Source: Xanthostigma xanthostigma (taxonomy: Eukaryota > Arthropoda > Insecta > Raphidioptera > Raphidiidae). From it: a stretch of DNA of 64,000 nucleotides. Made by a program: the position numbers and the translations under genes. This document shows, in pieces, positions 1-64,000 of this stretch (within the stretch, counting starts at the first letter, position 1; every line of letters starts with the position of its first letter). The stretch covers positions 32,930,401 to 32,994,400 of the forward strand of contig OY754471.1 of the NCBI GenBank assembly GCA_963575645.1, read 5' to 3'. The notes beneath the pieces were generated by a model. The model worked only from the letters and a program-made list of their open reading frames with translations. It did not search any database and had not been told where the DNA came from.

Positions 1-354
1 GATTTTGTAATATTAATGAATTTTAAAATAGGCAGCTTTAGGTATTTATGTATGACCTGTCAAATAGATATATACCACATTTCCATTGACAAATGAATTA
101 TACTGTAGCTTTTGCAACGAGCTCTCGAACTATATTATAGAAGGAAATTTCAAATTCAGGTTAAAAAGCCATTCGGTTTACACTGGCTGGGTATAATATT
201 TTACGGGTAGGAAAACGAGCTGCTAGAGGTTGGAAATTAAGACATATCCTTACTGTGCGTAAACAACTAGAACTCCGATGCTTTTGCGTGAAAGGACGGT
301 CATAATAATATATACCTACATATATTCACGAAATTCAGTACTCATCCTCCTTTT
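1..354. other. No feature recognised
   Basis: AT-rich sequence with no open frame of note and no repeat I could pair elsewhere in the window. Confidence 0.5.
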
Positions 355-1090
355 CCATAGTAATACACGGAGTAGAGACATTTCACAGTGGAAAAATTAG
401 AGGAAAGCTGGATTTTTGCATGAAACTTCCTTTCGTAGTTCTAAACAATATACCAAAAGTTCCCACGGATACATGTGCCGCTAAAAATGTTACGCGGAAT
501 GAGAGGTCACAAAAAACGGGTTTTCACGAAAATCTCGTTAACGTTGACTTTTGTGAAAAAATAGTGACTATCAAATTTGTAGGTTAGAAAATTGCCTACA
601 AAAAACTTTTTCGGAAGACTAACAGTTTTCGATAAAATTTGATTTAAAAAGTTGTAATGTTTATGTTTTTTACGGAATTTCGATTCGTTTAATGCGGTTA
701 TACGAAGACAATGCATCATGATGCTTGAACAGGAATGGTTCACTAAGCGATTGAATGAATGCGAGGTGAGAGAACGAGCATCATGCCGCATGAGTCGTAC
801 TTCGTACGTAATTGATAATTTTAGTCTTACGGAAAAAAGTGATACTTACTATGTTTTTGTAGGCAATTTTCTAAGCTACAAATTTGATAATCACTACTTT
901 TTCTATAAAAGTCACCGTTAACTAGATTTTCTCAAAAACCGTTTTTTGTGACCTTTGACCCGCGTAACATTTTTAGCGGCGAGGACTTTTGGGATATTGA
1001 AAAGGAAGGTTCATACGACAATCTAGCTTTCCCCGAATTTTTTCAAAGTTTGACTTATTTTTTGTCTTTATTCCCTGCACTATACTAGTA
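355..1090. repeat. Foldback (long inverted repeat) element, FB1
   Basis: Two arms of about 300 bp pair with each other: 355-655 and the reverse complement of about 800-1090. Both carry the block around GTTACGCGG / CCGCGTAACATTTTTAGCGG and the block GTAGGYWARAAAATTGCCTAC. The roughly 140-bp centre is unpaired apart from a short palindrome at TGCATCATGATGC. Arms differ at several percent, so the copy is old. The short open frames on both strands encode the same peptide only because the arms mirror each other. No transposase is visible, so this looks like a non-autonomous foldback/MITE. Confidence 0.8.
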
Positions 1091-1384
1091 GTATAATAGG
1101 TAATACCATACTCAATTTTTTACCAAAAGGAGTAGGGTTTTAAATCGGTCCAGTAGATCTCTGATGTAATGGGGGTTATATAAACATATATGTCGACTGT
1201 CGAAACAATATACCGCTTTAAGCAGGATTATCAAACTTATTTGAGCTGCGGAGTTATTTCTCGTATTGGTAATAATTTCCGTTAATCTTGATAAAGACAC
1301 TTTAATAGTTCAATTAAAATTGGATACAACGACTGAAGTTTCGTCGGTAAAATTAAAACTGTACTTGCCACAATGTCTGCTTCT

Positions 1385-1900
1385 TTTTTAGGGTAGCATA
1401 GCCAAACGGCAAAAACAGGATACTTATAATTTCGTCATGTACGTCCGTCCGCCTGTCTGTCCGTCCGTCACAGTCTTATAACTCCGTCATCTTGCCATCG
1501 ATTTGGATGAAAATTTACAGGCAGGTGTCTTATCCAAATCCTCATACAATTTGGTAATTAAATTACAAAAAACACTATTTTAGGGTAGCCTTCCATACAT
1601 AGAACTGAGGAATGAAAATTTGTATTTTGGCGCATCCCATTGCATGGAGTACCGTTAAATAACTTTTTTCTTAAAGTTGTCAATAATATCATCCCCTCTA
1701 ACTCTGAAATCATATGATTAAAAAATCTGCAAAAAATCAAGAGAGTAGCACTTTATAAATACTTTCAACGAAAATTATTTTTATCAAGATATACCTATTA
1801 ACAAACTGTTGCAGTTCAGCTAATCTTTCCTTACAGTATTTTTATAACTGCCATATATCTATTATATAGCGGAGACAAGAATCACGGCTATATCAAAGTT
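1385..1900 (+). repeat. Dispersed arthropod repeat with a GTCCGTCC stretch
   Basis: It begins TTTTTAGGGTAGCATAGCC and continues through AAACGGCAAAAACAGGATAC and a GTCCGTCC/CTGTCTGTCC stretch. It then reaches CCATACATAGAACTGA near 1593. This order matches a widespread insect dispersed repeat that I recognise from memory; its class is unsettled. The 3' limit is approximate and no target duplication was found. Confidence 0.45.
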
Positions 1901-3690
1901 ACCAAAAATCGTCCGATTTCACTACTGTATATGTCAATATTTGTTATATCTACTTGACTTCTTTTTAATTAATAATCAGCAAAACAGTATCGACATATTG
2001 CAATGGTGCATTTCTAGGTTAAGGTACGTTATTTGTCAACCAGCGATCAATAATTAACTCATAAATACGTCATACGAACACTACGGAACACGTACTTAGT
2101 TGATTTTTTTGTAATCTTAAGTTATGAAGATAGCATAAACCGCAATAATAATAATCGTCGTAGGCCGTCAGTTTGAAACCCTGGTTTAAAAAGCAGGAAA
2201 ATCTTGTTATTTGATAACTTATTAGTTAATGTTTCGTGTAATAAATAACGAGATGAATTTCAAACAACTCTTTGAAAGAATGTTGCTGCTGTATTAATCT
2301 CTCTTAATGCGATAAAATGGAATGCTCTAAATATAATCCACTTAAATATAAATCCCTTCGACCTTTATTTGTTAGTGGGGACAAATAGGGACAAATAAGC
2401 TACGGCTTCTAATTTTCCGGTTGACTACGCTGAAAGAAAGTCTTAATGAATATCGAGACTTCTGAATTCATTTCATTTCGCTTCTTTTTATCTTGAATAT
2501 ATGATGCCCCATTATTTTGCATCTACTGGATGTTCAGCATTCAGTAGGTCTGCAAAAACGAATGAATAAATAAATAAAACAGTGCCAAATAAATTTAAAG
2601 ATGAATATTTAAATATGTTTATTTTTTAGATTACCTGTTCGGCCTAAACTGTTTTTTGCTGCACTCACATTTATTCATTTTTAGATTAGAGCACGGGACA
2701 GGTGCAACTAAATAAAAGCTTGTAAAATAGTTGGTTTTCACTTCGTTTCAAGTACCTATATTTTTAAAAATTTTTAATAGTGCACTTTTGAGCAAACTTC
2801 ACTTCTAATAGGTCAGGCTTAAATTCAATAGAGAGATTTAATGTGGAATTGGTACAGCATGACCAGTTTTGTTTTTCATTACAGCACCGTACATGCCTGT
2901 AAGTATACATGTATATAAAGAAGCAATTTTATAGAAGGTAGTGCAAAAATTATTACAGAATCTAGTGCCGGAACTAATTAACACCTACTTACCTTTTTTT
3001 GAGAATTTTCAATACTATAAATCATGATTTATTTTCATTCTTTTCAACTTCTCGGTCTAAGTGGCTGTAATTAGTATAGGTCTTTTAAAAAAAACATCCT
3101 ATATAGGTACATGATGTATAGAGCGTTTTGTTTGCAAGTCTTCACTCATGTATAGAAACTGAATGAGACCGCAGTCTCGCCTTTTCATTAAACTGAGAAA
3201 TGGTTCGTAACTCCATTTTGTTACTTCATTAGCCCTAATGAGTCAAAGGGGCTGACGGGCCTCCTGCACAATGTACAGTACGTATGTGGTGTTTGTGTGT
3301 GTATTTTGGGGGAGTTGGAAGTCCTGCAGCAGGGGTCGGCGGTCGATGAGAGAGCCCCGCGCTCTGATGGATTTAGAGTGTATTCATTGAACGTCATGAA
3401 GACGGAGTGGTCATTTGTATATCCCAGTTCATACAATGGATAGACTGAATACGCTGACAACCGGACTTATAGACTCGTTTTTTTTTTGTTTCCGCTTAAT
3501 ACCAATAATAAAGTTCTGTTCTTGTAATTTAACACATTAATTCAAATCCTGAACTGTACTATTAAAGTCTTCAGCATAAAGTAGTGTTGATCCAATAGCA
3601 TGTTACGATGGAGGATATATAATAGATATAATATATAATAGATATAATATTATGATCTAAATTATAAACATATATACATGTTCATAGGCC
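1901..3690. other. Intergenic or intronic DNA, no gene recognised
   Basis: No supported coding frame. A GC-richer patch at about 3220-3465 contrasts with its surroundings and has an open minus frame of 79 codons that I do not recognise. It could be an untranslated exon, a promoter or an old repeat. A 17-bp AT-rich direct duplication lies at about 3605-3650. Confidence 0.4.
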
Positions 3691-3760
3691 CTGAAGATGA
3701 AAATAAATTTTTCGAAACGTTGTGGCCACTAGCGAAACATTGGTAAAGCTTATTTAATTA
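3691..3760 (+). repeat. Hammerhead-like box (CTGAAGA-stem-CGAAACGTTG), copy 1
   Basis: CTGAAGA is followed by an A-rich/U-rich hairpin (GAAAA...TTTTC) and then CGAAACGTTG. A near-identical copy in reverse orientation lies at 38381-38414. The order CUGANGA, stem II, GAAA is that of the hammerhead ribozyme core. The first stem II pair is not the usual G-C, so activity is doubtful. Such boxes occur near the ends of short retroelements, including Penelope-like elements; that link is inference here. Confidence 0.45.
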
Positions 3761-4363
3761 TGATCCTCAACCAAAACCTTCCTCCATTATACTATTAAAG
3801 TAATTTTTTTAAAACCCGACACACTTTTTGTAAACGAATTTATGGATAAAAAAATCGATCAAGTGTATACTTGCACAATTAGTATTCCGTGCCATCAACC
3901 CCCTACTTGTTTTCTGTAGTCCGCTTCTGCAGTTAATAAACAATTAAATTGTTTATAACAATTGACTGCGCTAGAATTTTTTATACCTGATATTTTTTTT
4001 TCTTCTTTTTATAAATTTTATAAAATCTTTTAATAAATTAAAAAAAAGATATTTAATATAATAAAGAATTAATTAATAAATTTAGATAAAAAGCAAAAAT
4101 ATATTTTCGTCCAACATGGAGTTCCAACCACCCCCCCACCCCCCGATCCTACGAGAGCTTCTCTCTAGCTTGTACACGCTTTCATTAATTTGGAATACAG
4201 TGTCAATTAAATTGTGTATAATTATTTTTCAATCAGCTAATTCTTAATAATTTTTTCATTTTTTCTGAGAAATCCTTTTAGTGATGGTGGGGGACAGGAT
4301 TTTTTAAGCATTTTTTCCCAAAAAATATTTTTTTAAATTGGAAATATATACATATCATCAATA

Positions 4364-5052
4364 TATTTGATGATTTCGTGCCTATTTATGCGACAGTGAG
4401 GCGTTTAATTACAAAATTTGAGACCAAAATTACGCTTATCAATCAGAAGACCATTGTTCGGCGTCGTCCTTGTCGGTTACTCGAAAATATAGCCACAGTA
4501 AGGGAATCTGTATTAATTCTGTGAAAATGCGGCTGGAAATGCGCTAACTGCTAATAGTGTGCGGTATCGCGAAATGTTAACAGAGTTTTTGTGGCCCGAA
4601 TTGGATGTAATTGTTGTGGAGGACATATTTTTCCAACAAGACGGTGCGACCTGCCACATATCACGTGAAACAATGGTGTTACTGCAGACCAAGTTTCCAG
4701 GCCGTGTCATTTCTAGATTTGGCGATCAACATTGACCACCGATGGACTTTTTTCTTTGGATCCGTGTGAAAGAAAAGGTGTATGCAAACAATCCTGAAAC
4801 AATTGAACATATTAAAGAGGAAATACAACACGTTATTGGTGAAATACAGCCACATTTATGCGAAAACGTTATTCAAAATTTCAGCAAAGAATAACCCTGT
4901 GCCAGAAGTTTCGTGGTGGCCATTTGCCTGATGGATTTCACGTTTAATCGGAACTATTTTTCTTTATGTTGAAATAAAAATGTTTGCTTAATTCAAAAAA
5001 TAGTTGTGTTTTTCTTAAAATTTAAAACCGGCGCTCTTTTTTAGGACATCCA
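4364..5052 (+). mobile_element. Mariner-family DNA transposon remnant
   Basis: A degraded Tc1/mariner element. The right end reads GGCGCTCTTTTTTAGGACATCC-like sequence up to about 5050, the family's terminal repeat. No matching left terminal repeat is seen near 4364, so the 5' end is lost. Transposase remnants fill the interior. With no intact left end the element cannot be mobile. Confidence 0.8.
4380..4947 (+). pseudogene. Mariner transposase pseudogene
   Basis: The N-terminal piece reads VRRLITKFETK then ENIATVRES, the helix-turn-helix linker region of insect mariner transposases. After a large internal deletion the catalytic half resumes: VRYREMLTEFLWPELD, then QQDGATCHISRE (second aspartate region), KFPGRVISR, DFFLW and VKEKVYANNPETIE. 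The stretch that should hold the SPDLTPLD motif is deleted around 4733-4740, where a stop also lies. The C-terminus, about KFRGGHLPDGFHV, continues in a shifted frame. Family identity is firm because of the motif order; function is lost. Confidence 0.85.
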
Positions 5053-5852
5053 TTATATAGAATGATTACATGATAAATTTAATTTTTATGGTTTCAAATC
5101 CCAATGGTCTTAATTTGTGTCAAAGTTTAAAATACTTTATTATTCGCGGTACAAGCAAGTAAAAATACCGTGTGTGTCGGAATAGATATCGAGACGAGTG
5201 GAAGCCGCGGGTAAAGACTAGTAAATACGATGCTCAAGTGTATCTTAATGCGAACGCCTTTGGTCCTTCTGTGTTCGCTATCTGAGAGCAAAGTGGTTCC
5301 GTCTCTGAGGCATTCAATTCAGCATCCTGTAGTCTGTCGTTAAGTTCCCATTACGACACATACATAAATATACAGCTTCGATCTCAACTCTCTGATTACT
5401 TCAAAACTGTTTGGGGGGAGCGGTGACCGTAAAAATGCTTTTATTTTTTTAGAGGATGGGAATATCAAAAAAGATTCGTATAGCTTGCCTATTGCCTAGA
5501 CAACTCAGCGAGAAATTGATCAGATAGCGGGGAAACACCACTAGTTCCAAGACACATTTCATTAAATCGGACAAACATCATGACACGAGATTTTAATATA
5601 TATAAAGATTTGGTTGCGTTCTTAATGATCAAATATATAATTTTCTTAATGATATGCCACTATGTTTAATCATTACTTAAGACAGCAACCAAATATCTTC
5701 CTTAAAAGTTTTTACCGACCAACAAATTTATATAAATTAAGAGCTCTAACTCTATGCGACCGGTAATTAAATCGAAATAAATACTGGAAATGGTGTTTTC
5801 CCACTGTCGGATCATATTCTCGCAGGGTTACCTAGGCAGCTGGTTAAAGTCA
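5053..5852. other. No gene recognised
   Basis: AT-rich spacer. A stretch at about 5165-5219 (GGAAGCCGCGGGTAAAGACT then AGT) resembles the 3' end of common insect dispersed repeats, but no left partner is seen. Confidence 0.4.
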
Positions 5853-6263
5853 TTATTGTTGGATTGCAGAAAACATTCTCAGAAAATATGTTTTAGCAAT
5901 GGCCTCAGATTGTGACCAGACTAAAAATTTCTCCATAAAAAAACCAGTGTCAAATTTGCTAGGAAAATAATTGATCAATTGTAACAATATTTTCTTTAAA
6001 CTGTATATATCCATGTATTTAACGTAGTTTTGACACAATTTCCATTTCAAACCAACATTTTTCTACGCAAATTCATCAAAATTTAGCTTGAAAAGCGATC
6101 TTTTCCTATGTAGATCGATCACTTGCTTTTGCGTGAGTATTGTACAGGGAGTTTGAATACAATAGACTACACCTGCATGCATGAAAACTGTAATTAGGTT
6201 ATTACAATCTAAGGTCAATGTCAAATCAAATTTTTTAGCAATGTTTTGTGCAACTCAGCATAA
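5853..6263. repeat. TTATGCTGGGTTGCAG-family MITE, copy 1
   Basis: The left end TTATTGTTGGATTGCAGAAAA and right end TTGTGCAACTCAGCATAA are inverted copies of the family terminus TTATGCTGGGTTGCAG. Interior blocks (ATAATTGATCAA, TTTTTCTACGC, ATTACAATCTAAGGTCA) recur in the copies at 24290-24639 and 32964-33959. A further left arm lies at 54284. The TTA/TAA at the ends would fit a TA or TTA target duplication. Confidence 0.7.
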
Positions 6264-6530
6264 ACCTTTCTCTAAATTTTAGGCTATATTAAAATAAAGT
6301 TGGTTTTGTTCTTATTAAGTTATAAAAATAAATATCTATGCGGGTAACACGAAAACCAGAATTTTGGACATATTTAACGCATTTTCTTAAAATTTTCAGC
6401 GACAATATATTTTATGTTATCTTCAAAAAAGTTTATACATGAACAGAAAACTTTTTTGAAAAATGTGCAGTAATTTTAGAAATATAACCATTTTTTGTTT
6501 GAAGTCAATGTGAAATCTATATTTTCCTTA

Positions 6531-7509
6531 TAGTGTGGAGTGGATTGGGAAAAAAAGCTTTGAATCCGGTGTATCTCGAATCGAAAAATGTTTCCTACAA
6601 AAACTGTAGAGTCAAGCTCCCCCGACATTTTGATATAGTTTGTGACCGCATTTTGAAAGGAGGCAGCAGGGGATATACCGCTTAAAAGTTCCGGAAAACC
6701 CGTTTTTGCCCCAAAACTCTACAATTATTATGGGGGGGAACAAAAGTTGTAGAAAAAAAGAATCCGCGTAAGCTCGTTCCAGGTCGGGTCTCATCAGACA
6801 ACCCGTTCACGAGATATCGCCATTTAAGTGCGCGAAATTTTGAAAAATTGAATGCCATTTTTTTTTAATTTAATTGAATTTTGCTGCCTAGCTAAGGAAA
6901 AGTAACTCTGCCGATATAACATAAGAGAGAGACAGTTCATGTAACATTACTTTATTTCGCCCACCAGCAGTTGAGTTTGTGAGAAATTTTTTTTCACTTG
7001 GCACATAAAAGTAGATGAAAAAACGAAAAAAATGGCTTCTGGTTTAGGTCGATACGTCAATTAGAACCAAAGTTATGGGAGATTTAAAAAAATTCGTTTT
7101 CCCCCTCTCCTGCCGTTTCTAATTGATCCACCGCGTCCAGCTTCCGGTGCAAAGAAGGGGTCTTTAATACCTTTGCAATAAAAAAAATTAAGCTCCTAGC
7201 TGCAATGGTTTTTAAAAAATTGCATTTAAAATTTCATAATTTTGCACACTAAAATGGCGATATCTCGTGAACGGGTTGTTTGATCAGACCCGGTCTGGAA
7301 CATTTTTTTTCCCCCGTTAATAATGGCCGATTTATGGGGAAAAAACGGGTTTACCAGAGACACTAAGCGGCATATCTCCCGCCGCCCCCTCCGACATGCA
7401 GTCACAAACTATACCAAAATGTCGGGGGAGCTCGACTCTACAGTTTTTGTGGGAAACATTTTTCGATTTGAGACATACCGGTTTGAAATTCCCAATCCAC
7501 TCCACTATT
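6531..7509. repeat. Foldback element FB2 with about 300-bp arms
   Basis: Termini TAGTGTGGAGTGGATTGGGA and TCCCAATCCACTCCACTATTA are inverted copies. Both arms contain TCGAAAAATGTTTCC, GCTCCCCCGACATTT, a GC-richer block and CGATATCTCGTGAACGGG-like sequence. A TA flanks each side and may be the target duplication. The loop (about 6850-7190) is unique. A single arm of the same family lies at 20514-20712. The two arms differ at perhaps 10-15 percent, so this copy is old. Confidence 0.8.
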
Positions 7510-7515
7510 AGAAAT

Positions 7516-7925
7516 AAACAAACTTATTTACCTACGCGAACAAAGCTATTAATATTGAAACACATAAATGTGTAATGTCAAAAATACGAAATACAATTGC
7601 CGTACTATTACCACAAAAGCGACACTCACTATATCCCGTGGCATTTTGTCCTGTTTTTGAAATGTGGTCATTACGTAGCCATTTGTGTTTGCTTAATTGT
7701 CATCATGAGTGAGCTTGACCACTTCCTGTCCCTCTCTAATCTACAGGATGTAGGGGTGCGTAAATGCATTACGGATGCGATATTGAAAATCATTATTGCG
7801 ATTAGGGTGAGACGAGCGAAGGTCGTGCCTCAGGCTCAATACGGTATTGCCCTGCTTACGAAGAACACCGTATCTACATTAAAATAAAAATACTTCACTA
7901 ACCCCTATAAAATAGCTATTTTACA
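7516..7925. other. No gene recognised; contains a 96-codon open frame
   Basis: A plus frame at 7597-7887 is open but its product has no recognisable domain, so I do not call it a gene. The stretch 7897-7925 (ACCCCTATAAAATAGCTATT and neighbours) recurs with few changes at 31685-31713. Confidence 0.4.
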
Positions 7926-8043
7926 TAGATAGATAGATAATTTTATTAACAGCTAAAAACCTTTGTATAAACGTGTGAGCTTATGTCATAAATAAAAGTA
8001 AAATATAAATACATAAAATGTTTAAACATATTGCAACAAAAAT
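7926..8043 (-). mobile_element. Probable LINE 3' tail (TATC repeat)
   Basis: Read on the minus strand the segment ends AATAAAATTATCTATCTATC, the same tail as the plus-strand LINE at 15812-16466. Only 3' untranslated sequence is present. It abuts the LTR that starts at 8044. Confidence 0.45.
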
Positions 8044-8687
8044 TGTTCTAGTTCGTGGTGGAAATTATTTATTTACAGTAATAAACGTTTAACAAAACAG
8101 TTAAACACTCTAACGAAAAAGTACTTCTTTAACTTAATAATAACGTTAACAGAAAAAAAAACTAATAAATTCTGACTAATAAAATAGAAGACTAAGTAAC
8201 AGAAGAATATAAACTCACTAATTATGTACAAAAAATATTCACAATACAGGAACAACACCAAAGTTTATCTAGTACACTTATTCGCACTTGTCTATTAACT
8301 ATATTCACACGATTATTTACAAAACAGAAGCTATTTATGTAAAACCAAATTTATATAATTGCACTCAATGGTTTACACAGCATTTATCTTCTATCTTAGC
8401 AGCTACCTCGGTTTTGCTGTACCGACTGAACAATTTTTGTCACACAGCTATTTGTAATCTACTGTACGTACGTGCTGCAACTAACCAACTGACTGACTGA
8501 CTTGCCAACCACTCCGCTCGCATTTTATATCTTCGTCCCCCGCCTGGTAGAATTTTCTAGAAGCACCGAGATCCTTCCTTTACATGTATCGCCTTCTTCA
8601 GGCAACTTTATGAAGGTCGGGTTTTGACTACGTGCTTTTCCATTGTTGTTGCAAGAATATTCCACAGAAAGCATAATCGTCCTAACA
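8044..8687 (-). mobile_element. Solo-type LTR of an LTR retrotransposon (fossil)
   Basis: On the minus strand the segment starts TGTTAGGACG and ends ACTAGAACA, giving inverted TGTT/AACA ends. It is about 644 bp and contains a TATA box, a downstream GTCAGTCAGTCAG-rich leader-like region and a late AATAAA. No internal region adjoins it and no target duplication is evident. I treat it as an old solo LTR; gypsy versus BEL/Pao cannot be told from the LTR alone. Confidence 0.55.
8521..8563 (-). promoter_or_regulatory. Heat-shock element and TATA box inside the LTR
   Basis: The sequence aGAAttTTCtaGAAg at 8549-8563 is three perfect alternating nGAAn/nTTCn pentamers, the binding site of heat-shock factor trimers. 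On the minus strand it lies about 20 bp upstream of TATAAAA (8521-8530), the spacing of a core promoter. Heat inducibility is inference. Confidence 0.55.
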
Positions 8688-9589
8688 GGGAGCGCGCAGC
8701 AATATAGTTGATAAAACTCTCGTTTAGCTTTCTTTTAATATCATTTTTAAAAACATTTTATACAACATTATAAAATTTGTTTAAAACAAAAGTTGTAGAG
8801 AATTTTATACTCTACAACTTTTGTAATAAGTGTACCTAAATACGATTTGAGGCAAAGGAAGCGAGATATTTGCAAAAAGCTGATTTTTACAAACCTTTAA
8901 CCTAGAATATCATAGGACGCCCACACGTGACCTTATGAGACTTTTGAGACAACATTTAGAATGCCAAAACAAAGGTTTATACAAATGTTCAGCTTATTCC
9001 GTTTCAAACCCTAAGGTGACTGGACTAACAGTAACTATATGCTAGATGGAATTTCTACAAATTTTTTGAAGCGACTAATTTCATTGAAGGGAAAAAATCA
9101 GGAAAATCTATCATTTTTGCAATTACCAAATACAAAGCTTTTAAACATGAACTTCTAGGTTCCATTGTGCAGTATGCAGTCATGTTTCTATGCATAGTTG
9201 TTGTTTAATAATGATTACTAAGGAGGGCTGCGGTTGATTCAGACTGGCTTGGGATGCTTGAAATCGCTCAGAAACTTGTCTTTCTTGTAAGTCTCTCAAG
9301 TGAAATTGAATTTGAAATCTCAAGAGAACTTTGTCGTTTAATTAGTGGGTTTAGTTTCGTCAGCTTCGAAACGCAACTCGTATAATGTTGTTGTATTGTT
9401 ACGATTTACACGTTGTATAAAATCTTTTCCAAACCTTTTATGTGAAATCATACACATTTATTAAATTGCAAAAATGAATTTGTGTTGCCGTCATTACTAT
9501 TATATTATTATACGCTGGTCTGTCAAAAACGTCTGATATAATGGGAATTTTTAATTTTTTACGATTTTAGTTGTGTTAAAGTTACTCCC
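8688..9589. other. No gene; short palindrome
   Basis: A perfect hairpin at 8786-8823 (ACAAAAGTTGTAGAG and its complement around AATTTTATA) is the only structure seen. It resembles the ACAAAAGTTGTAG core found in some foldback arms. The rest is unassigned. Confidence 0.4.
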
Positions 9590-9831
9590 ATCAAAAACAT
9601 AAATGTAAAAAAGGGAGCCAAGTTCAATATTCAATACAAAAAGAATTGAAATCTAAAAAGGTGCCAAGTTTCCACTTGGCAAGTTTTCGCGTGTTTTATA
9701 TTATGATTTATTCCGAAACTTCATGTATGTGTGAAAACTTGCCATGTGAAAACTTGGCACCTTTTTAGATCTCAATTCTTTTTGTATTGAATATTGAACT
9801 TGGCGCCCTAGTACACATTTATGTTTTTGAT
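9590..9831. repeat. Foldback element FB3
   Basis: Arms of about 95 bp at 9590-9688 and 9740-9831 pair over ATAAATGT, GCCAAGTTCAATATTCAATA, AGAATTGA and GGTGCCAAGTTT. The loop is about 50 bp. Identity between arms is high and no coding frame is present. Confidence 0.8.
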
Positions 9832-10307
9832 AGAATATCATTACTTTTTGTAAAGAAATTATTATTGTTTATCATTCAAAAGTGATTTGTAAAATTAATC
9901 TTTTTTCCTGTACCTATAGTTTTCTTTTTCGAAAACCGCCAGGTGTTAATAAAAATCGATTGCTTAAAAAATAGGCCAAATCTTAAAAATGCACTGTTTT
10001 GAGATTTTTTCCTTTATATACACGCAATTACCTAGCTGGACGCCAAATTTCAACTTTCTAAGTCATCTGTAAGTGGGTTAGGTTTTTGATCTATATATCA
10101 GTGAGTCAGTGATAAAAATGCCAATTTTAGACGTTAATATCTCTATAACCGTTTGAGCTGTATTTATAAAATTTTGGGTTCTAGTTAATCTAAGGGGTTT
10201 TAATAAATAAACCAAATTTCATGTGTTTATGTTAAATAGATTTTGATTTATTAAGGGGTCAAAAGTAGCTCGTAATGGTTTGTATAATATAAACCACAGC
10301 TGCAGCT
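9832..10307. other. Unassigned, dispersed-repeat fragments
   Basis: A stretch near 10040-10110 (CCAAATTTCAACTTTCTAAG then CAGTGAGTCAGTGA) resembles the 3' flank of common insect repeats; a related fragment occurs at 19610-19690. No gene. Confidence 0.35.
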
Positions 10308-10737
10308 TCATTTTTAACCGACTTCAACAAAAAGGAGGAGGTTCTATGTTCGTCTGTATAATTTTTTTTTATGTATGTTCACTGATTTTTCCGTCAATTA
10401 TGGACCGATTTTCAAATTTTTTTTTATTCGAAAGAGTGCATTTCCGAGGTGGTCCCATCGGAACCAAGTCACGATCTGATGGTGGATCCCGGAGAAATCG
10501 AGGGAAACTCTCAAATTTCAAAGGCATGCATAATGTTTTTTTATGTTGTTCACCGATTTTTAGTGTTAGATTAACACTAAAAAGAGAAAAATAAAATATT
10601 TTTAACAAAAAAATTGAACCGACTTCAAAAAAGGCACTAAAAAGTAAAAAATAATTGCGTATTGAAATGTTTTGGAGTCGGTGTCAGCCAAAATGAAATC
10701 TATTCCGAGAACTACACCGACTCCAAAACATTTTAAT

Positions 10738-12313
10738 ATGGCACGCCGTTTTGCTATTAAATGACATAATAAAAAATTAGTTGATTGGAAATACTCTAAA
10801 ATAAAATTATTCACAAAGAAATAAGTAAACAAAAAAAAAAATACAATTGTTTTAAAACATAATTGCAATTAAATAATTTTAATTCATGAATGGAGAGATG
10901 ACGAAAAAAATATTTCTTTTTGTTCGTCAATAAAATTTAAAATCAGAGAATTACTTTTATATTTTAAAATCATGATTATTTGACTTTTTAATTATTTTTA
11001 ATTTTAATTCCAATTTATTCTAAACTATTTATGCTAAGGTGAAAAAAAATTAAAAATTAAACTTATGTACACAATTATTTTTTTTTAAATTAACATTATG
11101 TAGATAATTCTTATTCTTAAATTTTTATTCTTGAATTAACATTATGTGCATAATGTTAATTTTTAAATTTTTATTCGTAAATCAACACTTTGTACTTAAT
11201 TTTAATACAAGAATTTAAAATCAAGAATTAAAATTATGAACATAATACTAATTCCGAAATTTTTATTCTTGAATTAAAATTATGTACATAATATTAATTC
11301 CTGAATTTCTGATCTTGAATTAAAATTATGTACATAATGGAAATACGGCAACACTGCATATATGTGATGAGGTGAATAGAGTCGGAATCTGCATTCTCGA
11401 CAGTGTTGCCGATTTTTTATTATGTACATAATTTTAATTCAAGAATAAAAATTCGAGAATTAAAATTATGTACATAATTTTAATTCGAGAATAAAAATTC
11501 ACGAATTGAAATTGAAGAATTGAAATTATCTAAATAATTTCAATTCGAGAATAAAAATTTACGAATTAAAATTTAAGAATTAAAATTATGTACATAATTT
11601 TAATTCAAGAATGACAAATAAAAAAGTAGAATTATGTACATAGCAATAATTTAAGAATAAAAAATATGTACATAACGGAAATAGTATAAATTTTTTCAGG
11701 GAAAATTATAATTATAACTAAAAGAGAATAATTATAATATTCTTTTTTGGAATTATCGTATGATATAATAATAATTGCTTTTTTTAAATAAAATTCACGT
11801 CAATTTATAACTGTTATTCAATAATTTTATTCAATATCCAAGGACTGTTTTAATTAAAAATTGAACATTTATTACCGTACCATAATAATTCATAAGAATT
11901 TTTTAACTATTAAAAATGCTTGAACCTAATTGGGAAAATTTAATAAACAATTAATTTTTAATCAATCTCAACATAATTATGACCCTAGAATATTATATTA
12001 TAACCGCTCGAATTATAAATTGATTAAATTATAATTTTGACATTGTACAAAAAAATATGTTAAAACTAAATTGAACAAAATAAAATTAATAAATTTCATG
12101 TCCATATAATAATAGTAATTTAAAGTTTCTTCCATTTATTCTTATGGACTTAGAATAAATTTTATGATCAATCATAATTTTAATAAATTATTTTTATATT
12201 AAAGCAAAGTAAAAATGTTACTCGTTAATTCTTGTTTTATTTCAAAATAAATAATTTATTTTCATGTTCGCGTTAACAAATACGTGCTATTAAATGGCAA
12301 AACGGCGTGCCAT
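10738..12313. mobile_element. 1,576-bp AT-rich DNA element with 8-bp target duplication
   Basis: Terminal inverted repeats begin ATGGCACGCCGTTTTGC at both ends (17 bp perfect). The flanks are an exact 8-bp direct repeat ATTTTAAT at 10730-10737 and 12314-12321. Copy B of the host repeat shows the empty site. An 8-bp duplication fits hAT, P or Merlin-like transposases, but the terminus matches none I know. No transposase frame is present, so it is non-autonomous. The interior is extremely AT-rich with a palindromic satellite. Confidence 0.85.
11100..11690. repeat. Palindromic satellite inside the 8-bp-TSD element
   Basis: The unit TTAAAATTATGTACATAATT then TTAATTC(A/G)AGAATAAAAATT repeats many times in both orientations. 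It can fold on itself at almost any offset. The centre (11345-11414) holds an inverted pair CGGCAACACTG / CAGTGTTGCCG, which resembles hAT termini and may be a further tiny insertion. Confidence 0.75.
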
Positions 12314-12394
12314 ATTTTAATACGCAATTATTTTTTACTTTTTAGTGCCTTTTTTGAAGTCGGTTCAATTTTTTTGTTAAAAATATTTTTCTTT

Positions 12395-12775
12395 GTTGAA
12401 CTTGGCTTGACACCCTGCCGCGTGTCTAGATATGGCCTTCAGAATAATCGAAATCGTCATTATTTTCTAATTTCTAGTGTGTAGTACTTCAATTTCCCAC
12501 CCGTAATAGCATTTTTGTCGCTCCTTTCAAAAGAGATAATCAATTATATAGAACTTTTTCAATGGCAATAACCAACAGTTCGTTCATAAAGTGTGAGCTG
12601 ACACTGTTAAATAGATAAAAGAAAAAGTAGTCATCAACAAACTTTTTGAATTTATGCTTCTTAGCGCCGACTTTGGGACAGGCAGTGAACTGCGAAAAAA
12701 TGAATTAGCTATGCGAAATTAACCAAAAAACAAAGGCGTACATACGCATTTGTGTTCAGACTTCAGATCATGGCT
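12395..12775. other. No gene recognised
   Basis: Short unassigned spacer between two repeats; no coding frame or structure supported. Confidence 0.4.
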
Positions 12776-13025
12776 TATGGCCATATTCACCGAAATTAAA
12801 TAGTTATTTATTCGGTTCATTTGTTTCATTCCTCCGAATAAATAGCGATAATACAATTCGCCAAGCTTAATTATGTTTTGTAGGTATAAATCTGTTCTGT
12901 CTAAATTCTCGGGTATAAATATTTGTTCGCTTGAGAAAATAATAACGGCCGCCACATAATCATAATACCTAACCTATAAACGTAGAGTATTATATCTGCA
13001 GTTTGCTCTTGTGAATTACTTTATG
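12776..13025 (+). repeat. Dispersed repeat, copy 1 of a two-copy family
   Basis: The block from TATTCACCGAAATTAAATAG through TTATTCGGTTCATTTGTT to TATCTGCAGTTTGCTCTTGT aligns with 23886-24275. This copy lacks the 107-bp insertion found in the other and so serves as its empty site. Class unknown. Confidence 0.7.
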
Positions 13026-14318
13026 TATTATTAACCTTTTGTAAAGTGTAGGTACAGTTGTAAAGCATTAAAGGTAGTGTAAGCTTTGTGTACATTTTGG
13101 TTAGGATAAAAATTTTTTTTAATGAAACATTTTTTGACGTTTACACTAACGCTATCGGTCAGATTTTTGGGTGAACGTCACAATATTCAACAAAAATACC
13201 AAATAGTATAGTGCAGTGTGTATTTATTCTTCAACAAACTATTTTACCTGATAATTTGGTTGGTGAGTTGAAAGTAAATTTTAATGTAACGAATTTTGTT
13301 TCAAAATTAGTAATTTCTATTTTTAATTGTGTTCGATGAATATGGCCATAGAAACAAAGCAGACATAGGTACGTAGTTGATATTATATACTTTTGAGTTC
13401 AGACCGGTCTACTTTATCTGTGAAGGGATGAGAGACGTCTGGCTGTCAAAATTAAAACTGCATTTTGTATTATCATTTTAAGGTCGTCAATCAAAGACAA
13501 TTGGTTGCCGCGGTCGTTACGTCGTGATATATCAAACCACTCAAGTTTAAATCCCGAATTTGCATAAAACACGTTTTTTATTTCTTTCTACTAATGTCAG
13601 AATTTTTTTTTTATAATTAAAGATTTTTAAATTTAATAATTTTGTCGTTTCTTATGTATACCTACGTAAACATTTATATAAAATGCGTAACGTGTATAAC
13701 TTCCGACACAACTCTTTTTTTAATATATTTACAACTGTACCTAAAGTTGTTTTCACTGGCACTTTTTTAACTTTTTTTTATTCAATGCTATATGCCTTAA
13801 TATTATCTTAAGGCCTCATATGTGAAGTTTGCAAAAAATAAGTTCCTATCTTTATTATAAAAGTAATCTTATGCGCATAAAGGAATTGTGTTTCCATCGC
13901 ATATACATAATATGTATGTTTTACAGCGCATCTATCGATATTTTCAATTTATATCGGAATACCTCAGAAGCGACAGACGGTAATTGCATGCACCCTTCTT
14001 ACATAATATCGCCACAAAAACAGCGCTCTGTAAGAGGTTTTAAAGCTTTTCATCTTTCATAAAAATCAGTTTTTTTTTCATGCAACACAGTAAAAAAATA
14101 TATATTTTTAATATGATGAGTCTTTACAGAAATAGTGTCTGAATGTCTAACCATATCTGTTTTTCCCAAAGACTTAATATCTCTATTAGTTAATATACTA
14201 CGACAGTATCTTTTGACAAGCGACCTCTCGCGTTTTTTTTTTAATTCTGGTTCAGCCAAAACCTTAGTGTCATAATATGTTATACGTGCAGTTTAATAAG
14301 GATTAATTGTCGAATAAA
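13026..14318. other. No gene recognised
   Basis: AT-rich DNA upstream of the THAP exon. Open frames here are short and of skewed composition. Nothing convincingly promoter-like is visible. Confidence 0.4.
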
Positions 14319-14489
14319 ATGGGTAAAAAGCTATCAAATCGGAAGTGCTGTGTTGTTAATTGTAAAGATACACCAACTAAACATCTAGAATTACAATTCC
14401 ACCGTTATCCTGGATTTTCTTATGAATTAGAGAGGAAAAAAAATGGACTGCAGCAGTACGTCATCAAGGGTCATTAAATTTTATTTTAC
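14319..14489 (+). pseudogene. THAP-domain zinc-finger N-terminal exon (partial or broken)
   Basis: From ATG 14319 the translation is MGKKLSNRKCCVVNC, then KDTPTKHLELQFHRYPGF, then YELERKK. This is the start of a THAP DNA-binding domain: the N-terminal C-x(2-4)-C pair and the FHRYP/FHRFP block. The conserved tryptophan segment WTAAVRHQG follows only in another frame, because the run of eight A after GAGAGG is not a multiple of three. Either the exon is broken there or the assembly miscounts the run. A possible donor (GCA|GTACGT) lies just after it. A possible acceptor (TTTTCAG, 14674) precedes EPDFKKSNTR. THAP domains occur in host regulators and in P-element transposases; I cannot tell which. 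Confidence 0.55.
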
Positions 14490-15811
14490 GTCTGTAATCA
14501 TTATTAAATACATGAAAAATATCATAATTGTTATTTTGTTAGCAAAAACAAGATTTAAAACATTTTGAAATATAAAATGTTTATCATTTATGTAGTTTTT
14601 TTACTGACATTGTGCGTAAATATTTGTTTATAATTACGAATAACGCTGGTTGTCATGGGTTTGTAAGTTTTCAGTGAACCAGATTTTAAAAAATCAAACA
14701 CGAGATGGCGCAAATATCGCATGTCAAAGATACTTTCCTAGCGCTCGTCTTTTTCTAAATACCAATAACATACAGGTGTACAGTTTTAAATGATATGGAA
14801 ACAACAATTAATGAGGTTTATAAATCTTATAGATGAAATAAGATTTAAGATTTTAGATTTGTTTAAAAAAAACTTTGTCAAAAATAAATTCTACACCTAA
14901 GATAAAATGTATTTAGTTACCGGTGAAATGACAAACTGAGTTAATTATTTCGTGATTTCGTATATACTTAGCACTGCTTAACCATTTTTAAACATTCTTA
15001 AAAATCGTAGACAAATCTAAATTTACGAAATACACTTATTCATTCACAGCAAAATCGCAAATAAAATGTCACTTTCGAAAAAATATTAAAATAAAATAAT
15101 ACTCATGTGGTCTCCATGGTAATTTGGCTCCTATAGATAGACTTTGCATAGTTACCAAATGTCGCCTCAGAGAAAAAGGAAAAAAATAAAGCGTAGTGTG
15201 CAGATTGGTTTTGCTCATTTCAAATCTTATTTTGTCTATCATTAATAACATCAATTACAACTGTGTCATTTCTATTAATCTATTACGACATTCAATGCTC
15301 ATTTGCAGTTTGGCAACATAGATATGAGTTCGGTGATTAGGCTACAAAAAAAGTTATATCTCTTTCATTTATTTATCTGAGGTTATTTTAAACAAATGAT
15401 TAATTGTTTTTTTTATTATGTTCATTCTATTAAACGCTGTTTTTCTTGAACTTGAAAAATAAATGAAAATATTCGAATTGAATGAAACTCTGTTGAAAAC
15501 ATAGTAGTGAAATATGCATGTTGTGCATTTTATGTAAGGTTTTACAAACACTCCCTTCCTCTGCACCCCTCTGGCCATCGTTGTTGCGTACACATAAACC
15601 CGATAATAGCGTTTGTTCAGAATAGCGTGCTATAGCTGTTCTATCAATCGCCGTTCGGTTTAGAAACTGGTCTTCTTAAGCCACGTTTTGCACAAAAAGT
15701 ATGGGTTTCTAGTTACAAAAGTGAAGGTGACTTTGATGTAACTTTAGCACCTCCACCTAAAAATAGGATGGTCCAGAATGACGGTCTTCTAGAAACTTTT
15801 GAAACTTTTTT
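14490..15811. other. No gene recognised
   Basis: AT-rich DNA downstream of the THAP exon. Apart from the tentative second exon near 14675 nothing is supported. Confidence 0.35.
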
Positions 15812-16466
15812 GGATATCATTAATAGTCTAAAACATTATATCTGTTACGCAAGGTAGCACAGTATGCATCTTTTCACGTCTCAATTAATACATACCACGG
15901 ACTATTTTATTCCAAAATGCAATATGGCATCACCTTATGGGGCTCTGCTCCTGAGGCAAAAAGAGTATTTTTACTTCAAAAAAAAAGCTATACGCATTAT
16001 ATGTAAAACAAACAAAATTTAACACTGCAAACCACATTTCCAAATGAATAACATACTAACATTACCATCCTTTTTCGTATTTGAAAATCTAATTTATATA
16101 AAAAAAAACATAAACAAATTTCAAATTGTTGACAGTACACACGAGCACGACACTATACAACGACAAGACATTAAAATTCCGTACTATAGTACTAATAAGC
16201 TAACAAATGGACCAAATTATTGGGCTTTGAAATTTTATAATAAATTGCCAAATGAGATAAAACATCTCCCTATGAACAATTACAAACAAAAAATTAAAAA
16301 AATTCTTTTAGAAAACAGTTTTTACGATTTTAAAGACTTTTTAAAAGTCAAATTAACATGAATGTTAACTATTATATTTTAATTTTTTTTTTTACATATT
16401 GTGTGACGATTGTCAGACTTTGTATTCACTTAGTTGAGACAAAATAAATTATCTATCTATCTAACA
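15812..16466 (+). mobile_element. 5'-truncated jockey/CR1-like LINE, 3' end
   Basis: A reverse-transcriptase C-terminal region is followed by a short 3' untranslated region ending AATAAATTATCTATCTATC. The upstream part reads VAQYASFHVSINTYHGLFYS, then MQYGITLWGSAPEAKRVFLL, typical of the segment after the RT thumb. A shift in frame at the A-run near 15980 and a stop near 16020 show it is dead. The TATC tail is the family's 3' microsatellite. Confidence 0.8.
16044..16361 (+). pseudogene. LINE ORF2 C-terminal fragment
   Basis: The 105-codon open frame includes LPSFFVFENLIYIKKNINKF, then HEHDTIQRQDIKIPYYSTNK, then PNYWALKFYNKLPNEIKHLP. This is the C-terminal tail of insect jockey-type reverse transcriptases (HxHxTR...Y...KLPxEIK pattern). 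It is the last part of ORF2, continuous with the broken upstream region and directly ahead of the 3' tail. The apparent start codon is internal and not a real start. Confidence 0.75.
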
Positions 16467-18226
16467 CTTTAAACTCTGTATACCTACACGTAAAACATTA
16501 AAACGATATGTAGCGCAAAATAAATAATTGTAACTTGTAATCAAAGGTAGGTGCTGCAGAGAAAAACGACTAATTTCGAAATTGAACAAACCTCAAAGGA
16601 CCGGATTTTCGAAACAAAATTTTCTAATTTTTTTGGCTTAAGAAGTATTTTAGATAAACTCTGTAAGCATTTTTTTTTTCAACAAATTGTTTATGTTTCA
16701 TCGCATTTTTTCAAATAATTGAAAACCTACGCAGTGCTCCAATGTATAGCTACATATATAATTGTTAAAGTAGATAACACACGTAATACTTCTAGAAAAT
16801 GATACTTTTTCATCTTCAGTTGGTTTCATATCATTTGCTTGTCCGAGTCAAAAGTTACAGCCATTTTCGCACGGCGCGGGCGCTCCCACAAGCCTATTCC
16901 AATCTTAGCATGTGATCGACGCAAATTTCTGCTCGCTCGAATTTCATGTGAAAAAAACACGTTATACCTACATGTTTCCTTCATAAAATTTTCCGTTTTT
17001 CACAATGACGCTATTCATTTTTTTCCCTAAGAATTTATTTCAAAAGTTATTAATTAAAAACCACATTTATGCGCCTAGATTATTTAATAAAAATTTTTGC
17101 AATAAAAATCATTTTGATATTTTGTTCTACACACCTTCCCAAACACGTTTCACAAGAAATCATGTAGGAGAGAATTTTTCCGAAGTTTTTTCCCACTATA
17201 TAAAATATGTGTTTTTGACTTCATTTTCAGCATATTTTAAATATTTTTGATAGTTTCATTGTATAACCAACACTAGGTTGTCTATGAAAATTATTAATTG
17301 CACTTGCTGTTGTTTTACATTATATTTCTATTGGTATGCTTAGATGGTTTATGAAAATTACTATTCAATTGGTCAGATCGCGTAAGTTTGTTTTATTTTA
17401 CGCGCTAGTGTTAAATGGGTCATTTTATGAGCGCCATTCATATATGAAGAGAAAATTTTAATGGAGAATTAATTTTGAACCTGCTTTGTATAAAAACATA
17501 TTTTACTCTTAACCCTAACATCAATATTTCCATTAGGTAATTATATTTTGCAATAAAGAACAATATTAAAAAAATACGAAGGTTTGTTTTGAAAATAACA
17601 GAAAATCTTCGATGTGACATTGCAAATTATTTAAACCCGTAAACTTGATGACCCTAGATAATCAGAAACGTGTGGCAAGTCTAGCTGCAAGGTTATTTTA
17701 CAGTTAACAAATGGATGACGACGTCGCACGTTGTCGTGAATCAAGGCTATCGGAAGGATTCGTTGGGGGCGGCGACATAGATGTACGTATGGAATTTTAT
17801 TCGTGCCGCAGCTTACGGTGAAAGATTTAGAGAGCAACTTAAACCACATAAAGATTCACGGCGTGAACTTGATGCTTTTAGACGATGCATGCAGATATTC
17901 AGCATACGACAACGACTACGCTATACCTTGTAGGTTTCGTAGATTTACCAACCGTGATCCATCTCGTTATTCGTTCTATTTTATCGATAAATTATATTCA
18001 GTCAGTATTTACAGTGAAACTTGACAATAAGACTTGTCATTTTGTGGATATACAAATAGAATATAATCAGATTATTGTAAATTATGAACGCTTGTTAACG
18101 GAAGTAGAAATTAGGAGTTAACGAGATGTCGAGATTTTTTCTCTTTGATGGAGTTTACTCCTTAAGAAACGATTTTGAGTGATAAGGCCCGGTACGGAAA
18201 TTTTATGAGTAGTAAAATCAATTGAT
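16467..18226. other. No gene supported
   Basis: Mostly AT-rich. A GC-richer stretch at about 17690-17935 has a plus frame (17781-17933) reading AAAYGERFREQLKPHKDSRR, then ELDAFRRCMQIF, bounded by AG and GT like an internal exon. I do not recognise the product and do not call it. Confidence 0.35.
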
Positions 18227-18420
18227 GAGGCGTTACGCTCCACCGCTTCAAGTGAAACGTTACGCTCCACCGCTTCAAGTGAGGCGTTACGCTCGTCCGC
18301 TTCAAAAGAGACAAACATTATATATCTGTATGATTTAACGCGCGGAGATGGAATAGTAAAGAGACAAACGTATATATCTGTAGAATTTAACGTGCGAAAG
18401 AATGAGATGGAATACATTAC
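18227..18420. repeat. 27-bp minisatellite plus about 55-bp duplication
   Basis: Three head-to-tail copies of a 27-bp unit, GAGGCGTTACGCTCCACCGC then TTCAAGT, lie at 18227-18307. Next come two diverged copies of a block starting GAGACAAAC and containing TATATATCTGTA and TTTAACG. On the minus strand the 27-bp unit keeps a frame open as SLEAVERNA repeats, which I take as a consequence of unit length rather than a gene. Confidence 0.8.
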
Positions 18421-18752
18421 ACAGCGTATCTAAGGAGTAGTACCTAAACTCCAGTTGTGCGTCGGAGCTGATACACACGCACTTTTTTTCTTGACGTGTC
18501 GTTATAAAGAAGTTCTACTGTACATGATACAAGAATAATAATCATTTAATCATCATTTCATGTACAGTAGAATTCTATAGCAGCATATCAAGATAAAGAA
18601 AAAATTCTCTTAAAATCCGAATTTCGTTATACCCGAAAAAAAGGAGAAATATTAAATATACACATAAGTATCGTATAAACTGCTACCCGCCCGCTTTGCT
18701 GGATATAACCATAACTAAATTACCACACTTAGACTTGAAACTTGGTAGGCGA

Positions 18753-19246
18753 ATTTAAGGTAGTACGAGCACCAAGACAATTTTAAATAAAAGGCTTGAT
18801 TTTTTTTATATGAAGTTGGACTAAGTCTAAACCAATTCTGAAAATTTTAGGGGGGCTGCCTGATTATTTAAATAGACAAATGACTTCAAAAGTAGGTATA
18901 TTTAACATTGGCTTTATGGTAAAACGGTAGATGGATGTTTTCATTGATTTCTCCAAAACTAGTCGGTGGAAATAAAAAAAAAAACTATTTAAATTAAAGT
19001 TAAAATCTTAATAAATTAAAAGATATTTAATTAATAAGATTATATATCTTTTTAATTAGTTGGGCACAACGAGTTTTTTTTGTTTTCATTAATTTATTAA
19101 GGTTTTAACTTTAATTTAAATAGATTTTTTTTTATTTCCACCGATTAGTTTTGGAGAAATTAATGAAAACATATCATCCATCTACCGAAATATAAAAAAT
19201 CAAGGCTTTTATTTAAAGTTTCCTTGGTGCTCGTACTACCTTAAAG
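18753..19246. repeat. Foldback element FB4
   Basis: Arms 18753-19000 and about 19080-19246 pair over TTTAAGGTAGTACGAGCACC, AAGGCTTGATTTTT, GGTAGATGGATG and AACTTTAATTTAAATAG. The left arm carries about 110 bp of extra sequence with no partner (around 18810-18925). Confidence 0.75.
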
Positions 19247-19351
19247 TATGTTGGTATAGTATTTTATTATCCATAATCCCTAGAAAATGGGTCAGTTAGT
19301 CAGTGATTCTGTCATTACCGAAGAGGTACTGTGTAGTGGGATCCGTTCCCA

Positions 19352-19622
19352 GTATTTGGCATAGTTACTCCTTTCTCGGCATAGACACCCGCTAAGAACG
19401 GATTTTATGCAAATCCTACCCAAAATGGATTTTTTACCTACCATCACATATACTCTTTCTTTTCTCTTTATACTTTCCCGTTAACGTAACCATCTACCCC
19501 ATCCACGTAACAACTCACCCCATAGTATGGTAGGTGAAAAATGCATTTTGGATTGAATTTGCATAAAATTCGCTCTTTAGTGGATGTCTACGTCGAGAAA
19601 TGAGTAGCTGTCCCAAATTTCA
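19352..19622. repeat. Foldback element FB5
   Basis: Arms of about 95 bp. The left arm runs from TTTGGCATAGTTACTC to ACCTACCAT and the right arm from ATGGTAGGTGAAAAATGC to GAGTAGCTGTCCC. The loop is about 70 bp and pyrimidine-rich. Arms differ at roughly 15 percent. The right flank (CAAATTTCAAGTCAATCG) is a common insect repeat fragment. Confidence 0.7.
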
Positions 19623-20513
19623 AGTCAATCGATTGTATAGTTTTGGAGATCTCGTGATGAGTCAGTGATTGGTTTATCGCTTATAGATAGACTGTCTCCG
19701 GATTGATCAACTTCGAACCGTACAGTGAATAAAGGTAATAATTCTGAGCCGTTTTTAGTCCGGATGACGCCACACAAGTGTCATATTTGTAATAACTTTG
19801 AATATAGCAAGTCATGAAGGCAACTATAAAAAATTTGAATAGGTAGATGTAAAAATGAATGTAATGTCAATTTTGAAGTTTGACATAATATATCTTAATT
19901 AAATTCATGACTTACCATATTTTTACTTATTAGATACTATAATATAAGTACTAATATGACACATCGTGATCCAGAGCCTCATAACGGCCGTTCAGGGGTC
20001 GATCAATCTCGTTTACGGTTGCACCGACAAAAAAATTGAACATTTAAAATATCGAAATAGCTGAACGGCCGAAAATTGGTAAGAGCAGACTCATATGATT
20101 TTCATCTCGTAAAACGTTAAGGTTCTTCAATTTATATGTTTTTTTTAACGCATCAGCTTATCCAGAACGAGAAATGTAGTCTGTGACATAGATAAGAAAG
20201 TGGTGTCGTTTATAGCAGTTTCCATCTCTACGATTGAAATATACCTCAAGGTGAAGAAAACATATTTCCCAGTGTAAATACGACCCAGTTCTCCTGTTTG
20301 ATGTTGTTCCTCTTCAGAATGTTATTCCATTTTCGTGAATTTTTATTGAAATTACATTCTGTTGACATAACAATATAGTGCTGTTATTTGAGGAATATGT
20401 TTTCGGCTTGTAATATACAAAGTCGTTTTTGCCATCAATTTACTTTATACATATTTGATATTTTTATTGCGAAAATATTTTAATTGAAGGTATGTTTTTG
20501 TTATTTCCACATA

Positions 20514-20712
20514 CAGGGACTGGAAAAAAAGCCTTGAATCTGGTGTGTCTCGCTCGAAAAATGTTTCCTAGAAAAACTGTAGAGCCGAGCTCCCCCGACA
20601 TTTCGGTATAGTTTGTGACCGCATATCGAAGGGGGCGGCGGGGGATATGCCGCGTGAAAGTTCCGGAAAATCAGTTTTTGCTCCATAACTCAGCTATTAT
20701 TATCAGGGGGGG
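20514..20712. repeat. Single arm of the FB2 family
   Basis: About 190 bp match the left arm of 6531-7509, including TCGAAAAATGTTTCC, GAGCTCCCCCGACATTT and GTTCCGGAAAA. The match ends at a G-run (GGGGGGGGGG, about 20704). The second arm is absent, so this is a truncated copy. Confidence 0.75.
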
Positions 20713-20844
20713 GGGATTTATTTTATGTACATAAAAAACAACAAAATTATTAAATTTAAAATTTTTATTTTTAAATAAGAAATATACAAAAATAAATTAT
20801 ATAAAAAAAATTAATAAGAAATTGTCACTAATAAAAACAAAGCT

Positions 20845-20915
20845 GGCGTTGTCGGAGCTCGAACCAGTCACTTTTTACTTCCAGCGTACTAATACACCCT
20901 TCAAATCTAGTTCTA
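20845..20915 (-). repeat. tRNA-like fragment, possible SINE head
   Basis: On the minus strand GGTTCGAGCTC resembles a pol III B box and is preceded by an A-box-like TTAGTACGCTGG. The match is imperfect and no full cloverleaf can be drawn. Confidence 0.25.
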
Positions 20916-21439
20916 GTCTTATTAATGTTAACTTTTGATTATATTTTTTTAATCAGTAAACACCTCTGAAGAAACAACAGATACGTAAGATATCTGTACA
21001 TTATATAGACACTACACTTTCACATTTCTTTTAGATCTAATATGTTTCTTGCAATTTAGGAAATCCGTTATTGAAATGCTTCAAGGCGTTTCTGTTACAA
21101 AACTAAAAAGGAACATGTATGTCACTCGGCGTTTGTTAGTTCGTGGCTTCAATCTGAGATGTGGATGAAAATTCAACCGGAAAACTGCGCAGCCGAGAAT
21201 ATAAGCCAGCTACGCGAAATACAATATGTGCTGGAAATGTGTGATCATTTTCATTGTTGTCTTTTCATTTATTCTCATTTCTCCTTGTATGTAAGTTTAA
21301 TCTTATTCATTGCTTTGAAACTGTCGTGAGGAAGTGGGCTCCATTCTCGGACATGCGCATAACATTTGATGTCTAAATGACGGAGACAGACTTATGTATG
21401 TCTGGACCGTTGGGTCGTCATCCTTTTCCAGATCTCTAA

Positions 21440-21800
21440 TAATTATATTAATAATAATAATAATAATAATAATAGTACTTTATTTCCGTTGGTACCCAAA
21501 TAGGTATGGAATACGTCATACTACATAGATAAAAACATGTCACATCATTATTAATAAATATTTTTAAAATTTAAGCATGAAAAAGTCTAAATGTGAGTAG
21601 TTATTTACATTTACTAAATGGCTTTTAATCTTAATTTTAAAAGCATTTAAAGAAAGTTTTTTAAATGAATCCGGTAAGTGATTACATTTTTACCAAATGA
21701 TTGCAAACATTTTTATTGTTGCGAGTAAGAGACAGTACATAGTTATCCTTATTACGAGTGTTGTGCTCATGACTACTGACATTAGACAAAAAAATATAGG
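21440..21800 (-). mobile_element. 5'-truncated LINE 3' end with TAA microsatellite tail
   Basis: Minus-strand translation gives SSHEHNTRNKDNYVLSLTRN, then NNKNVCNHLVKM. After a one-base slip it continues HLPDSFKKLSLNAFKIKIKS. This is the same C-terminal ORF2 region as in the LINE at 15.8 kb, from a different family. It ends GGAAATAAAGTACTATTATT with a long (TAA)n tail at 21446-21473. The element is truncated and broken. Confidence 0.75.
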
Positions 21801-22566
21801 AGTATTAAGTCATATGATTACATCACTGGTATCCAGAGTTTGAAACCTCCATAATTTATATATCATTCAATTTTATGGCGCACATATTGTATTTTTATAT
21901 GGATGCTTTCCTTCTTTTGTTTCATATAAGGTAATTCATTTTGATTCTTCCTTAGAGATAGGTACTGTAAATACTTTTATTTTGAATAATGGAACCTCTG
22001 TTAGTATTTTCTAACACATTTCCAAGTGAAAATATGAAATATAAGCCTAAGGCATACACGTGTTGAAATGAATTATTTTCATAATATATGATTTTGTTAC
22101 ACGTAATTTATGAAACAAAATGTTACTTCTGAATTTGTCGTCTTTAAAGTTTCGAATAGATACAAAAATAGTTAGTGCTAAGTTCTAATGTATACAGATA
22201 ACTTAGTAAACACTAGATAGATGTTGAACTGTGTGAACAGACTGATGTTTTGCCGGAAACTGAAAACTTTTCTGTCCCTTGTACCCGAATTTGCTTCAGG
22301 CGATGTTCTTCTTGTCATCATCTAATATCATTCGAAACTGTGCTCTTCAGTGCGTGCGTATCTATAATAATATTAGATATACACTTGAATTCTTAGTGTT
22401 CTAACAGTTCCTGTTTGAATCGATATTTATGACAAATAATAATAATAATAATGCGTTTAACGTTGGTTTCTCGACTTTATGTCATAACAGACGCCATTCG
22501 CATCATTACTGTTTTCCATCTATCACGCTTCTCGTTATTTTTTACATTTTTTCAACTTCCACTCAA

Positions 22567-22868
22567 TTAATAGCAATGGGCGAATGAAGGAAATTGCAGA
22601 AATTAGGATAAGGTAGGCTCTTGAGCAATAGGAGTTTGTCAGGTAATCATCCATGGCCTGGACTAAGGAATCATCTCGATATTAAACTGGAACTATTGAA
22701 AGAAACCATGGAAAAACTCAACAAGATGGCCGGTACAGGAATTACTGTTTCTCGGCGAGAGGCAGCAGAATAAAGTCTCAGCCACATCTGCCGCCACCTG
22801 GATTCGAACCCGGTACCTCCCGAATGTGAGTCTAATGCTCTCACCACTACCCCACCTTGCTCGATCAA
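22567..22868 (-). mobile_element. tRNA-derived SINE, near full length
   Basis: Minus strand, 5' to 3': a tRNA-like head with A box GTAGTGGTGAGAGC (rc of 22838-22851) and perfect B box GGTTCGAATCC (rc of 22800-22810), then a body with CTCGCCGAGAAACAG and CCGGCCATCTTGTTGAG. The 3' end reads CCTTCATTCGCCCATTGCTA. The same unit, split by an insertion, lies at 55027-56126. SINEs are non-coding and pol III transcribed, so the 65-codon frame here is spurious. Confidence 0.9.
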
Positions 22869-23494
22869 TTTATGACAAAAAAAGTATATATGACTAGTGC
22901 CGTTTTTATTAATTTTGTATTACAGTGAAACGTTTGCCTTTTTTAAAGTATTTATTTTTATTTTTGCTACTGTTTCACAATGTTTTGCTCTACGAGCTGC
23001 ATACATAATTTTTTGCCAATATTTCATTCAAAGAACAATTTTTTTCAACATGTTATATCGACAATTTAAAAAAAAACTTTTTTCACCTGATAATGACAAC
23101 GATGTTTAAAAAAAAAATATGCTAAAAATCTTGTAATATATTTATGCATATAGTATATATCCACAAGAAGTGAGAGAAAGATCATTTCTTTTTTCCAAAA
23201 AAATAATAATTTTTAAAATAAATCCAAATTCTATTTCGCAGTAAAAATCCAATAAAATATTATTTTTTTTGGTTAAACCCTTTGTAAAAAACGGTTGCAC
23301 TTATCCCAAATTTTGTTAATTCGTAACTTACTTAAATTACTGTAGCCTCTTCTACTTTAGTGTTATAGGAAAGATCAAGTATTTTTTTTTATAATCTGAA
23401 AACGAAATGCTCTTGTATGATACGAAATTTTGAAGATTATGTTGGATATCATCTGAACTTCCTGAAGTGTTGAAAAAAGCATAAAAAGATCTCA
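22869..23494. other. No gene recognised
   Basis: AT-rich spacer between the SINE and a tRNA-like fragment; short frames only. Confidence 0.4.
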
Positions 23495-23545
23495 CCTATG
23501 CTACGAGCCAAACGCTTTACCACTACACCACGTTCAAATGAAACG
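23495..23545 (-). repeat. tRNA-like SINE head fragment
   Basis: The minus strand reads GTGGTGTAGTGGTAAAGCG, a good A box, then CTCGTAGCATAGGTGAGATC. No B box follows at the expected distance, so only the first half of a tRNA-like head remains. Confidence 0.4.
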
Positions 23546-23589
23546 GAGTACAAAATATAGTAATATATTCAGAAGTTAGTAACTTTGTG

Positions 23590-23885
23590 CCGATAGAATA
23601 CACTATGAAGTATAGTAGTGCAACGCGTGTCAGGAAAGCGCAGCAAAGCAGAGACTAATGTGATTTAACCCCGCCAGATAACGGTTAATCTCCAACGCGA
23701 ACGACTCCGTCGGGACGCGCGGGCAAAGAGAGCGTCCTACAGCCGCCACAGGCGACGTGGACACTCATCGATGTACACCAGTGCACGTGTAAGTGGACGT
23801 TTCAATGCCAGGGGCACATATTTTGTCAGTACGCAAGTGACAAAACGAAAAGAATTTCTTTCGACCAAAATTAAACTTTCTAGTG
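23590..23885. other. GC-richer patch, no gene recognised
   Basis: This stretch is clearly richer in G+C than its surroundings (GACGCGCGGGCAAAGAGAGC, GCCGCCACAGGCGACGTGG). It has no long frame and no recognised repeat. It could be a regulatory region or an untranslated exon. Confidence 0.3.
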
Positions 23886-24275
23886 CCCATATTCACTGAA
23901 CGTAAGTATTTATTCGGTTCATTTGTTCTTCAGGTAGCTATTCCTCCGATAATTCACCAAACATAATTATATTTATTGCAGGCAACTGCCGTTATAAAAT
24001 ATCTATTCTGTTATTACTTCCAGGGTATAAATATTTACTCACATGATAAAATTAAAATGGCCGTTACATAGATCATAATATTACCTAACATAATATAAAC
24101 ATGCAGTATTATAAAAAATAAAGAATAGTTACTTCTTACCACAACAGTTTTATTAGCGGATGTACATTTCGGGAGCTATGCTCTCATCTTCAGCAAACAC
24201 TAAACTAAGGTTATTATATGGAGTATAATATCTGCAGTTGCTCTTGTGAATTTATTTATCTGAAACAATATTTTT
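23886..24275 (+). repeat. Dispersed repeat, copy 2, carrying an insertion
   Basis: Aligns with 12776-13025 from TATTCACTGAACGTAAG to ATATCTGCAGTTGCTCTTGT. It differs by scattered changes and by the 107-bp insertion at 24113-24219. Confidence 0.7.
24113..24219 (-). mobile_element. 107-bp retroelement-like insertion with hammerhead-like box
   Basis: The insertion is bounded by an imperfect 10-bp target duplication (GCAGTATTAT left, GGAGTATAAT right) and is absent from the paralogous copy at 12.8 kb. On the minus strand it holds CTGAAGATGAGAGC, then ATAGCTCCCGAAATGT, followed by AATAAAACTGTTGTGG. It is a short 5'-truncated-type insertion. The box is shared with 3691, 37921, 38381 and 43405. Confidence 0.7.
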
Positions 24276-24289
24276 CTTAAAGTGTGCAT

Positions 24290-24639
24290 CTATGTATGTA
24301 TTTAGAATCGTTTTTTGTGCAATGTCCACTTCGAAACAACATTTTCTACGCATTTATATCAAAATTTCGCCAGAAAACACGATATTTTCACATTAGACTG
24401 CTCCTGATGTTAGGAAATTGTAATTATATAATCACATACTAAGGATAATTATTCAAATACGCACATAAATTTGGAAATATAGATGAAAATGATAAGAAAT
24501 CCTTTCCAACAAATTGGCCGAAAGCGCTCAAAAATTAAATAAAATAATTTTTGGAAAGGATTTCTTATCATTTTCATCACATACTAAGGATACTGTCAAA
24601 TCAACTTTTTTTGACAACCCTTTCTGCAACCCAGCATAA
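24290..24639. repeat. TTATGCTGGGTTGCAG-family MITE, copy 2 (left end missing)
   Basis: The right end CTTTCTGCAACCCAGCATAA is intact. Interior blocks (TTTTCTACGC, CACATTAGACTGCTCCTGATG) match the copy at 32964-33959. No left terminus is seen. A perfect hairpin at 24482-24578 (arms GATGAAAATGATAAGAAATC, then CTTTCCAA) interrupts it. ATCACATACTAAGGAT occurs on both sides of the hairpin, suggesting a later insertion. Confidence 0.65.
24482..24578. repeat. Perfect 28-bp-arm hairpin insertion
   Basis: Arms 24482-24509 and 24551-24578 are exact reverse complements over 28 bp with a 41-bp loop. Perfect identity suggests a young insertion or gene conversion. ATCACATACTAAGGAT appears at about 24430 and again directly after the hairpin. 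Confidence 0.8.
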
Positions 24640-25852
24640 TATTTTTTAGAATTCTGTGCCGTAGGTTACACAAAAAAAATTGGGAATCCTATTGTTCTCA
24701 ATATTCAATCTGTCTCTGCGTCTGTTCTACCACAAAGCTATTCGCTCGATATGAGTTTAATTTATTGATCAGTTTTACGCCCAAGGAGTAACATATTTTA
24801 GATATTTATAATAGAACGTTGCCTAAGTTGCATTTTGTACGTGAATATTTTATGTACTAGGTACGTTGTTCAACATGTCCGGTCAATCTGCACTTCCGTA
24901 ATTATGTTGAAACTTGGAATATTAATTTAGTTTATGCAAATTTCTAATTACGAACTTGGGTAATTAATTCGAGAAATATAGTTATGAACAAAAATAATGT
25001 AATATCTTTAGCACACTTAAGTAAGATTAAAAGCGATAACCTCTCTCGTTTGAGAAATAAGTACCGAATATCCGATTGAAACTGAATATGAAATTGTGGT
25101 GAAAATATATTAACAATTACCATATTTTGTTCATCTCCGACTGGAACGCGCTTCGGACACAGAACGGATGTGTTAATACGTGAGCCTTTTAAGGCTGGAA
25201 ACAGTGCTCACCGACGGTCGTACTGCTGAATTGATGGTAAAAATAGAATCGCTTGTGTAATGTACAGTTGCGAACAGAAATTAATCCTTTTGCAGTGGGC
25301 TCTTTAATATCTGCATAATGTACTTAGCACTCAAGCATAACTACCAGATAAAATATTATGATTAAACAACAAATTTTAACTCAATATCATGGTTTGACGC
25401 ATTGTGAACGACTATGGATACATTTTTCTCGATAACGATGAGAAATCTACGATATGTGAATACTTAAATGAAAAACGGCATTTGTCCCGCTATATGTCCC
25501 GTATATCAGGGTAAAATGGGATACCCTAATAGTTTTTATTATCAATCATCATAAATTTCTCTTTTAAAGCTAAGGAAGCAAAAGAACAAACAAATCAACG
25601 TTACTTATTAAAGTGCTACAAAACTAAATATTAACCACCACAATACATAAACAGGTTAGAAAAACAAGTGCTTATTAATTTTTTAACGAAAACACTGATT
25701 TTGAGACGTTATTTATATAGCATAAACGGCTGTCTAAATGCCGTGGATCGCTCATGAAGGTCACGCGCCGACTGACGACCAATCAAAGCGAGCCATTTGA
25801 CACTTTGCATGGCGTTTCATTCGAGCCGCATGAGGGATTCCGCTACCCTACT
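24640..25852. other. No gene recognised
   Basis: AT-rich DNA without a recognised repeat. The last 100 bp before the Harbinger exon are GC-richer. Confidence 0.35.
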
Positions 25853-26071
25853 ATGCCTCCCCTACCCTACTATTTATACAAACAAAAAAAAAAGAAAAAA
25901 CGAAGAAGATATCATGTTCACCCAATACTTGTAGAACGGCTAATTGAAGGCGAATTCTGTACACTGTTTTCAGAATTGCGAGAAGATGAGGAAAATCTGT
26001 TGGTTAAATTTTGTTTGTACTGTACAAAAGTACGTACGCGCGTACATACATTATCATGGCTCGTCGTTTGA
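25853..26071 (+). pseudogene. PIF/Harbinger-type transposase N-terminal exon (HARBI1-like)
   Basis: From an in-frame ATG at 25853 the product reads MPPLPYYLYKQKKKKKRRR, then YHVHPILVERLIEGEFCTLF, then SELREDEEN. The basic stretch, the (Y/F)WVHP-like box, the EGEF block and LREDEE form the N-terminus of insect PIF/Harbinger transposases and domesticated HARBI1-like proteins. The family then continues into an RMS box, which is not seen; after EDEEN the sequence diverges. Either the exon ends here (a GTTAAA follows at about 26001) or the copy is truncated. No DDE domain is found downstream. The open frame extends upstream to 25754 without similarity. Confidence 0.55.
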
Positions 26072-26192
26072 CTGACGCAATTCAACCGAGGAGCTCGACC
26101 GACGATTCCCGTCAGCACGACGTAGCTATACGAGCGTAGGATGTTGTCAGCGCTGCACTGAACGCGTAATACACTTGCATTGATATAGATAC

Positions 26193-26227
26193 GCCCGACC
26201 GACGTACGCGCTGACGGTCGGTCGGGC
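26193..26227. repeat. Short GC-rich palindrome
   Basis: GCCCGACCGAC and GTCGGTCGGGC are exact inverted repeats of 11 bp separated by 13 bp, just downstream of the Harbinger fragment. They may be an element end, but no second copy was found. Confidence 0.5.
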
Positions 26228-27133
26228 AGTGTTTTCAGTCTTAATATTAGACATTGCTACCGTAAATATATGTATAAACGAAATTGCCTTGCACATTGTA
26301 CGTTATTAATATAAGTTTATAAAAATACACTAAACGGATAGAATCTTAATTGAACACCGTCCATAATTCCATAATCAGTAAAAACAACAAAACTTCCCTT
26401 TTACCGATTCAAGACGCACCCTGTAGTTTAATCTCTAACCTAAGTATATAATATTGCAGTTTACAAATCACATGATCAGTAAAGAAAACAAACTTTCTTC
26501 CCTTCTGTGTTATGTACTTTAGTTCATAGGGTAACGTCGCATTAGTGGTAAACATAAGAAACTTTTTTGCTAACAGGGGCATTATATCGTAAATATGGAT
26601 TTACGTTGAAGTTCCGGTCACAGCGATCATTTGTGTAAATGCTGTTGAAAAAGTTTGCGCTTAGAAAAATGTCTTTTTAACTTTTCCAGCATTTTTGCAT
26701 TCAACGGTAAGGGCATTTCTATATATAGGTACATGAATTATATGAATATCTCTGTTGACGACTTCTTTAAATGAGCATAGACGAGAAATGCCACCTACTA
26801 TTAAAATAGTTGTAATCTACACGAATCAAGATCACAGGGTGACTTTCTGAAAATTTCCATCAAATACGATAAACTACGCGTGCATCTTCTATAATTTTGG
26901 TGGAAATCTTCAAAATGAAGATTATATTAACCTCAATCCACCTGAAAAAATGCAATTCTGTAACGTAGCTAGCCTTGGAGAAGGAGATAGAGGACTCAAA
27001 ACGGTTCATGTAAATACAACAAAGTGCTTTCAGAGAACTTGGCCTGCACACTCATGAGGTTAGGTTTTCTACCGTGCTCTACGACAAAAGTCTATGTAGC
27101 GCCTATTTTGAGGTAACACAGCGCTATATAAGA
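26228..27133. other. No gene recognised
   Basis: AT-rich DNA; the minus frame at 26860-27051 has no recognisable domain. Confidence 0.35.
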
Positions 27134-27891
27134 AGTATGCAAATTAGGAGATCCCCCCTCTAGTCTAGTTCACATGTCCCTCTTTCACCGAAAATTATGA
27201 TCATGGTGTTATTTGATTCAGACTGACATCTAGAAACTTTTTGAAAAAATTGAAATGGGGGACGAAAAAATTGCAATATTTATAAACATTTTGGTAAAAG
27301 AAAAAAGAGGGGGTTGGTTTTTTGCGAATATCTCAAAAACTATTGCAGATATCTGAAATCGCAAAAAAGATTCTGAAAGAGCAGGAAAATTCTTACACAA
27401 AAGTCTCATTTCCCGTAACTCTACTACCAATATTTCTAATTTTAATTTAGAAGTGAAAATAGGGCTAAAATGTTTTTCTATTTTTTATACGACAAACTAG
27501 AAGGTATGAAAATATTGAAAACTATATAAAAAATATGTTTAGCCCTATTTTCACCTCTAAATTAAATTTAGAAATATTGCTGGTAGAGTTCCTGGAGATG
27601 AATTTTTTTTGTAGGGAATTTTCTGCTCTTTCAGAATTTTTGTTTTTTATTTCAGATATCTGCAATTGTTTTTGAGATATTCGCAAAAAACAACCCCCAC
27701 TTTTTTCTTTTACTAAAATGTTTATAACTTTTGCAATTTTTTCGTCTCCCACTTCAATTTTTTCAAAAAATTTCTAGATGGCAATTCGAATCGAATGAAA
27801 CCATGATCATAATTTTCGGTGAAGGAGGACTGGAATTCATCAAAAAGGGACATGTGAACCAGATTACTTCCGTTCCCTAGTTTGCACACAT
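27134..27891. repeat. Foldback element FB6
   Basis: Arms of about 350 bp with a loop of about 60 bp. Termini are GTATGCAAATTAGG and CCTAGTTTGCACAC. Shared arm blocks are GGTTCACATGTCC-like, CCGAAAATTATGATCATGGT, GAATATCTCAAAAAC and AGCCCTATTTTCAC. Arm identity is about 85-90 percent. The two minus frames in it (27230-27430 and 27522-27752) only reflect the mirrored arms. Confidence 0.85.
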
Positions 27892-28802
27892 AATAATCGC
27901 AAGCTCACTAATTATTTCATTAAAAACTATTTCATTTCAGTATTTATCTGTTCATTAATTTTGAAATTACAAACTGCTTTGTATATTATGATTTTTATAA
28001 ATGTTAGCATTCGGTTCGAAGAGGACCGAATATATATTAACGCAATTGAAGGACGAATGTAAACGATATATTCTCTTTGAAAAAATCTATGTATGGACAT
28101 GCGCACTGAAAAAGTGTGGGCTGATAAATGCTTGAGTGAAGAACAGCTTGAAAAGTAGAGCAGTTAAACACTATAATCTTGATATATTAAAACATCCTGA
28201 CTGCATGTTCTGGTGGTATACCTATATTATATGAAACGTCGTAAAATCCGACCATATTTAACTTTTCAACGGTGACTAATTTGCCGGATTATTATAAATA
28301 ATTAGGTCGTAAGCTTGCAGTACTAAAGTTCACAGTAAAACGGATTATTATTAGTGCGTCAGTTGGTTGATAATCCTACTGACAGATGCCGCTAATTACT
28401 CAAATTAGTAAATACTTCAATTAAATTACCTGCATATTCTGCTATTTGAAAACAGTTGTTTAATTTATTGTTGATCGTTCTTTCTTTGAAAATATAGCGA
28501 AATTATAGTTATTCCCAGAGTGTTTAGAAACTTTAAACGGTGGTGTGTCTGGATACAACGCCAGTGTAAAAACTTCATGGTTTTCGTAGTATTGAAACTA
28601 TTTTAATTTTAAAATTTTAAAAAACACTTGCCCGCGACTATAAAAATAGTATGTTGTGAATAGTTGAAAATTACTCAAAATGAGAACTTACTGTTAAAAT
28701 ATCATTATCTTTTTAGTCCAAAAAATAATTCAATCCGGTGTTTTGACCATTTTGAAATCTGGATGAAATAAGCACGTTTTTGAGATTATGAGTACGAAAT
28801 AC
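27892..28802. other. No gene recognised
   Basis: AT-rich spacer between two foldbacks; no structure supported. Confidence 0.4.
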
Positions 28803-29232
28803 TGCCACTTGCGGTTGTGCCATTTGCGGTCAGAACAATTATCGTCCCACTTGCGGTCAATCGATATTATTAAAAGAAAACTATGTTATGACTTATGAGT
28901 AACCCCACTTGCGGTCAAAGAAAATTTCAAAATTTCCAATGGGTTTTTTTTTTAAATACAGCATCCCGTAATCAAGTTTTAAGAAACTCTCCCATACGTC
29001 CATACCCCCTTTGCCTTTCAGTGCGCAACAAAAAACCATCGCATCAACAGCACCCCGTAATTGTTTTTTAAGGAACTCCCCCGTACCACCTTCAATTTTC
29101 ACCGCGCAACAAAAACACCATCGCATCAACAGCATCGATTTTCAAAGTTATTTCCTTGACCGCAAGTGAGATCACCCCTGACGTTATTTGCATTTTATCA
29201 TATTGATTGACCGCAAGTTGGAGGACACCATG
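28803..29232. repeat. Foldback FB7 with CCACTTGCGGTCAA boxes and a tandem loop
   Basis: Boxes of CCACTTGCGGTCAA or close variants occur at 28803, 28819, 28848 and 28907 in direct orientation and at about 29157 and 29212 inverted. The segments between them pair as arms. The loop holds two head-to-tail copies of an 85-89-bp unit (CAGCA(T/C)CCCGTAAT ... CCATCGCATCAA), which explains the repeated AMVFCCAL-like peptide in the minus frame. Not a gene. Confidence 0.7.
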
Positions 29233-29731
29233 CGTAAAAAAAATAAACATCTCGAAAACCATTAAGTTTTTATTGGGGTCATGTTCTGTTTTCTTGATAG
29301 CAGGTGGCCAGTTTTACGGAAGGCTCTGTGGACAATGGACATCCTGTATAAGTTAATTTAATTATCGTTAATTGTTGCTTTCAAGAGTTTTTTTTTATTT
29401 AGCGAAAGCCATTATATTTCTGATCAAATTGATGACTTTATTATAACTACCTACTCAAGTTGAATTATATAAAATTCTAGGAATTGTTTATTTTGTATTT
29501 AAAACTACATACTTTTAATTAGATGTTTGTTAATGTGAATTTAATTTCGTTAAAAGCAAGCGCAATTAAAATTGCAAACGAAAATTAATTCCGTCATTAA
29601 CTTTTATAATTACATCACTACTGTGTTACATTGATCCAGATAAAATCACTGTAAACGAATAATTTGATTATTGATAGTGTGATGCACGCCACTGACACTG
29701 CGCGCATTGGTGGAAGCAGGTAGAAGAGTTT

Positions 29732-29746
29732 CGAACATTCGAGAAA
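29732..29746 (+). promoter_or_regulatory. Heat-shock element in the interrupted LTR
   Basis: cGAAcaTTCgaGAAa is three perfect alternating pentamers of the heat-shock-factor site, identical to that at 40866-40880. Its retention in two diverged copies argues that it belongs to the LTR family. Confidence 0.5.
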
Positions 29747-29775
29747 CTGTGGTACCTATAGGGTATATATCACGG

Positions 29776-30095
29776 CGTCCCAACGAAAACTTGTACCCCT
29801 ATAAAACTCGGCAAAATAAACGTTTTGACAAAAAAAAAAAAAAAAAAACACGTCGATTCTTATATCAAAGGGAACCAATTTTTATGCAAAAATCATTCCT
29901 GCAACTCTAGGCCTGTGCGGGGGCTAACAGACTAACAGACAAACAGACGCACAGAGTCTTTCCAAAAAAATGTTCTTTGGATTCGGGGGACCTCAAAACG
30001 AAAAAAATATTGTAAAATTTTGAAAACTGAATTTTAACCTAAACTAGTACCATTCCCTCACTAGTGGATTAGAATGGTGAAATATCTAATCACGG
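29776..30095 (+). repeat. Dispersed repeat with CAGACGCACAGAGT box, copy 1
   Basis: The block ACAAACAGACGCACAGAGTC, TTTCCAAAAA, TTTGGATTCGGGGGACCTC to AACCTAAACTA recurs at 51790-52015. It includes a 19-A run at 29831-29849. Class uncertain, possibly SINE-like; it sits inside an LTR. Confidence 0.65.
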
Positions 30096-30387
30096 AGGGA
30101 AAATAGAGAGACTTCAAACTACTAATATTTACCATTGCAACGATAAATAAATCAGCAATGAATGTGGCTACGGCTAAGAAACTGTCAAAATAATATCAAC
30201 GAAAAAAAGATTTTGTAAAAACATAGTAATAAGTAAAATAAAAAATCTTTTTTTTTTAAATAGCATGTTAGTCATTTTTGACAGAAGCAATCACTAGATT
30301 ACATTTCAAAGTAAAATTGATTTTCAAAAAATCCTAAATTACAACAAAACAGTATGTAACAAGACCTACTTCCGAAAGGTTTACATA

Positions 30388-31237
30388 ATATAGTCAGTGT
30401 GCCCGTCGGCAAAAATTTTACTGACCAATACTCTCCCCAAACTTTGTATATGGCTTCATTAGGCCTAGTCTGACACCTATTTCCTCTATGACTTTTTTTG
30501 ATTTTAGGGTGTTTTCCCTCTAAATTTTCCGAAACATGTCATTTTGACGGTGACATGACACTATCCCCGAACCATTATCCCCGACAACAATATCCCCGAT
30601 TTAATCCCCGAACGACATTATCCCCGACGACAATATCCCCGATTTTAATCCCCAAACGACATTATCCCCGACGACAATATCCCCGATTTTAATCCCCGAA
30701 CGACATTATCCCCGACGACATTATATCCACGATGTCGATATCCTCGCAACAATATCCTCGATTTTCCGGGTTATATTACGATTTTTCGGAATTAAAAAGC
30801 CTGGTTTTAGTAACCTGATGCGGTCGGTAATTATTCTGTCGGTAATCTATAGGATTTGGTTATTTTTTACTATAGGGTTATTTCTTTCAAGTCGAGCGAG
30901 CGAAGCGAGCGAGCCATTGCCTTAGGGATATTGTCGTCGGGGATATTGTCGTTCGAGGATAATGACGCGGGGATAATGTCGTCGGGGATAAAGACATGGA
31001 ATCCATTTTGACGACATGTAAAAATTTATAGATACTGTTTGTTTTTTTAATTGGATAGCTTAAAAACTTCAGCCAAAACGCTAAAATAATGTTCTCTGAC
31101 AAATAACATGAATCACCTTGAATATGTCGACATATTCGAGGTGTCAGACATTTTAAGTCGTCTAATGAAGTCATATACAAAGTTTGGTGAGAGTATTTGT
31201 CAGTAAATTTTTTGCCGACGGGCACTCTGACTAACAC
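30388..31237. repeat. Foldback FB8 with TTATCCCCGACGAC repeats
   Basis: Outer arms of about 90 bp: AGTCAGTGTGCCCGTCGGCA at the left and TGCCGACGGGCACTCTGACT at the right, with ACTTTGTATATG and TCTGACACCT inside. Inner arms are built from TTATCCCCGACGAC-type units. On the plus side a 44-bp tandem unit runs at 30558-30746 and the mirrored side (about 30915-30995) has fewer units. The 185-codon minus frame at 30887-31444 overlaps this repeat and is not supported as a gene. Confidence 0.8.
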
Positions 31238-32007
31238 ATTATAAGCGCTAGTTTTGTTATAAGAACACCACTCCACACAGCACAGACTGACGCCAACAAT
31301 GCGGAAATCGTTGTCTATAAAAACTTCGAACACGGAATATATTGTGTATGTCGGTGATTCGACATAATTTATAGTTGTCCCTATTGATAGTCTTTGTACT
31401 TGAATGACCTTAGTCAAAACGGCTTGCAGACATGCAAGCTGCAATTGACCCAGACACTATTGACTTCTCCATCACCCTAAATAATTTCAAAGCACTTGTT
31501 GGCATTTAACCTTATAACAGCTAACAGTTCAAAATTAACATTAAAAACAATTTCACAAATTTCGAATAGTGATTATCAATTTTAATTTGAGAACTAAGAA
31601 GTGTCAATAAAGTCCAAACATTAATGTTTATTGAAATTAAAGGCAACTATACCTAATAAGAAACAAGCCTATATTAATTTTTAACTACCCCCTACAAAAT
31701 GGCTATTTTACATGCATATATGCAGGCATCTAAAGTGACCAATTACGCACTAGTGCAGTAAAGTAAAACAATATAGCCTAGCTAACCAATTTCATAGTAA
31801 ATCTCTGTTTGTGTTAGTTTTTTTTCTATCCTACTATTAGAAGTGACTTGTTCAAAAGTGAGGTGTCAAAAATTTTGAAAATGAAGTAAAAACCATCAAT
31901 TTTATATGACGTGCGTGCAAAAAATACCTTATGTATCTCGTGCGTAATAGTATTATGACCCGTGTGACTTAAAACTCATTAAACTTATTGAGCTTGTAAT
32001 ATTAAGA
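31238..32007. other. No gene supported
   Basis: Contains the N-terminal part of the 185-codon minus frame (31240-31444). Its product reads plausibly (TTINYVESPTYTIYSVFEVF) but I recognise no domain, and the frame runs into a repeat. The stretch at 31685-31713 is shared with 7897-7925. Confidence 0.3.
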
Positions 32008-32440
32008 CCGCTGCAGACGAGGGTAGAAACGCTGCTAGAAACACTGTTTGGAGTTCTGCTAGCCGGTAGGCTGGACACGAAGCTGCTAGCTCACAAGATA
32101 GGTTTTAAAATTAGAACAGGGCCTATTTTCCTTGCTAGGTCTGCTGCTAGGTATGAGCAAGAACCAATCAGGAAGTAGTATCTTGTCATGCGGGCGACTT
32201 GAACAAGCGCCCACAAACTAACATGGCGTCATTCTGCTTAGTTAGACAACAGACACGTTTTGATCTGTGTTCATATTTGAACTGTTACTGCGCGCGAACC
32301 AGATCTATCCACAAAACAAGCTTGAAAAGACGTCTCGTGTGAAGCGGGCACATAACAGCAATCAAGAAAACCAGCGCTAGAAAACTAGTAGGCAAATCTT
32401 GCAAGGAATTTAGCAGCGTTTCTAGCCTCATGTGCAGCGG
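32008..32440. repeat. MITE with CCGCTGCA ends
   Basis: Termini CCGCTGCAGACGAGG and CCTCATGTGCAGCGG are inverted copies; both continue into TAGAAACGCTGCTA (about 28 of 31 bp matching). The 433-bp interior is not paired and has several GCTGCTAG repeats. No coding frame. No target duplication was recognised. Confidence 0.75.
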
Positions 32441-32963
32441 CTTTTACTCATTACAACACTTGATATACAATTTATTCTATTCCAGTCTCATTATATATTG
32501 CTTTGAAGAATTGTAAACACATTTGTAAATTATGCACGCTCTCTTTATTATGACAGAAACATATTTTTGTGGATCAGAACAAAGAAATCATAATTTTTAA
32601 TATTGTTTCATAACTTTTCTCATCTTTGATAAAAAGCTTTTAACCACGTAACAAAACTAAAGAAGTTGAGTTGAAAGGATTTCGATAATCACAAAAGAAG
32701 GAAAGAAACGGTACAGCGCTGCCAATTACGTCTTTCATCGTACGTTCTGATCAATAAGTTGTCTTTTGCTTTTTCGCCACGTACAGTGTTTATTGGCACT
32801 GTATATAATAATGTATATAATATAGATATACAATCACAGAAGTCACCTGACAGAAGGTCAGTAGCCAAATCATATTCTTAGGCCCACGATAACTTGTATA
32901 GTAAAATATTAAAGTAAATAAAAAGGGACCGAGCGACGACGAGTTTAGTGTAGGTAATAAGTC

Positions 32964-33959
32964 TTATGCTGGGTTGCAGAAAGGGTTGTCAAAAATCTGA
33001 TTGGACAATGACCTTAGATTGTGAACATACAGTATGTAAACACGTAAGGTGCACATAGGGAAATTAGCATTGGGAAAAAATACTTGGATCAGAGTTAGCC
33101 ATGACTGCATTAATTGTTATTTCTATTGAATTATCGTGGTAATCTTGAGTATTTCTATTTTATTTAGATTTATTTTTATTTTGCTTGGCTCTTTTAATAA
33201 TAAAAAGCTCTTATAAATAATTATTTTAATTTTTTTGTATAAAAATAAAACAAAAAAACAACTCCATCTGTTTGGAAACATTTCATTCAAAAATTGTCTG
33301 ACTGGTATGACGTATGCGCGTTGGTAAATCAGTGACCCAATGTCTTTAGGTTCAACACGAATAGGCGGAGATATTTGATCTCGCACCATATTTAAGTACT
33401 TTTGGGAACTTAATGTCTTATTAATAAAAAAGGCCGATTATGTTGTAATCATTTGAATATTTTCTTCGGTAGTATACACATTCATTTTGCAAAAGAATAT
33501 TATCTGTCAAATTGAAAAACAAGATTTCAAGGCTCACTCTGATCCAGTCATTTTTTCCCAATTTCTCTATGTGCACCTTACGTGTTTACATACTGAATAT
33601 ATATTTCTGCATATGAAAAGCGTTGTCGAATTTTAAATCGATCCTGCTCGAAAAATAATTGATCAATGAAACGACATTTTACTTAAACTATGCAGTTAAC
33701 ATCGTTTTTTGTACAGTTTCTACTTCTAAACAAAGTTTTTCTACGCCTTTTGATCAACATTTAGCACAAAGGAAGTTTATTCTATACATATAAAGCATTC
33801 ATTTGGTTTTTTGTGAATACAATCTAATGTTATAGATGACATGGAGTTTAAATGCGACATTAGACTGCTCCTGATGTAGAAAAACTGTAATTATATTATC
33901 ACAATCTAAGGTCATTGTCAAATCAAAATTGTTGACAATGCTTTCTGCAACCCAGCACT
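32964..33959. mobile_element. TTATGCTGGGTTGCAG-family element, long copy 3
   Basis: Left end TTATGCTGGGTTGCAGAAAG and right end CTTTCTGCAACCCAGCA are near-perfect inverted repeats. A second pair of inverted segments (GTGCACATAGGGAAAT at 33050 and TCTCTATGTGCACC at about 33565) lies further in. It is more than twice the length of copy 1. It contains a mariner-like transposase relic on the minus strand, so it is either a decayed parent of the MITE family or a copy with another element inside. Confidence 0.75.
33250..33400 (-). pseudogene. Mariner-superfamily transposase catalytic fragment
   Basis: The minus frame reads MVRDQISPPIRVEPKDIGSL, then IYQRAYVIPVRQFLNEMFPN, then RW. This matches the segment around the second catalytic aspartate in insect Tc1/mariner transposases (usually ...YQQDGAPxH...VRxFLNExFPNRWIG). 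The aspartate box itself appears lost in YQRAYV, and the sequence becomes unrelated after RW. It is a fragment of under 50 recognisable residues. Confidence 0.5.
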
Positions 33960-34078
33960 AGATTGCTTAAATCATTAAAGATATACCTATTTAAACAATG
34001 TATATAAAAAATATTGAACATAAAAAATTAAAAAAAGTCCGTCACAGCATGTACTTATTTTAAGATTTGTCTGTGTCA

Positions 34079-34436
34079 TTTTTAACCGACTTCAACAAAA
34101 AGGAGGAGGTTCTATGTTCGTCTGTATATTTTTTTTTTATTTGTGTGCATCTCAGAGGTGGTCCCATCGGAACCAAGTCAGGATCTGATGATGGAATCCG
34201 GAGAAATCGAGGGAAACTCTCAAATTTCAAAGGCACGCATAATGTTTTTTATTTATCGATTATTATTATTATATATAAAAAGTGAAAAATAATTGCGTAT
34301 TGAAATGTTTTGGAGTCTGTGTCAGCCAAAATGAAATCTATTCCAAGAAATACACCGACTCCAAAACATTTCAATACGCAATTATTTTTTACTTTTTAGT
34401 GTAAAGTCGGTTCAATTTTTTTGTTAAAAATATTTT
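34079..34436 (+). repeat. AACCGACTTCAA-family repeat, copy B
   Basis: Same order as copy A at 10308: TTTTTAACCGACTTCAACAA, GGTGGTCCCATCGGAACCAA, GAAATCGAGGGAAACTCTC, then the hairpin with AATTGCGTATTGAAATGTTT. It ends in GTCGGTTCAATTTTTTTG. It is uninterrupted and gives the empty site for the 1.58-kb insertion in copy A. Confidence 0.75.
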
Positions 34437-35257
34437 ATTACAAAAACTTATGCATGTCTCTAAAATACTACAGCAGGTGTCAAGGTCGTGTAATATCAAA
34501 GTCAATGAGCAAGTGTCGCGTCTGTGATTGTTTTCTGTGGTTGCGGATACGCAATGACTCAAGAAAAATAAAAGGTCATTTCATTTCCCTGATATTGACA
34601 TCATCACAATATTTATTTATTTTTCCGTTTCTCCTTTGAATACTTTTTTTATTTAGTCCAATTTCATTTTATTTACTTTAAAAATTAATTGTTCGCTGAG
34701 GAAAATCTTATCGTGCCATTGAACTGTTTCAATGATTACTTAAAAAATAACATTTGGATAGTTACTTCTTAGTGAGCAATATTTTACAAATATTTTAAAA
34801 GCAAATTATTTGAGCTTACTCTTGAATTCAGAATTCAGGCATAATTTAGATACCCCAAAATTGACTCTAAATGTAGTACAAATAATTATGTGCGTCTTCT
34901 TCAGAGATAATAAAATAATTTTGATAACAGTTTTTTTTTCTGTAAAACTTCCGGAATAACTACTACTATTTTGCCCCATCGCTTCATTGCAGTTCTCTAA
35001 TTTAGCTGTAAATCGAAAATTTTATTTATGCTAAGTGCGCTTAACTGTGGTTCACTTTCCGAACTATATCAGTGTTGAATAAAGTCACGCCACCCTTAAA
35101 TTAACTTACTGATCGAGAAACCCGATTTCTTATCTTGCCTTATTTGAATAAATTATTTTATTTAGTGTAGTTCTTTCTACTCTAGTTTACATCCAATTTC
35201 TTTTCGCAAGTGCTCAGAATTTGCATATCCGTGCTCCAATCTGTTGATTATTTGTAT

Positions 35258-35260
<3 letters not shown>
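34437..35260. other. No gene recognised
   Basis: AT-rich spacer with short frames only. Confidence 0.4.

Positions 35261-35288
<28 letters not shown>
35261..35288. repeat. (TG)n microsatellite
   Basis: Fourteen TG units in a row. Confidence 0.95.
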
Positions 35289-35431
35289 GAATATAAGCCG
35301 TAGGTACTGAACTTCTAGCACAATGCAGTTAGCCCAAAATCAAGTGAAAAAGGGACAAAATTAATAACAGAAAACGAATGACGAGGAAGAGAAGAAACTG
35401 CCATCAGAAATACAGAAACCAAAAATTCAAA

Positions 35432-36175
35432 TGCGTAAAAGGCGGGGGGAGCGTTTTAGGGGTCAAACGTGGTTTTTCGTTATTTTCGGCGAAAGTTGAC
35501 CTCCAATCAAAAAATGTTGTATGACAATGTTGTAGGTATTAAAAGGATCTACAACTTTTATGAATATAATTTTTTCACATAACCTCAAAGATTCAGAGAA
35601 ATATCGAAAAAACCGTATTTTTCGTTTTTAATTTTTTTCTCCTGCAAAAATAATTTTTTTTCATGAAATTTTCAGACTTACTTTTCTATGTCGTAAATAA
35701 GCTGTAATTTTTTCGAATAAAAAATTAATTTATCAATCTAATATTAACAAAAAACCGAAAAATTACCCCTAACTTCTACCTAAAAAAGTAATGTAAAAAT
35801 TTCAGATTTTCAAAAAACGTAGTATTGGGTTTTCTTCGTTGAAATGTATACGTTCAGATGGTGTATGGATATCTATACACCATCTGAAAGTAGACATTTT
35901 AACGAAAATCGTAGTATGGGGTTTTCTTCGTTAAAATGTCTACTTTCAGACGGTGTATGGATATAAATATCTACAGCATCTAAAAGTAGACATTTTAACG
36001 AAGAAAACCTCATACTACGGTTTTTGAAAATTTGAAATTTTTACGTTACTTTTTTAGGTTGAAATTAGGGGTAATTTTTCGGTTTTTTGTTAATATTACA
36101 TTGGCAAAGTAATTTTTTTATTCTAAAAAATTACAACTTATTTAGGACATAGAAAGGTAAGTCTCCTGAAAGGAC
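35432..36175. repeat. Compound foldback FB9 with duplicated inner hairpins
   Basis: Arms 35663-35845 and about 36005-36172 pair over ACTTACTTTTCTATGTC, TAATATTAACAAAAAACCG and AATTACCCCTAA. Between them are two palindromes in tandem, each built on ATGGTGTATGGATAT and GAAAGTAGACATTTTAACGA, so the centre can fold in several registers. The left flank from 35432 (GGGGTCAAACGTGGTTTTTC) looks like a further arm with no mate. Confidence 0.8.
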
Positions 36176-36889
36176 TTGATTTTTAGCAGTTTTTATTTAC
36201 AGTTTTTGAAAAGAAATGACAGGCAAATATTCACATAAAAAGGTTTTCCAATAATGAAATGCAGCAGCTGTCAACAACTTTTTGTTATTTTGATGTGTAC
36301 ACACAGTCTAATGGAGCGAATTTACCGAGGAAATATTTCATGAGGCAATTAAAGCAGATTGAATGTAATTTTTATTATCGCGCAGTTAATTACTAAGAAT
36401 TAACGTATAACTTCAAAAGTTTTCGAAGCTTGTTGAAGATTGCGGAAATACTTAATGATGCATTGAAACGATTTTTTATAAATTTCATTAAGTGCTTCAT
36501 TTAAATGTAATCCTCTTCATCAAAGGAAATTAAAAAGTTTTAATTTTAAGTTTTTTAACACATTTGTCTACAAACTCGTGGAAACTTATTATTGTTGCTG
36601 TATGAAAACAGATTTTCGACAAGAATAAACTACTTACAGTCTATTTATTTATTGTAGACTTTCATTCGGTGACGTTTGATCGACTAAAGTGGGCAAAACA
36701 AAAAATATTAAAATAAGAAACAGATATATTTAATTTTTGAGTTTACAATATTATTTGTTCAAAATAAATTCAAAATTACTATGGACATAAAGAATTTTTT
36801 TTAAAATATTTGCAAAAATTGTTTCAATTTTAATGTCCTTTAGATTCTTTCAGAATTCCAGATAGTTGTCTCTCAGATTAATATATGTA
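36176..36889. other. No gene recognised
   Basis: AT-rich spacer; nothing supported. Confidence 0.4.
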
Positions 36890-37180
36890 AAAAGAAGTAG
36901 TTTGTGTCTTTCCCCAGAGTTTAAAGTATCTCCATATTAAATTACATCACAATCGGCCCAGCGGTCTTGCCATGAAAGCGTAAATTCATAGAATTTTACA
37001 ACCCCCCCCCTCATCCGCATTGGGGTTTAATTTGAAAAAAAATAGCCTATGTCTTCCCCAGCATACAAACTACCTCCATATCAAACTTCATTACAATCGG
37101 CACAGCAGTTTGGCCCTGAAAGCGTAACAAACAGACAAACAGAGTTACTTTTGCATTTATAATATTAGTATGGATATTTT
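36890..37180 (+). repeat. Common insect dispersed repeat (ATAATATTAGTATGGAT end), doubled
   Basis: Two partial copies follow one another: CACAATCGGCCCAGCGGTCT and ACAATCGGCACAGCAGTTTG. Each is preceded by TTCCCCAG and CTCCATAT boxes. The second copy ends AACAAACAGACAAACAGAG then TTATAATATTAGTATGGAT. These ends are common in insects; class not resolved here. Confidence 0.55.
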
Positions 37181-37920
37181 ATTACTAAAGTTAGATATTT
37201 TGATGTAGATACATTAAAATTTCATGCAAAACGCTCCTAGTAGCATGATTTTATAAAATGTTGCATAAGTCTCTGCTTGCTTTTTTTCGATATCTATTTA
37301 CATATTGCTAGTTGTTGCTGCTATAATGGATATTTAAACCCATTGTTCCTGAACAATCTAACTTGTATTCTTTTAAAAATTTCAATTAAAGTCTAATGAC
37401 TTTTTGAAGAGTCAAAACAAAGTTTGTACAGTTTTGAAATAACAAAGTGTTATCAAAGTTTCATTTTCAATTTATTAACGCTATGTAAATATTCTGTACG
37501 TTAATAACGCTACATAAGTAACGCTATATAAATATTCCCTATGTTGATGATTCAATTAGGTTGCTTAATTTTATAAAATGATAATCTAAAACCAGCGTAG
37601 ATAATAAATATAATTATGTTCGTACAGAGTCCATAGTAGGTAGTATTATGCAGATGAGTGAATATAGAAGTTGTGGTCAAATAAATTTTATGTTAATCTT
37701 TAGAAGCTTATTATTTTATTTTCAAAACATAAATTTCAATTATCTATACATATTATAATAAAACGGTAAACTTTACGTGTTTGTACAATGAAAATATTTG
37801 CAAAAATAATTGGGAGATGAAGGAAAGTGATTAGAATATATTTAGATTATTTTTGGAATTTTTGTTAATTTGTTTGTTTGTTTGGCCACGTTTTACATAA
37901 AAACTACTAAAATAAAGGTC
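37181..37920. other. No gene recognised
   Basis: AT-rich spacer; nothing supported. Confidence 0.4.
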
Positions 37921-37955
37921 CTGAAGAAAACATCAATTTCTGCCGAAACGTTGAC
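37921..37955 (+). repeat. Hammerhead-like box, copy with weak stem
   Basis: CTGAAGAAAACATCAATTTC then TGCCGAAACGTTG. The core order is kept but the stem between the two halves is poor. Followed by GAATAAAAATTG, as in other copies. Confidence 0.4.
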
Positions 37956-38380
37956 GATTAAATGATGTTCTAGAATCTAGTGAATAAAAATTGTTTTTAT
38001 ATTTAGCCTTGTACCCCGCATAATTTTATCATAAAAACTACTGACCCAATTCCGATAGAGTTTTTAAAAGAACATAGAACTCATCTTGAAATAGCATTTA
38101 ATTTTTAGATTTTTTCAAAATTCAATCCCTAAGGATTGTAAAAAAATGTTAGGTTTTCTGACCCTATCAACGCCCAGATTAAACCGCAGAGACCAGAAAC
38201 TTGAAATTTGGACAGTAGGTTTATTTTTGTAACGTAAGCACCCAATGAACACTAAGTGAATCATTTGAACATAAAAAATAAACCGTTTTTTAATTATGTT
38301 CCAAAAATAATTAAACATTGAGAAAATGTTTAGCTCAAGAACAATTTAAATAGAAACTTTGCCGATGTTTAGCTTGTGAC

Positions 38381-38414
38381 CAACGTTTTGAAAAATGTAT
38401 TTTCATCATCAAGG
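38381..38414 (-). repeat. Hammerhead-like box, minus copy with TGATGA core
   Basis: The minus strand reads CCTTGATGATGAAAATACAT, then TTTTCAAAACGTTGG. It is the closest relative of the copy at 3691. Together the two imply an ancestral CTGATGA-stem-CGAAACG, the canonical hammerhead core spacing. Confidence 0.45.
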
Positions 38415-39469
38415 CCTATAAATAAAGATATAAATTAGTGTTTACCAATACGTAAAAATTTACAATATAAAATATATAGATTGTAAATATAGAATCATGA
38501 GAGAAAAGCATAATATAATAATCATATTTTAGGAAAGTTTAAAGGTGATAGATTGTACTAATTCTAAATACATGATCATTAGCTATGAGTCACCAAAAAT
38601 GATTAGGTATACTTGAAATAATCATTAAAACAGTTTATTTAATTTCTCTAATTTTTTTTTGTCCAGGATGACATTTGGAATGCTAGGTACTATATTTTGT
38701 ATAATAAAGTTTTCCTATAGACTGCAATTGCTTAGCATGTTACAAGTAGTAAAATTCTTTTAATTATACTGCCATATATGTTATTTAACGCTGTTAGAAT
38801 TCTTTTTAATGCAACACATCTCTAGGAAATTTCTTCTTTGAAAATTAGTTTCTCTATGTAGTGTTTCTGCTCCAATAAAGTTGAGACTGTGATCATTTAT
38901 AATGGAGTGATGAACCACGACTGAATGACTATTAATGTCACAGCATTATCCTGATGATTTTTTCACATCGTTTTCATGTTGATAAACGCGATTTTTCAGA
39001 TAATAATCAGACCTATTCTACTAACGGTAAACACGGTGATTACCAATTGCTTAACAAAATAAGCACTCTAGATAATCACTTTTATTTGTTTTTTATTCTG
39101 CTAAGTAAAGTGACTAAATAGCATGCTAAACAGCAGTGATTACAAATTCATGCTTATACAATTTATAATCATTGTGTCAAGAACAGTAATTAGATCACAT
39201 ATAGTAGAATATTACTAATTATAATATTAACTCGATTGAACAAACGAAGAGTGTGAGATCCCGAAATTATAAAAATTAACTTATTTAAAAGGAGTTTTCA
39301 GATTACAAAATTAAATCTACATAAGTCGTCCCGGACAATTAAAAGTGCTTATACCTATTCGACGCATAATAACGTTGATGAATCATTAACGAGTTTATAC
39401 TGATAGAGGCTGCTGAAGAAAGATTAACAAACATTTCTATCATTTCTTTATTTCTACCCATTGTGCCAG
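38415..39469. other. No gene recognised
   Basis: AT-rich DNA without supported features. Confidence 0.4.
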
Positions 39470-39910
39470 TAAAACGAGATCATCCCCCGGACACTCTTAA
39501 ATCATTTCTTTCCTTCAACGTAAACTCGCCAGGGAAACAGTGGAATGACATCTTTGCTCGGATATATCGGGCATGTTTCTCGGAAACCATGAAGTCTGTA
39601 ACCAGAAGACCCATCTCAAGCGTATTTGTCGAATGAACCAATATGGCATCAGCTACTGGGTAACGCACACACGTTAATGACTTACTTGTGCGTAGTGTCT
39701 GTGAAATTAAATAACTTTAGTAGCTATGGCGAAAACAAGTGAAAAGAACCGACGCCATCTCGCGTGCGCCAGAAAACGATCCGTCTCGAAACACGGCAAG
39801 CAAGGGAAGGCTAGGTCTCCTGGTAGCGGACTTCATCTCGGAAACAAAGGAAACGTCCCATGATCGTACCGTCTTTGGAACTGTTTAATCGGCCGCGTAA
39901 TACCAAACCC
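39470..39910. other. GC-richer unique patch, possible exon or promoter
   Basis: Base composition shifts clearly towards G+C. A plus frame at about 39726 reads MAKTSEKNRRHLACARKRSV then a stop after about 45 codons. A minus frame (39480-39668) of 62 codons overlaps the other half. Neither has a recognisable domain. Best described as a candidate untranslated exon, promoter or old repeat. Confidence 0.3.
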
Positions 39911-40574
39911 TTGCGGTAGGAAAATCAATGGTACAATCGTATATAGAATCTGTTAATCAAGAAATACATATGAAGCAGTATTTTAATTACATGTAGGCTA
40001 ATAATTAATTAATCCACAAATCTAATACAATACACTTTATATTATACGTCCGTCCATATACCAGGTAGATAATACATGTACTCTCTCTTTAACGTATATT
40101 CCCCTTATGTAATCAGAAATGTACAAAAGGTAATTGATACAGACTGCAATTGAAGTCCAGTAATCTAATTACTCCCTGGATCAGATGCGTACTGGAAGAG
40201 CCAGTCTGTACATTCACTTTCACTCTACAATTCTATTATTGGGTAGTGAACTCTAAAGCCTTGTTTACATCACATTGATAGTCGATTAGCGTAATGGGAA
40301 ATAGTTAGATTGCCAATATAGATAACATTTTAACGTTAATTAGAAGGGAATGTTTTTAGCCGCACTAAGTATGCGCGATTTAAAACGGAAATGGATAAAA
40401 TGTGCGGAGGTAAACACAGAAAAAATCCATCGATAGTTTTGCCCAAGAATGTGAAAGTGATGCAAATATCTGATAATCCTAAAGAATTTAACATTGAACA
40501 TTTGGGAAGATGTTTAAATTTAAAATAGCAGAACGTCGAAAATATTTATTTTCCAAAATCTGTCACTTTATCAA

Positions 40575-40728
40575 TAGGAACCGAAGAGGGACTCAGAGAA
40601 ATGCTCTGTTTGTAACATATTAAAAGCTCTGAGCTCTCTCGAACAGCGGGCGTTTTATTGTACATGCGAGAGCTATGTTATAAGAGTGCCAGTTTTCGAT
40701 ACGTATCGATGGCCTTCCTTGTTTCCTC
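40575..40728 (+). repeat. Direct repeat unit, copy 1 (partner at 56579)
   Basis: About 155 bp, from AATAGGAACCGAAGAGGGAC to GGCCTTCCTTGTTTCCT, match 56579-56738 at roughly 94 percent. It contains the palindrome CGATACGTATCG and GAGCTCTCTCGAAC. Both copies end abruptly at the same point. Class unknown. Confidence 0.75.
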
Positions 40729-40810
40729 TGCAGTATGCAAGTTCGATGCAGTGAACTGTAGTCCAGTGGCAGGTGTCATCATATATTTTTTATTGTCAAC
40801 TCTAGTATAT

Positions 40811-41220
40811 TGTTACGTACGCCAATGGCAGTGGGCGCATTAGTAGAAGCAGGTCGAAGGGTTTTCGAACATTCGAGAAAAAGCTAGAATGGGTACTACA
40901 GGCATATAAATACAACCGCACCTGCAGTTCACAGGTCAGACACAGTTAAGACGGTATAGTGTCAACATACAGTGTTGTTAGGTCCCCTGACATAAATCAT
41001 CGAGTTCGGATATAAATTTCTAGAGCGCTTAGATAAATATTTCTTGTATATATTTCTGTGTACCTAGTGACTTTGTATTATTTTTATTACTTAGAAATTG
41101 TTTTGTATGTTACATCATTTCTGTTTCATTTTCTAAGAGATGTAATTTTATAAGTTAGTGTGTTTATTTATTTTGTGTCAACATTTTATTGTCTTAAATA
41201 AATATTTACCATCGCAACGA
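40811..41220 (+). mobile_element. Solo LTR (fossil)
   Basis: Starts TGTTACGTACGCC and ends near CATCGCAACGA, about 410 bp. A second, interrupted copy at 29678-30143 diverges from it outside these limits, which fixes both ends. It has a heat-shock element, TATAAATA (40905) and an AATAAATA late in the unit. No internal region adjoins it and no target duplication was recognised. Superfamily (gypsy or BEL) not decidable. Confidence 0.7.
40866..40912 (+). promoter_or_regulatory. Heat-shock element plus TATA box
   Basis: cGAAcaTTCgaGAAa (40866-40880) is a perfect three-pentamer heat-shock-factor site, 24 bp upstream of TATAAATA at 40905. The downstream GCAGTTCACAGGTCAGAC would be the start region, by analogy with insect LTR promoters. 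Confidence 0.6.
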
Positions 41221-43131
41221 AAAACAGTTTTGTTATAATATTAACACATACGATATTACAGCTGCAAATGTAATGAAATAAAATACTATATGTAAATAGC
41301 CCTAGTTGCTGCACACTATTTTTTTAATAATAAAAAAAAACTATATATTGAGTTACCAAATAAAGACTAAGGATAATTGTCAATAATTATTTTCATGTTG
41401 CCACACAATTAAAATTAAAATTGGCGTTGACAAGATAAGAAGGTAGTTGGATATTTTTTTTTTACTTACAATCTATTTAGTATGTATTTACGTGTAGGTA
41501 TATTTAAAACTCGCTATACGGAAGTGTACATATAAATAATAACAATAATGCTAAAGAAGAGAGTGCCTTTTAGTCGTGAATGCCGCGGGCTCGTTTCGCT
41601 AATTAGGGTATATTGTATATCGCGGGTGCAGCTTTATTGTTGTGCCACATGTACAGCCGGGACAAAATTCTTAACACAAAAGTTATGGCTCGTTTGCATC
41701 GGTTTTAATTTCTACTATAAAACTTCAATTTAATCTTCAGCAAAAATAATATACTAAATTGAGCTGAAGTGTATTTCGGGTAAATATTTGTAATTTTAAC
41801 ACAAAGACCGCGCACACTTGTCAAGCATAAACCTGCATAACCAGCAAAGCACAAACCTTGATGATATCGCACACTAGATGAACCTGCACAAACCAGCTAA
41901 ATTTAGTGTACGTTTCGTAATGTGCAGTAGACATTTTGCAATTTTCGAATCATTTTATCAATGCATATTAATTAATGTAAACGACACATCACCAACACAT
42001 TAAATCGGGCCAGCACGGCTAGACAGAAATTGCAGGTCACTGACTGACGGTCGTTGCTGGTTGCTAGTGCTGGTCTTCCTACTCCGTTAAGGCTGTCGGA
42101 ACGCTCTGAGATTACACATAAAATAGGGCTTCGGCTCCCAATTGATTATTGACTTATTAGTCAACATTTTGCAAAAATTATTTTTTTATAAGGAAGATAA
42201 AAGACCAATCTCGGTTCCTAGCGGAGTACTTTTTTAATTAATGTATTATTTTCTAGAAAAAAATTGATAATAATTGCGCGAAAAATGCTAATTTTCAAAG
42301 TCACACTACAGCTTTATTAATACTTATTTGATAAAACTGTTCCGTGAGAAACCGAAAGTGAACCTTCCTTTTTCGAAAAAGTTCAAAAAATTTTCGAATT
42401 TGTCCAAAAAAATGGTGTAATCTATTGGGAGCGGTACCCTTGCAATGGCTTTTTTTTGCATCGTGGTGTAGCGGCAACTGGTGACAATATTTCAAACTGA
42501 TATTTAACCCCGCCTGCGAATACAAAATTACGACAAACGCTTTTGTAAATAGTAGAGGAAAGTGGTGTCAAACATCGAATAATATGTATTTATATTTTTA
42601 TATTCAGATTTTATATTTAAAAAAAAAGTCAATCACATGTTGGGAACGCACATGCTAGGGTTTCGTTGTATTCGCACGACGATAATATATTTATAAAAAT
42701 ATTCTCACGAATAGTTGCAAACTGCTGTTGTTGATATCTGTCAAAATTTGATACATTTTAACATAAAGATTTGCTTGTGTTAAAAAATCCTACCTCAGGA
42801 CCGTTTTGTTTTCATATCGTGTAATTTTGATTGAAAGTAGTAACTAAAGATTTTTTCTATAATTTTTTGTATGGATAGTTTAGAAATTGGAGGTGGGGCT
42901 TTTGGATAAAAAATTTTAAAGCAAATTCTTCGTTTCTTATAACATTTCTATTGAATTTTAAGAAATACACCCCACTCAATTAAACTATAAGGCGGAAAAA
43001 AATATTTTGATTACACTTTCAACTCATGAGAGAGGGTTCAAAAAAAATGTTTACAAAAGATCTTCATATCTTTTTTTAATAACTATAAGAGAAGATAAAT
43101 ATAAAAATTAAATAATATAATTGAATTAATC
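41221..43131. other. No gene recognised
   Basis: AT-rich DNA with short frames. A GC-richer stretch at about 42005-42110 contains TGACTGACGG and GTTGCTGGTTGCTAGTGCTG but no frame or repeat I recognise. Confidence 0.35.
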
Positions 43132-43510
43132 AATAAATTAAATTATCGACCAATTTTTCAGACAAATATACCTATTAACAAAAAATATAAAAATTAACGG
43201 ATTTGGATCTTCTTCAGAACTGATCTAAAATAAATTATAAGAATTAATTAATAATTAGTTTCTAATTGGTTTTTGAAAAAAATTTATAAAAAAATGTTTG
43301 TTATTATTTTTTCAATATTTGATAATTAAAAACTTAAAGCGAATTTTATTCAAAAACAAATTAGAAACTGATTATTAATTAATTTTTATATTTTTTAGAT
43401 CAGTTCTGAAGAAGATCAAAATCCGGACCGAAACGTTAATGTATTCATTTTTATATTTTTTGTTAATATATTTGTTTGAAAAATTGGTCAATAATTTTAT
43501 TTATTGAACA
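43132..43510. repeat. Foldback FB10 made of two opposed hammerhead-like units
   Basis: Arms of about 140 bp (43132-43270 and about 43365-43510) mirror each other over ATTGGTCAATAATTTTATTT-like ends, TAACAAAAAATATAAAAA, CTTCTTCAGAACTGATCT and TTCTAATT. Each arm carries a CTGAAGAAGATC box; in the right arm it continues to CCGGACCGAAACGTTAATG. Confidence 0.75.
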
Positions 43511-44933
43511 ATATCATCTCTTAACAACCGGCGAAACTTCTTTTGTTTTATGTTGTATGAATTGTATATTCTAATTATTTATATCTTACTATTATCGTAT
43601 TGAAATTTTGTAGGCATATTTCACATAATATTTCGAATATTTGTAAGCAAAAAAAAAAAAAAATAATACATATTTTTCCTTTTGAAAATTTGCTAAATGT
43701 GAATAATAAGAATTTGATGTACGTGTTGCATTTCAGCCGATGATTATTGACACAGTGCAGCTATTTGTATGCATTCCATACAATTTGTTTCTTTCAAATC
43801 TTATATTACTTATCATGCGTATACAACATACATATATATTGTGATTGTGTGTCGTATACACACACACACTAACGCAATTACTCAGGTTATACGTGTGACG
43901 GGATGCTCTGAATGTCGAACCAATAGGTACATAAAAAATATTGTAATAGCTACAAGTTGCAAATAAAACAATAGTCTGCTTTTAGTATTTTACAATTTTA
44001 ACTCTGCGAGTGGGCAACGGTACTAATTTAGGTCAAAATTTAATTTTCAAAATTTTACAATATTTTTTGGTTTGAAGCTCAAAAAGATATTGTTCATCTG
44101 TACGGCCTGTTAGTTTTATTTGGGAGTTATGCTTTCACGATACTACTAAATAACAGTTGTGGCAGTATTCGCATTGCACTCATTAGGGTCCCAAAGAAAT
44201 TTACATTGCAAAAAGAAATGGAAGGGTCTTTTGAGATCCTCTTTGATACTAGATCCCGGGCATGCGCCTTTGCTAGTAGGCAACTCACTTATTAAAAAGA
44301 AATATTACCTTATCAGTATCTACCAGGTCATAATTTATAACATTTTCATTCCTTTGTTTAACAACTACGTCTCCGTCATTTTCCTAAGCTGTATTTAAAT
44401 AAACCGCCTCGTGCTGGATTTCAATTCCTATATTATTTTAGAAACAGAAGCAAAGTTTTTAAACTATTACATTTTCAAATAATTATTTTTTTTTTATTAT
44501 ACCTAAAGAAGATTTTTTCATGTTTGCTATTTTTTCTGCGAAAACCTTTCCTCGCTTTCCGAGGAACCCATAACCTGAGTCGTTTTTTATTTCCCCGCCT
44601 GTATTCTCAGAGCGTTCCATAATACGTAGGTACTAATGCACAGAGATGTTTACTTCAATAATATGATTGTTTTCGCTTGCCTATCTAAGTACTAAATAAA
44701 ATCATATTTCACGGTTTTACCCTATATCATAAGAGCAGTATGTGTGCAAAATGAGACGAGGCGATGTTGGAGTGAGACATCGCAATAAAAGTATCCGCCC
44801 AAAATATATTTATCGTCTACCTCGTCTCTCACCGCGGAACCCCTGAGAAACTTTAGGAAAGTGATCCAACAGCGTTAAATAACAAGGGTGCCTTCACGAT
44901 AAATACATTAAGCAGGTTAGTTACGTTATATCA
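43511..44933. other. No gene recognised
   Basis: AT-rich DNA; frames at 43769-43966 and 44159-44398 have no recognisable domain. Confidence 0.35.
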
Positions 44934-44941
44934 ATTGCAAT

Positions 44942-45491
44942 CAGCGTTGCCAGACGTCCCGATTTTGGCGGGATGTCCCGATTTTTAAATCAAAATTAAA
45001 TGTCCGGCGCGGGACAGGCTCAGTCCCGCTTTTCGGGGATAACTCGACCATGCGCACAGCGGGCTGAGGAAGCGTGGGTGGGTAGCACAGACAAGTGAGT
45101 ACTGGCCGCCCGCCCGGCGCGTAATGAAGATAAGAGCGCGGGAGAGAGAGGTGTGCGTCACACAATCGGTGCGTGCGACCGCGACAACTTCTCTTTTTCT
45201 TTCGCTCTTTTCTTATTCCCATTTGTTTATCTATTTAGCGAGAACGCACTATTTAACGATAGGGTAAATCTGATTTAATATTATATTTTTATTAAAATAC
45301 ATTTTCGATGGCTATTTTTGCTATCTATTGTCACGTAAACGTAATTTTAATTCAAATAAAAAGATAAATATTTGAAAACTTCTGATTATATACGTTTTTT
45401 TACTATGTTCCGCTTTCGACGAAAGAATCCCGCTGTTTTCATTCAAATAGTTCCAAAATCCCAACTTGGCAAAAAAAAACTGGCAACGCTG
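44942..45491. mobile_element. Non-autonomous hAT element (550-bp MITE)
   Basis: Terminal repeats CAGCGTTGCCAG and CTGGCAACGCTG are perfect over 12 bp. The flanks are an exact 8-bp duplication ATTGCAAT at 44934-44941 and 45492-45499. Both are hallmarks of hAT. The interior has GTCCCGATTTTGGCGGGA hairpins and a GC-rich block but no transposase. Clean ends and duplication suggest a fairly recent insertion. The minus frame at 44941-45222 is not a gene. Confidence 0.92.
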
Positions 45492-45499
45492 ATTGCAAT

Positions 45500-46454
45500 G
45501 CAAACTATGCATTATTAACTAGAACAATTATTGCCAATAGTTTTAATTAACACTACCTTGCAGTTTTACATTGCAATTGATAAAAAGTAACTAACACGCT
45601 TTTTACTGCGTGCTATGCTGGTCGAGCAGGTTCACGCTTGTGTGCACAGTTTTTTTAATCTCACCTCTTTGTTCTGCGTCAACATTTATTTGCAATATTA
45701 AATTTTATTTCATAACGCAATCTATTGATAAGTATATTTTTATTTCTTTCATTTTTTCATGTTTATTTTTTTATTTTCAGGTAAGCAGCAGTTGTCGCTT
45801 AATACATTGATTTTATTCGTTCTATTTCAATCGACAATATTGTAAGTATTAATTTGAATTATATAACTTTACGTAGAAACTTTTTTTCTAACAATAATAC
45901 GTAAATAATCTCAATGAGGAAGCTGTATAAACCTTAAATCACCTCTTTCTTGTCTGCTTTTCAAGTTGTTGGCGACGGTTAAAAAACACGTTAGTAATGC
46001 TTATAGAAAAGTTTCTAGTGTTCTTCTTCACAAATTCTATGATTGGGCTGACGATAAAATGTAACTGAAAATCAAAGTAATTGTCTTAATACGAAACGGG
46101 CACGTAGGTGATAAAGAGAACTTTACAGGGGTAACTAGATCCTTTAAAGAGTCTCATTAAAAACACTCTTCCTGACAGTCGTTGTACGGCCCACTAATTA
46201 TAGCAATGGGGTTTACATTAGCTTTAAAAAACTTTTACTTTGTATACACTCATTGTAATTTGTATCACCTTTATTACTGCCTTCGCGATTTTTTTGCGGG
46301 ATTGTTATAATTTGCTTCGAGCAGATTTGCTTTAGATTACGTAATTATTTCCCTTTGAAGCGTGTGCATTTTCTGAACCTTTAAAGTTACGTAGTAGTCT
46401 AGATGCATTTCCATTTTTTTTATTTATATTTTAAAAATGATACACAGGGTAGTT
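45500..46454. other. No gene recognised
   Basis: AT-rich spacer; nothing supported. Confidence 0.4.
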
Positions 46455-46995
46455 ATTTAAAAAAAAAAACGGTCGAGTGCGAGTAGGACTCGCGCACCGA
46501 GGGTTCGTCCATCACTGGAATCGAATCTCGAAGATTATTCCCGCTTAGCCGTTTGAAAACTGTTACTCCCACACATCGACAAAAGTCGCGGTCAGTTTAC
46601 CAACTAAGTGTGTAATTGCAATGAGTTCAGATGGACTACTGAACTGTATTGTACCTTATATCTGATAGTCTAGTTGTCGTACCGTGTTGTATGCGAGAGT
46701 TCTCAATGGTGCTGTATAAACGCCCCGGTAGCGGACACTTGTTTTGTATTAGAACTGTTAACTGCGTAACATGTCGCTGTTTAAAAACATTATTTTTTTT
46801 GTGATGTAACAAGTTTATAGTTTTCGGATATTCCCCTTTACTTGTGTTATAAGACATTGCCAATTTTCAAGATTCTAGATAAACGTGAAGTACTCTACAG
46901 GTTTGGATTCCCAAGAATTTTGTCAGACAGACAGACAGACGGACAACAAAGTGATCCTATAAGCCATAAGGGTTCCTGTTTGCCTTTTGAGGTGA
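46455..46995 (+). repeat. Dispersed arthropod repeat (GGTCGAGTGCGAGT ... GGTTCC)
   Basis: Starts AACGGTCGAGTGCGAGTAGG, then ACTCGCGCACCGAGGGTTCG, and ends in CAGACAGACAGACGGACAAC, AAAGTGATCCTATAAG and GGGTTCCTGTTTGCC. These are the two ends of a very common insect repeat that I know by sequence but cannot classify. Confidence 0.5.
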
Positions 46996-48116
46996 TGATG
47001 ATGATGTTCCGTATGTACCTCGATCGAAAGTGCATCAATTGTAAAGCAGAAAGTCTAACATTCACGTATTGGTGGGATTACACGCACCAATGCGGGGGCA
47101 GTAGTAAAGCAAAAACAACCGGTCAACTGTTGTTTAAATGTCGTTTCCATAGCAACCCTATTACATTTTAGCTAATAGTCGCGAACAGCTGTCATTCGTG
47201 TTTTTATGTATAAAGTCAAAGCTGCTTGCTTGGAATTTATTTGTGTTTTATGTAATTAATAAATAAACTAGCGGATAGAATTAACGGATCAAAAAAAATT
47301 CCAAATTTTTTGAGGTTTTTCAAGTGGTTGTATTTCCCTTAAAAATTGTCGTATTGGAATTTTAAAAAAAGGATTTTAAAGCTCGAAGATTCTAGTTTTG
47401 AGATCTTATGATGAAAAATTTTTTCAAGCAACGTGTTCCGCTCAATCCTAATGAATACCGAAGAAAAAAATTTTTCGAAATTTTTTCTGTTTTTTTTTTG
47501 GTCTACGAACTTGGAAAAAAAATTTCGAACTTAACCACTATATGGATCGGATAACTTGTTCGTTCAGCTTTAATTTGCATTTTTGAAAAGTTCGATACGA
47601 CCACTTCTCGCTGAGATATCGAACTTTGAATGGAAAATGATCTTTTTGTCTTTAACCTTCAATATCTCAGCAACCGCTGACCGCACAAGAAAATTAAGGA
47701 GGGTTTTGAAATCTATATATATAAAAATGAATCCCTATATCCCTTGGTCACGCCATCACGCGTGAACGGCTGGACCGATTTCAATATTTATTTTTTGTTG
47801 TGTTTGTTATTGTCAGGAGAAGGTTCTTATGACAGAAAAAATTCAAAAAATTGCCTATATATATCTATATATATAAAAATGAATCCCTATATCCCTTGGT
47901 CACGCCATCACGCATGAACGGCTGGACCGATTTCAATATTTTTTTTTTGTTGTGTTTGTTATTGTCAGGAAAAGGTTCTTATGACAGAAAAAATTTAAAA
48001 AATTGCGCGGAAAAAGAGAAAATTTAAGAATCCTTATTTAAGAAAACTTAACAACCATATATCTAGATCGAGGATGTAAAAAAACTGAATATCGTTTAAA
48101 ACAAATGCTTTTTTTT

Positions 48117-48588
48117 CGAGCACGACGGCGCAGCCGGAGTGAACCCTCGAAATAGAGCAAGTGTTTTAAAGACCAGTTATCCACGAATACTTTACGCTAT
48201 TCTTTTTCGAGCACGACGGCGCAGCCGGAGTGCTCGAAATAGAGCAAGTGTTTTAAAGACCAGTTATCCACACTTTACGCTATTTTTTTTTCGAGCACGG
48301 CGGCGCAGCCGGAGTGCTCGAAATAGAGCAAGTGTTTTAAAGACCAGTTATCCACACTTTACGCTATTTTTTTTTCGAGCACTGCGGCGCAGCCGGAGTG
48401 CTCGAAATAGAGCAAGTGTTTTAAAGACCAGTTATCCACGAATACTTTACGCTATTCTTTTTCGAGCACGACGGCGCAGCCGGAGTGCTCGAAATAGAGC
48501 AAGTGTTTTAAAGACCAGTTATCCACGAATACTTTACGCTATTTTTTTTCGAGCACGAAGTGCACATATACGCCCATGTATATTTTAA
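48117..48588 (+). repeat. 84-91-bp minisatellite in the Helitron
   Basis: Five full units start at 48117, 48208, 48292, 48376 and 48463, with a partial sixth at 48550. Each holds the hairpin CGAGCAC...GTGCTCG around a GGCGCAGCCGGA loop, then AGAGCAAGTGTTTTAAAGAC. Later periods are 84, 84, 87 and 87 bp, all multiples of three, so a 149-codon frame stays open; I regard it as a by-product of unit length. Confidence 0.9.
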
Positions 48589-48608
48589 AATAGCTAGCAA
48601 TTAATAAA

Positions 48609-48630
48609 ATAGATAGATAGATAGATAGAT
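48609..48630 (+). repeat. (GATA)n microsatellite in the Helitron
   Basis: Five ATAG units directly after AATAAA, between the minisatellite and the 3' end. Confidence 0.9.
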
Positions 48631-48987
48631 GTTCCAATTAAATTGTTTTATTAATTATACCAATTCGCCTTAAATAATCATCGTTAAGACAGGACAACGT
48701 CTGTCGGGTCAGCTAGTCTTGAATAAATTTCCCACAAAAATCAGCTATGGTTTTTTGAAAAAAAAATTTTTTTTTCATTCTTTACATTAATTTGTAAAAT
48801 CAAGAAAAAGAGGGCTTTTGGTGGCTTTTGGGATAATCAGGCGCTAAGTTGGAAATATCGAGAAAGCCAGTTATGTTGAGTGTGCCTTTTACAGTTCAAT
48901 ATGCCCACAAAAACCACACAAAGTTTCGATTCAATCCATCGAGCCGTTTTTTTGTTTTATTCGATCGAATTTTTGAAAAAAAAATTG

Positions 48988-49664
48988 GTTGTCTGTAAAG
49001 TCGGTTTACGGACGATAGTTTTACGTGATAACGTATTCCGTAATACATAACCTAAACCTCCCAAAATTTGGTTTCAATCCGCTTATCCTTGGTGTCGGAA
49101 TGATAAGAAATGTCAAAAGTGACGTTTGCAACTTACAAAGTATTATGTTCTAATAATAATTAGTTATTCCAATACTTAACTTAGCAGGCTTTGCATTTCA
49201 CAATATACTAATGTCAAAAAATTGAATTAAACATTAGAAATGCAGCTGTTTTCATGTTAAGACAAGACATACGTTTGCTTCTAATTTCCATGTACGGCAA
49301 ACAAACACAACCGACCGTGTCGCGCCATGCATTACACAACATTGCATTTATACAGCTATTTTTCTATATAAATTTGTATAAAATATTTTTCTATATAAAT
49401 TTGTATAAAAAAACTGTTTAGGCAAATTCTGTTATACGAAATCTATGTAAAATGTTCTCCTCTTTCGTTTAAGACTGGTTTCAAACCGATCTGATTTAAA
49501 TTGAGCGAGAAATTAGCAAAAAGCACGCACAGGATCAGGCGGAACGTTACGCGTTACGAACGTTAGGAACGTTACGACCGTTACACTTTTTCGTGCATGC
49601 AGCCGGTGTTTTATCAATTTATAATATTGGTGATTCATCAATTTATAAGACGTTATCACGTCAA
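48988..49664. mobile_element. Third-level insertion in FB-B (about 677 bp)
   Basis: Absent from the matching position in the right arm of FB-B (about 49930), which reads straight through. Ends are GTTGTCTGTAAAGTCGG at the left and GACGTTATCACGTC at the right; ACGTGATAACG near the left end pairs with the right end. Target duplication is possibly AATT but ambiguous in an A/T run. A cluster of AACGTT/CGTTAC palindromes lies near 49550. No coding frame; class unknown. Confidence 0.7.
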
Positions 49665-51164
49665 AAATTAAAGGATCACGATTTTGACTTTAAATGATCT
49701 TTAACAAAATGCAAAAAAAAATGTTTTTTTCAGTTTTTTTATGCATTTTTATTGGTAAAAATGTTTAAATTTATGCAAAATTTATGCATTAGAGCGTGCA
49801 CTTCTGCAAATTTTTTTTCGCATAAATTTAAACATTTTTACCAATAAAAATGCATAAAAAAACTGAAAAAAACATTTTTTTTTGCATTTTGTTAAAGATC
49901 ATTTAAAGTCAAAATTGTGATCCTTCAATTTTTTTTCAAAAATTCGATCAAATAAAACAAAAAAACGGCTCGATGGATTGAATCGAAACTTTGTGTGGTT
50001 TTTGTGGGCATATTGAACTGTAAAAGGCACACTCAACATAACTGGCTTTCTCGATATTTCCAACTTAGCGCCTGATTATCCCAAAAGCCACCAAAAGCAC
50101 TTTTTTCTTGATTTTTCAAATTAATGTAAAGAATGAAAAAAAATTTTTTTTCAAAAAACCGTAGCTGATTTTTGTGGGAAATTTATTCAAGATTTCGAAA
50201 CCGTCCTTAATTTTCTTGTGCGGTCAGCGGTTGCTGAGATATTGAAGGTTAAAGACAAAAAGATCCTTTTCCATTTAAAGTTCGATATCTCAACGAGAAG
50301 TGGGCGTATCGAACTTTTCAAAAAAGCAAATTAAAGCTAAATGAACAAGTTATCCGATCCGTATAGTGGTTAAGTTGGAAATTTTTTTCCAAGTTCGTAG
50401 ACCAAAAAAAAGAACAGAAAAAATTTCGAAAAATGTTTTTCTTCGGTATTCATTAGGATTGAGCGGAACACGTTGCTTGAAAAAATTTTTCATCATAAGA
50501 TCTCAAAACTAGAAACTTCGAGCTTTAAAATCCTTTTTTTAAAATTCCAGTACGACAATTTTTAAGGGAAATACAGCCACTTGAAAAACCTCGAAAACTT
50601 TGGAAATTTTTTTTGATCCTTTAATTCTTTCCGCTAGTGTAGTTAATTAATGTATTTAATAAGCCATACTTACGACCGGGGTATGAAGAAAAATCGTATA
50701 CACCATACTGGCCGAAAGTGTGAATTTGCAATAAAAAATTAAATGTTGAATTTAAAACAATTTCTTTAAAATTTCAATGTCTCTTTTCTGTTGATCGATA
50801 TTTAAATGGAAAATAGCATATTTGAAGGTGAATATATTTTTTAGATTCTAGAGAATGTCGATGTCGCTACTTCTCTCAATTTACCGACACTGTTTTTATA
50901 ATCAGAGTTATTTGATGCGTATGATAAATTTTAAAATTAATAACATTCCTTCCTGCGTCGCGAGCGGCGCGGCGTCTGTGTTATAAACTGCCTGTGTAAT
51001 CGCTTCCCCTGCTTTCTAATTTCCCTGTCACTGCATCCGTGCGCTATCTAGTTGTGTTTAATTTAGTATTTATTGTCAGTTGCGAAGGAATGTCAGATAT
51101 TAAAATATCATAAATCAGATTTCATTCCTATCAGTCCACAATGGAATATTCTAACCTATATTAT

Positions 51165-51440
51165 AAATAATGTGAAAATCGGTTTGTATGAATGTTTGTT
51201 CCTAAATCACGCCTCTAAGACCTAGCGAATGTGAATGAAATTTTGCATACATGTAATTTTTTACTCAGATTACTACTTTTTACCCGACTGCGGCGAAGCC
51301 AAAAGGAAGGGTTAAGAGTTTAGCAGTCTATGTATGTTTGTATTTGCGGATGTTCCACCGTAACGCCTAAACTATTCATCCGATTTTGATAAATAAGGTG
51401 TCACTCGATTTGTTATTATGACCCGGGTAACAGAGGCTAT
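51165..51440 (+). repeat. Two common insect repeat fragments
   Basis: GAAAATCGGTTTGTATGAAT then CACGCCTCTAAGACC (51170-51260) is followed by ACCCGACTGCGGCGAAGCC, AAAAGGAAGGGTTA and CATCCGATTTTGATAAATAA (51285-51400). Both are recurrent in insect genomes by memory; no ends defined. Confidence 0.45.
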
Positions 51441-51789
51441 AATATGATAAAGAAAATAAAATTTCTGATATCGCGTGAGGTGACGCGGATAATGGCTAGT
51501 ATTCAATATGATATTTGCTATTCGTTGCCATGGTTACCTACATAATATGTTCCATATCATGTAATCAAGACATGCTTAACTAGTTTATTTCTCTACACAA
51601 CAAAACAACAGCTGATTTTTTTTATTTTCAAAATATTAACAAAACTATAAAGTTTAAAAAAAATGTTTAACGAAACTTTCTTGAAAAAATGCATAGAATA
51701 ATAAGTCGTTATGAAAAGTATACCATTATCATATAAAAAATACCGTTATGGCATGCATCTCTTCTGCGCAGGCGCTGATTTCCTCCAAA

Positions 51790-52015
51790 AACAATAGGGC
51801 TCTTCATATTTCCATACCAAACAACGTCCCAAGATTTGGTTTCAATCCGATCATCCGTTTGACCTGTATCGTGCTCATAGATAAACAGACGCACAGAGTT
51901 TTTCCAAAAATATATTTTTTGGATCCGGGGGACCTCAAATCGAAAAGATATTGCAAATTTTTGAAAAGTGATTTTCAACCTAAACTATTCCTCACTTGTG
52001 GGTTGGAATAGTAAA
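51790..52015 (+). repeat. Dispersed repeat with CAGACGCACAGAGT box, copy 2
   Basis: ATAAACAGACGCACAGAGTT, TTTGGATCCGGGGGACCTC and TTTTCAACCTAAACTATTCC match 29910-30085. It lies in the interior of FB-A. Open frames on both strands here are incidental. Confidence 0.65.
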
Positions 52016-52726
52016 ACTATTTAAACGTCTTTTTGAAGTAAAACTTCTTTACGCACGCTTGACTTGGGGAGTAAGCTGGTGAATGCCTGACGAGAGATTT
52101 ACGGAAGTGTGATCGGGCGAGGCGAACGGAAGTTGAGAGGGAGATATGAGTTAGTGAAGATAGAAAAAGGATGACAAATACTTCACTGGCTGGTCGAAAC
52201 CAATACTTCACTTGTAGTGGCGCCATCAAGTGGCCGAAAATATAAGCAGTAGTAACAATAGAATGACACATACTTTACTTGCCAGTGGCGCTATCAAGTG
52301 ACAGAAAAAGTTTTGTAAACCTACTTAACTTGCAGAGCTAAATAATATTTCATAAAGATTTACGCTTAAAATCCAACGAGAGCTAAGTAATTGCAATGTA
52401 TTACTTTTGTTTTCATTATCTTTTTGTTTATATTTCTTTCTTCTTACATTAGATGATTAGACTATTCATTTCGTTCTAGAACAATTTTATAAATTAATAT
52501 TTTGTCCAATACATTAAATATTATACATTTAAAGTGAATAAAATTGTAAAATCATTTTGAAGTTCATATTTTCTGAATTTTGGGTGAATAATAACAAGTT
52601 ATGGCAGGAAGAAGTTTTACTTGTAGTCTAAAGCACACTCGTTTTTTGTATCTATTCTAGGAATTTTTCACTGTTACGGTGAACACACTATAATTATATG
52701 ATTTTTTTTCTTTTGGGGCCATATAG

Positions 52727-52727
<1 letters not shown>

Positions 52728-52770
<43 letters not shown>
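52728..52770. repeat. (AT)n microsatellite
   Basis: Uninterrupted TA dinucleotides over about 43 bp. Confidence 0.95.
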
Positions 52771-52774
<4 letters not shown>

Positions 52775-53653
52775 CAGTAACGTTTTACCGATGAACAAAC
52801 GTTTCTCTCCTTAACATATTCGATATAATCTGGGATAGCAGGTACTTTCCTCCAGTCAGATGTATAAAGATAATGTGTTTTGTTATTGTTACATAAAAAA
52901 CAGACCGAGTGCACGGCAGCATAACACGGCACAACATAAATATTCCGTATATAACTCGTCTTTTTCTTTCTCAAAACATCTTCATCTTATTCCTCGTTGC
53001 CTTAACCATAAATCGTTCTTTTGTTCCACATCAACAATGTTATGTACTGTTGTTGGGCTGTTCCAAAGCCAGTATAGACTTTGCTTATATATATCCGTTG
53101 CTTGTTTCGCGGAAGCTATTTGTTTTCCAAGACCATGGACCTCTCCACTCATATAGGACATAATTGAGAACTGCAGGTGAACAAATATACCTAAAACACT
53201 AAAGTGCAAAACATTGTCATTGAAGTGTATTTTTATTCGAGTTCAGAACATTTTCGTTAATAGTATATTACACCACCTCGCGAACACAATGACGCAAAGT
53301 ATCACACTTTCGGCCAGTGTGGTGTATACTATTTCTCTTCATATTTCGGTGACAAGTACGCTTATTAAATACATTAATTAATTAATTACTTATTAATTAC
53401 ATAAAAACACAGATAAATTCCAAGCAAACAGCTTTGACGTAAAATCACGAATGACAGCTGGTCGCGACTATTAGCTGAAAATAATGTAATATGGAAACGA
53501 CATCTAAACATTAGTTGATAGGTTATTTTTACTTTACTGCCGCTCGAACGTACGTACTTCCCGCATCAGTGCGTGTAATCCCACCAATGCGTAAATGTTA
53601 AACTTTCTGCCTTGCAATTAATGCCGATAGTCTGTACTTTCGATCGAAATATG

Positions 53654-54283
53654 GCGAAAATGTATTTAATGCTAAAGTAAATAAAAAAAGCGTCCCGGGA
53701 ATTTCGGGCATGAACTCCCTCCCCTAATGTGTCATGTGTGAGCAAATGAGATTGCGGCTATTGATCTATCTATGTTTAATATATATTGAAGATGTTTTCA
53801 GACCATTCCGCGGTTAGCACCGATCGTTATGCCTATGTGTCCAATCCGAAACTGAATACAAGCTATACAGGAACAGCACTATCTAGTTCAGGAATCGACA
53901 GTCTGTGACTTGTTGGCTGCATGCAACTCTAAACACGTAAATTGTAAATGCTTCAACAAACCAATCCGCTCATAGAGCGGTTGCGGTTGCGTGGGCACTG
54001 TGCGGGCGTGTTGCAATTGGGGGGTAGTTTCAATCAAAAGCGCACAATTTGTGTTTTGATTGTGACTCGAGTACATGTCTCTCAGTCTCTGTCTCTTTTG
54101 TTTAAATTTTGGAGTTATTTTAAAAGTAATAGAAAATGACTACTGTGACAAACTTAAATCGTAAATTAGAGGATTTTGCTGCACATTTAGTATCTTCGAA
54201 CGTTTCGAAATTTTGATCGCACATTGCACATAATTAAAAAAATTGGATGCAAGACGTAAATTAAGAAAATAGCACAACTTGTA
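53654..54283. other. No gene recognised
   Basis: Moderate-GC DNA right of FB-A. A short frame at 54138-54214 (MTTVTNLNRKLEDFAAHLVS) follows a pyrimidine-rich stretch but is too short to support. Confidence 0.3.
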
Positions 54284-54365
54284 TTATGCTCAGTTGCAGA
54301 AAGCATTGTCAGAAAATCTGATTTGACGTTAACCTTATGTATACATACGTAATTTCTCCATATCT
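54284..54365. repeat. TTATGCTGGGTTGCAG-family MITE, left arm only
   Basis: TTATGCTCAGTTGCAGAAAG, then CATTGTCAGAAAATCTGATT and AACCTTATG match the left end at 32964. It stops where LINE coding sequence begins, so the arm was cut by, or lies next to, the LINE insertion. Confidence 0.65.
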
Positions 54366-54367
54366 AA

Positions 54368-54990
54368 TCTAGGATTACAAATTGTGTAAAATTTCTTGGA
54401 CTACTCATTGATAGCGATTTGAAATGGAAATCGCATGTCGACCAGGTATGTCAAAATTGCCAAAGATCTTTATATCTATTGAGGAAAATCGCGGAATATA
54501 CATCCTTAGAGGTTACAAGGTCTTTACCAATCAAATATAATTTTGCTATCGGGTCATTCTCCTGATGCTGTAAGTGTTTCGACTCCAAAAATTGCTAAAA
54601 GTAACCCAAGAGATTCTTAGAAAACCTCTCAAAATTTTTACCATTGTTTACGAAAATTTTCTATACGCAAAACAAAACTACTCTAATTTTCAGTTGGTTG
54701 AGGAGGCACACTCTTACAACTTTAGGAGCAGTACCAATATACGAGTTCCCTTTTTTAAATGTAAAACGTTGACAAACTGGCCAAATTACTTATCGCTTAA
54801 ATTGTATAATCAACTCTCAGTTACCATAATAAATCGAGAAGTGAATCGTTATTTATAAGAAATTTTAATAAATCAACCCCTGAATAATTAACAAGGCTTA
54901 TTTTTTTAATTAAATTGTACTGACGATTTTGTAATCTGTCGTAACTTTTTACAAATGGATTATTCTATTCTACTCTATTACTATTTTCTA
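54368..54990 (+). mobile_element. LINE (jockey-like) ORF2 3' relic
   Basis: Translation gives VKFLGLLIDSDLKWKSHVDQ, then VCQNCQRSLYLLRKIAEYTS (RT thumb and following helix). After several frame changes it continues VYENFLYAKQNYSNFQLVEE, then SYNFRSSTNIRVPFFKCKTL and NWPNYLSLKLYNQL. Motif order matches the C-terminal third of jockey-type reverse transcriptases. Stops and shifts at several places make it a pseudogene. A TTCTATTCTACTCTATTAC tail follows near 54965. Confidence 0.75.
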
Positions 54991-55026
54991 TCTACCATAC
55001 TTATTTTCTACATATTTAACTTAATT

Positions 55027-56126
55027 AATACCTAGCAATGGGCGAATGAAGGAATTTTTAGGAAATTAAGAAGAGTAAGGTACAAGTAGACAAGTAATCG
55101 TCCATGGCCTTAAATAAGGAACCGTCTCGATATTTATCTGGAATTAATGAGGGATACCATGGAAAATCTCAACAAGATGGCCGGTACAGGAACTACGTAC
55201 AGTCAATCTGGCGAAAAAAAAATCATTTCGTATCAAAACCACACAAAAAGGTGAAACTTGGTGAGTCGTTAGAGAATGATGAAAAAAAGGTTACCTGGCA
55301 ATGGCCACCTGGTACCTGTTCAAATAGTCAAAAAAAACTCAAAAATATTTTGAAATGCATTTTTCTCGAAAACTGTGCATTTTACAGAAAAATTTATTGA
55401 ACAAAAAATGTAGAGGGCATCGTTATCTACAATTAATGTCATTAGTGCTATGTTGTACAACAAAAAATGTGCGCAGTAGGTGGCGCTAAAGTGCCAAAAA
55501 AAGTGTTTTTTCACTTTTTTGCCCTGAAATTTTCATTTTTCAGTTACGATTCAAACATGTGTTACACTATAACTTTGAAACGGTAAGTTGTATGAAAAAA
55601 ATGTTGAAATAAAAGTTATTTATAAAATAAAAAGGAACAATTTTTCCATTTGAATCGTAACTGAAAAATGAAAATTTCAGGGCAAAAAAGTGGAAAAACA
55701 CTTTTTTTGGCACTTTAGCGCCACCTACTGCGCACATTTTTTGTTGTACAACATAGCACCAATGACATTAATTGTAGATAACGATGCCCTCTACATTTTT
55801 TGTTCAATAAATTTTTCTGTAAATGCACAGTTTTTGAGAAAAATGCATTTCAAAATATTTTTGAGTTTTTTTTGACTATTTGAACAGGTACCAGGTGGCC
55901 ATTGCCAGGTATCTTTTTTTTCACCATTCTCTAACGACTCACCAAGTTTCACCTTTTTGTGTGGTTTTGTTGAGGTTTTTGCCAGATTGACTGTACTATA
56001 CCGTTTCTCGGCGAGATGCAGTAGGAAAAAGTTCCTAGCCACATATGCCCCCGCCGGGATTCGAACCCAGTACGTACCGAATGCGAGTTTAGTGCTCTCA
56101 CCACTACGCTACACAGCTCGGTAAAT
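55027..56126 (-). mobile_element. tRNA-derived SINE, copy 2, split by a foldback
   Basis: Same unit as 22567-22868: minus-strand A box GTAGTGGTGAGAGC (rc of 56093-56106), perfect B box (rc of 56057-56067), body, and 3' end CCTTCATTCGCCCATTGCTA. The body is interrupted at 55200-55993. With the insertion removed, the flanks line up with copy 1 around CCGGTACAGGAA and TTTCTCGG. Confidence 0.9.
55200..55993. mobile_element. Foldback element FB-G inserted in a SINE
   Basis: Arms of about 355 bp with a loop of about 90 bp and termini CAGTCAATCTGGC / GCCAGATTGACTG, each preceded or followed by TA. Arm identity is about 97 percent by eye. The repeated peptides (KKVKLGESLEN..., KKHFFWHFSATYCAHFLLYN) appear on both strands because the arms mirror each other. 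TA flanks suggest a Tc1/mariner-type insertion; no transposase is present. Confidence 0.88.
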
Positions 56127-56578
56127 TTAGGTATAAATAATTATTCAGATTAAACATCTTCTGGTGATGCTCACCATGGCTAGCAAAACGTGTGTCGTGA
56201 AACGTGCTATTCTTTTGGGGCTATTTTTTATTATTTAGGAAATTATCGTCAGTTTCAATAATAGTGTACGATAAATTCAGCTTAATACCCAACTAGTTTT
56301 TTTTATGTTTCTTATTAATTAGAACCCAATCAGTCTATTCAGAAATGAAATCACAGACGCTTTTATAAATATTTCAATTAAAAGTCATTTTACATATATG
56401 TATAACGAATAAATTAACTTCTTGTAGGGTGTTTACATACTTAAGGGATAATATTATTGAACAACCCACTTTATATTGAACGCCATTCTTTTGTGCTGAC
56501 GCAACATAAACAATTCTCACTCGTATTCTATAACGCAATGGCGTAGTACAAGGCCTTCCCGGATCGCGAGATCGGTTC

Positions 56579-56738
56579 TAATAGGAATCGAAGAGGGAGT
56601 CAGAGAAATGCTTTGTTTGTAAACATTCTATTAAAAGCTCTGAGCTCTCTCGAACGGCGGGCGTTTTATTGTACATGCGAGAGCTATGTTATAAGAGTGC
56701 CAGTTTGCGATACGTATCGATGGCCTTCCTTGTTTCCT
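56579..56738 (+). repeat. Direct repeat unit, copy 2 (partner at 40575)
   Basis: AATAGGAATCGAAGAGGGAG to GGCCTTCCTTGTTTCCT matches copy 1 with few differences, one a short length change near TTGTAAACATTC. The right flank encodes an open frame without known domains. Confidence 0.75.
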
Positions 56739-57064
56739 GAATTCCCGTTAACTGCCTGTAGGAATGTGCTCCTGTATTCCTGCACGGAATACATAAGCGC
56801 TTGGATATCTGTTTGGAAACATGTCAGGTGCCCACGAGTTAAATTATTGTCACTGTTATTTTGTCGTAATGTCATGTTTAGCTCGATTTTTTTTATTTGT
56901 TTTCGAAGAGGCTTGTTCAAAGGTTAACTGATACAGTGAAACTTGTGTATGTTAGCAACTTACAATTCCATCAAAATTTGATTAAGCTAGGCGGATTACC
57001 AACTTATCAACCTGCATATCAACAATAATTCTTGGAAATTTTATACTTAACAATATTATTTGAT

Positions 57065-57330
57065 ACTAGCAGCCCGTTCCGGCTTCGCCCGGATTTGTAG
57101 ACTGCCTATTAAAGATAGACACATTATATATACCCACTAATTACTGCTCCCTGTATAACAGCATAATAAGACTATCCCAAATATTTTATTTCGGTATTCG
57201 TAAAAGTAAAAAAAACATGTAATTCTTGATTTCTTACCAAAAGCCTAATTACAGTATAACCTCTTTATAACGAATCTCAAGGGCCCGAGCATTTTTCTTC
57301 GTTATAGTTTTCGTTATATTATGGAGGGAA
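57065..57330. repeat. Fragments of common insect repeats
   Basis: ACTAGCAGCCCGTTCCGGCT, then TCGCCCGG (57065) and GTATAACCTCTTTATAACGA (57254) with its inverted TTCGTTATAGTTTTCGTTAT are boxes I know from many insect genomes. Ends and class are not defined here. Confidence 0.4.
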
Positions 57331-58019
57331 GAAATAAAAATAACCAAATTCCAAACACAAAATATAGTCTTAGCCTGGGAAAATTAAGAAATTCAGACCA
57401 AATAATTCGTGTAGTTTTGAAAGTTGCTACAGTTATTCCTAAAGGTGTCCAGATGAATATACTAAAAGCCCCCGAGGGAGGGACACGAGCCGGCGGTGGG
57501 GGAGGGGGGGAAAGGTCACTTTTTTTGGTATTCTCAATATAGGTCTTAAACTATGCATTTTTTTATAAAATATTTTTTATACGTTTTTAAGTAGACTAAA
57601 ATTGCTACAATCTGAGACAAGAACCAGCTCTGTAGGTTCAATACTTACCGAGATACAGCTTTCCAAAAATTGACCAGTTTTTATAACAAAGTGAAATTTT
57701 AAGATTTGGTCAATTTTTGACCCCGATATCGGGAAAAATACTCATTTTAAGGGAAATATCATAGGAACATAATATTGTAGCAAATGTAATTAGCTTTAAT
57801 TTAAGCAGAGAACGACGTCTGTAGGCCATATAGTTTACTCACAAATTTTTAAAATCCAAAAAATGAGAAAACTGCATTTTCGCAAATTTAAATTTAATAC
57901 CTAATAATCGTTATGTAAATCCATTCAGTGATTTTAATGTGGTTGAGTAACCAAATTGAGTAGCATAGTAGCATAAACGAGTAACATAATAAAAAAAATA
58001 ACATAATTGATAACATCAT

Positions 58020-59290
58020 AAAAAAATTATGCAGTTTTTGACAAAATACCGTCGTATTTCAGCCATTTTGTAAAAAATATTTACAAATTATATTCATGAA
58101 CCTTCCTCGTTTATCGCTCTTTCTATTACCGAAAACAATTTCAAAATCCGGTGCGTGGTTTAGTAGAAGAGAGCGGAGAAAAAGACAGAGACTTTGTTTT
58201 TAACTGTGCAGTCTTTGACAAAATACCGTCGTATTTCAGCCATTTTGAAAAAATATTTACAAATTGTATACAGAAACCTTCCTCGTATATTGATCTTTCT
58301 ATTAGCGAAAACCATTTCAAAATCCGGTGCGTGGTTTAGAAGAAATGACCGGTGAAAAAGACAAAGACAGTCTGAGACTCTGATTTTAACTATGTAGGCT
58401 TTGCTAAAATTCCGTCGTAGTTCAGTTAATTTGTAAAAAATATTTATAAATTATATACAGAAACCTTCCTCGTTTATTGCTCTTTCTACTATCGAAAACC
58501 ATTTTTAGGTTCGGCGCATGGTTTAGAAGAAGTGAGCGGAGAAGAAGACAAAGACAGACAGAGACTGTTTTTAACTATGCAGTCTTTGACAAAACAACGT
58601 CGGTGTTCTTCTAAACTATGCGCCGGATCGTAAAATGGTTTTCGGTAATAGAAAGAGCGATAAGCATGGAAGGTTTCTGTATATAATTTGTAAATAGTTT
58701 TTACAAAATGCCTGAACTACGACAGTGTTTTAGCTCAGACTGCATAGTTAAAAATAGAGCTTCTGTCTGTCTTTGTCTTTTTCTCAGCTCACTTCTTCTA
58801 AGCCATGCGCCGGATCTAAAAATGGTTTTCGGTAGTCGAAAGAGCAATAAACGAGGAAGGTTTCTGTATATAATTTATAAATATTTTTTACAAAATACCT
58901 GAACTACGACGGAATTTTAGCAAAGACTACATAGTTAAAATCAGAGTCTCAGACTGTCTTTGTCTTTTTCACCGGTCATTTCTTCTAAACCACGCACCGG
59001 ATTTTGAAATGGTTTTCGCTAATAGAAAGATCAATATACGAGGAAGGTTTCTGTATACAATTTGTAAATATTTTTTCAAAATGGCTGAAATACGACGGTA
59101 TTTTGTCAAAGACTGCACAGTTAAAAACAAAGTCTCTGTCTTTTTCTCCGCTCTCTTCTACTAAACCACGCACCGGATTTTGAAATTGTTTTCGGTAATA
59201 GAAAGAGCGATAAACGAGGAAGGTTCATGAATATAATTTGTAAATATTTTTTACAAAATGGCTGAAATACGACGGTATTTTGTCAAAAAC
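58020..59290. repeat. Mirrored tandem units at the centre of FB-F
   Basis: A unit of 174-189 bp with AATCCGGTGCGTGGTTTAG, GACAAAGAC and CAGAAACCTTCCTCGT runs about three times before the axis near 58610-58650. It runs about four times in reverse after it. Units nearest the axis are the most diverged. Confidence 0.85.
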
Positions 59291-59678
59291 TGCATAATTT
59301 TTTTATGATGTTATCAATTATGTTATTTTTTTTATTATGTTACTCGTTTATGCTACTATGCTACTCAATTTGGTTACTCAACCACATTAAAATCACTGAA
59401 TGGATTTACATAACGATTATTAGGTATTAAATTTAAATTTGCGAAAATGCAGTTTTCTCATTTTTTGGATTTTTAAAATTTGTGAGTAAACTATATGGCC
59501 TACAGACGTCGTTCTCTGCTTAAATTAAAGCTAATTACATTTGCTACAATATATGTTCCTATGATATTTCCCTTAAAATGAGTATTTTTCCCGATATCGG
59601 TGTCAAAAATTGACCAAATCTTAAAATTTCACTTTGTTATAAAAACTGGTCAATTTTTGGAAAGCTGTATCTCGGTAA

Positions 59679-59729
59679 TAGACTCTTTGTAAGTCTCTTT
59701 TACAAATAAATATTCATATTCATATTCAA
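59679..59729 (+). mobile_element. 51-bp LINE-tail insertion in the right arm of FB-F
   Basis: The left arm (57631-57658, reversed) reads CTCGGTAAGTATTGAACC without interruption. The right arm has 51 extra bases between CTCGGTAA and GTATTGAACC, containing ACAAATAAATATTCATATTC repeats. An AATAAA plus a hexamer tail is the look of a severely 5'-truncated LINE copy. Confidence 0.7.
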
Positions 59730-60013
59730 GTATTGAACCTACAGAGCTGGTTCTTGTCTCAGATTGTAGCAATTTTAGTCTACTTAAAAACGTATAAAAA
59801 ATATTTTATAAAAAAATGCATAGTTTAAGACCTATATTGAGAATACCAAAAAAAGTGACCTTTCCCCCCCTCCCCCACCGCCGGCTCGTGTCCCTCCCTC
59901 GGGGGCTTTTAGTATATTCATCTGAACACCTTTAGGAATAACTGTACCAACTTTCAAAACTACACGAATTATTCGGTCTGATCGACGATTCTGAAACTAA
60001 TTTTCTTAGACTA

Positions 60014-60869
60014 TGTTACCACCCAGAAATAGATGCACTATCCTGGGAAGCATTTTTGTAATATAAAGTTACAAACCATAAAAACAGTTCCCACACAATA
60101 TTGTTTACTTTATCTAAGAATTTAGGACAATCTGCAAATTTTATGCGATTTTTATTACTTTAGTTTCCTTTAAAATACATAAAGTAAACAATATATCAGG
60201 AGACTGTCAAAAACCTTACTTAAATGCAACCTGTCAATAGCTGATAAATTGCGACACTTAAATTTAATATTCTCACTAAAACTGTGGGAACGAACAGATA
60301 TTGCGAAGATCTTTTGCCACCCTGAATATTTCAAGAGGGGGAGCAAAGGTATAAATATAATTAAGATACCCAGCGCGGGATGAATCAGTCAGATGAAGGA
60401 ATCAGTCGGGAAAAGTCGATCAGTGGGTGAAGATCAATCAGTTGTTAAAGATGAATCAGTGGGTTAAGATCAATTAGTGAGTGATATAATCGCGACTTAA
60501 AAACGAGTGTCTGTACTGAAGGGAGGGTAAGTCAACATGTTTACTGTGTAATTTAGTATTAGTATAAGCCAAACAGATGTATCTTTATTGTTTTTTCTTT
60601 GTTTACTATTAAAACATTTTGTTAAATATTATAAAATGCTTTTACTCAATGTAACCTATGACTCAATCAATTAACCTGAAGTCTCTCAGATAAAAGAACT
60701 CACAAACGTTCGTGGTGGGGGTGTAATACCACAGTTATGATTATATAACAATGGTGAATACCACGCCGATAACAAGCAGTGGTATCTGTGGAAAATGCAC
60801 TCTCTTCCACGACGTATGTCCTTAGTCGCCAGTGGTAATATATACCCCACTGACGACGGGGGCGTAACA
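60014..60869 (+). repeat. 5' LTR of the gypsy element
   Basis: Begins TGTTACCACCCAG and ends GGGGGCGTAACA, giving inverted TGTTAC/GTAACA ends, about 856 bp. TATAAATA lies near 60350. A run of diverged repeats of about 22 bp (GATGAATCAGT and variants) follows at about 60382-60480. Confidence 0.8.
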
Positions 60870-60870
60870 A

Positions 60871-60888
60871 TGGTGGCAGCGGCGCAAT
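60871..60888 (+). promoter_or_regulatory. Primer-binding-site-like sequence
   Basis: TGGTGGCAGCGGCGCAAT lies one base after the LTR end, the position and TGG start expected of a tRNA primer-binding site. The priming tRNA was not identified. Confidence 0.7.
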
Positions 60889-61224
60889 CTGAGTTTTGTT
60901 ATCTAACAATCTAAGTAACAATTAATTGACTGACGGTATGTTGAGTTATAGGTTTGCAGATGGTACATGTAATCATAAAGCTGAGGGAATAGAAGTGTCA
61001 GGCTTTCAAGGCTATGGAAATGGTCCTCGAGCCGGGGGATCGGTCTAACACTTCTAAAGTACCGGAAGTTCAGCGTTAGTTGCTAGGGGTGGATTGAGCA
61101 TTGCAAATAGCAATATTTAAATCTATTTCTGTTGCTAATGAGCGCTGGATTTATTTATGAGTATGAGATAGAGAGTATTTTATAATTTTTTTTATTGGAT
61201 GTCGTATATATTTTATAATTAATT

Positions 61225-62283
61225 ATGCCTAACGACGATATGAACCCGTCCACAAGTGGGACCAGACAGTCCACAGGCGGAATTAGCCCCACCGTAGTAA
61301 CCCTCGAGTATCCAAGACCGGGATTGGGACAGTTTGCGAACGCAATAGAAACATTTTCGGGGAAAGAAAATATTAGAGAATTTTTTAAAAGGGCTGAGCA
61401 ACGGGCTGATTTAGATAGCATTCCTCTCTCATCCCTATTAAAAGTTATTAAATGTAAGCTAACAGGGTCCGCTTATACCTACTTTGAAAGTACTCCTTTT
61501 CTGTCGGACGCAACAACCACATATGAGCAATTTAAAAACTCTTTAATCAATCAATTTTCTCCGCGACGAAGCACAGGATCGTCAAGATTTAGATTAACGC
61601 AGGTTTATCAAAGAAATGGAGAATCAGTTAGGGATTTTGCGCTGAGATTAAAATCCGTTGGTATGGAAACCTTAGCAGAAAAGTTGGAAAATGCGACCGA
61701 AAATCAACGTGCGGGTATAATTAAAACAAACACCGATGATGTGCTGGCACAATTTAGAATGGGGTTAAGAAGCGACATAGCTAGAGCAATTGGTACCATA
61801 ATGGCGTTACAGGATGGTTTAGATATTGACAGAGCCATTGATATCGCCGAGGAAGAAGAATTAAACCAGGGTATGTTAAACCCTACTAGAGGCACGGTAC
61901 ATGCGGTAGTAAAGCCAGATCAAAGACAACAATTTGAAAGGAACCAATCAACAGTAATAAAATGTTATAATTGTTGTCGCGAGGGACACTTTGCTCGGGA
62001 CTGCAAAAGTCCAGTGACGTGTTTACAATGTGGTAAAGAGGGTCATAGAAGAAATAATTGCCATATGGCTATGCAGAGAAACCATATGCAGAGAAGCCAC
62101 ATGCAGAGAAATTCCCAATGGAATAATAAAAGGAGCGATGACAGATACAATAGAGACATAAGTACCTGGGAAAAGAGAAACCAAGCAGACAGAAGAGAGA
62201 CAGCGCAACCGAATAGACGTGAGAATTTAAACGCCGTTGGCACCTCGAAGGAAGTTCTCCGCTTCGGGGGAAGCCGAAAGTAA
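61225..62283 (+). CDS. Gag polyprotein of the gypsy element
   Basis: A 352-residue frame. The N-terminal half has the capsid-like fold region of Ty3/gypsy gags (LIDQF-type block reads NSLINQFSPRR, then RLTQVYQRNGESVRDFALRL). Two CCHC zinc knuckles follow at about residues 247-260 (CYNCCREGHFARDC) and 266-279 (CLQCGKEGHRRNNC), for binding the element RNA. A basic tail with three HMQR repeats follows. Start chosen at the first ATG of the frame after the leader. Confidence 0.93.
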   Translation: MPNDDMNPSTSGTRQSTGGISPTVVTLEYPRPGLGQFANAIETFSGKENIREFFKRAEQRADLDSIPLSSLLKVIKCKLTGSAYTYFESTPFLSDATTTYEQFKNSLINQFSPRRSTGSSRFRLTQVYQRNGESVRDFALRLKSVGMETLAEKLENATENQRAGIIKTNTDDVLAQFRMGLRSDIARAIGTIMALQDGLDIDRAIDIAEEEELNQGMLNPTRGTVHAVVKPDQRQQFERNQSTVIKCYNCCREGHFARDCKSPVTCLQCGKEGHRRNNCHMAMQRNHMQRSHMQRNSQWNNKRSDDRYNRDISTWEKRNQADRRETAQPNRRENLNAVGTSKEVLRFGGSRK

Positions 62284-62288
62284 AGTTT

Positions 62289-64000
62289 ATGATACCAGTA
62301 ATTAGCACAGAGACCCCGGAAGCACCGTACATTTTAAAAGCGAAAATCGGGAGCAAAAATGTAAGTTTACTTATAGATACGGGATCTCCAGTTTCCATTA
62401 TCAAGGATACGTTCATACGAGATTTTGAATACTTCGGTACAAGATTTCCACAGGAGTTATCGAGCATAACAGGTCACAAAATTTACAGTACAGGAGCTGC
62501 ACGAGTAAATTTAAATGTAAGAAATTTCGATTTCCCTGTTAATTTTGTTGTTTGCAGGCAAGTACCAATGCAAGTCGAAGGCCTTTTGGGGCGCGATTTC
62601 TTGCAGCAACAACAGGCTCTTATTGACTTCAGTAGAGGTATACTGATAATAGGAGAACTAACAGTGCAATTAGCGACAGAGGAAGAAATAAACTTTGAAG
62701 ATAAAGTTCTAGGAGACGCAACGTGTGGTAATATTAGAGAAAAAATTAGAGAAAAAAATTCAGAGGAAGAATTAATAAACATAAACGAGATAAAAGAATG
62801 CAAAAAACCGAGGTATAATAAAAATGAAGTTAAAACCAGTAGGCGACTTGTTAGAGAAAAGGACAATGCCACTGATAATAAAATATGTTGGGACGAACAC
62901 ATGTTGAGAAGAGGTAGACAACAGTCAAAAAATGCACAATTGACTAGGGTCGGTCAAAAATCCGAGAGTTCAATTAAAAAGGTTGTACCTTCAGCGCAAG
63001 AGAACCAACGACAAATATGTCAGGATGACACGACGCCGGCTTCACTGCGGCAACAGTGGAATAACGGTGTCGGACATGTAGATTGCCGTCTACCTGTCAC
63101 GTTACAAAAGGAAATTTTAATTCCTGCCCGGCATGAATGCGTTTGTTCTGCTATATTAAAGGGGGTAAAAAGACCAAATACTTCGGTATTAATTGAACCG
63201 GAGACGATCTTAATTCGAGGTGTGATGTCAGCAAGAGTATTGAGCAAAATACATGGCGAAAATTCGGTAATTGTACGTCTGATCAACGTCACCGAAACAC
63301 CTCTGAAGATAAGCGCAAAAACTGTTGTTGGTCATGCAGAGATAATTAATAGTGACCAAGAAGTGGAAAAATTGAGTAAAAGTATTTGTACAACAAATGT
63401 GTTACAGTCGAGGGTAAACCTGAAGAGAAGTAAGGGGAACCAAATAAAGGCAGATATACGAGAATATATAGCGATGGAGCATTTAGAAGAAAAAAATAGA
63501 GAATTATTAATGACGTTAATTAATGAGTATGAAGATTTATTTTTGATAGAAGGTGTTAAACTAGGTGTAGCCAAAGGAGTTCAACACCGAATTATTACTG
63601 AGGACGTACCTCCCATTGCGCAGGCTCCGTACAGAGTACCACACGCTCAGAGAAAAATATTAAAAGACGAAATTGATGGATTATTAAAAGAAGGAATTAT
63701 CAAACCATCACTATCCCCGTGGAGTGCACCGGTTGTCATGGTGCCGAAGAAGTCAGAGAGTGGAGAAGGAAAAATAAGAGTATGCATTGATTATAGGAAA
63801 TTGAATGCAGTGACGAATAGAGATTTTTACCCTTTACCTAATATTCACGAGACGTTTGATTTAATGAATAAAGCGAATTTATTCACTACATTAGATTTGG
63901 CTAGTGGATATCACCAAATAGAGGTAGCGCAAAGAGATCAAGAAAAAACAGCCTTTAGTACACCAGACGGACATTACGAATATAATCGTATGCCATTTGG
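62289..64000 (+). CDS. Pol polyprotein of the gypsy element (5' part)
   Basis: Runs open to the window end, about 570 codons. It opens with a retropepsin-type aspartic protease (LLIDTGSPVSII near residue 28, GLLGRDFL later). A linker domain of about 300 residues follows, then the reverse transcriptase N-terminus: GIIKPSLSPWSAPVVMVPKK, IRVCIDYRKLNAVTNRDFYP, LFTTLDLASGYHQIEV, TAFSTPDGHYEYNRMPFG. These are Ty3/gypsy (17.6/297-like) blocks. Pol lies in the -1 frame relative to gag, as is common in this family, which uses frameshifting. Confidence 0.93.
   Translation, partial: MIPVISTETPEAPYILKAKIGSKNVSLLIDTGSPVSIIKDTFIRDFEYFGTRFPQELSSITGHKIYSTGAARVNLNVRNFDFPVNFVVCRQVPMQVEGLLGRDFLQQQQALIDFSRGILIIGELTVQLATEEEINFEDKVLGDATCGNIREKIREKNSEEELININEIKECKKPRYNKNEVKTSRRLVREKDNATDNKICWDEHMLRRGRQQSKNAQLTRVGQKSESSIKKVVPSAQENQRQICQDDTTPASLRQQWNNGVGHVDCRLPVTLQKEILIPARHECVCSAILKGVKRPNTSVLIEPETILIRGVMSARVLSKIHGENSVIVRLINVTETPLKISAKTVVGHAEIINSDQEVEKLSKSICTTNVLQSRVNLKRSKGNQIKADIREYIAMEHLEEKNRELLMTLINEYEDLFLIEGVKLGVAKGVQHRIITEDVPPIAQAPYRVPHAQRKILKDEIDGLLKEGIIKPSLSPWSAPVVMVPKKSESGEGKIRVCIDYRKLNAVTNRDFYPLPNIHETFDLMNKANLFTTLDLASGYHQIEVAQRDQEKTAFSTPDGHYEYNRMPF

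Follow-up and report, generated by a model that had tools for sequence, protein, structure and literature searches.

A palindromic, TA-flanked element carrying two insertions within a solo HINE-like repeat of Xanthostigma xanthostigma

HINE/DINE-1 elements are defined, in the passages of PMC4067079 that describe them, by a layout of sub-terminal inverted repeats and a 3′ hairpin, with T-rich flanks. Among elements with extended inverted repeats, Bari variants carry long inverted repeats of ~250 bp according to the relevant part of PMC4877112, and Galileo is placed in the P superfamily, with 7-bp duplications, in the portions of PMC2775673 devoted to it. The same portions give the TIRs of GalileoN-1 and GalileoN-2 as >99% alike within each element and ~7% apart between the two, and report the reverse pattern for two Galileo copies at inversion breakpoints, which are explained there as chimeras. 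The TIR repeats of Tetris group by element in two of three complete elements (excerpts of PMC4079207), and breakage at palindrome centers is known for the PATRRs (excerpts of PMC4255720).

The window analyzed here is a 64,000-bp stretch of the 623-Mb Xanthostigma xanthostigma genome, positions 32930401 to 32994400 of its contig (OY754471.1). It contains a layered set of insertions, in which a solo HINE-like repeat houses the element FB-B and FB-B houses both a Helitron and an element of ~680 bp. The nest is genuine and well preserved but ordinary, and no new mechanism is involved. As to the order of events, a solo repeat of ~350 to 400 bp was present first; FB-B, which is palindromic and TA-duplicating, then entered the TTAATTAA tract of this repeat; and the Helitron and the ~680-bp element later entered the left arm of FB-B. 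A second solo copy of the outer repeat, located ~2.6 kb away in the opposite orientation, mimics the other arm of a foldback element. We hold this account as a whole, comprising ordinary nested transposition, two solo repeats that mimic foldback arms, and the FB-B behavior proposed below, to be very probable. Outside the nest, window positions 61225 to 62283 (plus strand) hold a frame of 352 amino acids that matches Retrotrans_gag and a zinc knuckle and belongs to an LTR-type retroelement.

With its inserts, FB-B spans positions 47266 to 50639, as the preliminary description had placed it, and the TA flanks claimed there lie at 47264 to 47265 and 50640 to 50641. Without the inserts, it measures about 1,687 bp and is palindromic almost throughout, the arms (~825 bp each) making up nearly all of it. 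Alignment of the arms divides the left arm (plus strand) into an outer block (47266 to 47711), a middle block (48717 to 48985), and an inner block (49668 to 49780), which align to the right arm over 456 columns at 95.4% identity, 264 columns at 98.5%, and 118 columns at 97.5%, respectively. A 35-bp loop, or spacer, follows at 49781 to 49815, and the right arm (minus strand) runs uninterrupted from 49816 to 50639, as judged from the arm alignment and a search for the insertion sites. The nest had been said to depend on inserts confined to one arm and on a continuous assembly; the alignment places neither insert in the right arm, and the window contains 0 N and no visible join.

The Helitron (TC...CTAG; plus strand) was delimited from its junctions, internal repeats, and genome copies, and it occupies positions 47712 to 48716 of the left arm only, exactly as first read. 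It lies between the host bases A (47711) and T (48717) with no duplication, the flanks rejoin as GAAA^TCTTG, which is the reading of the right arm, and the right arm itself reads GAAATCTTG uninterrupted. The uninterrupted site, with up to 4 edits allowed, is present once in the window, in the right arm, and at 49/55 other FB-B loci, where the misses may include copies with the region deleted or with a short fetched stretch. Neither Rep nor Helicase was seen in the Helitron, in which the sole frame of at least 110 amino acids is that of the minisatellite (149 amino acids), with no Pfam match above the curated cutoff. The minisatellite comprises about five units of 84 to 87 bp at 48109 to 48558. 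The first 152 bp of the Helitron are present in tandem (97% identity; window positions 47711 to 48006), and many of the scored genome copies begin at query position 1 or near position 152. The Helitron looks lepidopteran in kind, but TTAGG in five tandem copies was not found in the genome.

The second insert, first placed at 48988 to 49664 (677 bp), was located to within 3 bp, as it spans 48986 to 49667 once the terminal A/T runs are included. It lies on the minus strand, with its presumed 3′ end at 48986, and was aligned with 29 other copies. The element sits within an A-run, and its terminal bases are not assignable; an A-run is present on one side in 30/30 aligned copies, and the other side reads CAAAA in 28/30 and CAATA in 2/30. 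The A-run would mask any duplication of bases. The uninterrupted site (up to 4 edits) was found once in the window, in the right arm, and at 45/55 other FB-B loci, where the misses may again include deleted or briefly fetched copies; FB-B copies without the insertions, for which a genome search had been proposed, were thus found at most of these loci. Read on the minus strand, the element has a T-run followed by GACGTGATAACGTC, with TACGTTATCACGTA ahead of the other end; these are sub-terminal palindromic repeats of 12 to 15 bp, one at one end and one just inside the other. A candidate 3′ stem, GTCCGTAAA..TTTACAGAC, is visible in the alignment, with a folding z score (−0.60) no better than that of shuffled sequences. 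Among its best matches, this is a young family, in which 28 of the 29 other copies differ from the consensus at 1 to 4 of about 669 sites and one differs at 14; the window copy has 8 differences in 673 sites. Elsewhere, an element of the ~680-bp type lies within another copy of the HINE-like unit (locus L054, 1359 to 2340), the same pairing of families, and a second, partial copy directly adjoins the ~680-bp element at locus L055 (near position 2180), as in tandem arrays.

The outer element, FB-A, had been described as one inverted-repeat element with its left arm split by FB-B. The left of its two components consists of a 5′ part at 47016 to 47265 (plus strand), which aligns to seven other loci (L002 to L008) and ends in the TA target copy, and a 3′ part at 50640 to 50723 (plus strand), which begins with the second TA and in which the 3′ hairpin is cut short, with half of it lost. 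The right component, identified by genome comparison, alignment, and folding, lies at 53258 to 53667 (minus strand) and retains the 3′ hairpin; the fold of 53255 to 53345 on the minus strand has an energy of −14.3 kcal/mol (z score, −3.91). From 5′ to 3′, the unit consists of a T-run, the sub-terminal repeat, a TTAATTAA tract that is variable, the same repeat in inverted form, and the 3′ hairpin. The sub-terminal TTTTTCTTCATACCTCGATCG at the 5′ side, inverted before the hairpin, can be read clearly in most of the seven copies from elsewhere, and both window copies hold it in degraded form. A T-run marks the 5′ end of most copies, for which no empty site was found, and frames of at least 110 amino acids are absent from the window copies of both this unit and the ~680-bp element.

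At each of the seven other loci, a single stretch of ~350 bp matches the left component directly and the right one in reverse, which contradicts the description of FB-A as one element. A single old foldback element, with ~330-bp arms, a 2.6-kb interior, and a left arm split by FB-B, would fit the inverted copies that flank the region and are 87 to 89% alike over two aligned blocks, yet we regard it as very unlikely. No second unit is present within the fetched 1.5 kb on each side at the seven loci. When nine units are aligned, the supposed arms are 86.8% identical and differ in internal indels, no closer than unrelated copies: the left unit is 88.7 to 92.3% identical to the seven others, which are its own best matches (40 scored of 2,403 candidates) and so favored over the right unit, and the right unit is 84.8 to 87.8% identical to six of them and 92.0% identical to one. 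One other facing pair exists among the scored matches, at a different spacing of about 55 bp. A search with the right arm and the interior yields matches confined to the unit (40 scored of 3,294 candidates), and the interior stretches 50724 to 51241 and 52652 to 53257 have no other match among the 40 scored of 3,447 and of 3,294 candidates, respectively, lists that are filled by common repeats and that a weak second interior copy could escape. The same searches bear on a composite of the two units and the intervening DNA, moved once as a block. Inverted flanking copies could in principle serve as ends for such a block, but no second copy of it is found among the scored matches, and chance alone is expected to yield about 14 to 26 inverted pairs of units within 3 kb, 7 to 13 of them facing, in 623 Mb, if all 2,403 to 3,294 first-look candidates are real units; we consider the composite scarcely credible. 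Because the unit is solitary at the seven other loci, the left-right identity is low, and the two interior stretches have no other scored match, FB-A is best read as two separate insertions, in opposite orientations, of one common repeat of ~350 to 400 bp. The interior also contains three separate repeats that the first reading had missed, at about 51277 to 51439 (39 other scored matches overlap it at 89 to 96%, some beginning up to 35 bp earlier), 51443 to 52016 (85 to 87% in the longer scored matches), and 52030 to 52645 (85 to 91%, with some matches extending to 52651).

Two solo repeats in place of one foldback element also change what can be read from the locus. The claim that both hosts are inverted repeats, each with an intact arm preserving the empty site, stands for FB-B and its two inserts and fails for FB-A, where the site of FB-B itself is available only in a paralogous copy (86.8%); in this right HINE-like copy, the site is a variable TTAATTAA tract and serves no better than other genome copies. 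The insertion order is legible to the extent that the unit preceded FB-B and FB-B preceded both inserts, but the order of the Helitron relative to the ~680-bp element is not readable.

FB-B belongs to a family with 613 candidate copies in the genome, for which no description was found in the open-licence literature. The first 100 of 159 tips include 18 facing pairs within 10 kb of each other, 12 at 1,693 to 1,701 bp, 6 shorter, and 0 longer, placing the intact element at ~1.69 kb; the window copy is absent from these 18 pairs. TA adjoins both tips under a strict motif in 18/22 copies with both ends, plus the window copy. The misses are a variant tip beside TA (L069), a tip without one base (L032), a mis-cut copy with TA visible at both ends (L031), and a lost right tip (L010). 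The longest stop-to-stop frame within the right arm is 65 amino acids, and no Pfam match was found at 0.1 in the 7 of 11 listed FB-B frames that were scanned. No autonomous relative was found at 30 tip-bearing loci (16 plus 14), all of which hold FB-B or deletion forms. FB-B may be among the elements moved in trans by a Tc1/mariner-type transposase.

The preliminary description proposed dating the layers by counting differences between the FB-B arms. Across 17 copies including the window copy, and leaving out L083, which lacks the loop motif though it is among the 17 near-whole copies, the arms are 2.16% divergent within a copy, versus, in comparisons across copies, 4.23% for arms of the same side and 4.33% for arms of opposite sides; none of 20,000 shuffles was as low. 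The 99 informative sites comprise 37 shared by both arms of a copy, 62 mixed, and 0 fixed by arm. The nearest neighbor is the arm's own partner for 20/34 arms and an arm of another copy for 14/34. Six copies fetched later behave alike, with 1.91% divergence within versus 4.00 to 4.11% between copies, a value reached by 31/20,000 shuffles. L010 (5.2%) departs from the pattern, as do L032 and L037, in which the arms of one copy match those of the other. We infer that a single split of the arms, with no later exchange, could not give the general pattern, and that the arms are probably kept alike via gene conversion or template copying between them. Because the arms are homogenized within a copy relative to other copies, their divergence is no insertion clock, and the proposed dating is invalid. 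The arms of the window copy are 3.2 to 3.3% apart; each arm has 11 changes private to the copy, and 2 more are common to both arms. Private changes were also tried as a measure of relative age and rejected, as these FB-B counts and the 8/673 of the ~680-bp element separate the layers poorly.

Many FB-B copies are incomplete. The 41 distinct copies comprise 17 that are whole or nearly so, 8 with an internal deletion, and 16 with a single tip, and 14 further copies comprise 8 with internal deletions and 6 with a single tip; in these latter 8 deletions, the second tip was seen in L085, L086, L088, and L090, is nearly whole in L095, and was unseen in L087, L089, and L092. The single-tip ends lie within 170 bp of the palindrome center in 15/22 copies (null mean, 5.3) and within ~45 bp of the loop in 9/22 (null, 2.1). 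An expectation set before the second fetch, that at least half of the new ends would lie within 170 bp, is matched by 4/6 ends in a fetch smaller than planned. The break point at 981 is that of an amplified deletion derivative, which inflated the initial count and was removed from the truncation count; L080, with its break at 982, may be of this form, and the count without it is 14/21. If the far ends of L079, L087, and L089 are then counted too, which are outside the main count because an internal deletion is also present, it is 14/24 (null, 5.8; P = 0.0003). L031, L086, and L090 share the deletion form, in which a short second tip follows reference position 981; it is probably a shorter FB-B subfamily that has been amplified. 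L085 resembles it, with a break at 819. Since a one-tip copy should be immobile, the single-tip ends are probably separate events, and many copies were probably severed where the palindrome folds. Cunningham and others (2003) is reportedly among the work cited in the context of PATRR center breakage.

Both features of the family admit other explanations. Within-copy likeness of the arms could reflect recent, independent re-formation of the palindrome by inverted duplication in several source lineages, which, like conversion, yields copy-shared variants in both arms. However, the 35-bp loop has the same length in 10/10 other full copies and is not obviously kept by repeated re-formation, and we consider this origin unlikely. 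The single-tip copies, for their part, could be artefacts of assembly or amplification, as palindromic DNA resists sequencing and cloning and, in the part of PMC4255720 that treats it, a PATRR8 database deletion is judged an artefact of bacterial culture. Against this, 17/41 copies were assembled whole or nearly so and the break points vary in position and flank, and we consider such artefacts quite improbable. Homogenization between arms and breakage near the center are the readings we retain. A broader one is tentative at best, namely, that the fate of FB-B palindromes is set by folding, with arms copied onto each other, copies severed at the loop, and an insertion in one arm, such as the window copy has, exempting the copy that bears it from both processes and preserving it.

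The nest is a clear teaching example, with insertion sites that can be checked inside one locus, and it carries a lesson for annotation, in that two opposite solo Helentron-type repeats had been taken for a foldback element. FB-B is more interesting than the nest, as its palindromes form an abundant family and a single genome suffices to count arm homogenization and center breakage. If folding did set the fate of its copies, the family would serve as a natural assay for how palindromes are repaired in the germ line of an animal.

Like HINE/DINE-1 elements, the outer unit and the ~680-bp element have sub-terminal inverted repeats and a 3′ end that continues past the inner one; their flanks appear T-rich, and their window copies have no long frame. 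Further features of the unit are a microsatellite and a strong 3′ hairpin. The hairpin of the ~680-bp element is weak in folding. Both short repeats would, on these features, be Helentron derivatives. The insert at 47712 to 48716 resembles a canonical Helitron in its 5′ TC, 3′ CTAG, A|T site, and lack of duplication and differs in having no visible Rep/Helicase and an internally tandem 5′ end. FB-B shares a TA target, TIRs, and the lack of a recognized coding frame with Tc1/mariner-type MITEs and the long-TIR Bari elements, but its arms are nearly the whole element. Like Galileo and other Foldback-like elements, it has very long TIRs that are closer within a copy than between copies; unlike Galileo, which duplicates 7 bp, it duplicates TA. 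Both behaviors of FB-B are thus precedented, arm homogenization in the TIRs of Galileo and center breakage in other palindromes.
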